Shown here: one piece after another, positions 1 to 57,883 of the stretch
Layout of the letters: every line of letters begins with the position of its first letter
Position numbering within the stretch: position 1 is the stretch's first letter
Source: Candidatus Saccharimonadota bacterium
GTDB lineage: Bacteria > Patescibacteriota > Saccharimonadia > Saccharimonadales > Saccharimonadaceae
Direction: 5' to 3'
NCBI GenBank assembly: GCA_024699125.1
Contig: JAILQE010000003.1
Span: 1 to 57,883 of the forward strand
DNA: 57,883 nt
Position numbers and translations under genes: made by a program
The notes under the pieces: generated by a model
What the model saw: the letters and a program-made list of their open reading frames with translations, nothing else
The model's database searches: none
What the model was told of the DNA's origin: nothing

Positions 1-16
1 AAAAGTACTGGGGGTC

Positions 17-88
17 TTAAGCCCGGCTACCTAGAATTGCCACGAATGTACCCCCCTGACGTCCGGGGGTCCATTGGCTCGCAAACAT
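17..88 (-). CDS. possible 23-residue leader peptide ORF
   Basis: A 23-codon reading frame starts at ATG (86-88) and ends in TAA. A strong GGAGG (95-99) sits six bases before the ATG. The peptide (begins MFASQWTPGRQGG) is not one I recognise. C- and G-tracts inside it form a hairpin (50-70), and its G-tract could pair instead with the C-tract near position 12. It lies downstream of dus on the same strand and would precede a gene beyond the left edge of the window. It could be a leader peptide, a chance ORF or a remnant. Confidence 0.25.
   Translation of the reverse strand: MFASQWTPGRQGGTFVAILGSRA
50..70 (-). other. GC-rich hairpin after dus
   Basis: ACCCCC and GGGGGT arms flank a seven-base loop. 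There is no T-tract on either side, so it is not a convincing intrinsic terminator. It overlaps the small ORF at 17-88. Confidence 0.4.
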
Positions 89-160
89 AAAGTTCCTCCA
101 ACCCAAGCCAAAGTTATCATGCGTCAAAAGGTTTTACAACCCCCCTCACCCCCGATAAGC

Positions 161-1111
161 CTAGGCGGAATGCTCGCGGAGTACTTCCCTGGCCTCGGCC
201 ACGGAGTGGGTTTCCATCAGGCGGGCGCGGAGGTCCGAGGCGCCGGGGAAATTGTTGATATAAATCTTGTAATAATGTTTCAAAGGCTCGTACGGCAGAC
301 CGTGCAAGTTCATTTGCTCCTCGTACAAATCCAGGTGCAAAGCCAGAAGAGACATCAGCTCTTCGCGCGTGGCGGCGTGATCGGTAAAACAATACGGGTT
401 AGCAAAAACGCCGCGGCCAATCATGAAGCCGTCGATTTCCGGATACTGCGCATGCAAAGCCAAAGCGGCGGCGCGGTCCTTGATGTCGCCGTTAATAATC
501 AGCTTGGTCTCGGGCGAAATTTCGGCGCGCATACGGAGGATTTCCGGAATCAGCTCGTAGTGCGCGGCCACCTTGGACATTTCCTTGCGGGTACGCAGGT
601 GCACGGTGAGTGCGGCCGGGTGCTCGGCGAGCAAAGTCGGGAGCCAGGTTTTGTATTCGTCCACATAAGTAAAACCCAGGCGAGTTTTGATCGAGACCGG
701 CAAATTCGTCGCGGCCTTGACCTTGCGGTAACAGTCCACGGCCAGCTTCGGCGTTTTGATCATCGCGGCGCCACCGCCAGCCTTGTTGACATGCTTGTCT
801 GGGCAGCCAAAGTTAAGGTCTACCCCGGCAAAACCCAAGGATTCCAGCGCGTGGGAAAGTTCCGAAAAATGGTCCGGATTTTTGCCCCAAATTTGGGCGA
901 TAATTGGCTTGTCCGCCTCTGTTATAGTGAGGCGCTCCAGCGCGTTGTGGCGGCCTTTTTCGGAGGCGTAGCTAGAAACGTTGGTAAATTCGGTATAAAA
1001 AAGATCCGGGCGACCGGCCTTGGCGACGACCTGGCGAAAGGCCAAGTCGGTCACGCCTTCCATCGGCGCCAAAATCAGAAACGGTTTTTCTAGCTCTTGC
1101 CAAATGTTCAT
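161..1111 (-). CDS. dus: tRNA-dihydrouridine synthase (Dus family)
   Basis: FMN-dependent enzyme that reduces uridines in the tRNA D-loop. The N-terminus shows the family barrel strand LAPMEGVTDLAFRQ, then the signature block around LNFGCPDKHVNKAGGGAAM carrying the catalytic Cys, then VSIKTRLGF and the phosphate-binding end of the barrel (NGDIKDR, GFMIGRGVFANP). The length of 316 residues is normal. The start is the ATG at 1109-1111, because TATAAT (1118-1123) lies exactly six bases upstream, which implies a leaderless mRNA; the ORF could otherwise run nine codons further upstream. It is a single-gene unit. The Dus subfamily (A, B or C) was not resolved. Confidence 0.93.
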   Translation of the reverse strand: MNIWQELEKPFLILAPMEGVTDLAFRQVVAKAGRPDLFYTEFTNVSSYASEKGRHNALERLTITEADKPIIAQIWGKNPDHFSELSHALESLGFAGVDLNFGCPDKHVNKAGGGAAMIKTPKLAVDCYRKVKAATNLPVSIKTRLGFTYVDEYKTWLPTLLAEHPAALTVHLRTRKEMSKVAAHYELIPEILRMRAEISPETKLIINGDIKDRAAALALHAQYPEIDGFMIGRGVFANPYCFTDHAATREELMSLLALHLDLYEEQMNLHGLPYEPLKHYYKIYINNFPGASDLRARLMETHSVAEAREVLREHSA

Positions 1112-1175
1112 TTTTATATTATAACACAAAACCAACAAAAAGTCCGCCAGGCAAAGCGAGGCGGACTAAAAGCGC

Positions 1176-2387
1176 CTAGAGCTTCTTCCAGCTCTTCCGT
1201 GGGCCGAAGTGCGGTTTTACAACTGAGAAGTTGATTGCGTTCTTTTGGAAGCTTCTAACCGTCCAGCGCAAAACGATAACCGAAGCGATACTGAGTTCGA
1301 TAATACCCAGCACCAGCTCGTATGGTGGCAAGTTGCCAAAGGCGTTTCGCATCATCAAGGCGATTGGTGATGACAACGGGAAGTACGACAAGATATAGGT
1401 CACGATGTTTGGCTCACCGGCGATAAAGTTATTCATAAAGATTAGCGGCAACACGACACCCACCATCACAATGCCGATATATTGCGAAGCATCGCGCGCG
1501 GTTGGCATGAGAGAACCAACGAGCGTGCAGGCGCCAGCAAACATGAAGTAAGATACGAGAAGCAGGGCAAAGTTGCCAAGAATGCGCACCGGGTTCCAGT
1601 CGATCTGGGCTATGATGCCAGAAATTGCTGGGTTGTCGCGATAAATAATCAGCGCCGCAATGGCCGGGATAATAAACACCACCATCTGCAAAAAGCCGAG
1701 CGCAATTAGGCTTAAGATTTTGCCAATCACGAGGTTTTTAGCCGAGACCGATGTGAGAATCATCTCCGAAATACGATTCTCTTTTTCCTCGACGAGCGCC
1801 ATAGTGAGACGGTTGCCAAACACGCAAACCAAAATATAAAAGATGGCAAGAATCGCAATCGGAACAATTGCCTGGCCAAGCACGCTGGTTTGGTTGCCAT
1901 TTTCATCTAGGTCGATGGTTTCGTATGCTACGGCGTTTTCAACCAAGACAATGTCTTCGGGCGACAACTTAGAATAGACGCTAGATTTTAGAATCTGCCC
2001 AATCAAAAACGAATTGGTATTAAATAGCCCAGTATCGGCTGCGCGGTCGTAGATCGTAATCTTATGACTGGTAGCAAAATCGTCGGCGACGTGGTAGTAA
2101 ATATCTAGCTCGCCATTTTTGACTTGCTCGCGGCCGGCATCTTCGTCCGCTACAGAGATCAGCCCTGCCGGGGCCTCTTTAACAAGCCCAATGCTATCCG
2201 TGATGCCGATCTTTTTTTCGCCAAGTTCTGGCGATGTTAGATAATCCTCAATACCGACACTATTTAGCGTTGAAAGCCCAATCGCGGCAAAAATACCAAG
2301 CGGAAACAAAAGAAGCGAAATCCAAAAAGTCGGTTTTTTGAGTTGGCGAATCGCCTCAAATTTAAATACTATTCCAACTTTACTCAT
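1176..2387 (-). CDS. ABC-2 type exporter permease (NatB-like)
   Basis: Membrane subunit of an ABC exporter. One transmembrane segment lies near the N-terminus (about residues 20-42), followed by an extracytoplasmic region of about 130 residues and then five or six C-terminal segments starting near residue 170. This is the ABC2_membrane_3/NatB layout, and 403 residues is typical. The start ATG overlaps the last codons of the ATPase gene by eight bases, with GGAGG just upstream inside that gene, so translation is coupled. Substrate is unknown; Na+, antimicrobial peptides and other compounds are all handled by this family. Confidence 0.85.
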   Translation of the reverse strand: MSKVGIVFKFEAIRQLKKPTFWISLLLFPLGIFAAIGLSTLNSVGIEDYLTSPELGEKKIGITDSIGLVKEAPAGLISVADEDAGREQVKNGELDIYYHVADDFATSHKITIYDRAADTGLFNTNSFLIGQILKSSVYSKLSPEDIVLVENAVAYETIDLDENGNQTSVLGQAIVPIAILAIFYILVCVFGNRLTMALVEEKENRISEMILTSVSAKNLVIGKILSLIALGFLQMVVFIIPAIAALIIYRDNPAISGIIAQIDWNPVRILGNFALLLVSYFMFAGACTLVGSLMPTARDASQYIGIVMVGVVLPLIFMNNFIAGEPNIVTYILSYFPLSSPIALMMRNAFGNLPPYELVLGIIELSIASVIVLRWTVRSFQKNAINFSVVKPHFGPRKSWKKL

Positions 2388-3099
2388 CTACGCCTCCATA
2401 AACTTCTACGAAAATTTCGTCGAACGATTTGCCGCCGAATTTTTTCTTAATATCTTTAATAGTGCCATAGGCATAGGCCTTGCCGTCTTTCAAGAGGATT
2501 GCGCGATCGCAAAGGCGTTCAACTTCATCCATGTAGTGCGTAATCATGATGATGGTGGCGCCTTTTTGATGGGCCTCGTCGATGATGTTCATGAGGAGCT
2601 TGCGGTTGACCGGGTCAAAACCTTTGGTTGGCTCGTCGAGAATCAAAAGCTCTGGATTATTCATGATACAAATGCCCAGCTGGACTTTTTGCTGCTGGCC
2701 GGTTGAGAGCTTTTCGGTTTTTTCGTTGAGCTTGTCGCCTAGGCCTACGCGCTCAAGGTAGTTTGCAGACCACTCGCGTGGATTTTTGAGGCCTTTTAGC
2801 TCGCCAAAGTAGACCATCGTGTCGATCACGGTTTCTTTTTTATAGAGACCACGCTCTTCTGGTAGATAGCCCACGATTACGTCGGCGTTGGCGTCGAACG
2901 GCTTGCCGTTAATTAATAGCTCACCCGCAGTTGGGGTGTACAAATTAAGTAGGGCGCGGATAGTAGTGGTTTTGCCTGAGCCGTTGCTGCCCAGCAAGCC
3001 AAAAATCTCGCCTTTTTTGACCTCGAAACTGAGGTCGCGAATGACGGTTTTATTATTGAAGGTCATTCGGAAATTTTTAACTTCAATCATTGCACTCAT
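2380..3099 (-). CDS. ABC transporter ATPase subunit (NatA-like)
   Basis: Energises the NatB-like permease encoded next. It has Walker A (GSNGSGKTT), Q-loop region (VGYLPEERGLY), signature LSTGQQQKVQ, Walker B (LLILDEPTKGFDP) and the H-loop (MITHYMDE). The DEPTKGFDPVNR form is typical of NatA/YhaQ-type exporters. I chose the ATG at 3097-3099 (MSAMIEVKNF), seven bases after TATAAT at 3107-3112; the 27 codons upstream do not look like this family. The mRNA should be leaderless for this gene while the permease uses an SD. Confidence 0.92.
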   Translation of the reverse strand: MSAMIEVKNFRMTFNNKTVIRDLSFEVKKGEIFGLLGSNGSGKTTTIRALLNLYTPTAGELLINGKPFDANADVIVGYLPEERGLYKKETVIDTMVYFGELKGLKNPREWSANYLERVGLGDKLNEKTEKLSTGQQQKVQLGICIMNNPELLILDEPTKGFDPVNRKLLMNIIDEAHQKGATIIMITHYMDEVERLCDRAILLKDGKAYAYGTIKDIKKKFGGKSFDEIFVEVYGGVDE

Positions 3100-3148
3100 A
3101 GTTATTATTATAGCACAGCTTCTGGGGCTGCTACCCCCTGGTACAGGG

Positions 3149-3164
3149 TTAAGCCTAGGTGGAA
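3149..3164. repeat. 16-bp motif also at 153-168
   Basis: TAAGCCTAGGTGGAAT here and TAAGCCTAGGCGGAAT at 153-168 differ by one base. The first copy overlaps the dus stop codon and this one lies between the ABC ATPase promoter and the surface-protein terminator. Both have G/C tracts on one side. Two copies are weak evidence for a repeat family. Confidence 0.3.
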
Positions 3165-3177
3165 TAGACACGGCGAA

Positions 3178-3201
3178 CAAAAACCAGCCCCGAAGGGCTG
3201 G
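3178..3201 (-). terminator. intrinsic terminator of the giant surface protein
   Basis: Read on the minus strand, CCAGCCCTTCGGGGCTGG is followed by a T-rich tract. It starts 20 bases after the stop codon of the 2066-residue gene. Confidence 0.85.
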
Positions 3202-3220
3202 CGTCGTAGCGAAGCAATTA

Positions 3221-6200
3221 TTATTCCGTCAATGTCGCCGTAACCAAATCTCCATATATGGTATGCTCTACGCCATCTGTATCTTTATATATCAAATATG
3301 CTTTTGCATATACAGTCTGCTCCGATGTGACGCTGCCTTTTGTCCATGTATAGTAGTAATTGTCGCTATTACCGTTAACACTGGCCGCCCTTGGATATGT
3401 GGCAGTTTGATCGTCAAATGTACCGTTGGCGATATTTGCATCGAGAGTTGCAATTACGCCGGCCTTTACAATTTCATATCCATCTGGGACATAAGAATAT
3501 GAGCGTACGACTACCTTATTGTCACTATATCGTCTATAAATATCCGAAATATATGCGCCCGGTTGTTGACTCTCTAAATCACTTTCGCTTCCATAGATAG
3601 CTCTGATTGTTAAATCTTTACCTTGGAACATACGCATCGAATAATCCTTAGTATAAGATTTCTTTGCGCCATCTACTTCCCAATACAAGAATTGTTTGCC
3701 AGCAACATTTTGAGCGTTTAGATATACTATATCGTCTATTCCGTAGTTTGTGATCGTAGGTGTTTCTGATTCGCCATTATATATTGTTACAGTAAACCGG
3801 TCATTCCAAATTGCGTACAAAGTAGTATCGTCAGCATTCGCGTAAATCGAACTTGAGGTTATAGTATCCCCATTGCCATCTGCTTTTGTATTCCATTCTT
3901 TAAAACTATATTTACTGCCAAGTATAGAGCCATTAGGGTCTACTACATAGTCATATCTTACAGGCGTTGGCAATTCACCGTATGGTTGCAGATACGTTAC
4001 CGTCTTCGCGCTTTGAAGCACTTCTCCGCCATTCGCGTCGAAGGTGACATTGTATGGCGCCGCGTCCCATTGCGCATAAAGTTCGAGTGGAGTCTTAGAC
4101 TCGGTGAGGTCAGCCATAACTTGTTCGTCAATATATTCGTTGTTGTCGGCATCCTTCCAGCCAGTAAATACGTAACCATCACGCACGAAGGCATTCTTCT
4201 TGAGCGAGTCGCCCGCCTTGAGATAGTGGCTCTTCATAAGAGCGCGGTTCGCCTCGTCGTTTGTAGTATCGCCGTCGTTATCGTGATAGCGGATGTAGTG
4301 AGAACCTCTTAGTGTAAATACCCCAGGTTTGCCATCATCTGGATCATCTATCCTTAAGTAGCTAGGGTTGGTAGCTGGTTGAGTTCCGGCGCCACCTCTT
4401 AAGCGAGTTGCGGAGCCATACGTCGATGAGGTTGCACTGCTGAAATCTGTATTGTCATTCGCATAGATCGTGGTCAACTTACTATCATTGAAGAACAATC
4501 CAGCAGGAGATTGTGAGCCCGATAACTTTAGGTTGCTTATATCGATTGTCTCAAGATTGGTCATACCCCAGAAAGCTTCGTGAATATTCGTTATGCTGGT
4601 GGCCCCTAAGTTGCTAAGATCTAGGTTTTTAACACCAGTAGTTCTGAACATATCAGACATATCTGCGAGGTTTGGTGCATGGAAGGAAGATAAGTCAAGC
4701 GCCGTGAGGCTACTCGTGCCTTTAAATGCAGACGAAGCATCTGTGAGTTTTTCTGCATTAATGTTTTGTCCGAGAGTAATACTTGTCAAAGCCGACGCGC
4801 CATCAAACAAGCTATTAATAGTCGTAACATTTTCAAATGTCACCTTGCTTAGATCAATGGATTCGAGGCTCGAACACCCATTAAACATACTTGCCATACT
4901 CGCGACATCGGAAAGGGTAAAACTATTACCGAAAGTAACGGATTGGAGGTTAGTGTTCCCCGTAAACATCTCACCCACAGTCAATAAGCTTTCCGAGCTA
5001 AACGAAGAGAGATCTAGGCTCGTAATGCCCGTAGTCCTCCAGAACATTTGCCCCATTGTAGTAACATGGCTAGTATCAAAATTACTGCCAAAGTTAACGC
5101 TTTCGACAATGCCGCCTTGGAACATGCGACTTAGATTTGTGACTTTGCTGGAGTCTAGTCCTACTAACGATACATTCTTTACCCGAACAGCATAGAACAT
5201 ATTTCCGGATTCTGGATTCATGTATACTTTGTCAGCTTCCGACCACCAGTAGACTTTATCGCCTTCTCTCCAGATATATGTCGGGAAAGATGAATCATTG
5301 GTAGACACTATAACAGTATTTAAACTATCAATATCTGGCGTACCGTTGTTATACTTTTCAAAACTATCCAAAATATCATCGCCCGCAAGAGAGTTAATAT
5401 CATCCGAAATTCCTCTTAAGCCGGAATGGAGCATAGATGAAGATTCTTTCCACTGTGCATAAAGTTCGAGCGGGGTCTTGGACGCTTCGAGACCAGAGGT
5501 TTCAGCTTCGTCAGCTGCAATGACAATACCATCGGCAGTAGCTGCCCAGCCTATGAACTTGAAACCGCTGCGTTCGAAGTTGTTCTTAGCTAGCTTGGTA
5601 GCAAGATTATATGGGTTTTCTGAGCCAGTTGCGATATAGTGGCTTGGCATGAGAGCGTAGTTAGTCTCATCATTCGTATCATCGCCATCATTATCATGGT
5701 AGCGGATGTAGCGAGCGTTCTTATAAGTGAATTTACCCGGAGTACCATTGTCTGGGTCGTCGATTACAGCGTAGTTTTTGCCGCCATTTGAGCCAGTGCC
5801 GGCATTACCGTTAGCGCCCGTAGAGCCGGCGCCGCCAACCACGCTATCGTACAAGAACATCGCATTATCATCAGTAACGCTATCTGGATTAATTGAACCG
5901 GAGGTATAGATGGTTTTTAGGCCACTATCACCAATGAATGCCCAATACAAATCCGTTACGCCGCTCAAATCCATATTGCTAATATCTATAGTTTCGAGCG
6001 TGCTACCCATTTGAGCGAAGGTTTGATGAAGCCCCGTTGGCTTTGAGGTAAGGTTACTAAGATCGAGAGTTTCGAGGCCGCGGATATTATTGAAGGCACC
6101 TTGCATGTTAGTTACATTTGCAGCAGTAAAGCTTCCACCGAGCGTCAGAGACGAGAGTTTAGTCATGCCGCTAAACATTTCCTTCATGTTCGTCAAAGAC

Positions 6201-9200
6201 GTAGTATCGAAGGTACTCAAATCGAGCGTCTCGAGGTTAGAGACTCCGCCAAACATGCCGCTCATATTGGTGACATTTTTGGTATCAAAGTACTCAAGCC
6301 CCTCAATGGAGGTGAGCGCAGTATTAACCAAGAACATGTTTGCCATGCTCGTAACTTTGTCCGTCTTAAAATCTTCGCTAAAGATGACCTTTTTCGCTTT
6401 CATGGTGTATAGGAGACCAGAAAGGCTTGTAACATCTCTCGTTTTCCAGCCAGACAAGTCGAGAACGTCAGTTTCCATGCCGAATGATAGAGCGCTATTC
6501 ATATTAGTTACTTTTCTAACATCAACAACTGCCGGGAATGTTGCCTTTTTGAGTGACGATGCATAGATGAACTCACTCATGTTCGTAGCGTTACTAAAGT
6601 CCCAGTCGCTAATATCGATTTCTTTGAGGCCGGTTGAATGGAAGGTGCGACTGAAGTTGACAATTCCTGAAGTATCAAAGCCGGTAAGATCTGCATATAG
6701 CCCCATAGACGCACCGTCAACGGTGCCAGCACGGTTAAACAGACAGTCCGTACTGTTCTTATCGCTAATTCTAGGCTTTACGTCTTCGCTCCACCAGTAG
6801 ATATTCTCGCCGTCCACCCAAAGCCAGATTGGATCAATCGTACCAGAAGTATCTACGGCATTAGCTAAGACCTCATCGCTCGGCGTGCCGTTAGGGTATT
6901 TAACGAAGCGTGTTACTTGTGGGTTGTCCGCAAGCAAAGCGTTGATTTTGCTGCCGGTCGGGCTTAAGCCGATACCGCCAGATTGAAGCGCTGCATCAAT
7001 TTCGCGCCACTTTGCATAGAGGTGAATTTCGCCGCCATTAGCGTCGAGATTCTTGATTGTAGCTTTGTCGGCATACTTAGTGCCGGTGCCATTTGCATTT
7101 GTAGTCCATTCTACGAGCTTGTGTTGCCACCAAGTGTACTCGATTGGATTGAGCGTAGTCTCTACATCATAGATTACGACCTGCGCAGCCATAGCGTCTG
7201 GGTTTTCAACATTTTCGTTGTTGGCATGGAAGATAACCGTATATTCGGTTGGCGTCCACTGCGCTTTAAGCGTAACAGTCGCGCCATCTTCGGCGGTGAG
7301 ATTCTTGACGGTTTGGCCGTCGGTATATTCGTTGTCGCCGAGTTCCCAGCCGGCAAAAGTGTAGCCAGTGCGAGTGAAGGCGTTTGCGGTGAGGGCCTTT
7401 TCTTCGTCATAGTTAAATGCGAGTGGCTGCATAGTGCCGCTCACACTCATATCATCAGTGTTGATATCGAAGTTGACCGTGTAGGTATTGGCGCGGTAGT
7501 GGGCGGTATATTCTAGTTTTCCCTTCTGGTGTGGAGCCGGGATAGTGTATGGCTTGACTGGGGTGTCGCCACTAATCGTGGTGCCGGTCCAGCCGGTGAA
7601 GGTGTAGCCAGTCTTTTCTGGCTCATTAAGCGTTGCGCTTTGTTCCTTGTTGAGCTTAGTTGGGTTTGCCGTAGCGACATTGCCGCCATCATAATCGTAG
7701 GTAATATCAAATTCTTCGAGTGCGACAGTTTGCCAGACAGCTTCGTAAGTTTTGTCGCCTAAAGCATTTGAAATTGGCAAAGTTACATCTTCATAGACGG
7801 TCACATCACGCCAGCCAATGCAGCGTTCGCGGACGTCGCCATCGGCATCTTTACGATCTGCAGGCTTAATCAAAGTAAAGCTGGCAGTTTCGACGGTGTA
7901 GTTATCAGGGTTTCCCGCAGTGCGAAGAGCGGCAGCCTCTTCGGTGGTGAGGCCGGTATAAGTGATTGCATAAATATGTGGGGTCCACTGAGCCTGCATC
8001 GTGATGGTGCCATGGTCGATGATATTTGTGACGTCGGCTTTATCTGCGTAAATAGTGTCGTTATATTTCCAACCGACAAAATCGTAGCCGTATTTCTCGA
8101 AGGCATTTTCGCGGAGCTCACAAGCTTCATCGTATTCGCAGTTGGTGGTAGCCATTTCCCCGCTGGTGGCGCCGTTGCCGTCGTAATCAATGTGGAATGG
8201 GTTGATAGACCACTGTGCGTAGAGTGTGACGATGCCGTTGTTTTCGGTAGTGAGGTTCTTTACCTCGGCCTTGTCGGCGTAATGGACGCCAGAGCCGTTT
8301 GGCTTGGTATCCCAACCGGTGTATTCGCGGCCCATAAAGTTGAAGGCGTTTTGAGTGAGCGCCTGAGCTTCGTCATAGGTAAACTGCATGTCAGCCATCG
8401 TGCCATCGCCGCCGTTCGCGTCAAATTTCACCGTGTAAGTATTGGCTGTAAACTTTGGCTTGATGGTGATGTCTTCGGTGATTGGTTTGGTTGGATCTAC
8501 TGGGTTGCCATTTTCGTCTTCCCAGCCATCGAAGGCGTAGCCCGGTTTGGTTGGCTCGGTAATCTCGTCGACATCTTCGAGCTTCTCACCGTAGTTAATT
8601 ACGACGTCCGCGTCGCCATTTTTGATGACAAGTTTATCGTAGAGACCGTAGCTCGTGGTAAGCGTGAAGGAATTGGTTTCGATGTTGGCAGCTCTAGCAC
8701 TAGTGACCAAACCGAAGGCAGAAACAGCGACCACGGCTACACCGATAATCTTGGCGTATTTTTTATGCTTCTTTACGGCAATGATTGCGAGGATAGTTAG
8801 GCCGATGACGGAGATAATCATAGTGGCTAGGCTGATGCTGGCACCATTAGATTCTGCCGTGTTTTTACCAGTGTTTGGCACGACTGGGGTTTCTTCTTCG
8901 TTGGTATTCGGCACCACGATGTCGATTTCTTCTGGCTCTTCTACGTCGGTAAATTTAACGAAGAATTTGACGCTTGAGACCTCGGCGCGTTTGTTGGTAT
9001 CGGTGACGGCGGTAGCGTATTTGGCGGTGAGTAAGAAATCTAAATTAGCCCCTGCAGCGACAGTTTCGCCGGCGTGAGCGTCGTAAATGTAGTTGATGGA
9101 TTCGCTAGCGTTATCATCGGTAATAGATTCGATGATATGATCTTTGCTATCGGAGTTTTGGAGAACAATTTTATAGGAAATGGAGTCGTTAATTTTGTGG

Positions 9201-9421
9201 AAAGTAACGTTTGAAACGATGGTTTGCTCATCGTAAGTATTGATACTGCCAGTAGCACCGGTAGAAATCTCGGTGATCTCGGCGGATTGAATTTTGAAAA
9301 TTGTGCCTTCGGCGAGGGCCCGGATAGCCGGGACAATTGACAGCACGAAACCTGCGGCAAACACCACAGCAGCTATTTTTCCGACGATGCCTCGCGCATC
9401 GCGGCGTCTTTGTTTCTCCAC
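3221..9421 (-). CDS. giant secreted surface protein, InlB and BspA repeats, internal VPNTG anchor
   Basis: 2066 residues. A signal peptide (about 1-37, ending AIRALA) precedes a small domain, then VVPNTGKN (181-185 is VPNTG), a hydrophobic segment (197-216), KKHKKYAK, a second hydrophobic segment (225-241) and SARA|ANIE, which looks like a second signal-peptidase site. From about 250 to 805 there are InlB/Flg_new-type repeats (GYxFxGW ... YAQW). BspA-type DUF285 leucine-rich repeats follow at about 865-1180 and 1380-1655, each followed by an acidic DNDGD loop (possibly Ca2+ binding) and further InlB repeats. The last 170 residues are unassigned. The two BspA blocks look duplicated. Start is GTG with AAGGAG five bases upstream and TAAAAT at 9447-9452. 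Probably an adhesin for host contact (inference). Confidence 0.88.
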   Translation of the reverse strand: MEKQRRRDARGIVGKIAAVVFAAGFVLSIVPAIRALAEGTIFKIQSAEITEISTGATGSINTYDEQTIVSNVTFHKINDSISYKIVLQNSDSKDHIIESITDDNASESINYIYDAHAGETVAAGANLDFLLTAKYATAVTDTNKRAEVSSVKFFVKFTDVEEPEEIDIVVPNTNEEETPVVPNTGKNTAESNGASISLATMIISVIGLTILAIIAVKKHKKYAKIIGVAVVAVSAFGLVTSARAANIETNSFTLTTSYGLYDKLVIKNGDADVVINYGEKLEDVDEITEPTKPGYAFDGWEDENGNPVDPTKPITEDITIKPKFTANTYTVKFDANGGDGTMADMQFTYDEAQALTQNAFNFMGREYTGWDTKPNGSGVHYADKAEVKNLTTENNGIVTLYAQWSINPFHIDYDGNGATSGEMATTNCEYDEACELRENAFEKYGYDFVGWKYNDTIYADKADVTNIIDHGTITMQAQWTPHIYAITYTGLTTEEAAALRTAGNPDNYTVETASFTLIKPADRKDADGDVRERCIGWRDVTVYEDVTLPISNALGDKTYEAVWQTVALEEFDITYDYDGGNVATANPTKLNKEQSATLNEPEKTGYTFTGWTGTTISGDTPVKPYTIPAPHQKGKLEYTAHYRANTYTVNFDINTDDMSVSGTMQPLAFNYDEEKALTANAFTRTGYTFAGWELGDNEYTDGQTVKNLTAEDGATVTLKAQWTPTEYTVIFHANNENVENPDAMAAQVVIYDVETTLNPIEYTWWQHKLVEWTTNANGTGTKYADKATIKNLDANGGEIHLYAKWREIDAALQSGGIGLSPTGSKINALLADNPQVTRFVKYPNGTPSDEVLANAVDTSGTIDPIWLWVDGENIYWWSEDVKPRISDKNSTDCLFNRAGTVDGASMGLYADLTGFDTSGIVNFSRTFHSTGLKEIDISDWDFSNATNMSEFIYASSLKKATFPAVVDVRKVTNMNSALSFGMETDVLDLSGWKTRDVTSLSGLLYTMKAKKVIFSEDFKTDKVTSMANMFLVNTALTSIEGLEYFDTKNVTNMSGMFGGVSNLETLDLSTFDTTSLTNMKEMFSGMTKLSSLTLGGSFTAANVTNMQGAFNNIRGLETLDLSNLTSKPTGLHQTFAQMGSTLETIDISNMDLSGVTDLYWAFIGDSGLKTIYTSGSINPDSVTDDNAMFLYDSVVGGAGSTGANGNAGTGSNGGKNYAVIDDPDNGTPGKFTYKNARYIRYHDNDGDDTNDETNYALMPSHYIATGSENPYNLATKLAKNNFERSGFKFIGWAATADGIVIAADEAETSGLEASKTPLELYAQWKESSSMLHSGLRGISDDINSLAGDDILDSFEKYNNGTPDIDSLNTVIVSTNDSSFPTYIWREGDKVYWWSEADKVYMNPESGNMFYAVRVKNVSLVGLDSSKVTNLSRMFQGGIVESVNFGSNFDTSHVTTMGQMFWRTTGITSLDLSSFSSESLLTVGEMFTGNTNLQSVTFGNSFTLSDVASMASMFNGCSSLESIDLSKVTFENVTTINSLFDGASALTSITLGQNINAEKLTDASSAFKGTSSLTALDLSSFHAPNLADMSDMFRTTGVKNLDLSNLGATSITNIHEAFWGMTNLETIDISNLKLSGSQSPAGLFFNDSKLTTIYANDNTDFSSATSSTYGSATRLRGGAGTQPATNPSYLRIDDPDDGKPGVFTLRGSHYIRYHDNDGDTTNDEANRALMKSHYLKAGDSLKKNAFVRDGYVFTGWKDADNNEYIDEQVMADLTESKTPLELYAQWDAAPYNVTFDANGGEVLQSAKTVTYLQPYGELPTPVRYDYVVDPNGSILGSKYSFKEWNTKADGNGDTITSSSIYANADDTTLYAIWNDRFTVTIYNGESETPTITNYGIDDIVYLNAQNVAGKQFLYWEVDGAKKSYTKDYSMRMFQGKDLTIRAIYGSESDLESQQPGAYISDIYRRYSDNKVVVRSYSYVPDGYEIVKAGVIATLDANIANGTFDDQTATYPRAASVNGNSDNYYYTWTKGSVTSEQTVYAKAYLIYKDTDGVEHTIYGDLVTATLTE

Positions 9422-9446
9422 AATAACTCCTTAGTTACTTATGTTT

Positions 9447-9452
9447 ATTTTA
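9447..9452 (-). promoter_or_regulatory. -10 box of the giant surface protein
   Basis: TAAAAT preceded by TGTGA-like bases (CGTGA). Unlike the leaderless genes, there are 25 bases between this box and the GTG start, including AAGGAG, so the mRNA carries a leader with a ribosome binding site. Confidence 0.65.
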
Positions 9453-9520
9453 TCACGCTCGTGGCTAAATGCTAGTGGAATTTTGGAGTTTTTTGGTGTT
9501 TTTTTGCAGATTTCTTGCAA

Positions 9521-9546
9521 TAAAAAAAGAACCACTAGTGGGTCTT
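9521..9546 (-). terminator. terminator after the nuclease-like gene
   Basis: On the minus strand, a hairpin of GACCCACTAGTGGTTC is followed by seven T. It separates the 137-residue gene from the surface-protein promoter. Confidence 0.75.
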
Positions 9547-9549
9547 AGT

Positions 9550-9600
9550 ATTGGGGGTGGTTGGCCTCGTCCAGTTAAGGACGGGGTCCCGCCCCCCAAT
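9550..9600. repeat. 51-bp imperfect palindrome
   Basis: The arms begin ATTGGGGG and end CCCCCAAT, and an inner stem CGTCC/GGACG closes on a six-base loop. Arms are about 22 bases with a few mismatches. It lies just after the stop of the nuclease-like gene and before its terminator. Its core does not match the 66-bp element at 10721, 14431 and 47124. Confidence 0.6.
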
Positions 9601-9618
9601 GCTTTGATTCTAGCACTT

Positions 9619-10032
9619 TTATTTAATCAAGTCAAGGAGTCCGCCATCTTTATCTATGATCATCATGCGTCTTACTTTACCGTCTTTTTTGAACAACTCA
9701 ATTATTTGGTTTTTGACTTTTTCTGGCGCATTTTTGACGCCACGTAGATCAAATACTATCTTTGTCGCTTGTTCTGATGCTGTCCTGAAACGAAGTTTTA
9801 TCGTACTTTCGCTAGAGCTACTCGGCGTCTTAATCTCCCAAATTGATCCCATCATAAAGATGTCTGGATTTTTGGCGCCTTTAGTGCTCATTGGCCGGAT
9901 AAAGTCAATATTGAAACCAAACTGTAACAGATATTTTATTGTATTTTCTTCATCTGGTTCGGTTCTAACATCGTTTCTATTAAAAACACCTTCTTTGGTT
10001 CTATCAGATTTAATAATCTCCCTGATCTTCAT
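9619..10032 (-). CDS. small nuclease-like protein resembling CdiA C-terminal tRNase toxins
   Basis: 137 residues, no signal peptide. The central segment KNPDIFMMGSIWEIKTPSSS, followed by STIKLRFRTASEQATKIVFDLRG, matches the layout I know from CdiA-C/phage-head-associated nuclease domains: (N)PD, a short strand, WE(I/F)K(T/S)P, then Ser/Thr and a helix with Q-A before a VxDLRG strand. Asp, Glu and Lys of the PD/WEIK region would be the active site. GAGG lies a few bases before the ATG. The gene sits upstream of the giant surface gene in the same direction but with its own terminator. No obvious immunity gene is adjacent. Function is inferred from motif layout only. Confidence 0.5.
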   Translation of the reverse strand: MKIREIIKSDRTKEGVFNRNDVRTEPDEENTIKYLLQFGFNIDFIRPMSTKGAKNPDIFMMGSIWEIKTPSSSSESTIKLRFRTASEQATKIVFDLRGVKNAPEKVKNQIIELFKKDGKVRRMMIIDKDGGLLDLIK

Positions 10033-10098
10033 ACCCTCAAGGCTAGCATGGCGCTATCTGTTTTACAACCCCCACCAAAAAAATAAGCCCAGCACAAA

Positions 10099-10128
10099 AC
10101 ACCCCCGCGTGCGCGAGGGTGTTTTTAT
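10099..10128. terminator. bidirectional intrinsic terminator
   Basis: ACACCC-CGCG-TG-CGCG-GGTGT with A-rich sequence before and T-rich sequence after. It serves the minus-strand gene that ends at 10144. Confidence 0.75.
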
Positions 10129-10143
10129 TGACGGATTTAGTAA

Positions 10144-10659
10144 TTATTTCTTCTTAAATTTATTCATAAATGCCGTAAAGTTAGCTTCTTGATATGGGAT
10201 TGCCTTTTCAACAATCTTGGCGGCCCAGTAAAGTTTTACGCCGTCGCTAAAGACCCATTTGATGCTTTGCGTCTTTTTATTAAGAAGTGCGTAGTTTTTA
10301 ACCTCGATTTCGGCAATGTTTTCTTTCGGGATGAATACATATTTAGCTGGTTCTGGTTCCGTTTTTTCAATCTTGATAGTAAGTTGAATGCCGCTAGCCT
10401 TGAGTGGGATAATGCCAAGACCTTTTTCGGTGTAATTCACGAGCCATGCGCTAGCGTTGGCGGCTTCTTTGAATTTGTCGGATTCGTTCATGCCGCGCAC
10501 CATGCCACCGGCAAAGGCGCCAACTGCGCCACCGAGCATAGTAGTAAAGCCGGTATCTTTATTGGTGTTTCTGAAAGCCACAAAGATGCAGTTCTCTGCG
10601 CCGAGACCACCGACACTGTTAAAGATTGCTGTAGCCCCCTCAATTGTTTTGAAATCCAT
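10144..10659 (-). CDS. unknown protein with central glycine-zipper segment
   Basis: 171 residues; I do not recognise the family. Residues about 38-56 (TTMLGGAVGAFAGGMVRGM) form a glycine-zipper stretch that could insert in or touch a membrane. The C-terminal half is a mixed alpha/beta region with KYVFIPKENIAEIEVKNY, as in PH-like or YokE-like folds (guess). A leader is present: TATAAT at 10687-10692, then AAAGGA five bases before the ATG. It opens a minus-strand series with the nuclease-like gene downstream, but a terminator lies between them. Confidence 0.7.
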   Translation of the reverse strand: MDFKTIEGATAIFNSVGGLGAENCIFVAFRNTNKDTGFTTMLGGAVGAFAGGMVRGMNESDKFKEAANASAWLVNYTEKGLGIIPLKASGIQLTIKIEKTEPEPAKYVFIPKENIAEIEVKNYALLNKKTQSIKWVFSDGVKLYWAAKIVEKAIPYQEANFTAFMNKFKKK

Positions 10660-10720
10660 AATAATCCTTTTAACTTTTATGTTTTCATTATAGCACAGTA
10701 GGAGACAGGTAGGGTATGCT

Positions 10721-10848
10721 ATAAGCGGACACTAAGCAACCTTCTGGGGGTAGTTCGGAGCCTGGCAAGGCGAGAATTTAGCGCCGGCCGCCCATGGCGA
10801 TGGGCCGGCCGGACGCGACCCCCAGAAGGCTGTTTAGTGTCTACTTAT
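10721..10848. repeat. palindromic element, copy A (128 bp)
   Basis: Outer arms at 10721-10751 and 10818-10848 are 31 bases each and reverse-complementary with four mismatches. Between them is a 66-base core (10752-10817) with two internal hairpins: GCCT-GGCA-AGGC, then a long GC-rich stem with a GGCG loop. The core matches copies B (14458-14523) and C (47155-47220). The element fills most of the gap between the divergent genes 10144-10659 and 10997-11257, and its right arm ends just before TATAAT at 10851. Confidence 0.9.
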
Positions 10849-10850
10849 GG

Positions 10851-10856
10851 TATAAT
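10851..10856 (+). promoter_or_regulatory. -10 box for the 86-residue gene
   Basis: TATAAT lies directly after palindromic copy A. A transcript from here would carry a 130-base leader before the 86-residue gene. Confidence 0.6.
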
Positions 10857-10860
10857 ATAT

Positions 10861-10936
10861 ATGTCTCTTGCTATACTTCGGTCACTGGCGATGAGAAAAG
10901 TTAAAAGCTGCGGTTATCGTCATTTATGACCGTAGC
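10861..10936 (+). other. structured leader with possible 22-codon upstream ORF
   Basis: An ATG four bases after the -10 box opens a 22-codon frame (10861-10929, begins MSLAILRSLAM) ending in TGA. Its last eight codons cover the left arm of a hairpin at 10907-10936, with arms GCTGCGGTTAT and ATGACCGTAGC. The stop codon falls at the base of the right arm. This resembles an attenuator layout but no T-tract follows. Confidence 0.35.
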
Positions 10937-10996
10937 CAGGAGCCAATAAATCAGGCTCGCATAGATGACTCTTTAAATTTAATTTTAGGAGTCTAT

Positions 10997-11257
10997 ATGA
11001 AAAACTTTAACAACAATAATAAAACAGAACGGGTCGAAGTGATGGCTTTGTTCGGTTACGAAATGACACCTTGCCAGCCGCTTTCTTTTAAGCGGCCGGG
11101 TGACGTCGAAACCGAGGTAACAGAGCTTCTTCGCACGCAAATTCGCTTTGCGGGCCAAGCTGCCATCCATATCTTCGACGTTTTAGTTGGACGAGAAAGA
11201 GCACGTCTCGAGTTCAACTCGAGGGACCTTTCTTGGCACCTCACACCAGTCGCTTAG
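10997..11257 (+). CDS. small unknown protein (86 aa)
   Basis: Not a family I recognise. After a polar, Asn-rich N-terminus the protein is soluble, with basic segments (FKRPGD, GRERARLEFNSRD) and no membrane segment. AGGAG lies six bases before the ATG, and a terminator follows 40 bases after the stop, so it is a complete transcription unit with a long structured leader. These signals, rather than homology, are why I call it real. Confidence 0.6.
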   Translation: MKNFNNNNKTERVEVMALFGYEMTPCQPLSFKRPGDVETEVTELLRTQIRFAGQAAIHIFDVLVGRERARLEFNSRDLSWHLTPVA

Positions 11258-11298
11258 GTTTTATATTTCTATAAAATCGTAACGACAAATCCGTTCAA

Positions 11299-11327
11299 AA
11301 AATAGCTCTGGTTCTTAGAGCTATTTT
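11299..11327. terminator. bidirectional terminator between the 86-aa gene and murD-murL
   Basis: AATAGCTC and GAGCTATT arms flanked by an A-tract on one side and a T-tract on the other. It lies between convergent genes. Confidence 0.8.
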
Positions 11328-11333
11328 TGTTAT

Positions 11334-13817
11334 TTAGATTAAATCTTGATGCGGATAGGTTTGGTTGTAATCGAAGTCTGATTCTGGCACTTCAAATGGC
11401 AGGGCGGAGGCTTTGTCTTGGCGGCGGTGGTAGGCAGCGCGAAGTTCTTTTACTTCGCCCACGCATTCAAACGGTTTGATTACGCCATCGATACCAAGCA
11501 AACCTTTGAAATCGTTGATCAATTCTTCGTTCTTAAATAAGTCTTGGCCGTTGAAAGTTTTTGTAAGATCTTCTGGGCTTAAGAATGGCGCAAATAACAG
11601 ATACGAATTAGCGCATTTGGCGCAGTTGCCACACCAGCTCAAAGTTTGATTGTCTGCTTGCTGACGGTAGTTTGCTACGTTGCATGAGCTAAAGCTTTGG
11701 CCGTATTTTTGCCAACATTTGTTGACGAAGAGCTCAGCGATTTTAAGCTCGCTATACTGGCGAAGGATTGAGCCAACTTTCATGTTGCCGGCCACATATT
11801 TATCGACATACTCAGCCAATGCTTGCTCGGCTGGCCAGGTTTTGGACCATTGGTGATTAACTTTAAGGTCGCCAATTTCGGCATGAGCCTCGTTGCCTTC
11901 TTGGCCGATACTGGCGAGCACTACGTTTTTATTCATGAGCACAGCCTGCACCAAAGCAATACTTTCGACAATATAAGTAATTGGCACGTGACCATTGAGG
12001 CCGCCGGTAGCTTTGAGACCGGCGATATCAACATGGCGGCGAATCGTAGTAAGCGGTTCGTCAAAAGTATCGAGCACGGCCGGATGAACGTCAGCATTAG
12101 AAATGTAAAGTGGCGTGAATGGCTTGCCCTGCTCTTTCAAAAGCTCGGCCATCAGAAGCGAATCTTTGCCGCCGCTCTCTAGCGTAATAATTCCCTCGCC
12201 GGCATATTCTGGCGCTGGCGTTGCAATAATTTTGTCGGCAGTAAAGTGTGCGAGGTCGGCGCGAGTAAGATGATTTTCGAATGCGTATTGCGACAAGCCT
12301 TCCTGGTAGACTGTATTAAAGAAGTTGGCTTGGAAGGCGTCTAGTTGAATACTTTCCGGTAGCACCACTTCCTGAGTTGGGTGGGCTTTGTAGTAGGAAG
12401 TACCGAGCAAAATGAAACAAAGCTCCAAAGCGCGCTTCAAAGCTTCTTTATCGTAACTGCCGTTTTCTGGCATTTTGAACTCGATTTTTTCGGAGAAAAG
12501 CTGCGCGGTCGAATCCCGGTAATTAAACGTTGCCACCCCTGTATTTTCATCAAAACTGTAGTTTAAGAATTTAAATTTGTCGACTTTTTCTTGGGCTTTT
12601 ACGAGCTCCTGGAAAATCTCGCCGCGTTCGATAAAGTTTTTGAACATATCAAAACTTGGCGCGCCCGGACTGAGCAAAACGATATCAGCACCAAGACTCT
12701 TTGCGGCTGCGTTGGCTTTATCAAGAGCATCTTTCAAATCAGTCGCAAATTCGTAACGGTCTGGATTCAAGTTTTCAGCCAAACGGTTTTTGGTTTCGCC
12801 AATTAAAATAGTTTTAACAAGATTTCTTTCGTTTGCAATCACGCTTTTATTGCCAGACAAATCTAGGCCGCGATCTTTGCCGCCGGCAATCAGCACAACT
12901 TTGTTATTTGGGAATGCGCGCACCGCTACTTCAAGTGATGGGTAAGTAGCCGAATAGCTATCGTCGTAATATTTAATGCCACCAATTTCGCGCACGAATT
13001 CAATGTGATGTGGCAAGCCGTGAAAACTTTCTATGCCCTTCACGATTTCGTCTGCATATTTTTCGATAAAATCATTCACTTCCATTTCCAGGAAGCTTGC
13101 AGCTACCAAAATGGCAGCCTCGGCATTTTCGCGGTTATGAGCGCCCGGCACCTGGATGTGGCTCAAAATTTCATTTAGTTTTGGTGAAGCTTCGTATGGA
13201 TAAGTGCGCTTTTTACCATCGCCAAGGTGGCCGATGCGAGTAGAATCGGCATCGTTTTTATAATAAATGCAGTAATCCTTTGGGGTTTGCCAACGCACGA
13301 TATTGGCCTTGGCGTTAACATAATCTTCGAAATTATCATGCACATCGAGATGGTCTGGCTCAATACGGAGCACCACAGAAACGTGTGGCGACTTATGAAG
13401 ATCCCAAAGTTGGAAACTGCTCATTTCATAAACCACAACGTCGTCTGGCTGGATAGTGTCTAAAACGTCAAGTGATGGCACACCAACGTTGCCAAGAAAG
13501 TGCACATTTTTGCCGAGCGCCTTCAAAATGGCGGCCGTGAACGAACATGTGGTACCCTTGCCTTTGGTGCCGGTCACGCCAATAATTGGCGCCGGGCAGT
13601 TATCGAAAAAGTAGCGCGTGGCGCTGGTAAGATTATCGGCTGGAAACGGATGCAAACTAGGCGTACGAAAAACCCAGTCAAAACGGTTTAAACCAAGTTT
13701 TGGAATGTCTTCCTTCGTGATTTTATCGAAGATTTCGATTTCGTTTTCTGGATCTTTTGAAAAATAGCGTTCGACGCTTTTGCCCTCAACGCCGTAGCCT
13801 AAAATTGCAATTTTCAT
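11334..13817 (-). CDS. murD: MurD ligase fused to MurL-type glutamate epimerase
   Basis: 827 residues, about twice the length of MurD. Residues 1-415 are a complete Mur ligase: GYGVEGKS, ATP loop GVTGTKGKGTT, RIEPDHLDVH, GGKDRGLDLS and SPGAPSFDMFKNFIERG. Residues about 420-827 match MurL, with an adenylating PP-loop ESGGKDSL and a Cys pair WCGNCAKCANSYLLFAPFL. In Xanthomonas, MurD2 adds L-Glu to UDP-MurNAc-L-Ala and MurL then epimerises that terminal residue to D-Glu in an ATP-dependent step, so no MurI racemase is needed. The fusion would put both steps in one protein (inference). TATAAT at 13825-13830 lies seven bases before the ATG. It stands alone between convergent and co-directional neighbours. 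Confidence 0.85.
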   Translation of the reverse strand: MKIAILGYGVEGKSVERYFSKDPENEIEIFDKITKEDIPKLGLNRFDWVFRTPSLHPFPADNLTSATRYFFDNCPAPIIGVTGTKGKGTTCSFTAAILKALGKNVHFLGNVGVPSLDVLDTIQPDDVVVYEMSSFQLWDLHKSPHVSVVLRIEPDHLDVHDNFEDYVNAKANIVRWQTPKDYCIYYKNDADSTRIGHLGDGKKRTYPYEASPKLNEILSHIQVPGAHNRENAEAAILVAASFLEMEVNDFIEKYADEIVKGIESFHGLPHHIEFVREIGGIKYYDDSYSATYPSLEVAVRAFPNNKVVLIAGGKDRGLDLSGNKSVIANERNLVKTILIGETKNRLAENLNPDRYEFATDLKDALDKANAAAKSLGADIVLLSPGAPSFDMFKNFIERGEIFQELVKAQEKVDKFKFLNYSFDENTGVATFNYRDSTAQLFSEKIEFKMPENGSYDKEALKRALELCFILLGTSYYKAHPTQEVVLPESIQLDAFQANFFNTVYQEGLSQYAFENHLTRADLAHFTADKIIATPAPEYAGEGIITLESGGKDSLLMAELLKEQGKPFTPLYISNADVHPAVLDTFDEPLTTIRRHVDIAGLKATGGLNGHVPITYIVESIALVQAVLMNKNVVLASIGQEGNEAHAEIGDLKVNHQWSKTWPAEQALAEYVDKYVAGNMKVGSILRQYSELKIAELFVNKCWQKYGQSFSSCNVANYRQQADNQTLSWCGNCAKCANSYLLFAPFLSPEDLTKTFNGQDLFKNEELINDFKGLLGIDGVIKPFECVGEVKELRAAYHRRQDKASALPFEVPESDFDYNQTYPHQDLI

Positions 13818-13841
13818 ACTATATATTATACCACCGCGTGA

Positions 13842-14414
13842 CTAATCTTGCTCTTTCAGCCATTTAGCGAGGTCGTGAATGGCCGTGCCGTAGAATGAGG
13901 CCTTCTTCACTGGGTCTTCGTCGCCGATTTCGGATAAAGTTTTGGTTTCGCCGTCTGGGATGAAGAAGAAATCGTGCCAGCGACCGTCTTTGCCGCGTGG
14001 TTCTTTGGCGATGGTACCAAAGCTTTCGCCTTTGAAAATCACTGGCTCGCCGCCTGGTTCGCAGTAGGCGAAGCAATGTTCGATGCGAGCTTTGCGGTTG
14101 GTTTCATTTTTAATTAGATCCAAGAATTTTTCGACGCCGATTTGTTTGTCGAAATAAGCATTGTATGGGCCCGGCAATCCGCCAAGCATTTCGAGATAAA
14201 GTCCGGTGTCCGATTTGATGCATGGCTTGCCGAGCTTATCCGCGGCATAGCGCGCTGAGAAGCCAGCCACTTCGGCACAAGTTTTGGCCTGGATTTCGTA
14301 AATTTCGAAATCTGGGTTCATGGCCTCAATGTCAAAGCCATATTGTCCGCCCAAAACGAGCGTTGCTTCACGAATTTTCCATGGGTTTGTAGTTAAGTAA
14401 ACAATGCTTTTCAT
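13842..14414 (-). CDS. rdgB: XTP/dITP diphosphatase (HAM1/RdgB family)
   Basis: House-cleaning enzyme that hydrolyses deaminated purine nucleoside triphosphates. The N-terminus VYLTTNPWKIREA corresponds to the TxNxxKxxE motif, KSDTGLYLEMLGGLPGPYNAYF to the SDSGL...LPG block, and GKDGRWHDFFFIPDGETKT to the (G)xG(F/W)(G)YDPxFxP region. The C-terminal HR motif is not evident (SFYGTAIHDLAKWL). The start at 14412-14414 is six bases after TATAAT (14421-14426); the longer ORF adds eight unlikely codons. Palindromic copy B begins five bases upstream of that -10 box. Substrate preference is not certain because the family motifs are only partly conserved. Confidence 0.8.
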   Translation of the reverse strand: MKSIVYLTTNPWKIREATLVLGGQYGFDIEAMNPDFEIYEIQAKTCAEVAGFSARYAADKLGKPCIKSDTGLYLEMLGGLPGPYNAYFDKQIGVEKFLDLIKNETNRKARIEHCFAYCEPGGEPVIFKGESFGTIAKEPRGKDGRWHDFFFIPDGETKTLSEIGDEDPVKKASFYGTAIHDLAKWLKEQD

Positions 14415-14420
14415 ATAAAC

Positions 14421-14562
14421 ATTATAGCACGAAGGCACTTATCAGCCTTCCCGGGGTCGCGTCCGGCCGGCCCATCGCCATGGGCGGCCGGCGCTAAATC
14501 CTCGCGCAGCCGCGCTCCGGACTACCCCGGAAAGACTAATAAATGCCTTCATGTGATATGAT
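14421..14562. promoter_or_regulatory. divergent promoter region built around palindromic copy B
   Basis: The minus -10 box (TATAAT, 14421-14426, for rdgB) and the plus -10 box (TATGAT, 14557-14562, for the permease) are each six bases from their ATG. Everything between them is the palindrome at 14431-14550, so both -35 regions lie in its arms. Confidence 0.7.
14431..14550. repeat. palindromic element, copy B (120 bp)
   Basis: Arms at 14431-14457 and 14524-14550 are 27 bases each, reverse-complementary with four or five mismatches, and unrelated in sequence to the arms of copy A. The 66-base core (14458-14523) is in the opposite orientation to copy A and differs mainly in the small hairpin, where GCCT/AGGC has become GCGC/GCGC; both strands of two base pairs changed so that pairing is kept. 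Confidence 0.9.
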
Positions 14563-14568
14563 ATTTGT

Positions 14569-15405
14569 ATGCAAGAATGTTTACTTGATGCATTACTGGA
14601 TACTTTGAAGTTACTGCCTTATCTTTTTGTGACATTTTTGCTGCTTGAATTTATTGAGCATAAAATCAATTCCAAAAAACTACTCAGCCGTGGACAGAAA
14701 GTTGGGCCACTTGTGGGTGGTCTGCTTGGTGCTTTGCCGCAGTGTGGATTTAGCGCCATGGCGGCGAATCTTTTTGCCGGACGCGTGATTACGATTGGTA
14801 CCGTGGTGGCCGTGTTTCTTTCGACCAGCGACGAGATGCTGCCGATTATGCTCGGCGAGCAAGTGGACTTTGGTACCATTTTAAAAATCATTGGCATCAA
14901 AGTTTTGATCGGCGTTACCGTTGGTTTTATTTGCGACCTGGTGTTTTGCAAACTCTTTAAGAAATCTAAGGACCACGAGATTTCGCATCTATGTAAGGAA
15001 GAACATTGCCACTGCGAAGAACATGGCGTGGTGGTTTCGTCTCTTATTCACACGCTTAAAACTGGTGCGTTTTTGCTAGCCGCAAACATTCTAATTGGTT
15101 TAATTATTTATTGGATTGGCGAAGAAAACTTGGCTAATTTCCTGCTTGGTAGCAAACCCCTTTCTTATCTTCTCGCGAGCTTGGTTGGTCTCATTCCAAA
15201 CTGTGCCGGTAGTATCATTATCACAGAGCTTTATTTGGCTGGGCTCATTAGTCTTGGCAGCATGATGGCGGGGCTCCTCACTGGCTGTGGACTAGGGCTT
15301 CTTCTTCTTTTCAAGAACCACAAAAATTGGCGCGAAAATATCACGATTCTCGCCATTATATATATTGTCGGCGTGGTGGCCGGGCTGATTATTGATCTAT
15401 TCTAG
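14569..15405 (+). CDS. putative heavy-metal/manganese exporter, ArsP_2-type permease
   Basis: 278 residues with eight or so hydrophobic segments arranged as two related halves. The first half has GGLLGALPQCGFSAMAANLFAGR and STSDEMLPIML, the second has GLIPNCAGSIIITELYLAG and TGCGLGLLLLF. This is the pattern I associate with the ArsP_2 / putative 10-TM exporter family. A cytoplasmic loop (about 140-153) is rich in His, Cys and Glu (HLCKEEHCHCEEHG) and could bind metal. TATGAT is six bases before the ATG, so it should be leaderless. The gene overlaps the end of the M16 peptidase gene tail to tail by four bases. Substrate is not known. Confidence 0.75.
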   Translation: MQECLLDALLDTLKLLPYLFVTFLLLEFIEHKINSKKLLSRGQKVGPLVGGLLGALPQCGFSAMAANLFAGRVITIGTVVAVFLSTSDEMLPIMLGEQVDFGTILKIIGIKVLIGVTVGFICDLVFCKLFKKSKDHEISHLCKEEHCHCEEHGVVVSSLIHTLKTGAFLLAANILIGLIIYWIGEENLANFLLGSKPLSYLLASLVGLIPNCAGSIIITELYLAGLISLGSMMAGLLTGCGLGLLLLFKNHKNWRENITILAIIYIVGVVAGLIIDLF

Positions 15406-16673
15406 AAATTAAGATAGGTTTCGAGCACCGAGATGGTGGCTTTTTCAACGCTTGATACGGTGGCGAAGGCGCGGATGCCGGAGCCAGCAAATTCGCGGGC
15501 GAGCTCGATCATGCGGGATTTGTCGATCGACGAAATCAAATTTGGCATATTTTCGTAGTGCTCGATGGTTTCATTTAAGAAATAGTTTTCGGCATAGTAA
15601 TCGGCGATTTGGCCTACGGTTTGGGCGCCCATTTGGAAGCGGCCAAGTGCGTAGGATTTAGCAGCTTCAAAATCTTTGTCGGAAATTTCGCCGTTCAAAG
15701 TTTTAGTTAACTCAGTCTGAATCAAAGCAAAAAGTTTTTCAGCGTTTTCAATGTTGACTTCGCCGTCAAAATCCCAGTAAGAACTGTGGGCGTTTGAAGC
15801 TACTGAGCTGCCCATGCCGTAAACTAGGCCCTGCTTTCTGGCGGCGCCAAAAATCTTGGAATTGGTGGTGCCATTTAAAATATGGTTCAAACAGTTCATC
15901 GCAAAAACTTCGTTTGGTTCGAGGTGGCGCGGAGTAACCATTGAAAATCCAAAGGTCACGTTGGATGCGTCTTTCCTACGAATCGCAACCGCTTCGGATG
16001 AATGGAGTTCGTCGCGCGGGATTTCAAATTTCTCGCCTTCTTTCAAATTCCAATCCTCAAGCATGCGAATGATTTTGTGCTTGCGGCCATGAATTTTGCC
16101 AGCAATAATAAAATGCATGTTTTTGGCAGTGTGGGTGCGGCGGTAGTGCTCGCGAATGTCTTTGAGCTCGATATTTGGAATCGTTTTAATACGTTCAGAC
16201 AAATCCAGAATATCTTCGCCCACGGCTTTTTGCACGCGTGGCCAAAGCAAGCGGTAGTAATCATTCATGTAGCCGGTGAGTTCGGAGCGTACGTTGCCCT
16301 TTTCGGATTTGAGTTCGTCTTCGTTGAAGCTTTGTTCGCAAATTGAGATGCGCTGGAGATCCATGATGCGGTCCCATTCGAAATCGGCGCATTCGGTTTC
16401 GTAGCAAACGGAAATGTCAGAGGTCCAGGCGTTGTGATAGGCGCCGTTTTTGGTGAACTCGGCTTCGAAAGCCTGTTCATCCTTGTATTTGGAATTGGCG
16501 CCAAACGCCAGGTGTTCTACCACGTGAGGAATTTCGTAAAGATCGTGATTTTTGGCATAACGCATGCCGGCGCGGAACTGAATACGCGTAGACATCACGC
16601 TGGCGCCCGGGATATCAATAAGAAGCCCAGTTGCCCCGTTTTTAAGCTTGATTTCCTCGACTGTGTGTTTCAT
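15402..16673 (-). CDS. M16 family zinc metallopeptidase
   Basis: 423 residues. HVVEHLAFG supplies the inverted HxxEH zinc motif, and the third ligand Glu is in the later KGNVRSELTGYMND segment, so the active site is intact. The C-terminal half is the related inactive-type domain seen in processing peptidases. There is no signal peptide. It begins 12 bases after secA on the same strand, with no clear ribosome binding site, so it is probably read from the secA transcript; a role in turnover of exported or signal-like peptides would fit but is inference. Confidence 0.88.
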   Translation of the reverse strand: MKHTVEEIKLKNGATGLLIDIPGASVMSTRIQFRAGMRYAKNHDLYEIPHVVEHLAFGANSKYKDEQAFEAEFTKNGAYHNAWTSDISVCYETECADFEWDRIMDLQRISICEQSFNEDELKSEKGNVRSELTGYMNDYYRLLWPRVQKAVGEDILDLSERIKTIPNIELKDIREHYRRTHTAKNMHFIIAGKIHGRKHKIIRMLEDWNLKEGEKFEIPRDELHSSEAVAIRRKDASNVTFGFSMVTPRHLEPNEVFAMNCLNHILNGTTNSKIFGAARKQGLVYGMGSSVASNAHSSYWDFDGEVNIENAEKLFALIQTELTKTLNGEISDKDFEAAKSYALGRFQMGAQTVGQIADYYAENYFLNETIEHYENMPNLISSIDKSRMIELAREFAGSGIRAFATVSSVEKATISVLETYLNF

Positions 16674-16685
16674 AAATAGATTAGA

Positions 16686-19511
16686 CTATTTGCGGCCTTT
16701 TTTCTTGTTTTGACGAGCCTGTTTTTTCTTCTTTTTGGCGACGTTAGCTTTTTTCTTGCGAGCATCGGAAGCGGCGGTAGATTTTTCTTTCTTAAATTCA
16801 GAATCTAGGTTTTTGTCGCCTTTGCTGATTTCGTTGACACCTTTTTCGGTGGAAGATTCAGCCATCTTGGTGAGTTCGGTGTCGTATTCTTCGCCATCTA
16901 CCACGTTTTCAGCGCGAGCTTCGGCTGGAGTGATAGAAAGGAGGATCTTTAAGACTTCTTCGCGCAAGTTGCGTTGCAAACCGTCGAAGAGTTTTTGGGA
17001 TTCGGCACGATATTCTACGAGTGGATCACGTTGACCAACAGAGCGCCAATGGATACCCTCGCGGAGATGTTGCATGTTTTCAAGGTGTTGCATCCACAAA
17101 GTATCAAGAACCTTGAGGTAGACTTCGCGTTCAACTTTGCGCATGATGTCTTCGCCAAATTCCACTTCTTGTTTGTGGTAGGCTTCTTCGATGGCAGTAA
17201 GAGCGATTTTGGCGCGCTCTTTTTCTTTGCGCATCAAGCCAATTTCATGAATTAAATCATCATCAAAGTTGAAGACGGCTTTGAACTCTTCGTCGAAGTG
17301 CTTGTTAACGCGAGATGAGAACTCGGTCAAGGTTTCGGCTTCTACGGTCATCAAGCGCTTAATTTCGTTGAAGATATTTTGGCCTTCAAGAATCTTGCGG
17401 CGCATCATGTAGACGACTTTGCGGTGACGGTTAATCACGTTATCGTATTGCACGACGTTTTTGCGGGAGTCAAAGTTGAAACCTTCGATGCGTTTTTGTG
17501 CAGCTTCAAGCGTGCGGCTAATCATCTTGGTTTGGATTGGGGTGTTTTCGTCAACACCGAGGCGGGTCATCAACATCTTGATACGGTCGCCTTGATAAAT
17601 ACGCATCAAATCATCTTCACAAGACACAAAGAATTGAGTGGTGCCTGGATCGCCCTGACGACCGCCACGACCACGGAGCTGGTTATCAACGCGACGAGAA
17701 TCGTGACGTTCGGAACCGATCACTACAAGACCGCCGAGTTCTTTGACGCCTTTGCCGAGTTTAATATCGGTACCACGACCTGCCATGTTGGTGGCGAGGG
17801 TAACGGCGCCTTTTTCACCGGCTTTGGCGATAATTGCAGCCTCACGTTCGTTGTTTTTAGCGTTCAAGATTTCGTAGCTAATGTGTTGTTCGTCGAGATA
17901 ACGAGCAATTTCCTCGTTGTTCTGAATCGAACCAGAGCCCACCAAAACTGGTTGACCTTTGGCATGATATTTCTTGATTTCCTCAGCGATGGCGCGGAGT
18001 TTGCCGGCCTTGGTTTTGTAAATCAAATCGTCTTTATCGACACGGATGATTGGACGGTTAGGTGGAATTTGAATTACGTCGAGCGCATAAATCTGTTGGA
18101 ATTCCTCAGCCTCGGTAAAGGCAGTACCGGTCATACCGGAGAGCTTGTGATAGAGGCGGAAGAAGTTCTGGAACGAAATGGTAGCAAGAGTCATGGACTC
18201 TTCTTTAACGGCCACACCTTCTTTGGCTTCGATAGCCTGGTGGAGACCTTCGTTGTAGCGGCGGCCTTGCATCAAGCGACCAGTGTGCTCATCAACGATA
18301 ATCACTTCGCCGGAATTAGTGACCACGTAATCTTTATCGCGTTTGAAGATAACTTCGGCGCGAAGAGCTTGCTCCATGTGGTAAACCAGGCGAGTATTCT
18401 TGGTGGAATAAAGGGTCTCGACGCCCAAAATGTTTTGGACTTTTTCGATACCAGCGTCGGTCAATGTGACAGAGCGGTGCTTTTCATCCAGGATGTAATC
18501 ATCTGGGGTAAGGCGGCTCGCGATTTTGGCGAATTGATAGTAAGATTCTGGGTTGTCGCCAGCTGGAGCCGAAATGATGAGTGGGGTGCGGGCTTCATCG
18601 ATTAAGATGGAATCTACCTCATCGACGATGGCGAAGTTGAGTTCGCGTTGGCGGAGGTATTGCACCTCGGAAGTCATGTTATCGCGGAGGTAATCGAAAC
18701 CAAATTCGTTGTTAGTACCGTAGGTAATATCGGCATTGTAAGCCTCTTTACGAGTGGCAGGTTTGAGGTGGCGGAAGCGCTCATCGTCGTGCTCTTCGTT
18801 TTCGTAGTTTTTATCGTAGACGAAGGAAGCGTTGTTGATGATGACGCCTACGGAGAGACCGAGGAAGTCGTAGACTGGACCGTTCCAACCGGCATCACGT
18901 TGAGCGAGGTAATCGTTGACGGTAACGACGTGGACGCCGCGACCGGTAAGAGCGTTGAGGTAAGCTGGAAGCATGGCCACGAGGGTTTTACCTTCACCAG
19001 TTTTCATCTCGGCTACGTTACCTTCGTGGAGGACGATACCACCGATGAGCTGTACATCGAATGGGCGCATTTTAAGAATGCGCTTTGAAGCTTCACGCAC
19101 TACGGCGAACGCTTCTGGCAAAATGTCGTTTAAGGCTTTTTGATCATCCTTTGGAGCTTTTTTCTTGGATTTTTTGGCGGATTTAGTGGCTTTTTTGCCC
19201 TTTTCGCTTTCTTTTTTGGCATCAGCAGCTAGCTCGGCTTCTTTCAAAGCTTTCGCAAGACGCTTTTTAAAGATTTCAGTCTGACCGGCCAATTCTTTGT
19301 CGGACATTTTTTCATATTTTGGCTCTAACCTGCCAATTGCTTGCGCCTGTTTCCACATGCGCTTCAAGATTTTCTTTTGAGCATCACCAAAAATACCTTG
19401 CAAAAACTTGGTTAATGCGGTCTTGTCTGCCAATTTGTCTGTCGGCTTCTTTTCTTTAGCCTTTTTGGCCTCTTTAGCCTTCGCGGCATCTTTTGCCTTC
19501 GCCATAAACAA
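16686..19511 (-). CDS. secA: protein translocase ATPase SecA
   Basis: Motor of the Sec pathway. Walker A MKTGEGKTLVAMLPAYL, Walker B-type VDEVDSILIDEARTPLIIS, AGRGTDIKLG and RGRGGRQGDPG are all present. The N-terminus and an insert at about 100-130 are Lys/Ala-rich low-complexity, and the C-terminus ends in a poly-basic tail with no CxCx8CH zinc motif. Two starts are possible: TTG at 19509-19511 lies five bases after GGAGG, and ATG at 19503-19505 lies eleven bases after it; I prefer TTG. TAAAAT preceded by TGTGC lies about 45 bases upstream. The M16 peptidase follows in the same unit. Confidence 0.95.
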   Translation of the reverse strand: MFMAKAKDAAKAKEAKKAKEKKPTDKLADKTALTKFLQGIFGDAQKKILKRMWKQAQAIGRLEPKYEKMSDKELAGQTEIFKKRLAKALKEAELAADAKKESEKGKKATKSAKKSKKKAPKDDQKALNDILPEAFAVVREASKRILKMRPFDVQLIGGIVLHEGNVAEMKTGEGKTLVAMLPAYLNALTGRGVHVVTVNDYLAQRDAGWNGPVYDFLGLSVGVIINNASFVYDKNYENEEHDDERFRHLKPATRKEAYNADITYGTNNEFGFDYLRDNMTSEVQYLRQRELNFAIVDEVDSILIDEARTPLIISAPAGDNPESYYQFAKIASRLTPDDYILDEKHRSVTLTDAGIEKVQNILGVETLYSTKNTRLVYHMEQALRAEVIFKRDKDYVVTNSGEVIIVDEHTGRLMQGRRYNEGLHQAIEAKEGVAVKEESMTLATISFQNFFRLYHKLSGMTGTAFTEAEEFQQIYALDVIQIPPNRPIIRVDKDDLIYKTKAGKLRAIAEEIKKYHAKGQPVLVGSGSIQNNEEIARYLDEQHISYEILNAKNNEREAAIIAKAGEKGAVTLATNMAGRGTDIKLGKGVKELGGLVVIGSERHDSRRVDNQLRGRGGRQGDPGTTQFFVSCEDDLMRIYQGDRIKMLMTRLGVDENTPIQTKMISRTLEAAQKRIEGFNFDSRKNVVQYDNVINRHRKVVYMMRRKILEGQNIFNEIKRLMTVEAETLTEFSSRVNKHFDEEFKAVFNFDDDLIHEIGLMRKEKERAKIALTAIEEAYHKQEVEFGEDIMRKVEREVYLKVLDTLWMQHLENMQHLREGIHWRSVGQRDPLVEYRAESQKLFDGLQRNLREEVLKILLSITPAEARAENVVDGEEYDTELTKMAESSTEKGVNEISKGDKNLDSEFKKEKSTAASDARKKKANVAKKKKKQARQNKKKGRK

Positions 19512-19554
19512 CTAAACCTCCACAGGATTATTTAATTCTTATAATTTTAGCACA

Positions 19555-19917
19555 CTATTTTCTCTTAATAAAGAGATTTTTGAAGCTTTTCTTCTTGAGA
19601 TGCGGGGTGACGTCGAGTTTGTAACGACGGATTTGCCCGGTGAGCTTGGCTTCAACTAAGTCAATACCTGCAAAGAGGTTAGTACATTCGTCTTTGGCGG
19701 CGAGAACCTTGCCACCAGGAATATCCATAGCCACAGATAGGTCGAATTTTTCGCCGTGGGCGCGTTCGGCCTGGGTGACGACGATTCTAGCGACGACGTC
19801 TTTTTTGGAACCGCGTGGCAAATATTTGTCGAGTTTGCCGATGCGTTTTTCAGCGTATTTTTTAAACGACTCTTCTACTTTGTAATTGCTACCGCTGATT
19901 TCGATTTTTTCAATCAT
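19555..19917 (-). CDS. hpf: ribosome hibernation/promoting factor, short HPF/RaiA type
   Basis: 120 residues, the short form with only the S30AE/HPF beta-alpha domain. MIEKIEISGSNYKVEESFKKYAEKRIGKLDKYLP is the typical first strand and helix, and the basic IRRYKLDVTPHLKKKS tail would face the rRNA. Binds the 30S decoding region in inactive ribosomes (family knowledge). Its ATG follows the serS stop TAA directly (TAAATG), with AGGAG inside the serS end, so the two are translationally coupled. Confidence 0.85.
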   Translation of the reverse strand: MIEKIEISGSNYKVEESFKKYAEKRIGKLDKYLPRGSKKDVVARIVVTQAERAHGEKFDLSVAMDIPGGKVLAAKDECTNLFAGIDLVEAKLTGQIRRYKLDVTPHLKKKSFKNLFIKRK

Positions 19918-21168
19918 TTAGATCTCCTCTCTATTATTTAGATACGGTTTCAAAACTTCTGGAACTTTGAGCTTGCCACCCTCCTTGGCATAATTTTCGA
20001 TGACGGCCACCATGGTGCGAGCCAAAGAGACTGCGGTGCCGTTTAAGGTATGCAAAACTTCTACCTTGCCATTTTCGCGGCGGACACGAATGTTGAGGTT
20101 GCGAGCTTGGAAATCGGTACAGTTGGAGCAGGAAGTGAGCTCGCGATAGGTTTGATCGACTGGGGACCAGTACTCGATGTCGTACTTTTTGGCAGCTGGA
20201 GCGCCTAAGTCGCCCGCGGCGATATTGATGACGCGATATGGAATGCCAAGTTCTTGCCAGATTTCCTCCTCGGTGGCGCGAATAAATTCGTGCATTTCTT
20301 TGGATTTTTCTGGCAAACAGAAAACATACATTTCGAGCTTGTTGAATTGGTGCACGCGGAAGAGGCCGCGGGTGTGCTTACCAGCGGAGCCGGCTTCCTT
20401 GCGGAAACAGGCGGAGTAGCCAGCGTACATCAAAGGCAAATCTTTTTCGTCGATGATTTCGTCGGTGTGATAGCCGGTGATTGGGATTTCGGCGGTGGCG
20501 ATGAGAGCTAAATCTTCGCCTTCAACATAGTATTCATCTGATTGGTCGGAAGTGCGTGGGCAAAAGCCGGTGCCTTCAAGAGTTTTTGAGGATACCAAAT
20601 CTGGCACGGTCATAAAGGTGAAGCCTTTTTCGAGGACTTTCTTAAGGCCAAATTGGAGCAAAGCGTTTTCAAGAAGCGCAAGTTCGCCCTTTAGATAGTA
20701 AAATTTGTTGCCGGCAACTTTGGCGCCGCGTTCAAAATCTACCCAATCGCGGGAAACGGCGTAATCGAGATGGTCGACACCTTCTGAGGCTGGCTTTTTG
20801 CCGCCCCAAGAGGCAACTTCCACGCTGCATTCTTCGCCACCTAGTGGCACGTCTTCGAAAATGATGTTTGGAACGGACTTCATCGCCGTTTTGTAGTCGG
20901 CTTCAATCTTGGTGAGGTCTTCTTCGAGCTCGGCAAGTTTGGTTTTGACGTTTTTACCTTCTTCGATAAGTGCTGGTTCTGGCTTGCCGCCCTTCATTTT
21001 GGCAGCGATCTCGTTGCGCTTCTGGCGCAAGCTTTCAACTTCTCTTAGGACTGACTTTCGTGAGTCATCAAGGGCAATCACATCTTTAATGTTTATCTTG
21101 TAACCCTTCTCTTTAATCGAATGTTCGACAAGATCTTGGTTTTCGCGAATAAAATTAATGTCTAACAT
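19918..21168 (-). CDS. serS: seryl-tRNA synthetase
   Basis: Class II synthetase. An N-terminal coiled-coil arm (about 28-100, DDSRKSVLREVESLRQKRNEI...) precedes motif 2 (YSACFRKEAGSAGKHTRGLFRVHQF) and motif 3 (NGTAVSLARTMVAVIENY). The length of 416 residues is normal. The start is ATG at 21166-21168, six bases after TATAAT (21175-21180). No T-box or other leader is possible in such a transcript. hpf follows without a gap. Confidence 0.96.
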   Translation of the reverse strand: MLDINFIRENQDLVEHSIKEKGYKINIKDVIALDDSRKSVLREVESLRQKRNEIAAKMKGGKPEPALIEEGKNVKTKLAELEEDLTKIEADYKTAMKSVPNIIFEDVPLGGEECSVEVASWGGKKPASEGVDHLDYAVSRDWVDFERGAKVAGNKFYYLKGELALLENALLQFGLKKVLEKGFTFMTVPDLVSSKTLEGTGFCPRTSDQSDEYYVEGEDLALIATAEIPITGYHTDEIIDEKDLPLMYAGYSACFRKEAGSAGKHTRGLFRVHQFNKLEMYVFCLPEKSKEMHEFIRATEEEIWQELGIPYRVINIAAGDLGAPAAKKYDIEYWSPVDQTYRELTSCSNCTDFQARNLNIRVRRENGKVEVLHTLNGTAVSLARTMVAVIENYAKEGGKLKVPEVLKPYLNNREEI

Positions 21169-21197
21169 ATCTTTATTATACCACACTGTAAGAGATA

Positions 21198-21938
21198 TTA
21201 AATGGTTTCAAACAAGCTCTCCCAGTCCGCCAAAGAAAGATCTGCTGGGCGGGCGTCTGGGGAGATGCCGAGTTTATTAAATGCGGCCAAGATTTCGGCT
21301 TTTGGTTTGAGATGGGAGAGGTTCGCGGCGAGTTTTTTGCGCGGGGCAATGAAGCCAAGCTTGATCAAGCTAAATACTTCATCTTTAATTTCTGGGTCTT
21401 TTGGCGTCAAAATAATGATTTGGCTGTCTACCTTTGGTGGTGGGGTGAATTCGTCTTTTTTGACCACTGGGCCAAGGGCGACCTCGGCGCGGTTTTGCAC
21501 GAAGAGACTGAGCATAGTCTGGCGGCTATCCGCGATGCGCTCGGCGACTTCTTTTTGGATCAAAAGCACGATAACTTCTGGGCGATTTTCGGCAGTTAAG
21601 AGTTTTTCGATAATCGGACTAGTGATGTAATACGGAATATTGCCGGCCACCGCGTAAGGTTGTGGCATTTTAGATAGGTCGAATTTAAGAAAGTCAGCAT
21701 TAATAACTTCGAGATTTTTGCCTGGGAAAGATTTCGGTAAATTGTTCGCAAGATTCTCGTCAAATTCTACGGCCACGACTTTTTCGAATTGTTTTAAGAG
21801 TGAGCTTGTGAGGGTGCCAAGGCCCGGGCCGATTTCAAGACAAGTCTCGGATTTGCCCTTGGCAAAGGCAGCAATTTCATTTAAAATTTCACGGTTTTTT
21901 AGCCAGTGCTGGCCGAGAGATTTGTTGTTTTTGAGCAT
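21198..21938 (-). CDS. rsmA: 16S rRNA A1518/A1519 dimethyltransferase RsmA (KsgA)
   Basis: SAM-dependent methylase of late 30S assembly. Motifs are SLGQHWLKN at the N-terminus, LEIGPGLGTLT for SAM binding, and NIPYYITSPI as the catalytic motif IV. The length of 246 residues is slightly short. Its ATG follows the TAA of the G5/3D protein gene directly, with a weak GGA upstream. A yabE-ksgA neighbourhood is also found in Firmicutes (where rnmV lies between them), so this order may be old. Confidence 0.93.
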   Translation of the reverse strand: MLKNNKSLGQHWLKNREILNEIAAFAKGKSETCLEIGPGLGTLTSSLLKQFEKVVAVEFDENLANNLPKSFPGKNLEVINADFLKFDLSKMPQPYAVAGNIPYYITSPIIEKLLTAENRPEVIVLLIQKEVAERIADSRQTMLSLFVQNRAEVALGPVVKKDEFTPPPKVDSQIIILTPKDPEIKDEVFSLIKLGFIAPRKKLAANLSHLKPKAEILAAFNKLGISPDARPADLSLADWESLFETI

Positions 21939-23012
21939 TTAAATTCCGTTTCTGTTAGTCCAGTCGGTGGCGATGTCGAATTGTTCTGGGTTTGTGAGGG
22001 CAAAGGTGCCAGTATCGTAGACTTTACCCTGGCCGAGGCTGGTTTCAACAATTGAACAGCGTGGGTAACGGTTAAGATCGGCAGCCACTAAGATATAGCC
22101 GTCTTGGTCGACTTTGACGCCATCTTCGCGCACGTGGTAAGTGCCGCCGCCGCAGAAGCCCATCACGCCGCGCATCGGCAGGTCGTAGAAGGTTTCTTGG
22201 CGCTCGATTTTGGTGCCATCAGGTTTGGTAACAGTGTAAACATTGCGGCCCATCACAGCGGTGAGTGGGTGGCGCTGGATTGCGCTAGCGCCCACGGCCA
22301 CGATACGTTCAACCGGCTCTTTGATGACGTTTTCATTTAGAAGTATACGGGAGATCTCGACGCCATCCACCGAGAGAACTTTGTAGACCTTATCTACGCG
22401 GCCTACTTCGCCAAGCTGGCGCACGTCAGTGGTACCAACCGGGATATTGTAATCTTTAACTTTCTTTTCGGTGTATGGGATTTCTTCTTCAATGGTGACT
22501 ACCTGGCCGCCGTTGCGGTTAATTTTGTAAGTGGTGGCAATGCCAGATTCGAGGAAGGAAGTGTTTGGTACGAGCTCGATTTCGTCGCCGTCGTAAACGG
22601 TGATGCCGGCACCCACCATGATGCTTTTGGCATCGTGGCTAGAGGTCATGGCGTAGGTTTTGGCGATGCCGTCGATCAAAATAACCGGGTAGGCCCGATA
22701 AATATTGATGTAAAAATTATTGGCATCGATCTCGGTATCAAGAGCTGGCTCAACGTGGTCGGCGTCGTTAATGAGAATTTTGGCGCGTTCAAGAGCTTCA
22801 CGCACGGTGTGCGCGGTGGTTTTAACAGTTAATTTAGAATCTTCATCGTAAAAAGTCACAAAGTGAGCACTGCTAACCGTTTGCGGCTCATCTTCGGCGG
22901 CGTTAGCAAAAACCTTGCTGAGCTGAAAATGAGTAAAGGCAGCCACGGCCGCCATAACGGATATCACAGTGCATATAGCGAGAACAGTATCAAATCTTCT
23001 AGAAAGTCTCAT
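21939..23012 (-). CDS. YabE-like cell-wall protein: DUF348, G5 and 3D domains
   Basis: 357 residues. One N-terminal signal anchor (about 11-32) is followed by ubiquitin-like DUF348 modules (VREALERAKILI..., GAGITVYDGDEIEL), a G5 domain around 165-250 (EEEIPYTEKKVKDYNIPVGTTDVRQLGEVGRV) and a C-terminal 3D domain whose Asp residues appear in AADLNRYPR, VYDTG and FDIATDW. 3D domains are the catalytic part of lytic transglycosylase-like Rpf/YabE proteins, so peptidoglycan remodelling is likely. TATAAT at 23023-23028 lies ten bases before the ATG; a second promoter lies further upstream. Confidence 0.82.
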   Translation of the reverse strand: MRLSRRFDTVLAICTVISVMAAVAAFTHFQLSKVFANAAEDEPQTVSSAHFVTFYDEDSKLTVKTTAHTVREALERAKILINDADHVEPALDTEIDANNFYINIYRAYPVILIDGIAKTYAMTSSHDAKSIMVGAGITVYDGDEIELVPNTSFLESGIATTYKINRNGGQVVTIEEEIPYTEKKVKDYNIPVGTTDVRQLGEVGRVDKVYKVLSVDGVEISRILLNENVIKEPVERIVAVGASAIQRHPLTAVMGRNVYTVTKPDGTKIERQETFYDLPMRGVMGFCGGGTYHVREDGVKVDQDGYILVAADLNRYPRCSIVETSLGQGKVYDTGTFALTNPEQFDIATDWTNRNGI

Positions 23013-23316
23013 ACTATATGGAATTATAACTTAGTTTAAATAGAATTTCTAGGCGGTTTACCAAAATAAGTCTACACTCTCCACCCTCAGACTTGAGCCG
23101 CTCTCAACGTTTGGTTCGGTTCAAATCTACTTCCATTTTAGCATAGGCATAATATCTGTCAACATTGATTTTAAGATTTTTTATGTTATAACTTATGCTT
23201 ATTTTACAGGGGTGGAGGGGCTGAAACTCTTTACTTTTTATGCTTTTTGTGATATAATAAAAAGATAGAATCATCACAAAACTTGTGCTAAAATAAAAAC
23301 ATAAACGTGGAGGTAT
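23013..23316. other. intergenic region with promoters in both directions
   Basis: On the minus strand TTGACA (23157-23162) and TAAAAT (23135-23140) with 16-base spacing form the only near-consensus -35/-10 pair I noticed. It would give a 115-base leader or small RNA ending at the yabE-like gene, containing AAGTCT/AGACTT arms. On the plus strand there are two -10 boxes, TATAAT (23253-23258) and TAAAAT (23289-23294), for the thiol module. I do not recognise a riboswitch here. Confidence 0.5.
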
Positions 23317-23940
23317 ATGAAAAAACCGAACATAGCTAAGTGGCTGGATGGTTTTCCTTTGGCTGGTAAAGGAATTCTTTTAGCGTTTCACGAAAAACGC
23401 TTTGTAATTAGCTTTATTATTGCCTTTCTCTTTTTTGGCACTTTGATGAATTTACTTAGCGGCGGTTTTTCGAAGTTCCAGCTGATGGGCGCGCTCGGCT
23501 TCCCTGCCAATATGCAGATTATCGGCGACGCGTTTCTTGGCGTGTTTGGCTACAAGCAGCCGTTTCTAGATTGGCTTTTTGTATTCTTGATCGCAATTTT
23601 GCAAGGTATTTTGATCGGCCTCGTGGTGCTTTTATGGAAGAAAAAGCAGAGTGAGAAATCCTCCAACTCGGCTAATGTCGAGAAGGCCGGCATCGTGGCT
23701 GGGTTGATCGCTCTCGGGGCTGGCTGCCCAACTTGTGGTACAACTTTGCTTACTCCACTGCTCGGTACCCTCTTCTCTACCAGCGGCTTCGCCGTTACCG
23801 GCGTGGTTTCACAGCTCGTTACCTGGATCGCTATCATCGTCGCGATTCTCTCACTTCGCCGCATCGGTGAGGAAACCTATGTTATAATTGTGAATGAAAA
23901 ATATTTACAGAAGAAGGAGGCTCGTGAGAAAAGCGCTTAG
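23317..23940 (+). CDS. membrane protein with intramembrane CPTCG, probable partner of the DsbA-like protein
   Basis: 207 residues, five or so hydrophobic segments. One of them carries CPTCGTT at its start (GLIALGAGCPTCGTTLLTPLLG), a redox-capable Cys pair close to the membrane surface. I cannot assign a family with confidence; it is not classic DsbB or VKOR by motif. The next gene encodes a thioredoxin-fold protein with CPYC and overlaps it, so it may recycle that protein's disulfide or pass electrons to it (inference). GGAGG lies three bases before the ATG. Confidence 0.7.
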   Translation: MKKPNIAKWLDGFPLAGKGILLAFHEKRFVISFIIAFLFFGTLMNLLSGGFSKFQLMGALGFPANMQIIGDAFLGVFGYKQPFLDWLFVFLIAILQGILIGLVVLLWKKKQSEKSSNSANVEKAGIVAGLIALGAGCPTCGTTLLTPLLGTLFSTSGFAVTGVVSQLVTWIAIIVAILSLRRIGEETYVIIVNEKYLQKKEAREKSA

Positions 23941-24613
23941 AATTGTTGCTCTTGTGGCTGTCGTAATTGTGCTCGGCGCGGCGATCGCCAATAGCATGGT
24001 AAAACCATCAACTAGTAGTAAGGTCTGGGACGAGGCCATGACCGTTGGTAACCTCGAGGCTAAAAACCACTTCATCATCTATTCTGATTTGGTCTGTCCA
24101 TATTGCGTGGCCTTCGAAAACGCCATCGTCGAAAACGAAGAAGAATTCAAGAAGTACATTGAAGAAAAAGACATTTTACTTGAAGTTCGGATGAGCGAAT
24201 TCCTCTATGAATACGGCGAAACGCGTCCAATTAACTCGCGCTACTCGGCCGAAGCCACCTACTGCGCCAAAAACGAAGGCAAATTCTGGGACTACTACAA
24301 TCTCGCGATTACCACAGTTTGGAACGATTACTTCGTTGGCAGCGGTAAAAGCGCCGCCGAAAGCATGCGGGCCCTTGGCAAAGATTACTGGATTAATATC
24401 GGCAAACAAGTTGGTCTTGGCGAGAGCTTCGAAAAATGCGTGCGCGACGACGAGACTCTCGACGAAGTCAAGAAAAACACCGAAAAGACCGCCAAAATGG
24501 TCAACGGCGGCATGCCATATTTCAAGTTTAACGAATTCGCCACCTCTGGTTTCGACCTCTCTTGGGGCTGGGACTACGTGCTATATTACTTCGAAGCTGG
24601 GCTCGAGAGCTAA
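23924..24613 (+). CDS. membrane-anchored DsbA-like thiol-disulfide oxidoreductase
   Basis: A signal anchor (RIVALVAVVIVLGAAIANS) is followed by a thioredoxin-fold domain: HFIIYSDLVCPYCVAFENA supplies the CPYC active site, an alpha-helical insert follows, and GGMPYFKFN gives the cis-Pro loop. It is probably an extracytoplasmic oxidoreductase for secreted proteins. I prefer GTG at 23924-23926, preceded by AAGGAGG; an in-frame ATG at 23894 lies five bases after an internal TATAAT and would add ten residues. It overlaps the upstream membrane gene by 17 bases or more. Confidence 0.82.
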   Translation: MRKALRIVALVAVVIVLGAAIANSMVKPSTSSKVWDEAMTVGNLEAKNHFIIYSDLVCPYCVAFENAIVENEEEFKKYIEEKDILLEVRMSEFLYEYGETRPINSRYSAEATYCAKNEGKFWDYYNLAITTVWNDYFVGSGKSAAESMRALGKDYWINIGKQVGLGESFEKCVRDDETLDEVKKNTEKTAKMVNGGMPYFKFNEFATSGFDLSWGWDYVLYYFEAGLES

Positions 24614-24625
24614 TAATCTAGAAGC

Positions 24626-24657
24626 AAAAATCGCCGTTTTATTCGGCGATTTTTTTA
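24626..24657. terminator. bidirectional terminator after the thiol module
   Basis: AAAAATCGCCG and CGGCGATTTTTTT arms with a seven-base loop, between convergent genes. It overlaps the end of the Erm-like gene. Confidence 0.85.
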
Positions 24658-25196
24658 GCTTCAAAGAGTACGGTTGGCACCGCTGGTGGCGGGGTGAAGT
24701 CGGTTGGCTTTAGAGGCAACCGGATTTTGGTTTGGTAACTTTGGATTAGTTTTAGCCCCAGCTGCGAGGTATAATGGCGCTCGGTGTTAAGAAGTTTCAG
24801 GGCAAATTGTTTTTGCAGAATTAAATAAAACGATTCTGGCGGATTATCGGCTTCGATCAACTTGTGCACGATAGCGGAGCTAAGATGAAATGGTGGGTTA
24901 CTGAAGGCCTTATACGGCTCGCTTGGTAGCTCCATTTCAAGAAAATCTTTCTCTACCACCTGGACGTTTTCGATGTTTCGCTTGGCCAGATTTTCGCGCA
25001 GTTTCATAGCGGTGGCGTGGTCTGGCTCCACGGCAATCACCTGGCGAACGCGCGCCGAAAGTGCGCTTGTTATCACACCCGAGCCGGCACCAATCTCGAT
25101 CACGAGGTCGCGCTTTTTAAGGTTAGAGTGGCCGATCAAAATCAAAGCCAGTCTAGGCGAGCGCAAGAAATGTTGAGATAAGGTAGGATTTCGCAT
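24639..25196 (-). CDS. Erm-like rRNA adenine N6-methyltransferase
   Basis: 185 residues. LSQHFLRSPRLALILI is the usual Erm/KsgA N-terminus, VIEIGAGSGVITSAL is motif I, and SNPPFHLSSAI is motif IV in the NPPF form known from actinobacterial Erm proteins, in contrast to NIPYY in the window's RsmA. The C-terminal domain is short. Erm enzymes methylate 23S rRNA A2058 and lower macrolide binding; whether this one does so is inference. ATG at 25194-25196 is one base after the hisS stop, so it belongs to the hisS unit; the longer ORF start lies inside hisS. Confidence 0.72.
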   Translation of the reverse strand: MRNPTLSQHFLRSPRLALILIGHSNLKKRDLVIEIGAGSGVITSALSARVRQVIAVEPDHATAMKLRENLAKRNIENVQVVEKDFLEMELPSEPYKAFSNPPFHLSSAIVHKLIEADNPPESFYLILQKQFALKLLNTERHYTSQLGLKLIQSYQTKIRLPLKPTDFTPPPAVPTVLFEAKKIAE

Positions 25197-25197
25197 A

Positions 25198-26493
25198 CTA
25201 AATATTAAGTGGGGCAACTTCGCCGGTGGCAAAATTCTTCACCGTGAGGTTACCGGAGGCGACTTCGTCACCGCCGATTACGACGCCGTTTTTGGCAAGT
25301 TTAGCGGCGTAAGTCATCTTGTCGCCGAGCTTTTTGTCGCTAAAGATGATATCCACGGTTTGACCTTTTTCGCGGAGTTTCGCGGCGAGGTCGGCAGCAA
25401 AGGTATATTCGTTTTCAGAGATAGGAATCAAACAGTAATCGATCAATTCCCCGTCTTGACTTTTTATCAAATTATTTTCAGTTAGAACATAATATAGCCT
25501 GGTTAGTCCAATCGAACCGCCCACACCCGGGAAGGTTTGGTCGGTAAAGTTGCTGGCCAGGTTTTCGTAGCGGCCACCGCCACCCACCGAGCCGATGCCT
25601 TTGTAATCAGGAAGACAGAATTCAAATACAGTACCAGTATAATAGTCGAGCCCGCGGACAATCTTCATGTCGCCTTCGATATTATCACCAAAGCCTTGTG
25701 CAGCCACGAGACCAAGAGTAGTATCAAGCTCGTTAACGCCAAGCGAGAAGGTTTCGTTCATAATATCAAGATCACGAAGGGCTGGAATCACGGCTTCGCG
25801 TGGGCCATGAATTTCGATAAAGCTGAGGATTACAGCGATTGCCTCATCGTTGATGCCAAGTTTCTGCAAAGCCTCGCGGCTAGCTTCTGCTGGCACCTTC
25901 TCGGCGTGGTCTACTACGTCAAAAATCTCTTTTGAAATGTGGGAGAGACCGAGAAACTCGAGCAAACCGTTCAAAATTTTGCGGTTGCTGGTGCGAGCCA
26001 CCACCTTGGCGGTAAGGAAGCTCTTATAAGCGTCGAGCAAGGTAGAAATTATCTCGGCATCGTAGGCTAAAGATAGCTGGTTGCGGCCAATAATATCGAT
26101 ATCGCACTGATAAAACTCGCGGTAGCGGCCCTTTTGCGCACGCTCGCCACGGAAGTTGCGGCCGATTTGCGTAGCTTTAAATGGGAAGACTAGATCGCTT
26201 TCGTGCTCGACCACGTAGCGGGCTAGAGGCACGGTGTGATCAAAGCGCAGAGCTTGGTCTGCCTCATCGGCAGCCTCGGCGGTTTTTACAACTTTGTAGA
26301 CTTGTTTCTCAGTGTCGCCGCCGGCTTTGGCAAACAAAATCTCGGTGCGGTCGATCACAGGAGTCTCAATTTTGAGGAAGCCGTGGCGATGGTATACTTC
26401 GGCAATTTTGTTTTTAAGGTTGGTAAAAACGGCTTGCTCGGCTGGCAAAAGCTCAAGCGCACCAGAAATTGGAGAAGTATTAATTTTTTTCAT
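25198..26493 (-). CDS. hisS: histidyl-tRNA synthetase
   Basis: Class II synthetase, 431 residues. Motif 2 region FKATQIGRNFRGERAQKGRYREFYQCDIDIIG, the histidine-specific VRGLDYYTGTVFEF and GGGGRYENL are present, and the C-terminal anticodon-binding domain ends the protein. TATAAT (26500-26505) is six bases before the ATG. Its promoter is back to back with that of tRNA-Phe. Confidence 0.96.
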   Translation of the reverse strand: MKKINTSPISGALELLPAEQAVFTNLKNKIAEVYHRHGFLKIETPVIDRTEILFAKAGGDTEKQVYKVVKTAEAADEADQALRFDHTVPLARYVVEHESDLVFPFKATQIGRNFRGERAQKGRYREFYQCDIDIIGRNQLSLAYDAEIISTLLDAYKSFLTAKVVARTSNRKILNGLLEFLGLSHISKEIFDVVDHAEKVPAEASREALQKLGINDEAIAVILSFIEIHGPREAVIPALRDLDIMNETFSLGVNELDTTLGLVAAQGFGDNIEGDMKIVRGLDYYTGTVFEFCLPDYKGIGSVGGGGRYENLASNFTDQTFPGVGGSIGLTRLYYVLTENNLIKSQDGELIDYCLIPISENEYTFAADLAAKLREKGQTVDIIFSDKKLGDKMTYAAKLAKNGVVIGGDEVASGNLTVKNFATGEVAPLNI

Positions 26494-26499
26494 AGATTA

Positions 26500-26530
26500 A
26501 TTATACCACACTTAAAAACTGTGTTATAAT
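26500..26530. promoter_or_regulatory. back-to-back promoters of hisS and tRNA-Phe
   Basis: Minus -10 box at 26500-26505 (TGTGG then TATAAT) and plus -10 box at 26525-26530 (TGTGT then TATAAT) are separated by 19 bases, so the two polymerases would share their upstream DNA. Confidence 0.75.
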
Positions 26531-26549
26531 AGGACTACACTGTTAAAGT

Positions 26550-26625
26550 GGCTCTGTAGCTCAGTTGGTAGAGCAGAGGCCTGAAGAGCCTTGTGTCGTT
26601 GGTTCAAGTCCGACCGGAGCCACCA
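26550..26625 (+). tRNA. tRNA-Phe (GAA)
   Basis: Complete cloverleaf: acceptor GGCTCTG/CGGAGCC, D arm GCTC/GAGC, anticodon stem GAGGC/GCCTT with loop CTGAAGA (anticodon GAA), T arm GTTGG-TTCAAGT-CCGAC, discriminator A and encoded CCA. Confidence 0.97.
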
Positions 26626-26676
26626 AGAAAATAAAAAAAACGACCCAGAGGGTCTTTTTTTATTTTCTTACGTGGC
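26619..26676 (+). terminator. terminator whose stem extends back into tRNA-Phe
   Basis: GACCC/GGGTC hairpin with T-tract. The complementarity continues outwards through AAGAAAATAAAAAAA and its complement to GCCAC in the tRNA acceptor end and GTGGC at 26672-26676, giving arms of about 26 bases with a few bulges. Confidence 0.75.
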
Positions 26677-26773
26677 GACGGAAGCCGAGCGGAGCGAGGC
26701 TCCCGGAGCCACACTTTTGCGAAGTAAAAGTAGTGGCGACGGCTAGCGAACGCAGTGAGCGTCCCGGAGCCAC
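26672..26773. repeat. two 41-bp palindromic repeats copying the tRNA-Phe 3' end
   Basis: Units at 26672-26712 and 26733-26773 share GTGGCGACGG at the left and CCCGGAGCCAC at the right, and differ in the 20 bases between. The right end matches 10 of 11 bases of the tRNA-Phe acceptor strand. A small CTTTTGCGAAGTAAAAG hairpin lies between the units. The inner part of the second unit (AGCGAACGCAGTGAGCGT) resembles the repeat after tRNA-Lys. Confidence 0.75.
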
Positions 26774-26806
26774 AAAAAAACACCCATGTTCAGCCACGGG
26801 TGTTTT
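26774..26806. terminator. terminator of the 234-residue membrane-anchored protein
   Basis: AACACCC and GGGTGTT arms, with A-tract on the left that reads as T-tract for the minus-strand gene ending at 26816. Confidence 0.7.
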
Positions 26807-26815
26807 CATTGCAAA

Positions 26816-27520
26816 TTACAAATCTACCAAGTTGCCGTCAACATCTACGATAACAACTTTGTGGCCGCTCTCGGTCGTGACATTTCTCACGAGCACCGCT
26901 TTTGAAGTTGTAGCAATGTTTTCTGAGACAGGACTCTCGGTGTCGTAAGTTACTCCCTTAACAGCTCCGACCGTGCCATCGTCTTTCACGAAGTAAAGCG
27001 AAGGAGCGCCGCCATTCCCTTCCCAGAGAAAGTCCGCAAAGATAACATTTGATGCTACCGTGTATTTTTTGTCTTTCTCCAAAATCAAGTCGCCGTCGCT
27101 ATTGATATATGCGTAAACCGTGCCTTCTCCGAACCTACTCGATTTAAAGCCATAGGTCGAACCGCCCAGATTTTTGATGCTCGTTAGGACGTTAGCAGAA
27201 AAAGACTTGCCGTCGTCGCTTATGTCGGTATCAGTCTCTATGGTAACTGGCTCTTTGTTGGCTTCACAATTATCGGTTTCTGGTTTCAAGACGGCTGGTT
27301 CCATTTCAACCGTTTCGAGTTTTTTGATCTGAGTTTTTAGATTGGCAATTTGGCTATCTTTGTTGGAAACTTGCATCAAGCTATACACACCAAACCCAAT
27401 GCCACAAATCGCCGCAATGCAGGCAATTGCTGCAACAATTTTGGCTCCTTTGCCGCATTTTTGTTTGGTATTTTCTGCCACGGGCGCCACTGGCGTACCG
27501 GCGTTTTCATTTTGTTTCAT
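26816..27520 (-). CDS. membrane-anchored extracytoplasmic protein of unknown function
   Basis: 234 residues. A short cytoplasmic N-terminus rich in Lys/Asn is followed by one transmembrane segment (about 27-50, IVAAIACIAAICGIGFGVYSL), a short coiled-coil-like stretch (KDSQIANLKTQIKKLETVEM), a linker and a beta-rich C-terminal domain of about 130 residues. I do not recognise the domain. TATAAT lies about 30 bases upstream and AAAGGA just before the ATG, so it has a leader, unlike the cytoplasmic housekeeping genes. Confidence 0.75.
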   Translation of the reverse strand: MKQNENAGTPVAPVAENTKQKCGKGAKIVAAIACIAAICGIGFGVYSLMQVSNKDSQIANLKTQIKKLETVEMEPAVLKPETDNCEANKEPVTIETDTDISDDGKSFSANVLTSIKNLGGSTYGFKSSRFGEGTVYAYINSDGDLILEKDKKYTVASNVIFADFLWEGNGGAPSLYFVKDDGTVGAVKGVTYDTESPVSENIATTSKAVLVRNVTTESGHKVVIVDVDGNLVDL

Positions 27521-27582
27521 TTTTTCCTTTCGGTTATTCTTACGCTTATTATATCATAGCTTGCGATAAATATCCGAAGCGA

Positions 27583-27612
27583 AAAAATAAAGCCCAGGCA
27601 TCCGCCTGGGCT
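27583..27612 (-). terminator. hairpin reading as a minus-strand terminator
   Basis: AGCCCAGGC and GCCTGGGCT arms with a four-base loop, followed on the minus strand by TTTATTTTTT. No minus-strand gene ends here, so it may insulate the downstream promoter or end an unseen transcript. Confidence 0.55.
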
Positions 27613-27648
27613 CCATTTTAAAGAACGAATCTATGCTAAAATATGCTT

Positions 27649-28407
27649 ATGGGCAGTATCAAAATCTTACAACTCAACGCCTGGAGCGGCCGCATCAAAG
27701 ACGGCCTCAGTAAATTTATCGCCGACGGCAATTATGACGTCGTCTGTTTGCAGGAGGCGGTTTGGAGCGAAAACGACATTGGTTTTGTTGATCTTTTTAT
27801 GGACAGCGTAGACAAAATCAAGGCCGCTGGCGGCTTCGTTTACGAAACCCGCGTTTCAATGTATGGTATTCAGGTGCTAGATGGTAGCACCAGGGTCGAG
27901 CGCGGCAACGTGGTACTCAGCAAGATTCCGTTTAAAAATATTGAAGAAATACAACTTGTCAAAGATTATCGCATCGCCGACAGTCCCGAGAACTTCCGTG
28001 ATGTTATCTCGTATCACCGCTCGCCAGCTCAAAAAATTACTCTCGAAAACGGCCTCACGATTTTAAACTATCACGGTTACTGGCTAAAAGACCCGCTCGG
28101 CGACGAGACCTCGGTAGAATGTATGCGCCGCGTGGCAGACATGATTAAAAACGAGCCAGGCCCAGTGGTAATGTGTGGCGACTTGAACGTCACCGCCGAA
28201 GCTCCAGCTATGCGCGAGCTAGATTTTCTTACCGACCTTACCGCCATTAACAATGTTAAAACCACTCTTCGCAACATCCGTTTCAAAAAAGATGTCGCCT
28301 GCGACCATATTCTCGTGACTCCAGGCCTCAAATATCATGATTTTGAGGTGATTAACGCGCCGGTTTCTGACCACTGCGCCCTAACCGTAACCATTGATTT
28401 AGATTAA
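27649..28407 (+). CDS. endonuclease/exonuclease/phosphatase (EEP) family protein
   Basis: 252 residues, no signal peptide. ILQLNAWSG, YDVVCLQEAVW (catalytic Glu), NYHGYWL, VVMCGDLNVTAEAP (GDxN) and the C-terminal SDHCALTV (SDH) are all in place, so a Mg2+-dependent phosphodiesterase activity is likely. Substrate could be DNA, RNA, lipid or a small phosphate ester. I chose the second ATG (27649), six bases after TAAAAT (27637-27642); the first ATG overlaps the end of that box. Confidence 0.85.
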   Translation: MGSIKILQLNAWSGRIKDGLSKFIADGNYDVVCLQEAVWSENDIGFVDLFMDSVDKIKAAGGFVYETRVSMYGIQVLDGSTRVERGNVVLSKIPFKNIEEIQLVKDYRIADSPENFRDVISYHRSPAQKITLENGLTILNYHGYWLKDPLGDETSVECMRRVADMIKNEPGPVVMCGDLNVTAEAPAMRELDFLTDLTAINNVKTTLRNIRFKKDVACDHILVTPGLKYHDFEVINAPVSDHCALTVTIDLD

Positions 28408-28448
28408 ATTTAGTAAAATTTCAATTTTTGTGATATAATATTTGGAGC

Positions 28449-28525
28449 GGGCGGTTAGCTCAGTTGGCTAGAGCGCATCTTTGACGTAGATGAGGTCACA
28501 GGTTCGACTCCTGTATCGCCCACCA
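28449..28525 (+). tRNA. tRNA-Val (GAC)
   Basis: Acceptor GGGCGGT/ATCGCCC, D arm GCTC/GAGC, anticodon stem CATCT/AGATG with loop TTGACGT (anticodon GAC), T stem ACAGG/CCTGT, encoded CCA. TATAAT (28434-28439, preceded by TGTGA) is nine bases before the first tRNA base. Confidence 0.97.
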
Positions 28526-28575
28526 GATATTTTATTTTTAAAAAATTGTGATATAATATCTCAGACAAACCATAT

Positions 28576-28652
28576 GGGTCGGTAGCTCAGCTGGTTAGAG
28601 CACGGGCCTTTTAAGCCCGGTGTCGAGGGTTCGAGCCCCTCCCGACTCACCA
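28576..28652 (+). tRNA. tRNA-Lys (TTT)
   Basis: Acceptor GGGTCGG/CCGACTC, anticodon stem CGGGC/GCCCG with loop CTTTTAA (anticodon TTT), T stem GAGGG/CCCTC, encoded CCA. It has its own TATAAT (28552-28557) and so is transcribed apart from tRNA-Val. Confidence 0.97.
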
Positions 28653-28717
28653 ATTTTCGAACGAAGACAAAAAAGAGAGCTTGCTCTCGTTTTTTGTTTT
28701 CTGAGAAAATTGGTGAG
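28646..28717 (+). terminator. tRNA-Lys terminator nested in an inverted repeat with the tRNA end
   Basis: GAGAGC/GCTCTC hairpin (28675-28688) with T-tract. Around it, CTCACCAATTTTC (28646-28658, including the tRNA 3' end) is the perfect 13-base reverse complement of 28705-28717. Confidence 0.8.
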
Positions 28718-28748
28718 ATAGCGAACGCGTAGCGTGAGCGTCCTCACC
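28712..28748. repeat. short palindrome with tRNA-Lys-like ends
   Basis: GGTGAG and CTCACC ends, the latter equal to the tRNA-Lys acceptor end, enclose AGCGAACGCGTAGCGTGAGCGT, close to the inner sequence of the second unit after tRNA-Phe. Confidence 0.65.
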
Positions 28749-28749
28749 C

Positions 28750-28780
28750 AAAAAAAATAACCCCCTTCCGGGGGTTATCG
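28750..28780 (-). terminator. terminator of the FNT gene
   Basis: TAACCCCC-TTCC-GGGGGTTA with a T-tract on the minus strand, eight bases after the stop. Confidence 0.85.
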
Positions 28781-28785
28781 TGGTT

Positions 28786-30018
28786 TTATTTTTTAGTTTT
28801 CTTAGCAACGGCTTTCTTTACTATTGGTTTTTTTGCAGCCGTCTTTTTTGCAGCTGGTTTTTTGGCTACAACTTTTTTAGTCGCAACTTTCTTTGTAGCA
28901 ACTTTTTTCGCAACAGTTTTCTTAGCCGGTTTTTTACTGACCTTGAGGGACACTTCCATTTCGATACCCCTTTTCACGGTTTTTTCTTTGGCTTTTTTAA
29001 GATAAACCAAATAGTAGCCACAGCCAACCAGGCCAGCGCCACCGACGATATTGCCGAGGGTAACTGGCAACAAGTTATTAACTAGCATCGTGCCAAAGTT
29101 CAAGCCTTCAATTGTGACGCCATTTTTGGCAGCTTCAAAGATGCCGGCTGGAATGTAGAACATGTTGGCGACCGAGTGTTCGAATCCGCAAAGTACGAAT
29201 AGCATCACCGGGAAAAACACTGCAGCGATTTTGCCACCAATGGTTTTGGCGCCAAATGACATCCAAACCGCAATACATACTAGGAAATTGCAAAGCACGC
29301 CACGTAGGAACGCTTGGAGAAAATCAAAGTTAACTTTGTTGAATGCGGTGTCTACTACGGTACCAGCAACGTTGTCGAATGCACCAGAAAATACCACCAT
29401 CAAAGCGATCAAAACTGAACCGATGAAGTTGCCGAGAAATACTAATCCCCAGTTTTTTAAGAGTTCTTTTAGACCGATCTTCTTAGAAAACAGCGCGGTA
29501 ATCATTAAGTTGTTGCCGGTAAATAGTTCACTTCCGGCGATTACGACCATAGCGAGGCCGGCTGGGAAAATACAAGCTCCGGCGAGTTTACCAACATAAG
29601 TATTGCCAAACGTGGCACCTACGCCAGCAAGCGCGATAAAGGCGCCGGCGAACATGCCGAGCAGTAGCATTTTGATGGCTTTTAGTTTGCCCTTCCCTTC
29701 GCCGATCGTAACGGCGGACTCAGCGATTTCGGCTGGTGATAGCATAGTTTTCTCCTGGTTATTAGTTGGTTTAGCGCTGCTTGCTGCAGCAAGGTCGATT
29801 TCCTCGAAGCGATATTTTTGCGTGGCTTCGGGATGTTTCTTTTTGTCCACCCGCGATAAAAATTCTTTTAAAGGACGCGCCCACTTCAGGTGCTCACCGT
29901 AAAGCGCTTCGTAGATTACTAGGTCCTTTTTGTCGTCGCTGTCTTTGACAACATCTAGCACGATGTAATCCTTGTTCTTGAAGTGCCGGTAGGTTTGCCC
30001 AATTTTGATTTCCCGCAC
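28786..30018 (-). CDS. formate/nitrite-type channel fused to an N-terminal DUF1653 domain, with histone-like tail
   Basis: Residues about 1-60 form a DUF1653 domain (GQTYRHFKNKDYIVLDVV ... VIYEALYGEHLKWARPLKEFLSRV). A linker leads to MLSPAEIAESAV and a full FNT channel with six segments, including AGSELFTGNNLM, and GFEHSVANM. The last 50 residues are a Lys/Ala/Thr-rich repeat (KKVATKKVATKKVVAKK...) like histone H1 or AlgP tails. Start chosen is GTG at 30016-30018, four bases after AGGAG. An in-frame ATG at MLSPAEIA has its own AGGAG six bases upstream, so a channel without DUF1653 could also be made. The gene follows yggU. Substrate (formate, nitrite, other small anions) is not known. Confidence 0.8.
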   Translation of the reverse strand: MREIKIGQTYRHFKNKDYIVLDVVKDSDDKKDLVIYEALYGEHLKWARPLKEFLSRVDKKKHPEATQKYRFEEIDLAAASSAKPTNNQEKTMLSPAEIAESAVTIGEGKGKLKAIKMLLLGMFAGAFIALAGVGATFGNTYVGKLAGACIFPAGLAMVVIAGSELFTGNNLMITALFSKKIGLKELLKNWGLVFLGNFIGSVLIALMVVFSGAFDNVAGTVVDTAFNKVNFDFLQAFLRGVLCNFLVCIAVWMSFGAKTIGGKIAAVFFPVMLFVLCGFEHSVANMFYIPAGIFEAAKNGVTIEGLNFGTMLVNNLLPVTLGNIVGGAGLVGCGYYLVYLKKAKEKTVKRGIEMEVSLKVSKKPAKKTVAKKVATKKVATKKVVAKKPAAKKTAAKKPIVKKAVAKKTKK

Positions 30019-30032
30019 AAAGCTCCTATCTC

Positions 30033-30251
30033 TCACCCTATTTGAATTAATTTTTTGTGGCTTTTTGGCCCGGACTTAATGACGATGCTGGTTTTGGCTA
30101 CGTCAAAATACTCGGCGAGCATTTTGATGAGTGCCGCGTTGGCCTCGCCATCATGTGGTTTTTCGCGTAAATATACGGTTAGGCCGTCGCCAGTTTTTTC
30201 TACTAGCGGGCCTTTCTTTGAACCGGGTTTGACTGTGACCTCCACGTTCAT
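30033..30251 (-). CDS. YggU/DUF167 family protein
   Basis: 72 residues with the family pattern VKPGSKKG ... GLTVYLREKPHDGEANAALIKMLAEYFDVAKTSIVIKSGPKSHKKLIQIG. Function of the family is not established. TATAAT lies six bases before the ATG. The stop is TGA and the reading frame of the FNT gene lies immediately downstream, so both are probably on one transcript. Confidence 0.85.
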   Translation of the reverse strand: MNVEVTVKPGSKKGPLVEKTGDGLTVYLREKPHDGEANAALIKMLAEYFDVAKTSIVIKSGPKSHKKLIQIG

Positions 30252-30286
30252 ACCTTTATTATACCATCAGTTTATCTTGGCGCACA

Positions 30287-30316
30287 AAAAATCCCCCGGA
30301 GAACCGGGGGATTTTA
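30287..30316 (-). terminator. terminator of the 132-residue membrane protein
   Basis: AATCCCCCGG-AGAA-CCGGGGGATT with T-tract on the minus strand. Confidence 0.8.
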
Positions 30317-30325
30317 AATTGGCTA

Positions 30326-30724
30326 TTATTTCTTTTCGCCTTTGCAGAAGCGGATGATGGTAACAGCAGCTTCGTAGACAAAGCGGATGAATACCAAGTA
30401 GAAGACACCTTCGAAGAAGCCCCATGGATCACCACCGGTGGTGAGGGTTTGAAGGGCGTTCATAGCATAGCTGATAGAAACGTAGTAGAATACGAGTCTA
30501 GCTAGATCTTCTGCCCAGTTGCCTTTGAAGAGGAAGAAGTTTTTAAGATCTTCACCAATTTTGCGCTTTTCAGCACCTTTTTTGAAGTAGGTAAAGAATG
30601 CAAATAGTGCAAGTGCACCAAGTGCGCTAATAATGATTGTGCAGATTTGCCAGCTTTGGGCAGCGTTAAAAGTGCTGACGCCGCTAGCTTTGACTGCTTC
30701 GTTTAATAGACTACTGAAGTCCAT
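30326..30724 (-). CDS. small membrane protein of unknown function
   Basis: 132 residues with three hydrophobic segments (about 26-48, 74-95 and 103-126). The first loop is basic (YFKKGAEKRKIGEDLKNFFLFKGN). Not a family I can name. It has a leader with AAAGGAG seven bases before the ATG and TATATT further upstream. It stands alone between the yggU unit and the FISUMP surface gene. Confidence 0.72.
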   Translation of the reverse strand: MDFSSLLNEAVKASGVSTFNAAQSWQICTIIISALGALALFAFFTYFKKGAEKRKIGEDLKNFFLFKGNWAEDLARLVFYYVSISYAMNALQTLTTGGDPWGFFEGVFYLVFIRFVYEAAVTIIRFCKGEKK

Positions 30725-30807
30725 TGCGTAACTCCTTTAATTATTATTACTTTAAATATACCACAAAACCATAAAAATTGTGCAAGTATTTTTAATAATT
30801 TTTATGG

Positions 30808-33800
30808 TTAATTTTTGAGACAACGGATTGGGTAACCGTAATACTTGTTGGCGTCCCAAGATCCCGTCGAGAGATAGGTGTTACTTAAGTATATGTGATA
30901 AGCATATCCTGAACCATCCGGGGTGGACGTCCAGAGGTATCCATATTCACCCCTATCACGTACCGATGTATCATAATAGTACCCAGACAAGGTAAAGTTG
31001 TTTGGCGATGATCTCAGGTTCACACTAGCTGCCTCGCCCGTATCACCACCATTAAGTATATTGTTTAATGTTGCAAAATCCCCTGAATCATTATAACCAC
31101 CAGTCGTTATGTGCCAACCGGCCGGACACAGATCGCCAGAAATTGAACCATATGTCGTGTTAGATGTGCCATTGCCAGCAGTTGCGGTATACCAGTTGTA
31201 ATATATACCATACTTAATATCCGAAATATTGTTTAGATTATCACTATTATAGGTTACCTGATCAAGACAGGATGCATCCCAGCCGGTGCACCATGAAGAA
31301 GAACTATTTGGGCGAGTATTGGCAGCACTCATAAAGGCATTGGTTGGGTTATTGGTATTTTCAGCGGAAATATCCTCTTCTAGGGCAGAGAAGTCTAGAC
31401 GCATATTTTCAGTCATCCAGCATTTGCCATCCGCAAGTTTTGCTACAGTATATATCGAGTTGTCGCGCGTATCGATTAGTTCCATCGTGCTGCCAGAGGC
31501 AAGCGTCGAGCAATCAAAGCCCTGCATAGGATCTTGGTCGAGGTGCTCCCAAATAGCATATAGAGTAATCGTAGTATCATGTTCAATTACTGGCACAGAA
31601 TACATACCACTGTTAGGGTATTCTGCTGTCTCTGCATTTCTATTAATTGACCAGCCAATGAATCTATAACCACCAGTTCTGCGATAGGTGTTTTTCCTTA
31701 GCGTTTTTGCCGTACCAGATTCAATGGTTTGGCTTTCCATTAACCCGCTGCCGCCGTTAGCGTCAAAGGTAATAGTCAGCTTCGGCCCCCAAATCGCATA
31801 TAGAATAGTTGTACCATGCGAGAATGTTGCATTGCTACCAGGCTGATACTCACCATTCATTGCATCCGGATTGGTTGACCAACCTCTAAATTGTAGCCCG
31901 GCACGAATCGGAACGTTATTACTTATTGTAAAAGTATAGGCGCCGTCAATAGATAGACCGTATTCAATAGATGGCGCGTTCATGCCGCCATTGGCATTAT
32001 AGGACAAGCTATATTTCCTCGATCCGGCAGCCACACAACGAACTTTAGCGCCATAAGTACTTTTTCTGATGTTGTTGTCGGACGGCGAATAGATAACGGA
32101 TGGCTGGCCAGTTAATCTGAGCTGATACGCATAATCTTCGGTCTGCCCCCTGCTCTTAAGTCTTGATGACCAGAATGCACTTAGAGATCCACTATCCGAG
32201 ATTTCGCCGAGTTCATTAACTTCTCCTGTATAGTGAAGATATAGTGGAGGATTAGATACCGGCAACTGCGAATTGTAATAATAGGCCTCGTAATAGTTTT
32301 GCTGTTTTGTCCTATCATCCATGGCAGCGAACTGCTTAATTAGGTTGTCATAACTAGCATTAGCCATATCATTTTGGCCGCCATTGGTTGGTAGTTGCCA
32401 TCCTTTAGGACAGATTGATTCCTTAGCATTATCGCCTTCGTTCTCCACCCGAGCACCCGATCCAGCGGTGGCGGCATTCCAGGAATAAAAATCACCAACT
32501 CTACCATGGCCAGCATCAGATTGCTTACCGTCAAAGTATTCGAGGCTATTGCCGGAATTGCTCATATCATAGTTCCCCCAAGATGAATTTCCGTAATAAT
32601 AGTACATATCTCCCTCATCTAAATAGTAAATGCCGTTTTTGTCATTGCCAAAGCTTGGCTCGGCTGTAATTGTTTTTGTCTCGGTAACATTCGACGTTTC
32701 CGGATTCAGTTGTGTTCCAGACGTTGAGAGTGCAAAATCAAGGTTCTGTGTCATCCAGATATTCCCGTCGTTTTCCTTAGTTACCCAATATTTTTTTCCG
32801 TCACGAACGTCGATAAGCTGCTTTGCGGCTTCCGTGTCTGTATTCGACACAATCTCCTGAGTCATTTCCTGCATAGTAGAGATTGAGTACAGATCTTTCT
32901 TGGCCGACACGCAGCGAACTAAAGCGCCAAAATTACGATGACTCTGCGATTCATTTGAGCCTGCACTTAAGATGCCTGTATTGTAGGAGCGAGTTTCGTT
33001 TGCAAGATACGACATTGCGTTCTGATTAGTGTATTCAGACCATCCCATGCCTTGATAACTATCGCTTATATTATATCCTTGCGGTAATGCGGTAGATGTC
33101 CAATATGAAAAGAGGTAGCTCGTATTTCTTCTGTAGGCCATAAAGTCACCGACCCAGTATGATTCAGGTAGAAATGGCATCACGTCGTAATTCACATCTT
33201 CATAGATGTTACGAGCGTCCATAAAGTAAAACGGAGCGACACCTACGCTCTTAATATAAAATCCACCTAGGTCACTGTCCGAAGTGCTTAAAGCTTCTGG
33301 CTGGGAAGTAAACAGCTTAAAGAATGAATAATTCCTGTTTTGAAGAACCCTGCCTGTACCAATAGGCAATCGCCAACCCTTAGGACAGATAGACTCATCA
33401 GCTTCGCCAATATAGACGTCACTTGTACCAGAACCGGCAGTAGCGGCTGGCCAAGAGTAAATTGAGCCTACATGGTAATGCCAGTCAAGAGAGTCTGATG
33501 TGAGCTCGGCGGTTGAAGTTGGGTTGCCGTTGTCGTCGTAGCCATCACCGTTTGGAACGTAGTAATCACCACCATCCATATAAAAGATATCGTTGCCGCC
33601 ACGGGCGTCTTCTTTATAGATAGTTTTTGTGGCAAATACGTTTGAATCGGAAGGGGTCAAGGTAGTGCCTTCAGACGAGAGTTCGAAATCGAGGTTTTGC
33701 GTCATCCAGCAGTTGTTGTCGCGCATCTTGGTGACCCAATAGCGTTTGCCATCGCGGCGATCAGTGAGTTGTTTGGCCATGCCGGCGTTTTCGGTTTCAC

Positions 33801-34425
33801 AGATTTGCTGAGTCATGTCTTGCATATATTGAATACCGTCAAAGAGCTCATCTTGCGATAGTACGTGACGAGTAACGGCAGCAACTACGATAGTGTTTGA
33901 ATACATACCAGAGGCCTGAAATTCTGGAACCTTAACACCAAAGTATAAACCTGCATCAGTATTGGTTTCGGCAGGAGTATCATTGGCGGCCGGAACGCTG
34001 CTAAATGTTTTGCCGCCATCCACAGAATATCCCCAATAACCAGCCGGAAAACCATCAAAAGTCGTGCTGGCTGCAAGCGGGTCAATCTTATAATCGCTGT
34101 TATCCTTATGGATAAGGGAAGTCGCACTAGTGTCTTCGGCGTTAGCGCGGTTTTTATTAGTGGTAATTGATGAGAAATAACCATCCGGGTTGTTAGTGTA
34201 AATATTGAGCTTTACTGGCACAGTATAAGGATCTTTACTGCCCGGGTCAATTTTGATCGTAATATTATTCGGCAAGCTAATGCGGAGTACAGGTTCTACG
34301 CCGGCGACCACGTTAACTTCGCCACCAACGAGAGTACCTTGAGCCGCAAAGGTGTTAAGCGAGAAAAATGCAAACGACAACAATAGAGTCGCCAACAAAA
34401 CACCTCCGGCATTTTTCTTTATCAT
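30808..34425 (-). CDS. secreted surface protein with three FISUMP domains and InlB repeats
   Basis: About 1205 residues from the preferred start. A signal peptide (GGVLLATLLLSFAFFSLNTFAAQG) precedes a beta-rich domain. Two FISUMP-type domains follow, with the same opening (DxRDGKxYWVTK ... WMTQNLDF) and the SICPKGWxLP and LVRCV-type ends. Then come two InlB repeats (GGYRFIGWSI ... LYAIW) and a third FISUMP domain (KCWMTENMRLDF ... LCPAGWHI ... YPIRCLKN). There is no C-terminal anchor. ATG at 34423-34425 is six bases after TATAAT, and a second in-frame ATG at 34471-34473 is also six bases after its own TATAAT, adding 16 residues before the signal peptide. Confidence 0.87.
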   Translation of the reverse strand: MIKKNAGGVLLATLLLSFAFFSLNTFAAQGTLVGGEVNVVAGVEPVLRISLPNNITIKIDPGSKDPYTVPVKLNIYTNNPDGYFSSITTNKNRANAEDTSATSLIHKDNSDYKIDPLAASTTFDGFPAGYWGYSVDGGKTFSSVPAANDTPAETNTDAGLYFGVKVPEFQASGMYSNTIVVAAVTRHVLSQDELFDGIQYMQDMTQQICETENAGMAKQLTDRRDGKRYWVTKMRDNNCWMTQNLDFELSSEGTTLTPSDSNVFATKTIYKEDARGGNDIFYMDGGDYYVPNGDGYDDNGNPTSTAELTSDSLDWHYHVGSIYSWPAATAGSGTSDVYIGEADESICPKGWRLPIGTGRVLQNRNYSFFKLFTSQPEALSTSDSDLGGFYIKSVGVAPFYFMDARNIYEDVNYDVMPFLPESYWVGDFMAYRRNTSYLFSYWTSTALPQGYNISDSYQGMGWSEYTNQNAMSYLANETRSYNTGILSAGSNESQSHRNFGALVRCVSAKKDLYSISTMQEMTQEIVSNTDTEAAKQLIDVRDGKKYWVTKENDGNIWMTQNLDFALSTSGTQLNPETSNVTETKTITAEPSFGNDKNGIYYLDEGDMYYYYGNSSWGNYDMSNSGNSLEYFDGKQSDAGHGRVGDFYSWNAATAGSGARVENEGDNAKESICPKGWQLPTNGGQNDMANASYDNLIKQFAAMDDRTKQQNYYEAYYYNSQLPVSNPPLYLHYTGEVNELGEISDSGSLSAFWSSRLKSRGQTEDYAYQLRLTGQPSVIYSPSDNNIRKSTYGAKVRCVAAGSRKYSLSYNANGGMNAPSIEYGLSIDGAYTFTISNNVPIRAGLQFRGWSTNPDAMNGEYQPGSNATFSHGTTILYAIWGPKLTITFDANGGSGLMESQTIESGTAKTLRKNTYRRTGGYRFIGWSINRNAETAEYPNSGMYSVPVIEHDTTITLYAIWEHLDQDPMQGFDCSTLASGSTMELIDTRDNSIYTVAKLADGKCWMTENMRLDFSALEEDISAENTNNPTNAFMSAANTRPNSSSSWCTGWDASCLDQVTYNSDNLNNISDIKYGIYYNWYTATAGNGTSNTTYGSISGDLCPAGWHITTGGYNDSGDFATLNNILNGGDTGEAASVNLRSSPNNFTLSGYYYDTSVRDRGEYGYLWTSTPDGSGYAYHIYLSNTYLSTGSWDANKYYGYPIRCLKN

Positions 34426-34528
34426 AAGCTTATTATAGCATGAATTAGCCACGTGTATGCCTTTATTTGCCATAAGCTCATTATAACATATGGCTCCGAC
34501 AAAAATATAAAAATGTTATAATGATTTT

Positions 34529-35746
34529 ATGAATAGAGTTCCCCTGGCGGAGCGGATGCGCCCAACGAAATTGTCCGAAGTGGTGGGGCAAGAAGAAATT
34601 ATCGGCGAAGGTAAAATTTTGACCGAGATTGTGCGCCGTGGCGAGCCGGTGAATTTGATTTTGTGGGGCCCTCCGGGCACCGGTAAAACTACTTTAGCTA
34701 GGATTTTGGCACACGAATTTAAGGCTGACTTTATCGAAATTTCCGCCGTGACTTCCGGCAAAAAGGATGTTGAAGCTGTGGTGGAGCGAGCCAAAGTAAA
34801 CTGGAATTTAAAAACTCGCACCGTGCTGTTTGTGGATGAAATTCACCGTTTTAATAAGGCGCAACAAGACGCATTTTTGCCGCACGTAGAATCTGGTTTA
34901 ATTATTCTAATTGGTGCAACGACTGAAAATCCTTCGTTTGAAGTGATTTCGCCGTTACTTTCTCGCTCACGCGTAGTAGTAGTTTCCCCGCTCAGCAAGC
35001 CTGCGATTGTAACCGTGCTCGAACGCGCGACTAAGGCCGAAGGCGTGAAGATTGTGAAAAAATTAACCAACGCTGGCGGGCCAAAAATTACCGAAGCCGC
35101 AATTGATTATATTGCCGAACTTTCTGGCGGCGATGCGCGCTCGGCACTGGGCGATTTGGAACTAGCCTTGTCGCTTGCGAGCCACGTTGATGTAAAAACC
35201 GCGATTGAGGCTGCCGGCCGTAAAGTGCCGGGCTACGACAAAAAAGGCGACAATCATTACGACACGATTTCGGCGTTTATTAAATCGATGCGTGGTTCCG
35301 ATACCGACGCGGCGCTTTATTATTTGGCGCGCATGGTGCAGGCCGGCGAGGATCCAAAGTTCATCGCGCGGCGCATGGTGATTTTTGCTTCTGAGGATAT
35401 TGGCCTGGCCGGAAACGGAGCTCTTAGCCTTGCCACAGCTTGTTTCCAGGCGGTGGAACGCGTGGGCATGCCGGAATCTGGTTTGATTTTGGCGCACACT
35501 TGTATTGCTTTATCTAAATCTAAGAAAAACCGCGACTCGGCTGATGCTTGGTTTGCGGCGTTAGGCCTCGCAAAAAGAACGATGGGCGAGCCGGTGCCAA
35601 CGTGGCTAAGGAATGCGCCTACGAAACTTATGAAAGAACTTGGTTTTGGCGAAGGACAAAAGTGGGAATCTGGATTCCATTTGGATAAAAACTATTTGCC
35701 AGACAGCATAAAAGACGAAAAGATTTTTAAATCTACTCTTTCGTAA
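34529..35746 (+). CDS. rarA: replication-associated recombination protein A (RarA/MgsA)
   Basis: AAA+ ATPase acting at stalled forks. [19 protein letters not shown], Walker [16 protein letters not shown], Walker [25 protein letters not shown], sensor 1 [22 protein letters not shown] and the C-terminal MgsA/SSB-interacting region ([29 protein letters not shown]) are all present. TATAAT is six bases before the ATG. The last 19 codons are part of a long inverted repeat that continues into the downstream intergenic DNA. Confidence 0.95.
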
Positions 35747-35917
35747 GATTACAATTAGTATTTTTTAAAGACATCTTCTATATTACAAATTTAGTCAGTA
35801 TTACTATTTTGTTTTATACGTAGTTTCTTTTAGTCTTTAAAAAATACTATTCGTAATCTTTCTAAACACCACACCAAAAATCTTTTCGTTTTTTATGCGG
35901 CAAATAGTTTTTCCAAA
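35690..35917. repeat. long inverted repeat spanning the rarA end
   Basis: The left arm 35690-35772 includes the last 19 codons of rarA; the right arm 35833-35917 is its inverted copy with small gaps. The 28 bases nearest the 60-base spacer (35745-35772 and 35833-35860) match with two or three mismatches, and ACGAAAAGATTTTT is identical in both arms. The spacer has no ORF. Confidence 0.85.
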
Positions 35918-35936
35918 CGAAACGGTTTTGGGGGAT

Positions 35937-35975
35937 GAAAAATCCCCTGCAACTTGACGTTGCAGGGGGAATTTT
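35937..35975 (-). terminator. terminator of the 248-residue gene
   Basis: CCCCTGCAAC and GTTGCAGGGG arms with a five-base loop and T-rich tail on the minus strand. Confidence 0.85.
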
Positions 35976-36722
35976 CTACGAAACCGCCCGCTCCAGAATC
36001 CTCTGGAACTCGGTCCGCTGAACCAACTGGAATAAATTCCAGTACAAAGCTCCCAGAACCTGACGCTCCTGTTCCGAAAGCTCGTACACAATCTTGTTGC
36101 AGTTGTTTGACTGCCCGTCTTCGTTGACATACTCTTCAAGTTCCATAAGAGCATATCTTTCGAGGACTCCATTAAGATTGTAGCTGGCTCCAGACTCTCT
36201 GATCCATCCAAGCATCGCCGCCTGAGCCGGCGGCAACAGCTTGGCGATCTCAGCACTCAAGACATCCTGATTAACCTCTACGGTTTCTTTCAGGCGCTCG
36301 TAGTTCTTATCGATAAACGAGTCCACTGGACCGCAATCGTAAGTGTGCTGTTTGGAGAGTACGGCGTAGGCCCAACGGAAGTTGGGCGCAATTGCCTTCG
36401 TGATGGAGCCTACTGCTTGCTCCCAGTCGAAGTCAGGACGGACATAACCCGCTTCCTGCATCGCCTGCCAGACTTTGTCTGGATCATCTATGTACCCCCT
36501 ATCAACCAGAGCACTAAGCTTGCGGCACTTGCCCAAGAACACAGCCTGCGGATCAGGAATAAGCTCCGCGTCAATGTAGTCATAGCTGCGCATACTAGAA
36601 CGCTGCAGCTTCTGCTCAGTTGACAAGCGTCTTTCGACATAACCATCGAAAAACTCCTTAGTGAGGCCAACTCTCTCGTAGTCAAAACCAGCCCGAAACG
36701 GACTTATTTTAATTGTTTTCAT
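35976..36722 (-). CDS. unknown soluble protein (248 aa)
   Basis: I do not recognise it. It is predicted mostly helical and acidic, with no signal or membrane segment, and has notable stretches DYIDAELIPDPQAVFLGKC and LLPPAQAAMLGWIRESG. Codons look more C-rich than in the neighbouring core genes, so transfer is possible. AGGGGG precedes the ATG. The transcript should start near 36840, giving a leader of about 115 bases with a perfect hairpin at 36779-36798. Confidence 0.65.
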   Translation of the reverse strand: MKTIKISPFRAGFDYERVGLTKEFFDGYVERRLSTEQKLQRSSMRSYDYIDAELIPDPQAVFLGKCRKLSALVDRGYIDDPDKVWQAMQEAGYVRPDFDWEQAVGSITKAIAPNFRWAYAVLSKQHTYDCGPVDSFIDKNYERLKETVEVNQDVLSAEIAKLLPPAQAAMLGWIRESGASYNLNGVLERYALMELEEYVNEDGQSNNCNKIVYELSEQERQVLGALYWNLFQLVQRTEFQRILERAVS

Positions 36723-36850
36723 AAAACAATCCCCCTTTTATTTTTTTGTCGGTTTTTCTTGTTTCGTATTTATTTAAAGTTCGGATTCCAATCCGAACAT
36801 TGTGGCGGTTAATCGCTCCTCCCTCGGATTAGATTATGTATTTATTATAG
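36723..36850 (-). promoter_or_regulatory. promoter and structured leader of the 248-residue gene
   Basis: TATAAT preceded by TGTGC lies near 36845. The leader has GTTCGGATT-GG-AATCCGAAC as a perfect hairpin (minus strand), and an upstream AATCCGA that could pair with the TTCGGATT arm instead. A second AGGAG sits upstream of an eight-codon ORF (MFGLESEL). Confidence 0.45.
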
Positions 36851-36896
36851 CACACTTTTGCAAAAAAGTCAATAGCTTTTTCTATTAGAAGAGTGG

Positions 36897-38678
36897 TTAG
36901 CTCTCTTCGATAAAGGCGCCGCTTTGGCGAGACCAGAGTTTGTAATAGTCGCCCTTCTTTTTGAGGAGTTCTTTGTGGGAGCCTTCCTCAATAATCTTGC
37001 CATCTTTTAGCACCACGATACGATCGAGGTTGGCGACGGTCGAGAGGCGGTGAGCAATCACGATAGCAGTGCGGTTTCTCATAAGATTATTAAGAGCCTC
37101 TTGGATCAGGGCCTCGGATTCGGAGTCGAGGGCGGAGGTGGCCTCGTCGAGAACTAGGATTGGAGCGTCTTTCAAGATGGCGCGGGCGATAGCGATGCGC
37201 TGGCGCTGGCCGCCAGAAAGCTTGATACCGCGTTCGCCAACCAGGGTTTCGTAGCCGTTTGGCAAATCTTTGATGAAGCCATCCACGTTCGCGAGTTTCG
37301 CAGCGCGGATGATTTCCTTTTCGTCGATTTCTGGCTTAGCATAGGCAATATTTTCGGCGATGCTGCGGTGAAAGAGCGCAGTTTCCTGCGGCACGTAAGC
37401 GATGTTTTCGCGCAAGGAATTCTGGGTGACAGTCTTGATGTCTTGGCCGTCAATCAAAATCTTGCCAGCATCTACATCGGCAAAACGAAGAAGTAGGCGA
37501 GTTAAAGTGGTTTTACCGGAGCCAGAAACACCCACGAGGCCGATGCGTTCGCCTGGCTTAATGGTGAGCGAGAAATCCTTGAAGATTTTTTCCTTGGCTT
37601 CGTGGTGGCGGAAGGTGATGTTATCAAACACGATTTCGCTCTTCGTGACTTCGAGTTTTTTAGCATTATTAGCATCAACAACTTCGTCGGCCATATCGAG
37701 GATGCGAGTCATTTCGCGCGCGTCGCCGAGGCTGCGGTTGATATTTTTAAAGATATGAGTGATGTCGTAGAGATCGCCGAGCAAGGTTTCGGAATAGGTG
37801 ACGATGAGGACGAGGGTCGAGATTGAAAGACCGAACCAAATCGTGCCGGTCATCAGGAAGAAAAGCATGGCGGCGGTGAGGCCCATGATAGAGATACTAA
37901 AGAGGAGGTCGCGCTTGATAGTGGCGTGCATTAGTTTGTATGACACGCCAAGCCAGCCGTTTTGGAAGCGGTTGTAGCGGTGCTGCTCGTATTTTTCTTT
38001 GGCGTAGGATTTAACAGAGGTGATGTTAGATACCGAGTCGGCGAGTTGGCCGGTTTTCTTAGCGGTAGCGGCAGCCTCGTCTTCGCTGTAGTCGGCGATT
38101 TTCTTAAACGACAGGGCCGAGAACAGTGTGTAAATTGCGACCACAGCCAAGATAATCAACGTGAAGAGCGGCGTGCGTTGCCACAAAATCACCGTAACAC
38201 AGATTACGTAAGTAAGAATTGGCAACAAGTCCCAGATTACCACGTCCATAAATCTTTCAAACGAGCCAGTGAATTTGTTGGTTTGGGAAACCAGCGAGCC
38301 AGAGAAGCGGTCGTTGTGGAATTGCATCGACTGCGCACAAATCGTATTGAAGGCCATATTGTCGAGGTCGCGCATAGAGAGAAGCTCCATCTTCCAGCAA
38401 CAATAAAGGCGCAACTTTTCAAACAGCAAGCTATTAACCACAGCGATTGCAAGATAAATCAAAACTTCTGGCAAGACGATTGTAAAGATTTGCTCTTTGG
38501 TGAGGCCGCTCGAAACTTTGTCGATAATGTCAGCAAAAACAAACACACTCAGGACATTGCGGACGAAAATTACTAGAGGCGACAAAATGAAGAAGCCGAG
38601 TGACAACCACTTGTACTTTTTGATTTCCTGCCAATAATAATGCAGGGTCCGAGTTGTAACTTTACTGTTTTTACTCAT
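36897..38678 (-). CDS. ABC transporter, fused permease and ATPase (MsbA/MDR type)
   Basis: 593 residues: six transmembrane segments in the first 310 residues, then an ATPase with Walker A GVSGSGKTTL, Q-loop AYVPQETALF, signature KLSGGQRQRIAIARA, Walker B ILVLDEATSALD and H-loop VIAHRLSTV. A homodimeric exporter for lipids, peptides or drugs is likely; the substrate cannot be read from the sequence. No SD is seen; an AT-rich stretch (TAATATAAATATAT) directly precedes the ATG. Confidence 0.92.
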   Translation of the reverse strand: MSKNSKVTTRTLHYYWQEIKKYKWLSLGFFILSPLVIFVRNVLSVFVFADIIDKVSSGLTKEQIFTIVLPEVLIYLAIAVVNSLLFEKLRLYCCWKMELLSMRDLDNMAFNTICAQSMQFHNDRFSGSLVSQTNKFTGSFERFMDVVIWDLLPILTYVICVTVILWQRTPLFTLIILAVVAIYTLFSALSFKKIADYSEDEAAATAKKTGQLADSVSNITSVKSYAKEKYEQHRYNRFQNGWLGVSYKLMHATIKRDLLFSISIMGLTAAMLFFLMTGTIWFGLSISTLVLIVTYSETLLGDLYDITHIFKNINRSLGDAREMTRILDMADEVVDANNAKKLEVTKSEIVFDNITFRHHEAKEKIFKDFSLTIKPGERIGLVGVSGSGKTTLTRLLLRFADVDAGKILIDGQDIKTVTQNSLRENIAYVPQETALFHRSIAENIAYAKPEIDEKEIIRAAKLANVDGFIKDLPNGYETLVGERGIKLSGGQRQRIAIARAILKDAPILVLDEATSALDSESEALIQEALNNLMRNRTAIVIAHRLSTVANLDRIVVLKDGKIIEEGSHKELLKKKGDYYKLWSRQSGAFIEES

Positions 38679-38771
38679 ATATATTTATATTAATACATAT
38701 ATTTCACGTTTTTGCAAGCATTTTAGATTTGCAATGTGTGATATAATTAGAAAATCAAATAAGGAGATATT

Positions 38772-39317
38772 ATGGCAGACTTTAATAAAGTTTTGACCCC
38801 TGGGGATTACGAAAATGGTGAACTCAATGTTGTGATTGAGATCCCAACCGGTTCTAACCACAAAATTGAGTGGGACCGCGAGCACGCTTGCTTCATGCTA
38901 GATCGTGTTGAGCCAGTGGCTTTTGCCAAACCATGCAACTACGGTTTTATTCCACAAACCATCGATGAAGACGGCGACGAGCTCGACGTTCTCATGATCA
39001 CCGACCAACCACTTACTACCGGCATCTGGATGAAAGCCAAAATCCTTGGCGTGATGAAATTTGTCGACGGCGGTGAAGTTGATGACAAAATCATTTGCGT
39101 CCCAGAAGACGACCGCAACAACGGCGACTGCTATGAGACCTTGGAAGATTTGCCAAAACAAACTTTGAAGCAAATTGAATTCCACTTCAACCACTACAAA
39201 GATTTGAAGAAACCAGGTTCTACCGAGGTTAAAGGCTTCTTTGGCCTTGACGAAGCTAAAGCTGTGATTGCAGAGTCCATCAAACGCTGGAACGAGTCAG
39301 ACCGCGCAAGCAAATAA
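38772..39317 (+). CDS. ppa: inorganic pyrophosphatase
   Basis: Family I pyrophosphatase, 181 residues. The metal-binding block DEDGDELDVLMITDQP corresponds to the DxDxxD signature, with EIPTGSNHKIEWD before it and VCVPEDDRNNGD-type residues later (ICVPEDDRNN). It drives biosynthetic reactions by removing pyrophosphate. TATAAT (38742-38747, preceded by TGTG) is followed by a short leader with AAGGAG five bases before the ATG. Confidence 0.95.
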   Translation: MADFNKVLTPGDYENGELNVVIEIPTGSNHKIEWDREHACFMLDRVEPVAFAKPCNYGFIPQTIDEDGDELDVLMITDQPLTTGIWMKAKILGVMKFVDGGEVDDKIICVPEDDRNNGDCYETLEDLPKQTLKQIEFHFNHYKDLKKPGSTEVKGFFGLDEAKAVIAESIKRWNESDRASK

Positions 39318-39353
39318 GGCTAGGCAGGCACTCTAAACCGTAAGACAAAAAAT

Positions 39354-39390
39354 ACCCCGTCAACAAATGTTGGCGGGGCTTTGTTTTTTG
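39354..39390 (+). terminator. terminator of ppa
   Basis: CCCCGTCAACA and TGTTGGCGGGG arms, then a T-rich tract. Confidence 0.85.
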
Positions 39391-39400
39391 ACGGAGTTAG

Positions 39401-40099
39401 TTAGATCATTTCCCAGAATTTGCATCCGAAAGTACCGTTATCGATTAGATCGGACAGCAATATCTTGAGAACATCATCTACATATTTGGCCACCTCTTTC
39501 TTCATTTTGTCGCGGTCTTTCTCGTCTGACACTTCTCTGCCGTACAAATCCCCATACAATGTGCCTATAATCACAGGATTTTTGATTTTGCTTTCCAGAT
39601 ACGCTCTAACTGCGTGTTTCGTATCTTCGGAAATACCGGTAAACTTGTCATAGAGCTCGTTAAAACGCGTCGCATCAAAGGCGGGCTTTTTGTAACGGAA
39701 GAATCTCACGCTATTCCGAAGCAAAAAATGCCACAGGCCCTTGAGGTCCTCACGGTACTGACAAATCTCGCTATCCTCACTAAAATTCACAAGAAACCAG
39801 TCAAGTTCCTTTGTGGCTTCACCAAAATTCTTGATGAGTCGGACATCGGTGAGCGTATTGATCAGACTCCAAACTCCTTCTTCCGTCACAACCTTATTGA
39901 CATCAAACTCCGGCGCCAGTACGCCATTTTTCATCATTATTCCGATGAAATACTTCCAGCTTCCCAGGTCTTTCTTGAAAGTTCGCGCAAACATCAGAAT
40001 TTCTGAGTTGCGAAGCCCATGAGATGTTAGGTCATTAACGAGTTTCCTTTCCACATCGCTGAAATGCATCTTGCCAAAAATCGCCAAAGCTCTTTCCAT
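39401..40099 (-). CDS. unknown soluble protein (232 aa)
   Basis: Not recognised. Mostly helical, with no signal or membrane segment; stretches include WYFIG-like KDLGSWKYFIGIMMKNG and RFFRYKKPAFDATRFNELYDKF. ATG at 40097-40099 lies eight bases after AAGGAG. The transcript probably starts at a TATAAT-like box near 40175 and has an ACCAA-TC-TTGGT hairpin in its leader, the same layout as the other unknown genes at 35976 and 50439. Confidence 0.62.
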   Translation of the reverse strand: MERALAIFGKMHFSDVERKLVNDLTSHGLRNSEILMFARTFKKDLGSWKYFIGIMMKNGVLAPEFDVNKVVTEEGVWSLINTLTDVRLIKNFGEATKELDWFLVNFSEDSEICQYREDLKGLWHFLLRNSVRFFRYKKPAFDATRFNELYDKFTGISEDTKHAVRAYLESKIKNPVIIGTLYGDLYGREVSDEKDRDKMKKEVAKYVDDVLKILLSDLIDNGTFGCKFWEMI

Positions 40100-40207
40100 A
40101 CATACTTCTCCTTCCAAAAACAAATTTTCAAACTACGTGGCCACAAATAACTGACCAAGATTGGTTTAATTATTATAACATAAATACTCGTTTAAATCAA
40201 TGATCCT

Positions 40208-40394
40208 AATCTGGCTGCGGGAGCTCTTGGTTTGCATTTACCAGATTTATGAACGTAAAAAATACAGCATGTACCGAATGAGAAAAATAAGAACCATCCG
40301 AAGGATGGTTCATTTTATTTTTCGAATTTCGCGTACTGCTGTGTTTTTTACAAGTTCATAAGTCGGGCAAACCAAGGGCACCTGCAGCCAGATT
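40208..40394. repeat. 187-bp long inverted repeat at the glyS end
   Basis: The outer ends AATCTGGCTGC and GCAGCCAGATT pair, and complementarity continues through TTGGTTTGC, TTATGAAC and AAAAATAA to a perfect central hairpin AACCATCC-GAA-GGATGGTT (40292-40310). Arms are about 90 bases with gaps. The right end overlaps the glyS stop codon. It probably ends glyS transcription but is much larger than a usual terminator. Confidence 0.85.
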
Positions 40395-41754
40395 AAAGCT
40401 CACTGATTTTAACACGCACTTGCTCTGCCGTATCACGGTCGCGCACGGTGACGGTGTCGTCTTCTAATGTGTCAAAGTCAATCACGACGCATTTTGGCGT
40501 ACCGATTTCGTCTTGTTTGCGGTAGCGTTTGCCGATGTTGCCAGAATCATCCCAAGTCACAAAAGTATACTTGGCTTTTAGTTTGGCGTAGACTTTTTTA
40601 GCTTTTTCCATAAGTTCTGGTTTATTTTTAAGAAGTGGTGAGACGCAGAATTTGTATGGAGCTAGGTTTTCAGGAAGTTTCAAAACGACGCGAGTTTCGC
40701 CGTCCATTTCGTCTTCGTGGTAGGCTTCAGACAAAATAGCGAGGATAGCGCGCTCGAGACCCATCGATGGCTCGATCACGTGTGGCACAAAGGTTTCGCC
40801 AGTGATTTTGTCGCGATATTCCATGTTTTTACCAGAAGCTTTGGCGACGTTTGAAAGATCGTAGTCGGTGCGATAAGCAATGCCCATCAACTCTTCTTCG
40901 CCGTTTGGATAGTTGTACATAATGTCAATTGTGCGTTTGCTATAAAACGCGCGATCTTCTTCTGATACTTCAAGTTCATGAATGTTCTCGGCTTTAAGAC
41001 CTAGTTTGTTCGTAAGAAAATCCAAATATTCTTTGCGAATGGTTTCAAAGTTTTCGGCCCAAGTATTTGGATGGACAAAATATTCAATTTCAAATTGCGA
41101 GCATTCGCGGTCGCGCAAAATATAGTCGCGTGGCGAAATTTCGTTTCTAAATGATTTGCCAAATTGGCAAAGGCCAAATGGTACGGATGGGTAAATAGTG
41201 TCGACGACGTTTTTGTAGTTCGTGAAAATGCCTTGCGCGGTTTCTGGGCGGAGGTAGGCGATGGAGCGGCGAGCAAGTTCTTTGTCGGACTCGCTACCGG
41301 ATTCGTCTTCAGGAAGCACGGCGCCTACGTGAGTAGAGAACATCATATTAAATTTGCGGATGCTTCCCCAGTTGGTCTTGCCACAGTTTGGACAAGCAGG
41401 ACTCACGGCTTTGAATTCTTCGGTCGTGATGCTTTCGGAATAGCCGTCGACGAGTTTGTCGGCGCGGAAGCGGGAATGACATTCGTTACATTCAATCAAT
41501 GGATCAGCAAAGGTGGCCGTGTGGCCAGAAGCTTCCCACGTGGTTGGGTTCATAATGATGGCGGCGTCGATACCAAACATATCGTCGCGCTGGTCTACCC
41601 AGTGGCTCCACCAAGTGTTTACAAGATTATTTTTGAGCATGACGCCAAGCGGACCAAAGTCCCAGGTGCCGGCCATGCCGCCGTAAACGTCTGAGCCTGG
41701 AAAAATAAAGCCGCGGCGCTTACACAAACTTACGATGTCATCTAATTTACTCAT
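40393..41754 (-). CDS. glyS: glycyl-tRNA synthetase, class II alpha2 type
   Basis: Single-chain GlyRS of the archaeal/eukaryal/Firmicute-minor type, 453 residues. CKRRGFIFPGSDVYGG, YLRPETAQGIFTNYKNV, GLCQFGKSFRNEISPRD (motif 2) and PHVIEPSMGLERAILAIL (motif 3) are present, with a Cys4 zinc site (CNEC ... CPNC). ATG at 41752-41754 is six bases after TATAAT. A large palindrome starts at the stop codon. Confidence 0.96.
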   Translation of the reverse strand: MSKLDDIVSLCKRRGFIFPGSDVYGGMAGTWDFGPLGVMLKNNLVNTWWSHWVDQRDDMFGIDAAIIMNPTTWEASGHTATFADPLIECNECHSRFRADKLVDGYSESITTEEFKAVSPACPNCGKTNWGSIRKFNMMFSTHVGAVLPEDESGSESDKELARRSIAYLRPETAQGIFTNYKNVVDTIYPSVPFGLCQFGKSFRNEISPRDYILRDRECSQFEIEYFVHPNTWAENFETIRKEYLDFLTNKLGLKAENIHELEVSEEDRAFYSKRTIDIMYNYPNGEEELMGIAYRTDYDLSNVAKASGKNMEYRDKITGETFVPHVIEPSMGLERAILAILSEAYHEDEMDGETRVVLKLPENLAPYKFCVSPLLKNKPELMEKAKKVYAKLKAKYTFVTWDDSGNIGKRYRKQDEIGTPKCVVIDFDTLEDDTVTVRDRDTAEQVRVKISEL

Positions 41755-41770
41755 ATAAAAATTATAGCAC

Positions 41771-41799
41771 AAAAAGCCAGCCTGTTAGGCTGGCTTTTT
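41771..41799. terminator. terminator after the 172-residue protein
   Basis: AAAAAGCCAGCC-TGTTA-GGCTGGCTTTTT, strong in both directions; the minus-strand gene ending at 41806 uses it. It directly precedes the glyS promoter. Confidence 0.85.
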
Positions 41800-41805
41800 A
41801 AGATG

Positions 41806-42324
41806 TTAATCCCAGAGGATACGGACGTCTGCGTCTTCGATGACGTTTTCTTCGCCGTAATCAACTACACCGCTATCGCCTTTTGTTTGGAAATCGATAA
41901 TGGTGCGGATGCTTTCAACCGTGGTGCCTTCATAAAGATATGGTTTAGCCACAAGGCTGATGTAGCGGCCTTCAAGTTTGACTTCTACGATATCGTCGTT
42001 TGGAGTGAAAATTGTAGAATATTTGTCGAGTGCGGCTTTTGCGGCGGCTTCATCAACATAACCATAGTAGGTGGTGAGTTTAGTGATAGTATCGCCAGAG
42101 TAGTTGTAAACCATGTAGACTTCGCTTGAATCGTATAGTTCACCAGAAATATCAGCGCTTACGTTGTAGACAAGTTTGGTGTCGTCAGATACAAAGAAAT
42201 CTTTGTCTAAGGTTTTTGGTTTCAAAATCATAATAATAGCGACAACAGCGGCGGCGATGGCAACGATTGCGGCTATGGCGATAATGATTAGTTTTTTACT
42301 ACTTTTTTTACCATTGTCAGGCAT
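41806..42324 (-). CDS. membrane-anchored extracytoplasmic protein of unknown function
   Basis: 172 residues. Basic N-terminus, one transmembrane segment (about 11-35, LIIIAIAAIVAIAAAVVAIIMIL), then a domain of about 135 residues with VYNVSADISGELYDSS and TVESIRTIIDFQTK. Family unknown; the domain layout (small beta domain after an anchor) recalls DUF-type lipoproteins, but no lipobox Cys is present. AAGGAG lies seven bases before the ATG, with TATAAT further upstream. Confidence 0.72.
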   Translation of the reverse strand: MPDNGKKSSKKLIIIAIAAIVAIAAAVVAIIMILKPKTLDKDFFVSDDTKLVYNVSADISGELYDSSEVYMVYNYSGDTITKLTTYYGYVDEAAAKAALDKYSTIFTPNDDIVEVKLEGRYISLVAKPYLYEGTTVESIRTIIDFQTKGDSGVVDYGEENVIEDADVRILWD

Positions 42325-42354
42325 TTTATAACTCCTTTTATAATAAGCATTATA

Positions 42355-43032
42355 TCATAATTTATTCAAAGCTTTAGCAATATAAGAAATCGAGCCAAGT
42401 ACCGGCCCGATGTCACGCACACGGGAAACTAGCGCGAGTTTAGAACTCAGCATCAATCGCATTAGTTTAATTTCGCTGGCGCCGATTTCGCCGTTCTCTG
42501 CCGGTCGCAAGGCCGATTCGGCAACATCCCAAAAATATCTGCAGTCTTCTTTTAATTTTTCGCCATCTGTGTCGCGATACAAATTAATTTGTTCGCCATT
42601 CACTTTGGCATAGTTAAACCAAAACCAAGTTTCAACAAGTTCCAAACTTTGTTTTTCGTTTAAGGCGGCCAAAGCTTGGTCCACAATATCAAAAAGTTCT
42701 TTGCTGTTGACGTCTGATGCGGCGTTGGCTTTTTTCAAAATCATTGAAGCAAGATTAAGCCTAGCGTAGTCCGTGATAATGTTTTGGTAAAACTTCAAAC
42801 TTTTGGCCGAGGTCACTACGGCTAAATTCCCTTTGCCTTCATGCACGTTAAGATCGATCAAACAAAACATTTCAATGTTACTTGCTAACTTAGATTTTTC
42901 CTTGCGCACACCGCGCGCCATTGCCGAGATTTTGCCTTCAGGTGTCAGCAGATTCAAAATGCGATCAGCTTCGCCGTAGTTGGTGCGACGCAGCACATAG
43001 GCAAGGGTTCTGGTGTCAGATTTGGTCGACAT
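42355..43032 (-). CDS. recO: DNA repair protein RecO
   Basis: 225 residues. The N-terminal OB domain is clear (TLAYVLRRTNYGEADRILNLLTPEGKISAMARGVRKEKSKLASNIEMF), followed by the helical domain. The zinc-binding Cys residues of many RecO proteins are not seen. Its start overlaps the receiver gene by 17 bases, making a kinase-receiver-recO operon. Confidence 0.9.
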   Translation of the reverse strand: MSTKSDTRTLAYVLRRTNYGEADRILNLLTPEGKISAMARGVRKEKSKLASNIEMFCLIDLNVHEGKGNLAVVTSAKSLKFYQNIITDYARLNLASMILKKANAASDVNSKELFDIVDQALAALNEKQSLELVETWFWFNYAKVNGEQINLYRDTDGEKLKEDCRYFWDVAESALRPAENGEIGASEIKLMRLMLSSKLALVSRVRDIGPVLGSISYIAKALNKL

Positions 43033-43354
43033 ATTTTTTGATTTCCTGTGGCGTCATGTTATCTTTTGATAAAATTCCCACCACATTGTACTGACTAAGA
43101 TCTACGTTTGAAACATCGAGCGACGTCACAATCACAATTGGAATTTTGGCCGTGTCCTGATAAGACGCTAGCTCATTTAAAAATGTAAAACCATCAGGCC
43201 CGTCTAACAAAATATCCAGGAAAATTAATTCCGGCACTTCATCATTTAAAGCCTCAATCGCCGTAATGGCGTTTGAAAAAACCTTGGTTTCTTTTTTGAC
43301 GGCGCGCGCGATGCACTCCGCCATGATTTCATCGTCGTCGATTACAAAAATCAT
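43016..43354 (-). CDS. stand-alone response-regulator receiver domain
   Basis: 112 residues, a receiver with no output domain. Acidic pocket DDD (6-8), phospho-acceptor Asp in LIFLDILLD (about residue 46), conserved Thr in IVTSL and Lys in LSKDN. It overlaps the kinase gene by one base and recO by 17. Without an output domain it should act by protein contact or as a phosphate sink. Confidence 0.88.
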   Translation of the reverse strand: MIFVIDDDEIMAECIARAVKKETKVFSNAITAIEALNDEVPELIFLDILLDGPDGFTFLNELASYQDTAKIPIVIVTSLDVSNVDLSQYNVVGILSKDNMTPQEIKKYVDQI

Positions 43355-44040
43355 TAAAACAATCTCGCTTGGGTTGAGACCGGCAGCTCGATAAAGAAGC
43401 TGGTGCCGTCGCGGTGACGAACCGCACCCACGTTGGCGTTCATATAACGAGAAAATTTAGAAGCAATATAAAGCCCGAGGCCAGAACTGCCCGGACGCAT
43501 CGCGATTGAAGTTGGTTTTTTGATCCAGCCGCGTTTCATTTCGCGCCACACATCCATCGGCAAAGCCGGACCAAAATCACGCACGGAAATTTTGACTTTG
43601 TCATGGCAATCGTTAATGCAAAGTTCGGAACGAGTTTCTTCGCCCGAATAATGCATGGCGTTAAGTAGGAAATTGTAGACTACACTGTGAAGCAAATCGC
43701 GATTGGCCGTGACGAGCTTGGCTTTGTTGGAATATTTTACAAATAGTTCGCGCTTGTTGTAGCGGAAAAGGTAATCGAGCTCGCGCGTGACATCGTCGCA
43801 AACGGCGCGCACTGAAACTGGCTCCATCGTAAACAAACCGTCTTCGAGCCGGGCGATTTTAGTAAGGTCATTAACTTGTTTGATAGCGCGTTCACTCACG
43901 CTCACCATTTCGGAACGGATATGTTCGAGCGAAGGCGCTGGTTCTTCGAAATCAAAAGACAGGGCGAGCTGGCGCAAAACAGACAGCGGAGCCTTAAGCT
44001 CGTGGGCTGCCACCAAAATACCGTTCACCTCCTGTTCCAT
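43354..44040 (-). CDS. soluble histidine kinase without sensor domain
   Basis: 228 residues. The protein starts almost at the H-box (AAHELKAPLSVLRQ), then a DHp helix pair, N-box NFLLNAMHYS, DFGPALP (G1) and GSSGLGLYIASKF (G2). No membrane segment or PAS/GAF domain is present, so its signal must come from a partner or from inside the cell. TATAAT lies six bases before the ATG (TATAAT-CAGGGC-ATG). Confidence 0.88.
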   Translation of the reverse strand: MEQEVNGILVAAHELKAPLSVLRQLALSFDFEEPAPSLEHIRSEMVSVSERAIKQVNDLTKIARLEDGLFTMEPVSVRAVCDDVTRELDYLFRYNKRELFVKYSNKAKLVTANRDLLHSVVYNFLLNAMHYSGEETRSELCINDCHDKVKISVRDFGPALPMDVWREMKRGWIKKPTSIAMRPGSSGLGLYIASKFSRYMNANVGAVRHRDGTSFFIELPVSTQARLF

Positions 44041-44062
44041 GCCCTGATTATAGCACAGAGAA

Positions 44063-44269
44063 TTATTTACTGAAGTCCTCTGATAGAATTTCGATTTCGT
44101 TTTTTAGACTTTCTAGGTCGCCTTCGATTTCTTTAGCGAGTTTTAGAGTCTCTTTGTATTTGTCGGTGGCGTTTTCTAAATTGAAATCGTCACCATAAAA
44201 CCACTCCACACTTTCGTCGAGCTTTTGAATCTTTTGATTTAGGTTTGGTTTATTGTCGGTCTCTGACAT
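44063..44269 (-). CDS. xseB: exodeoxyribonuclease VII small subunit
   Basis: 68 residues from the preferred ATG. Pattern QKIQKLDESVEWFYGDDFNLENATDKYKETLKLAKEIEGDLESLKNEIEIL matches XseB (two helices). GGAG lies seven bases before the ATG. It overlaps the end of xseA, its partner. Confidence 0.85.
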   Translation of the reverse strand: MSETDNKPNLNQKIQKLDESVEWFYGDDFNLENATDKYKETLKLAKEIEGDLESLKNEIEILSEDFSK

Positions 44270-45344
44270 CTTTAATCTCCGCATTAATTTCTTGTTTAAA
44301 TGTTGTAATTTTTACAACACTTCCTGGGGAAACTTTGCCGGATAAAATTGCGTAGCCTTGGCGCAGAACCTTTTCTGGGTTCAACGCTTCAAGTAATTTC
44401 ATTTTTTGTTTAATGTTTTCCGTGAGCGCGGCAACCTTGTTTTGCCATTCGCGCGTAATGCGCTCGACTTTGTTCTTGTTTTCAAATATCGCGTTGTTGA
44501 TATTGTTGATAATTACCTGTTTGACGCGGTCTAGGGTAGTTTCGATTTTTCGAATTTCAGCAGCGCGATCTTTTGTCAACATTTGCGCGGCATTTGATGG
44601 CGTTGATGCACGCACATCAGCTGCAAGATCTGCCAAGCTTTCGTCTACTTCGTGGCCGATGCCGGTGATAACTGGAATTTTGGATGCCGCAATGGCGCGG
44701 ACTAATTCTTCGTCGTTAAACGCAGCTAGGTCGTCTGCCGAACCGCCGCCGCGAAGAATTGCGATCACATCTACGCCGCCGTGCTCGTTGAAATATTTAA
44801 TGGCGCGCACGATTTGGGCCGGCGCATCCAGACCTTGCACCTGCGTGTGAGCGGTAGTGATTTTGAGTCCGCCCCAACGTTCGTTAATAATCTTGATAAA
44901 ATCTGCGTAACCAGCGGCCTGGGTAGAGGAGATCACGCCAATGTTCGAAATATCGGCAGGGAGTGGGCGCTTTTTGGCTTCGTCAAACAAACCTTCGGCG
45001 GCAAGTTTTTTCTTTAAAAGCTCAAAAGCTTTTTTGATGCTTCCCTCGCCCACCGGCTGAATTGCCTGCACGGTAAACGAAAACTTACCCCACTTGGTGA
45101 TTTTTGGCACGCCGCGCACCATCACTTTCATGCCGTCTTCAAGCGGCATTTTAAGTTGGTACAAAGTCATAAAACAATTGACGCTGGATTCGTCGTCTTT
45201 GATATCAAAGAAAACCCATTTGCCCTGGTTGACTTTAAAACTCGCGACTTCACCGACCAAAACCACGCTCGCGTAAGCATAGTCGAGCGTTTGGTTGATA
45301 GCGGAAATAAGTTCGGTAGGGGAGAACTTAAGCGTCGGCTCCAT
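44250..45344 (-). CDS. xseA: exodeoxyribonuclease VII large subunit
   Basis: 364 residues, shorter than the usual 400-450. N-terminal OB domain (VVLVGEVASFKVNQGKWVFFDIKDDESSVNCFM), catalytic region with ISSTQAAGYADFIKII, IAILRGGGSADDLAAFNDEELVRAIAASKIPVITGIGHEVDESLADLAADVRASTPSNAA, and a coiled-coil before the C-terminus. AGGA precedes the ATG, which overlaps the YbhN-like gene by 17 bases. Confidence 0.94.
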   Translation of the reverse strand: MEPTLKFSPTELISAINQTLDYAYASVVLVGEVASFKVNQGKWVFFDIKDDESSVNCFMTLYQLKMPLEDGMKVMVRGVPKITKWGKFSFTVQAIQPVGEGSIKKAFELLKKKLAAEGLFDEAKKRPLPADISNIGVISSTQAAGYADFIKIINERWGGLKITTAHTQVQGLDAPAQIVRAIKYFNEHGGVDVIAILRGGGSADDLAAFNDEELVRAIAASKIPVITGIGHEVDESLADLAADVRASTPSNAAQMLTKDRAAEIRKIETTLDRVKQVIINNINNAIFENKNKVERITREWQNKVAALTENIKQKMKLLEALNPEKVLRQGYAILSGKVSPGSVVKITTFKQEINAEIKDVRDRQ

Positions 45345-46386
45345 CGTCTTTTCCTGCCTGCATGATGGTTTTGTTGTATGGCCAGTAGCCGGTAGCGATG
45401 GTGAAAAGCAAAGTAGCGACGCGAGTCATAATGGTGACAATGGTGGCAGTACCAAAATCGATGCCGAGCGCAACCATCACACCGGTCATGCCGAGTTCAT
45501 AAAGGCCGTAAGGCACAATGCCGTCAAAGACCGAGCCAATGGCTTCGCCCACCATGATGTATGGCAAAAGCTCCGGACGGCCAAGCGAAATTGCCACGAT
45601 CCAATAGGTCGCGATCTCACAAAAACTGTAAATAATTCCCCAGAAAACCGGGCGGCGGAGATTCTTTTTATCGCGGCGCGCAATCAAAACGCTCTCGTGA
45701 ATATCCATCAAATAGTGATTGATTTTTTCGTAAGTGATGATGGTGCGTTTTTGACCAAAAGTAAAAGTCCTAACTAGCCAGTTGGCAAAGTTGGTGGCGA
45801 GTTTACTGAAGAAGTTGATGCGTTTTTTGCCGCTGGCAATAAAAATGATCAGGCCGAGGGCAATCGCGACGCCCACGTTCATAATGAGGGAAACCCAAAT
45901 TACCCAGTGTGCGCTGTCTGGAATCAAATTTAGGAAGAACAAAACCAAAATTGCGATGAGTGCCTGCACGTAGTTGAAGACCGTAGTGATGGCGTAGCGG
46001 AAAACGTAAAGGAAACTAGACTGGCCGGCCGTAACATTGTATGGACGCAGGCGCCATGACAAAAAGGCGAGCCCGCCAAAACCGCCGGCTGGCACTGCGT
46101 GATTCACAAAGTTGAGCTCGAGGGAAATACGTGCACTCTCTTTAATCGACAACTTTTTGACCTTGCTGGATTTTTTGAGATATGAGAAGAAAATGCGGCC
46201 GCAGGCGTAGTACATAAAGAGTTGCTCTGGAATGAGGAGAAGCAAAACAAAACAGTTAGCTTCAGGAAGATGGGAAACTGCCTCCGTGATGTCTGGCCAG
46301 TTTTGGTAGATAATATAGGCTACCAGGAAGACCGTGACGATGGACAAAAACGTCCGAAAAGAAAACTTAAATGGTTTTTTAGCCAT
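45328..46386 (-). CDS. YbhN/lysylphosphatidylglycerol-synthetase-TM family membrane protein
   Basis: 352 residues, about seven or eight hydrophobic segments, with NFVNHAVPAGGFGGLAFLSWRL as the family signature and GSVFDGIVPYGLYELGMTGVMVALG near the C-terminus. Members include flippase domains and proteins of unknown role in lipid or glycolipid movement. There is no synthetase domain. It opens the xseAB operon, with TATAAT (46393-46398) six bases before the ATG, and is divergent from the Trm11-like gene. Confidence 0.85.
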   Translation of the reverse strand: MAKKPFKFSFRTFLSIVTVFLVAYIIYQNWPDITEAVSHLPEANCFVLLLLIPEQLFMYYACGRIFFSYLKKSSKVKKLSIKESARISLELNFVNHAVPAGGFGGLAFLSWRLRPYNVTAGQSSFLYVFRYAITTVFNYVQALIAILVLFFLNLIPDSAHWVIWVSLIMNVGVAIALGLIIFIASGKKRINFFSKLATNFANWLVRTFTFGQKRTIITYEKINHYLMDIHESVLIARRDKKNLRRPVFWGIIYSFCEIATYWIVAISLGRPELLPYIMVGEAIGSVFDGIVPYGLYELGMTGVMVALGIDFGTATIVTIMTRVATLLFTIATGYWPYNKTIMQAGKDDGADA

Positions 46387-46392
46387 GAGTGA

Positions 46393-46414
46393 ATTATACC
46401 ATATATGCTATAAT
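46393..46414. promoter_or_regulatory. tightly packed divergent promoters
   Basis: Minus -10 box 46393-46398 and plus -10 box 46409-46414 are only ten bases apart; both are six bases from their ATG. The two polymerases could not sit here together. Confidence 0.75.
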
Positions 46415-46420
46415 TTAGAT

Positions 46421-47608
46421 ATGAAATACCTAGCCGTGCTGGGGCGCCAGCCCGAAATTTCCCTTGCCGAACTTGAGGCGATTTTTTCGCGCGTGAGCCG
46501 CTTTAAAACGGGTCTTGCAACTTTTGCCGCAGACTCCACTCCAGATATTGCTAGGCTTGGCGGAAGCTTAAAACTCGCCGAAGAATTAGATGCTGAGCCT
46601 TTGGAATTTTTGCAGAATTTACCAGAGGGAAAGATCACGCTTGGGGTTTCGGATTACTCCGAGCACGCTTCCCCGCGCAAGGCTCAGGGTGAAGCTTTGA
46701 AACTTAAAAAGATTTTGACTCGCCACGGCCGCAGCGTACGCGTGGTAGAGAACAAAGCTGCGACTCTTTCTACTGCTACTTCCCTTCACAACGGGCTTTC
46801 TGGCGCCAAGCCAAACAAAGTTGAGTTGATTTTGGTTGATAAAACCTGGTGGAAGGTAATCGGCGTACAAGATATCGACGCCTACGCCAAGCGCGACCAA
46901 GCTCGCCCAGCCCGCGATGCCAAGGTTGGCATGTTACCACCAAAACTCGCCCAGATTTTGATTAACCTTTGCGGAAATTTGCCAGAAGGTTCTACTGTTC
47001 TGGACCCATTTTGCGGTACTGGAGTTGTTCTACAAGAGGCTCTCTTGATGGGCTACAAAGCCTACGGCACCGACATCGAGCAACGCATGATTGACTACTC
47101 CCAGAAGAACCTGGAATGGCTCACTGCAAAACCTGAAACGGGTTTTCCTCGAGGCGCGTCCGGTCGGCCCGTCGCCACGGGCGACCGGCGCTCGTCCTCG
47201 CCTTGCCAGGCTCCGGATCCTCTCGAAAAACCATTTCAGGTTTCGCAGGGAGACGCAACCAATTTCTCCTGGGAACAACCAATCGATGCGGTTGCTTGTG
47301 AAGGCTTCTTAGGTCAGCCAATGAGTTTGCCGCCTGCAGAAATCAAACTCAAGTCCGAAAAACAGAGGTGCGGCGCCATTGTGGTAGGCTTTTTGAAAAA
47401 TCTAGCCGAGCAAATTAAACCAAATACGCCAGTTGTGATCGCGGTGCCAGCATGGCTAAGGCCGGACGGCAAATATTCTCGCCTGGAAATCCTTGACGAA
47501 ATAGAGAGACTAGGGTATAATCAATTGAATAAGTCGCGCGAGGGGCTTCTTTACTATCGTGAAGACCAAGTTGTCGCGCGAGATATAATAATATTAAGGA
47601 AGAAATAA
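46421..47608 (+). CDS. Trm11-like tRNA guanosine methyltransferase with in-frame palindromic insertion
   Basis: 395 residues. N-terminal ferredoxin/THUMP-like region (YLAVLGRQPEISLAELEAIF), PPKLAQILINL, SAM motif I VLDPFCGTGVVLQEALLMGYKAYGTDI and motif IV DAVACEGFLGQP. Family members methylate G10 of tRNA; which base this one modifies is not certain. Residues about 235-276 are encoded by palindromic copy C and separate the helix EQRMIDYSQKNLEWL from the GDATNF strand; this low-complexity loop (R, P, S, G rich) has no counterpart I know in the family. TATAAT is six bases before the ATG; the ORF could extend 29 codons upstream, across the neighbour's promoter, which I reject. Confidence 0.82.
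   Translation: MKYLAVLGRQPEISLAELEAIFSRVSRFKTGLATFAADSTPDIARLGGSLKLAEELDAEPLEFLQNLPEGKITLGVSDYSEHASPRKAQGEALKLKKILTRHGRSVRVVENKAATLSTATSLHNGLSGAKPNKVELILVDKTWWKVIGVQDIDAYAKRDQARPARDAKVGMLPPKLAQILINLCGNLPEGSTVLDPFCGTGVVLQEALLMGYKAYGTDIEQRMIDYSQKNLEWLTAKPETGFPRGASGRPVATGDRRSSSPCQAPDPLEKPFQVSQGDATNFSWEQPIDAVACEGFLGQPMSLPPAEIKLKSEKQRCGAIVVGFLKNLAEQIKPNTPVVIAVPAWLRPDGKYSRLEILDEIERLGYNQLNKSREGLLYYREDQVVARDIIILRKK
47124..47248. repeat. palindromic element, copy C (125 bp), inside a coding sequence
   Basis: Arms 47124-47154 and 47221-47248 pair (CTGCAAAACCTGAAA against CTGCGAAACCTGAAA after reverse-complementing). The 66-base core 47155-47220 is in copy B orientation. Relative to A and B, the long stem has C-G to T-A and A-T to G-C pair changes on both sides. 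The reading frame stays open through the element. Confidence 0.92.
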
Positions 47609-47881
47609 ATGTCACACGTAAAAGCTGGCGGTACCGCCAAGAACGTCCATAACAATGCTGGCCAGCGCCTTGGCGTTAAGCGCTTTGGTGGCCAAAAAGT
47701 TAAAAACGGCGAAGTTATCGTTCGCCAAACTGGTGCAACCAAAATTGCTGGCCCTGGCACTTATATGTCTCGTAACTTTACGATTCATGCAGCCAAGGAT
47801 GGCGTGGTTACCTTTGTAAAAACCAAGAAATCTCATTTCTCTGGCAAATCATTACCACGCGTTCGCGTTGAAGTTCGCTAA
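47609..47881 (+). CDS. rpmA: 50S ribosomal protein L27
   Basis: 90 residues. KAGGTAKNVHNNAGQRLGVKRFGGQKVKNGEVIVRQTGATKIAGPGTYMSRNFTIHAAKDGVVTF is the full L27 fold; the N-terminal tail reaches the peptidyl transferase centre. rplU (L21), its usual neighbour, is absent here. A TATAAT and AAGGAAG lie in the end of the upstream gene, so it has a promoter of its own. Confidence 0.96.
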   Translation: MSHVKAGGTAKNVHNNAGQRLGVKRFGGQKVKNGEVIVRQTGATKIAGPGTYMSRNFTIHAAKDGVVTFVKTKKSHFSGKSLPRVRVEVR

Positions 47882-47885
47882 ATAA

Positions 47886-47916
47886 TAAAAAAGACGCTAC
47901 CGTTAGCGTCTTTTTT
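47886..47916. terminator. bidirectional terminator between rpmA and the HAD gene
   Basis: AAAAAAGACGCT-ACCGTT-AGCGTCTTTTTT. Confidence 0.88.
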
Positions 47917-47928
47917 GGTGTCTAATTT

Positions 47929-48696
47929 TTATTCGGTTACACCGAGGATGCCGCGCAGGGCATAGGCGGTGTCTTCGTGGCTGCGCACAGTGATAGTATC
48001 GATACCCATTTGAACCACTGGATAATCATTGCCGCCCGGTTGGGTCATGTCGCCAAAGTAGAGAATATCTTCTTTTGTCACATTCAACTCTTCGAGTAGG
48101 TGCGTCATGCCGAATTCCTTGTTCATACCAGGGGTGATAGCGTTAATAGAGGTAGTGCCGCCGATTTCGTAATCAAATTCTGGCGCGAGTTCTTTGGCGC
48201 GGGCGCAGATTTTTTCGCGCTTCTTGCAGTCTGGGTCCCAAGCATATTTGGCCTCAGTGCCGGCTTTTTGGCCGAGGGCAGAGAAGGTCACCTGCGAGAG
48301 GCGGTTTTCGATAATTTCATCGCCAGGAGCGAGTTTATCTTCTTCCCAGTAGCCGAGCTCCTTCGCGGCGGTTTCGATAGCATTGGTGATTTTTGCAACT
48401 TGATCATTAGTGAGAGGGAAGTTATAGACCTGTTCCCAATCCTTTTTCTCGATGTTATAGCGATAATATTGGGTGCCTTGCGCTACGAAAAGATGCAAAT
48501 GCGAAAGCTGCTCTGGAGTAGCATCGGTTAAACGGTCCACAATTTGGATCAAGAATTGGTCGAACTTTTGGCCAGAAATTGGGCAAATTTCGAAGTGGTT
48601 GAGACAGCGGGTAAGAAGATTGGCGATCTCGTCTGGAATTGGGGTTTTAGCGATATTAAGGGTTTGATCGATGTCGAATGCTAAAACTTTTTTCAT
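47929..48696 (-). CDS. HAD-family hydrolase resembling eukaryotic-type phosphomannomutase
   Basis: 255 residues. HAD motif I FDIDQTLN, motif III/IV region YFGDMTQPGGNDYPVVQ and cap segment GGTTSINAITPGMNKEFGMTHLLEEL follow the PMM1/PMM2 pattern (FGDKTxPGGND). The second Asp of DxDxT is present. It could interconvert hexose phosphates for glycans or act as a sugar phosphatase. The ATG follows the tyrS stop directly with AAAGGA upstream. Confidence 0.8.
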   Translation of the reverse strand: MKKVLAFDIDQTLNIAKTPIPDEIANLLTRCLNHFEICPISGQKFDQFLIQIVDRLTDATPEQLSHLHLFVAQGTQYYRYNIEKKDWEQVYNFPLTNDQVAKITNAIETAAKELGYWEEDKLAPGDEIIENRLSQVTFSALGQKAGTEAKYAWDPDCKKREKICARAKELAPEFDYEIGGTTSINAITPGMNKEFGMTHLLEELNVTKEDILYFGDMTQPGGNDYPVVQMGIDTITVRSHEDTAYALRGILGVTE

Positions 48697-49938
48697 TTAA
48701 TTTCCTTTTACTACGGCAAATTTGTTTTTGCCTTTTTTAATAATTGCGATTTGGTTTAAGTCAATTTCATCTTGGACTTTGGTGCCGTTAATCGAGATGG
48801 CGCCTTGGGCGATAAACTCGCGAGCCTTTTTCTTGGAATCAGCAAGACCAGTAGCGACTAAGGCATCAACGAGGTTGGTGCCAAGTTTTACAACTGGGAG
48901 ATAATCGGAAAATTCGACGATTTCATCGGCGGTGAGTTCGGCGAAATTGGCATCGCGACTAAAGAGGACATCGTTCAAATTGATGATAGCCTCGGCAGCC
49001 GGCTTGCCGTGAACAACTTCGGTGGCGCCCCTAGCTAAGGCTTTTTGAGCGATGCGGAGCTCTGGCTGAGCCTGGTGGCGAGCCATGATGTCGTCGATTT
49101 CTGGCTTTTCGAGCAAGGTGTAGATCTTGAGCAAGTTTTCCACAGCCTCATCTGGTTGATTCATCCAGAATTGGTAGAAATCAAAGATAGAAGTGTAGTT
49201 GCCGGAACCATTGTCTTTGCTGGCGAGCCAAACGGCGTTGCCTTCAGATTTACCGAATTTGCGGCCGGTGACTGGGTCGATCACGAGTGGGGTAGACCAA
49301 ACGTCGGCGTCGGCATCCTCAAGGCGCTTAATCAAGTGAATACCAGAGGTACAGTTGCCGTATTGGTCGGCACCGCAGAGCTGCAGGCTCACGCCATATT
49401 TGCGATAAAGATGCAGGAAATCGTAACCCTGAATCAAAGTGTAAGAAAATTCAGCGTAGGAAATACCAGAGCCACCTTCGCCGATGCGGTTTTGGACGAA
49501 CTGGCGATCTAAAAGCTGCGTCATTGAGAAGTTTTTACCAACTTCGCGTAGGAAAGAGAGGTAATTAATATCTTTGAACCAATCATAATTATCGAGCAGA
49601 GTAACATTTTCAACGTTCATCACGCGCTCGATTTGGGCCTTGATACAGGCTTTGTTGTGCTCGATTTCTTCGATAGATTTGAGATCGCGCTCGCCGTTAT
49701 CCTTTGGGTCGCCAATCTGGCCGGTAGCACCACCCACAAGCATATATGGCTCGTAGCCGTGACGAGCAAAACAGGCACACATCATGAGCGCCGCCAAATT
49801 ACCAATCGTGAGGGAATCAGCGGATGGATCGGCCCCAAAATAGAACTTTTTGGAGGCGCGAGTATCAAGCTCGGCAGGATCTTTAATGGTGGTTTTGGCG
49901 TTAAAGCCGCGATAAATTAGTTCTTCAGATAGGTTCAT
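48697..49938 (-). CDS. tyrS: tyrosyl-tRNA synthetase
   Basis: Class I synthetase. FYFGADPSADSLTIGNL holds the HIGH-type motif, KFGKSEGNAVWL is the KMSKS loop, and an S4 domain ends the protein (ALVATGLADSKKKAREFIAQGAISINGTKV). 413 residues is normal. TAAAAT is six bases before the ATG (TAAAAT-AACAGT-ATG). The HAD gene follows with no gap. Confidence 0.96.
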   Translation of the reverse strand: MNLSEELIYRGFNAKTTIKDPAELDTRASKKFYFGADPSADSLTIGNLAALMMCACFARHGYEPYMLVGGATGQIGDPKDNGERDLKSIEEIEHNKACIKAQIERVMNVENVTLLDNYDWFKDINYLSFLREVGKNFSMTQLLDRQFVQNRIGEGGSGISYAEFSYTLIQGYDFLHLYRKYGVSLQLCGADQYGNCTSGIHLIKRLEDADADVWSTPLVIDPVTGRKFGKSEGNAVWLASKDNGSGNYTSIFDFYQFWMNQPDEAVENLLKIYTLLEKPEIDDIMARHQAQPELRIAQKALARGATEVVHGKPAAEAIINLNDVLFSRDANFAELTADEIVEFSDYLPVVKLGTNLVDALVATGLADSKKKAREFIAQGAISINGTKVQDEIDLNQIAIIKKGKNKFAVVKGN

Positions 49939-49950
49939 ACTGTTATTTTA

Positions 49951-50379
49951 TCACAAAGTCGCACCTTTGCGGGCCTTGTTCGCCCATTCGTCGGCGAGCT
50001 CGTTGAGCTTGGTGCCGGCGTGGCCGCGCACCCAGATCAGGGAAACGTCGTGTGTAGTGTACAAATCGTAGAGTTCTTTGACGATGTCGAGGTTTTGGAT
50101 TTCCCCTTTTGATTTGGTCCAGCCGCGGGCTTGCCAGCCTGGCGCCCATTTAGTAAGGACGTTAATCCAAAATTCGGAGTCGGAGTGGATTTCTAGGGGT
50201 TCGTCGCCGGCATATTTGATGGCGGCAATCATGGCGAGGCCTTCCATGCGGATGTTGGTGGATTGCGGTTCTCTGCCGAGCGCCACCGGCTGAAAGTCGC
50301 CGTTTATTCCTTCAAGTACGGCAAAACCGCCCGGGCCCGGGTTCGGGGAAGCGCTGCCATCGGTCCATAAGATTTTCAT
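49951..50379 (-). CDS. rnhA: ribonuclease HI
   Basis: 142 residues. ILWTDGSASPNPGPGGFAV (first Asp), RMEGLAMIAAI (Glu), IHSDSEFWIN (second Asp) and VRGHAGTKLNELAD (His/Asp) give the DEDD active site. It removes RNA from RNA-DNA hybrids. ATG at 50377-50379 is six bases after TATCAT; the longer ORF adds six unlikely codons. Confidence 0.94.
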   Translation of the reverse strand: MKILWTDGSASPNPGPGGFAVLEGINGDFQPVALGREPQSTNIRMEGLAMIAAIKYAGDEPLEIHSDSEFWINVLTKWAPGWQARGWTKSKGEIQNLDIVKELYDLYTTHDVSLIWVRGHAGTKLNELADEWANKARKGATL

Positions 50380-50395
50380 ATCTTTATGATAACAC

Positions 50396-50431
50396 AAAAA
50401 TCCCCCGGGCCAAATGGCACCCGGGGGTTTG
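50396..50431 (-). terminator. terminator of the HD-domain gene
   Basis: AACCCCCGGGT and CCCGGGGGATT arms on the minus strand, followed by TTTTTG. Confidence 0.8.
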
Positions 50432-50438
50432 GAAGTGG

Positions 50439-51362
50439 TTAGCTTTTCTGGGGAAAGTTGTCCGCGATAATCTTAACTGCTCTCTTAAGGAGCTTTTCAT
50501 ATTCATCGGCGGAGATTTCCTTCTTCTTTTCTTCGATTTCCCCATTATCCTTGGAGAAATGTTCCCAACTGAGTTCATACTCCACTTCTCTGGGTCCGTC
50601 ATAGACGATCTTAGTTACGCCGGCGTCTGCATCAGCAATCGCTTCCGTAAGCTTTCTGACCTTGGTATTAGCTTCGTCATCGTCATCGAAAATCTCGCGA
50701 AGCAGCTCCTGATATTCTTCGACCTTTTCCGGGCCGTCAGGGTTCCACTTCTTGATAAGATCGTGCCCATAAATAGCAGCAACGATGATCTTGCGCGTCC
50801 GGCTGTCGACCAACTGGGTCTTTTTTAACCACTGGTTAGCAACATAAGCCGAGCACTGAGCGTGCCCGTAGGAGCTTATCTCGCCATCCTTATTGGTCTG
50901 GCCGCACCACTTCTTCCCGATGTCGTGAAGAAAGCCACAAAGAATGTAGGTAATCGGAGTTTTGGTTTCCCCTTTTTCTACCCTATCGGCATTTTTCACG
51001 CTATCCAGATAATTGTCATCCATCTGGACAGTCACGAGAGATTCGTGTGCGCGCAGAGTCTGTTCAAGATGATAGCATGAAGCTATCAAGCCAACCGGTC
51101 CAGTTAAGTGCGTGACGTCGGCCTTTTTGGCCTCCGGATTACGCTCATAAAGGTATTCATCGTCACCGATTTTAAATAGATCAGTGTAAGCATCGCCTTT
51201 ACTAAGTCCCTCCAGACTAAAGTCCGGATTCTCGAGAACTACAATAAAGGCATCTCTTTCGTCTTTTGGCAAATCTTTGAGCAACACCTTCGGTGAAACG
51301 AAGAGCACGTCCAAAATCGACGCCTGCCCAAAGATACTAGCTAAAGTTTTCTCGTCCTGCAT
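50439..51362 (-). CDS. HD-domain protein, probable phosphohydrolase
   Basis: 307 residues, no membrane segment. YHLEQTLRAHE and CGFLHDIGKKWCG supply the His and His-Asp metal ligands of the HD fold, and AAIYGHDLIKKW and IADADAG supply later ligands. The substrate is unknown; nucleotides are common. GGAGG lies nine bases before the ATG. The leader holds a perfect GACCTAA-ATC-TTAGGTC hairpin (51411-51427) after TATAAT. Confidence 0.75.
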   Translation of the reverse strand: MQDEKTLASIFGQASILDVLFVSPKVLLKDLPKDERDAFIVVLENPDFSLEGLSKGDAYTDLFKIGDDEYLYERNPEAKKADVTHLTGPVGLIASCYHLEQTLRAHESLVTVQMDDNYLDSVKNADRVEKGETKTPITYILCGFLHDIGKKWCGQTNKDGEISSYGHAQCSAYVANQWLKKTQLVDSRTRKIIVAAIYGHDLIKKWNPDGPEKVEEYQELLREIFDDDDEANTKVRKLTEAIADADAGVTKIVYDGPREVEYELSWEHFSKDNGEIEEKKKEISADEYEKLLKRAVKIIADNFPQKS

Positions 51363-51474
51363 AAAAAGCCACCTCCAAATTGTTTTGTACTAGCCTTTCG
51401 GCCCTAAAAATGTGACCTAAGATTTAGGTCATCATATAATTATACCGCAAAATTAATAAAAAGTCAAGAAAGCA

Positions 51475-51502
51475 AAACCACCATCCGGTAAGATGGCGGT
51501 TT
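51475..51502 (-). terminator. terminator of the clpC-clpP operon
   Basis: AAACCGCCATC-TTACCG-GATGGTGGTTT on the minus strand, just after the clpP stop. Confidence 0.75.
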
Positions 51503-51516
51503 AACTTTTACCTGTT

Positions 51517-52098
51517 TTATTTGATAATTTTGTCGATAATACCGTATTTTTTGGCTTCTTCGGCAGACATCCAGTGGTCGCGATCCATGTCTTTTTCGAC
51601 CTGTTCCAGAGATTTACCGGTGTTTTTGGCAAAGATTTCGGCCAGGCGTTTCTTGAGGAAAATTCCCTCTTTGAGCATGATTTCTTGGTCGGTAATCTTC
51701 CCTTCGGTGCCGGAGGATGGCTGGTGAATCATGATGCGGGAGTTCTCGAGGCAGAAACGTTTACCTTTGGCGCCACAAGAGAGCAACATCGCGCCCATCG
51801 AGGCTTGCAGGCCGATACCAATGGTCTCGACCTCTGGCTCGATGTAGTTCATCGTGTCGATAATGGCAAGGCCGTCATAAACTGAGCCGCCAGGGGAGTT
51901 GATATAGAGTTTGATAGGCTTCTTTGGGTCCTCGTGCGCAAGGTAAAGCAGCTGCGCAATCACGAGGTTGGCAGTGTGGGCGTTCACGTCTTCGCCGAGG
52001 AAAATAATGCGGTCCTTTAAAAGGCGCGAGTAAATATCAAACGCGCGCTCGCCGCGGTTTGATTCCTCGATAATAGTTGGTACTAGATAATCTTTCAT
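51517..52098 (-). CDS. clpP: ATP-dependent Clp protease proteolytic subunit
   Basis: 193 residues. Catalytic Ser in [14 protein letters not shown], His in MIHQPSSG, Asp in the [20 protein letters not shown] segment. It forms the tetradecameric chamber fed by ClpC. AAGGAG is five bases before the ATG and only nine bases separate it from clpC, so both are under the CIRCE operator. Confidence 0.96.
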
Positions 52099-52107
52099 AT
52101 CGTCTCC

Positions 52108-54573
52108 TTATTTTTGTAACGTTAGCTTATTTTTAACGAGTTTAAGAGTTGGAATGTCGCCTTTTTTGAGACGTTCGCCGATGATAGCTTCAGAAAGCAG
52201 GGATTCAACTTCGTCTTCGATAACGCGGCGAAGCGGGCGGGCGCCATTCTTTGGATCGTAACCTTTTTTGATGAGGTGTTCCTTAGCGGCGGCATCCACT
52301 TTAAGGCCGATGCCCTTCTTGGCCAGGCGGACTTTGAGGTCATCAATCAGATTATCGAAGATTTTTTCAACGTCTTTCTTGGTGAGAGCGTGGAAGACCA
52401 CAATGTTGTCGAGACGGTTAATCAGCTCTGGGCGCATGGTCTTTTTGAGGGCCTTCATGGCGTAGGCTTTGTTTTCTTCGTATTCTTCTTTCAGGGCCTT
52501 TTTATCATTTGGCGTTTTGGCGGTAAAGCCAAGTTCGGATTCGCGGTACATGTCGGCCGAGCCAAGATTGGAAGTCAAGATCACGATGGTGTTATTGAAT
52601 TTAACTTTGTTGCCCTGGCCATCGGTAAGGACGCCGTCCTCGAGAATTTGGAGAAGCATATTAAAGACGTCTGGGTGTGCCTTTTCGATTTCGTCAAAGA
52701 GCACTACGGAATATGGTTTGCGGCGCACGGCTTCGGTGAGTTTGCCACCGTCGTCGTAACCGACGTAGCCGGCCGGGGCGCCAACTAGGCGCGAAACGTT
52801 GTGTTTTTCGCCAAATTCAGACATATCAATCTTGATCAGGGCGTTTTCGCCACCAAAGACTTCGCGCGCAATCACGCGGGCAAGCTCGGTTTTACCAACG
52901 CCAGTAGGGCCCATAAAGATGAACGAGCCAATCGGGCGGCGTGGGTCGGCGATGCCGGAACGGCCGCGGCGCACAGCCTTAGCTACCGCTTCGACGGCTT
53001 CATCTTGGCCGATGATGGATTCTTTCAAATGATCTTCTAGGTTAAGTAGCATTTTAAGCTCCGAGCCGTGTACTTTGGACACCGGAATGCCGGTTTTAAG
53101 AGATACAGCCGTAGCCAAATTCTCTTCGGTAAGGGTTGGGGTTTCGGTCTTTTTGATGCCCTTTTTCTCGAGTTTTTTGATTTCCTCTTCGATTCTAATC
53201 AGCTCAGTCTTATAATTGGCGGCCGCCTCGTAGTTTTCCTTTTCGGCCTCCGCAGCAATCTTATCTTGCAGAGTGGATTGCTCGATTTTGAGCTTTTTGT
53301 ACACGCCGCCACCTTTTTTATCGGCCGCAACCTTGGCGATAGCGCTAGCTTCGTCGATAATGTCGATGACTTTGTCTGGCATAAAGCGGTCGTTGATGTA
53401 GCGCGAGGCCATATTGATGGCGGTATCGAGGATTTTATCTGGGATCACCACGCCGTGGTGCTTTTCGTAGGCGCCTTTGACGCCTTTCAAAATGCGGAGA
53501 GTCACGGCGGCGCTCGGCTCCTCCACCATCACGGTTTGGAAGCGGCGCGAGAGAGCCTTATCTTTTTCGATAGTCTTGCGATATTCATCAAGCGTGGTAG
53601 CACCAATCAAATTAAGGGAGTTTCTGGCCAGGGCTGGCTTTAAGATGTTTGCGGCATCCATCGAGCCTTCGGAAGAGCCAGCGCCGCAGAGCAAATGAAT
53701 CTCGTCGATAAAGAGTAAGATCGAATCGTCGCCGGTGGCTTCGTCGATAATTCCCTTGATGCGTTCTTCGAATTCGCCGCGGAACTTGGTGCCGGCCACC
53801 ACCGAGCTTAGATCTACTTGGTAAATATGTTTGCCAATCAAAGCGCCCGGCACGTCGTTTTTGACGATGCGAGTAGCTAGACCCTCGACGATGGCGGTTT
53901 TACCTACGCCGGCCTCACCTATAAGAACTGGGTTCGATTTGGTGCGGCGGCAAAGCACGGTGACCACGCGCTCGATTTCGTTTTCGCGGCCAATCACGGC
54001 GTCGAGCTTGCCGGCGCGCGCTTCTTCGGTCAAATCCTTGCCATAGCGGCCGAGGAATTTGAGTGGAGCCTTGCGCAAATATTTGGCTTTTTCGTTTTTG
54101 AGTTTTTCTTCTTTGGTCTGCTTTTCGGTTAAATCTTCAATGTCATTCAAGATTTTTTCGATATCAACGTTTAGATCCGCCAAAATCAGCGCCGCGCGGG
54201 AGTTGGTTTGCGAAAGCAGTGAATAAAGCAAATGCTCGGTACCGATTACGGAGAGGCCTTGCTCTTTGGTGAAGTTACGCGCCATACGCATGGTTAAGAT
54301 TACGGATTCAGAGAGCGACATCATCGCCATATCAGAACCTGGCACGTCGGCGGCTGGCTTGCCGAGCGCTTTTTCTACGTCATCTAATGTAACGTTTTGC
54401 TCGCGCAACATCCTGGCGCCAGTTGAAATATCCATTGCTAAAATACCCATCAAAAGATGCTCAGTGCCCATAAAGCCGCGGTTGTATTTTTTGCTAAAGA
54501 AGTCGGCTTTTTGGAGTGCAAAACGAGCATTCTCAGAGAGTTTGTTCATTATTTCACTAAATTCTTCTTGCAT
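52108..54573 (-). CDS. clpC: ClpC-type AAA+ unfoldase
   Basis: 821 residues. Two Clp-N repeats ([22 protein letters not shown]), first AAA domain ([29 protein letters not shown]), a short ClpC-like middle domain with a UVR-like stretch ([14 protein letters not shown]), second AAA domain ([29 protein letters not shown]) and an LGF loop (ESELGFTAK) for ClpP docking. ATG at 54571-54573 is six bases after AATAAT. A complete CIRCE lies just upstream. Confidence 0.95.
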
Positions 54574-54590
54574 ACCCCCATTATTGCACA

Positions 54591-54617
54591 TTAGCACTCA
54601 TTATGCAAGAGTGCTAA
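54591..54617. promoter_or_regulatory. CIRCE operator (HrcA site)
   Basis: TTAGCACTC, nine bases, GAGTGCTAA: a perfect consensus. It lies directly upstream of the clpC -10 box (TGTGCAATAAT), so HrcA should repress the clpC-clpP operon until heat shock. The stop codon of the next gene (TAG, 54614-54616) lies inside its right half. hrcA itself is not in the window. Confidence 0.95.
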
Positions 54618-54799
54618 TGCGAAAGACTTGTCAGATGCCAATGGTCGCCATACTCACACTTATAAACCCCAAATTTGCCACCGTGATCATACTCGGCAAC
54701 TTTGGCCGCCACCTCGGCTTCTTCACGGGTGTCGTAGACAATCTTCTCAGTTTCGCCGACCCAGCATTTTTTGAGACTAAGCTCCATGATTTTTTTCAT
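54614..54799 (-). CDS. small unknown protein (61 aa)
   Basis: [20 protein letters not shown]..., with conserved-looking aromatic/Cys end [17 protein letters not shown] know similar short proteins only as hypothetical. ATG at 54797-54799 is seven bases after TATAAT (54807-54812). Its stop lies in the CIRCE element, so the transcript may run on into clpC. Confidence 0.65.
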
Positions 54800-54806
54800 A
54801 CTAATT

Positions 54807-54816
54807 ATTATATAAT
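54807..54816. promoter_or_regulatory. overlapping divergent -10 boxes
   Basis: ATTATATAAT carries a minus-strand TATAAT (54807-54812) for the 61-residue gene and a plus-strand TATAAT (54811-54816) for rubrerythrin; they share two bases and cannot be used at once. Confidence 0.7.
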
Positions 54817-54832
54817 AGAACAAAGGAGTAAT

Positions 54833-55372
54833 ATGAATTTACAAGGTACCAAAACTGAACAAAATTTAAAGGCTGCGTTCGCCGGTGAGTCCGAAGCGCG
54901 CAACAAATATTCTTACTTTGCTTCCAAAGCCAAAAAAGATGGCTACGAGCAAATCGCCGCTATCTTTGAAGAAACCGCTAACAACGAAAAAGAGCACGCC
55001 AAAATGTGGTTCAAGCTGCTCGAGGGCGGCGAGGTAAAATCTACCCCAGAAAACTTGGCCGCTGCTGCCGCTGGCGAAAACTACGAGTGGACCAACATGT
55101 ACGCTGAGTTCGCCAAGACCGCTCGCGAAGAGGGTTTTGATGAAATTGCTGAAAAATTTGAAGGCGTTGCCGCAATCGAAAAATCCCACGAAGAACGCTA
55201 CCGCAAATTACTCAAAAATATCGAGGACAAGGTAGTATTCTCTGACGAAGGTGACACAATTTGGGTCTGCCGTAACTGTGGCCACATTGTAATTGGCAAG
55301 GAGGCCCCAGAGGTTTGCCCAGTTTGTGCGCACCCACAGTCTTACTTCGAGCGCCGCGCCACCAACTATTAG
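54833..55372 (+). CDS. rubrerythrin
   Basis: 179 residues. Diiron four-helix domain with [29 protein letters not shown] and [14 protein letters not shown], then a C-terminal rubredoxin-like iron site (CRNCGH ... CPVCAHP). It reduces peroxide, fitting an anaerobic or microaerophilic life. AAGGAG is four bases before the ATG. Confidence 0.95.
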
Positions 55373-55402
55373 AGCGCGTAAAGTTCCGCCGAAAATCGCA
55401 AC

Positions 55403-55433
55403 AAAAAAAAGAGGCCTTAAAGGCCTCTTTTTT
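55403..55433. terminator. bidirectional terminator between rubrerythrin and galU
   Basis: AAAAAAGAGGCCT-TA-AGGCCTCTTTTTT; no loop bases beyond the central pair region. Confidence 0.88.
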
Positions 55434-55437
55434 GAGA

Positions 55438-56268
55438 TTATTTCTTGCCGCAAACGACGTTATTTGCGTGGACCCAACCATCCACGGTACCACCATCAAG
55501 GTATTCACCGCTGGTGCGGGCTGCGCGGAAGACGCCGCCATTCTCAATGTAGGTCGCAAATGGATCGGTAATCATATATTCTTGATCGAGCGGACCAAAA
55601 TCATGCTCCTTAACATACTTCACGATCTCCTGAAGCATCGATGGAGACAAGATATATTTACTGACGCTAGCAAGTCCCGTAACTTGTTCTGGTTTTGGCT
55701 TCTCGGTGATTTTGACGATTTTTTCGTCTTCAATAGTAAGTGCGCCACCATTTAATAGGGCTTCTTCTGGGTGGTCGATAGCGATCAAAGCAGATTCTTC
55801 GTCGCTTTTTACAGCTTCAAGCAAAGATTCAGCGGCAGATGGGCCATCTGGATTCCAGATAAAATCGTCGCCCATAAACACGAAGACCGGCTCATTAATT
55901 TTAAATTCTTCTACTACCATCGCCACTGGCACAGCGGTACCATAACGGCTGGATGGATCCTGAACGGTGTAGTGAATTGTTACATCGTCTGGTAAAGTCT
56001 TGGCGAGTTTCAAGCGATCCTCTTTGCCGCGATCGATCAAATATTGGTTGAGCGCGAGGTTGTCTTGATAAAACTCACGGACCTGGCATGGTTCAACGTT
56101 CGAAATCACCATATAGATGTCTTTCACGCCAGCTTTGATTAGTTCTTGCACTGAATAATCTACCAATGGGCGATTACCAACTGGAAGCATAGACTTCTCG
56201 ATAATCTTGGTGATTGGTAGGCGTCGCGTCCCCCATCCCGCAACTGGAATAATTGCTTTCGTAATCAT
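55438..56268 (-). CDS. galU: UTP-glucose-1-phosphate uridylyltransferase
   Basis: 276 residues. KAIIPVAGWGTRRLPITKIIEKSMLPVGNRPLVDY is the nucleotidyltransferase signature; FVFMGDDFIWN and ITEKPKPEQ are as in GalU. It makes UDP-glucose for glycans. The ATG at 56266-56268 follows TACAAT by nine bases; the longer ORF start would lie inside gpmI. Confidence 0.92.
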   Translation of the reverse strand: MITKAIIPVAGWGTRRLPITKIIEKSMLPVGNRPLVDYSVQELIKAGVKDIYMVISNVEPCQVREFYQDNLALNQYLIDRGKEDRLKLAKTLPDDVTIHYTVQDPSSRYGTAVPVAMVVEEFKINEPVFVFMGDDFIWNPDGPSAAESLLEAVKSDEESALIAIDHPEEALLNGGALTIEDEKIVKITEKPKPEQVTGLASVSKYILSPSMLQEIVKYVKEHDFGPLDQEYMITDPFATYIENGGVFRAARTSGEYLDGGTVDGWVHANNVVCGKK

Positions 56269-56299
56269 AATAGATTCATTGTAGCACAAAAAACTTAAA

Positions 56300-57871
56300 T
56301 TAGGCACGCACAAGTGGCGGTTGCCAAGAGTCTGGATAATCGGTCTCGCCGAGCAAAACCGCAACAGTGGCGGCAAGGTTAGCCAGGCCCGGTTTTTCTA
56401 CTTGGTTAATCTGAACTTTGTCGCTGCAGACGATAAATGGCACGATGTTGGTGGTGTGCGCGGTTTTTGGTTCGCCTTTTTCATCCAGGAGTTCTTCGAC
56501 GTTGCCGTGGTCTGCCACCACAATTAAAACGCCGCCGAGCTTTTCGACTTCCTTGTATAGGCGATTTAGCTCAAAATCCACTGCTTCTACTGCAATCGTG
56601 GCAGCCTCAAGGTCGGCAGAGTGACCCACCATGTCGCCGTTTGGATAATTCAAGCGAATAAACTTATAGTTCCTAAGATTTTCAATAACAGTATCAGTAA
56701 TTTCGGCCGCTTTCATCCATGGGCGGGTGACAGGTTCTTCGGTACCAGATGGAATTTCGATACTATCTTCCCCTTCGGCCGTTTCCCTACTGTTGCCGTT
56801 AAAGTAAAAAGTCACGTGGCCAAATTTAAGAGTTTCTGATACCGCCAGCTGGCTAATGCCGCGGCCACCCAAGAATTGGTTTAAAGTATTCGTGATCTTG
56901 AATGGTGGCACCAAGCAGTTTTCTGGCAAATGTTTGGTTTGATCGTATTCAGTGAGAGCGGCAAAGTAAATATCTTCTGGCTTAAAATTACCTCTGTTAA
57001 ACGGCGCAAAATCTGGTTCAGTGAAGGCACGAGTAATTTCGATGGCGCGATCAGCACGAAAATCAAAATTAATCACTGAGTCGCCCTCTTTAACGATGCC
57101 AATCGGGCGATCCGCGTCGTCTACCACCACAAAAGCTGGTAGATTTTGATCTTGGATCTCTGGATCATCGCGGCGAAAACGTTCAATTGCGTCTGCGGCA
57201 CTAAATACATAATTATCGGCTACACCTTTGACCATCATATTGAAGCCGCGCTCCACCACTTGCCAATCGTTTTCGTAGCGGTCCGCAACCGTAATCATGC
57301 GACCACCACCCGAGGCGATTCTAAAATCGGCATAATCGAACTTGGTAAAGAATTTCTCGATTTCTTCAATGTATTTTTCGGCGGACTGCGGCGGTACATC
57401 GCGGCCGTCCAAAACTGCGTGCAGGCGGATTTTACGAACGCCCTCCATATAGGCTCTCGCGATCATTTTTTCGAGATGTTTGATGTGGCTATGCACGCCA
57501 CCGTCTGACAAAATCCCCACAAAATGCAGGGTAGAATCATTTGAAACTACGTTCTCGATTGCGCTCATCCAAGCTTCAGAATTCCAGATCGAGCCATCCT
57601 CAAAAGCTTCTTCAATGTGCGCCAAACCCTGTTTGTAAATCTGGCCGCAGCCCATGGTTTGGTGGCCAACTTCGGAGTTTCCCATTTGGCCCGGCATCAA
57701 GCCCACGGCCTCGCCGGAAGCATTAATGGCGATATGCGGAAAAACAGCTGATGCCCAGCCAAGAAAAGGAGTACGGGCGCGCGCCAATGCGTTGCCTTCC
57801 TGCTTATTTGAAAGCCCGATGCCATCCATGATGGCAAGAACTACAGGCCCATCAAACTGTAGCGTATCCAT
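56300..57871 (-). CDS. gpmI: 2,3-bisphosphoglycerate-independent phosphoglycerate mutase
   Basis: 523 residues. Catalytic Ser in QMGNSEVGHQ, metal residues in VLAIMDGIG and VVADHGNVEEL, plus LDGRDVPPQSA. Glycolytic enzyme interconverting 3- and 2-phosphoglycerate. TATAAT at the very edge of the window is six bases before the ATG. Confidence 0.96.
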   Translation of the reverse strand: MDTLQFDGPVVLAIMDGIGLSNKQEGNALARARTPFLGWASAVFPHIAINASGEAVGLMPGQMGNSEVGHQTMGCGQIYKQGLAHIEEAFEDGSIWNSEAWMSAIENVVSNDSTLHFVGILSDGGVHSHIKHLEKMIARAYMEGVRKIRLHAVLDGRDVPPQSAEKYIEEIEKFFTKFDYADFRIASGGGRMITVADRYENDWQVVERGFNMMVKGVADNYVFSAADAIERFRRDDPEIQDQNLPAFVVVDDADRPIGIVKEGDSVINFDFRADRAIEITRAFTEPDFAPFNRGNFKPEDIYFAALTEYDQTKHLPENCLVPPFKITNTLNQFLGGRGISQLAVSETLKFGHVTFYFNGNSRETAEGEDSIEIPSGTEEPVTRPWMKAAEITDTVIENLRNYKFIRLNYPNGDMVGHSADLEAATIAVEAVDFELNRLYKEVEKLGGVLIVVADHGNVEELLDEKGEPKTAHTTNIVPFIVCSDKVQINQVEKPGLANLAATVAVLLGETDYPDSWQPPLVRA

Positions 57872-57883
57872 ACAGGTATTATA

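Follow-up and report, generated by a model that had tools for sequence, protein, structure and literature searches.

Rickettsia palindromic elements (RPEs) are described as lying in frame in conserved genes as well as in intergenic sequence (Ogata 2000/2002, via PMC10969869 and PMC2229807), and PMC6649704, citing Claverie and Ogata, reports that their arms become less alike with time. In-frame palindromic elements have so far been a curiosity of Rickettsia and Wolbachia, with an unknown way of moving. Here we describe an independent and large natural series from Saccharibacteria, beginning with one copy, hereafter copy C, in a stretch of 57,883 nucleotides (the window) that constitutes contig 5 of a 765,546-bp genome. 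No earlier report of such elements in Saccharibacteria was found in the literature searched.

Copy C lies in a gene for a Trm11-like (m2G10-type) tRNA methyltransferase, an open reading frame of 395 amino acids plus stop at 46421–47608 on the forward strand. The frame matches the Pfam family UPF0020 and, weakly, a TIGR01177-family methyltransferase; its AlphaFold model (mean pLDDT 88) finds its best structural match in archaeal Trm11 (6zxw, TM 0.63/0.76). Those orthologues that carry names are Candidatus Saccharibacteria, many of them of ruminant-gut origin. The whole palindromic copy, a core together with locus-specific paired arms, occupies 133 nt on the minus strand (47120–47252). The arms, at 47120–47147 on the gene-upstream side and 47225–47252 on the gene-downstream side, are 28 nt each, 86% complementary and separated by 77 nt, and the folding energy is −73 kcal/mol versus −53 ± 4 for shuffled sequences (z −5.0). 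The upstream arm is unique to this locus; the downstream arm encodes the native strand FQVSQGD, which is also present in insert-free orthologues. The conserved core, an 82-nt covariance-model hit of 94 bits at 47145–47226 on the minus strand, forms a three-way junction with a small hairpin P2 (TCCGGAGCCTGGCAAGGCGAGGA type with a GGA/GA internal loop; 47195–47217, minus strand, alignment columns 10–32) and a long GC hairpin P3 with bulged C and A and a GGCG loop (47156–47191, minus strand, columns 36–71). The same core with different paired arms recurs in copy A, which is intergenic (10692–10877, plus strand, core 10745–10827), and in copy B (14428–14553, minus strand, core 14448–14530); these three are the covariance-model cores of the window, and the genome holds eight. 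Copy C is not flanked by any direct repeat of at least 12 nt. Only tRNAs exceed the Rfam gathering score in the window, where no family corresponds to the element, and a known RNA family at copy C was rejected because the Rfam matches there are at chance level.

An earlier note on this sequence had proposed that a palindromic element is inserted in frame in the methyltransferase gene, and the inverted repeat, its fold and the uninterrupted frame bear this out: the frame runs through the insertion without a stop or frameshift, as the note had stated. Alignment of orthologues, which the note had suggested as a check, reveals the empty site in many of them, including the closest full relative (L300, 83% identical), where the site is clean. 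Many orthologues lack the insert, and it is therefore not the case that all of them carry the same loop in non-palindromic DNA. The spacer between the NLxW and GDA motifs spans 51 residues here, 22 in L300, 19 in L301 and 18 in several others, and residues 237–271 are missing from most methyltransferase orthologues in the genus. While the in-frame insertion stands, the proposed size of 35–40 residues was slightly too high: the net gain is 29 codons against the closest orthologue and at most 33 against the shortest. The note had also placed the insertion between a helix and the next strand, as a surface loop that would be tolerated. The protein model agrees on both points, with helix 221–235 and strand 272–276 flanking a stretch of residues 239–268 (47135–47224, plus strand) in which almost all have pLDDT below 50, and the insert of copy C is accordingly predicted to be a disordered loop of the enzyme.

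The same site is occupied in further relatives. L310 (75% identical) carries the element at the same position and orientation as copy C, with changes in both arms; in L006 and L310, which are independent assemblies, the arms have co-diverged and the frame is intact. Related but different palindromes occupy the site in L302, L304, L307, G003, G004 and G021. In L303 the arms are kept and the core is gone, and since a CTCGGGG core remnant sits between the arms, this sequence is best read as a deletion scar. The site also appears as a recurrent insertion hot spot, where a GCCCCGTAACGACGGGCGCGA-like sub-family is found in other species (L009, L011, L019, L302, L304 and L307).

A covariance model built from 57 copies detects the core in 33 of the 36 genomes of the genus, which comprises ruminant-gut Saccharibacteria, at up to 24 copies per genome, and in none of 24 genomes from other genera of the order. 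A DNA search for the core recovers it in 19 of the 36 genomes, while 24 genomes of other families gave no match. Motif scanning of 380 genomes of the phylum yields four positives, all of the same genus, and none among 20 genomes from other genera of the same family. Spread by phages was considered and rejected: of 46 exact motif matches in viral contigs, one has a loose P3 match, and its sequence is unlike the element.

The alignment comprises 67 copies, of which 13 are intergenic and 54 fall within open frames of at least 150 codons. Gene-internal copies are oriented 27 each way relative to the host gene; none of the 54 breaks its gene, and there is no sign of a broken gene around the 13 intergenic copies. 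Besides the methyltransferase, the core is in frame in more than 20 genes. The hosts include tRNA synthetases (TyrRS, ValRS, IleRS, LeuRS, AlaRS), LepA, Der, ObgE, TrmD, TruB, QueA, MnmA, Tgt and TsaE, as well as PolA, DnaX, UvrB and UvrC. Empty sites are evident by alignment also in QueA, TrmD, TruB, Der, LepA, AlaRS and LeuRS. Insertion of the element leaves essential host genes intact, and the dispersion of the element together with the empty sites points to mobility. The mnmA genes of two different species (L057 in G006, L110 in G025) each display two in-frame copies, apparently at the same two positions.

Different loci share only the three-way-junction core of about 80 nt, in which two hairpins stand on a short GGG/CCC stem. 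The combined length of P2 and P3 is 61–62 nt in nearly every one of the 67 aligned copies. The CGGAG.../GCGAG arrangement of P2 with its GGA/GA internal loop is almost invariant, and the inner stem of P2 is paired in 100% of the alignment cells; P3 displays compensatory changes in 8 of its 15 pairs. Over the whole core structure, 95.4% of alignment cells are paired and double changes occur at 14 of 25 pairs, giving 162 double-change cells, a number that none of 500 shuffles reached. Towards its ends the core is semi-conserved only in the 3-bp GGG/CCC inner stem and the CGA-GGGG/CCCCGA edge. No parent transposon for the core was identified among the transposase families searched.

Beyond the core, pairing continues at about 90% over roughly 20 columns and then falls to background level. 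The sequence of these outer arms is common only to orthologues, and otherwise differs at every locus beyond the GGG/CCC step. The outer stem of about 20 bp is host sequence, not element sequence. From our reading of the alignments, at least one arm in each informative gene encodes residues that are conserved in insert-free orthologues (FQVxxGDA in the methyltransferase, DVLFVK in QueA, AVIETAP in LepA and ARKFA in TrmD), and the second arm is the inverse complement of the first. The net gain per insertion ranges from about the core length to the core plus about 20 nt, and hence the second arm may either replace or add sequence. Orthologous copies carry matched changes in both arms, revealing homogenisation of the arms at a given locus. 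In QueA, LepA, TrmD and MnmA, the core at a given site points one way in some species and the other way in others, a pattern that independent insertion could also produce. These patterns suggest that the changes caused by a mobile element can extend to codons beyond its borders.

The mispairs of the outer stem indicate which strand folds. On the element strand, G.T mispairs outnumber A.C by 52:9 under neutral scoring (p 2e-8, an optimistic value because orthologous copies are not fully independent); the excess is stable over 15 settings and equal for sense and antisense copies. Read in the sense of the mRNA, the same mispairs show no bias (30:32), and selection via folding of the host mRNA was rejected on this ground. 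Because the bias belongs to the element strand and is absent in the mRNA sense, the functional fold is that of the element strand as such, as ssDNA or an RNA of its own, and not of host mRNA. The core and the outer stem of about 20 bp are maintained as a fold of this one specific strand. The element strand is also the locally C-rich strand in 57 of the 67 copies (mean skew −0.107, p 6e-8, optimistic for the same reason), a placement that holds for the majority of copies in 16 of 16 genomes independently of gene orientation; in the window's own genome the strand asymmetry is weak (3 of 5 copies). The C-rich strand is probably the lagging strand in G006, G007 and G009, where it has fewer genes. 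Several contigs display the opposite arrangement, with most genes on the C-rich strand (C5, C7 and C11 of G000, C3 of G027), unlike those three genomes; GC skew and gene orientation thus disagree within a single genus.

The window and its relatives contain other palindromes. A second, unrelated long palindrome with a terminator-like centre is located at 40207–40395 (−114 kcal/mol, z −16); its centre motif (AAAAATACAGCAnnnCCG) is shared by two sequences of the same genome (L203:5198–5377 and L203:5499–5676), and it is probably another element family with locus-specific arms. The A+T-rich palindrome at 35706–35898 (z −10) is nested: pairs of arms follow one another around a centre of about 60 nt, and one outer arm extends into neighbouring sequence. 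A third motif (GGACATGAAGACTTGGCCAGAGCGGCCCGGAGCGTGTCC type) occurs at L203:8907–9022, with long near-perfect arms, and also in L091 and L120. A general excess of hairpins in the lineage explains these observations only partly: the other long palindromes, too, mostly have centres of 56–131 nt, and look like further element families.

We consider it probable that copy C arose by insertion of a palindromic mobile element that is non-autonomous and specific to this genus, and whose flanks were made palindromic by template switching. An enzyme acting on the folded single strand would move the element, probably near the replication fork. During or after insertion the nascent strand would fold back on the core and copy one flank as template for the other, turning the host flanks into a perfect stem and now and then flipping the core. 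Within genes, only insertions that stay open would survive; once translated, they would form flexible surface loops that affect the enzyme little. Template switching is proposed because homogenisation of the arms and inversion of the spacer are its published signature (PMC8604942, PMC8794818). By itself it predicts equal numbers of G.T and A.C mispairs, and the observed ratio therefore means that the folded strand is itself under selection or chooses the target. In this model, insertion would come first and the arms second.

No mobilising enzyme was found among the Y1 transposases and reverse transcriptases of the 36 genomes. A Y1 transposase was rejected as mover since Y1_Tnp occurs in 2 of 36 genomes, and G000 has one weak match at a contig end; reverse transcriptases, present in 23 of 36, are absent from the carriers G000, G003, G004, G026 and G029 and were likewise rejected. 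The SbcD–SbcC complex cuts long hairpins in other bacteria. None of the 36 genomes of the genus has an SbcD (TIGR00619) match above the family cut-off, which 8 of 14 controls pass, and this may be why long palindromes survive or are tolerated here.

Among other explanations, a functional RNA or DNA signal kept for the host, such as a regulator or a protein-binding site whose arms co-evolve by ordinary compensatory mutation, would account for the strong covariation of core and arms, the invariant GGA/GA and loop positions, and the preference for G.T over A.C on the element strand. It fits poorly with copies that sit in unrelated genes of no common function in both orientations to transcription, that vary from species to species in a given gene and are frequently missing, and that have no Rfam family above gathering score; we regard such a signal as unlikely, though deserving some weight. 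Target choice offers a further alternative, in which the element enters the loop of a pre-existing hairpin of about 20 bp in single-stranded DNA and the arms are older than the core. The G.T bias would follow naturally from this, and in Yersinia the insertion sites of YPAL repeats lie at or beside dyad symmetry (PMC2229807). Core-less hairpins do occur at copy sites in other species (LepA of L170, Der of L186, the methyltransferase of L024), and the net gain in LepA and LeuRS is limited to about the core length, with both arms aligning to native residues. Most true empty orthologues, however, are unstructured, their stability as a rule not exceeding that of windows elsewhere in the gene; the core remnant in L303 makes at least that arm-only hairpin a deletion scar; and these genomes contain too few near-perfect, short-looped 20-bp inverted repeats to account for dozens of insertions. 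Arms that predate the core are quite unlikely on this evidence.

A strong hairpin joining both flanks resembles an excisable structure, and the insert could be spliced out of the RNA or skipped by the ribosome, leaving a protein without it. Neither removal nor bypass would need an open frame, yet all 54 gene-internal copies are in frame with no in-frame stop, and the folding strand is antisense to the mRNA in half of the copies, which makes this very improbable. The named relatives are metagenome assemblies, and palindromic chimeras are described as a known amplification artefact (PMC13265396); an assembly artefact, or an ordinary hypervariable loop palindromic by chance, is nevertheless hardly credible given recurrence of the element in 33 genomes and its co-diverged arms at the same site in the independent assemblies of L006 and L310. 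Insertion of a mobile element followed by template switching between its flanks remains our preferred reading. More tentatively, and with somewhat less than even confidence, these may be mobile elements of a new class that are active as a folded single strand, with host sequence on both sides as an obligatory stem of about 20 bp. The flanks would be rewritten and kept complementary on the element strand, whose orientation relative to replication is fixed. If this is true, a selfish element continuously edits the adjoining codons of essential genes. The series comes from reduced, host-dependent genomes and includes scars as well as empty sites, cores in both orientations and numerous orthologous copies that have co-diverged. 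Two of its features give access to the mechanism: the arms derive from the host locus, and the G.T signature is strand-specific and keeps a fixed orientation relative to strand composition.

Several known systems share individual features with these elements. In template-switch quasi-palindromes (PMC8604942, PMC8794818) arms are copied onto each other, as is proposed here, and the spacer is inverted, inside coding sequence; the yeast cases described there have arms of about 10–16 bp and spacers of a few bases, whereas the spacer in Saccharibacteria is a mobile core of about 80 nt present at dozens of loci. The palindromes of nematomorph mitochondrial genes (PMC6649704) are also long inverted repeats in conserved genes, with both arms coding and actively kept perfect, but a repeated core or mobile unit is not described there. 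MITEs, REP/REPIN, ERIC and YPAL (PMC2229807, PMC3733652) are short structured non-autonomous repeats, some of them translated in frame; the Saccharibacteria element appears to differ in its ends, which are at most semi-conserved, from MITEs also in the lack of a direct target-site duplication of at least 12 nt at copy C, and from REP/REPIN with RAYT in that the REP-type Y1 transposase is missing from most genomes. The closest likeness is to RPEs and their Wolbachia counterparts, described as palindromic non-autonomous repeats of about 100–150 bp that lie in frame in conserved genes of reduced genomes and are tolerated as surface insertions. The Saccharibacteria elements are likewise dispersed palindromic repeats of about 100–150 bp, found in frame in unrelated conserved genes and between genes. 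The parallel with RPEs drawn in the earlier note is sound as an analogy because no copy disrupts a gene: 54 of the 67 persist in frame in their hosts, and the other 13 lie between genes. The parallel does not extend to the outer arms. RPEs carry terminal inverted repeats of their own, whereas here the arms are shared only between orthologues, and the outer stem consists of host sequence that is particular to each locus yet remains paired. The core, moreover, is a three-way junction whose element strand is tied to the C-rich strand. By analogy, then, the element would work like an RPE, similar in kind and set apart by its host-derived arms.
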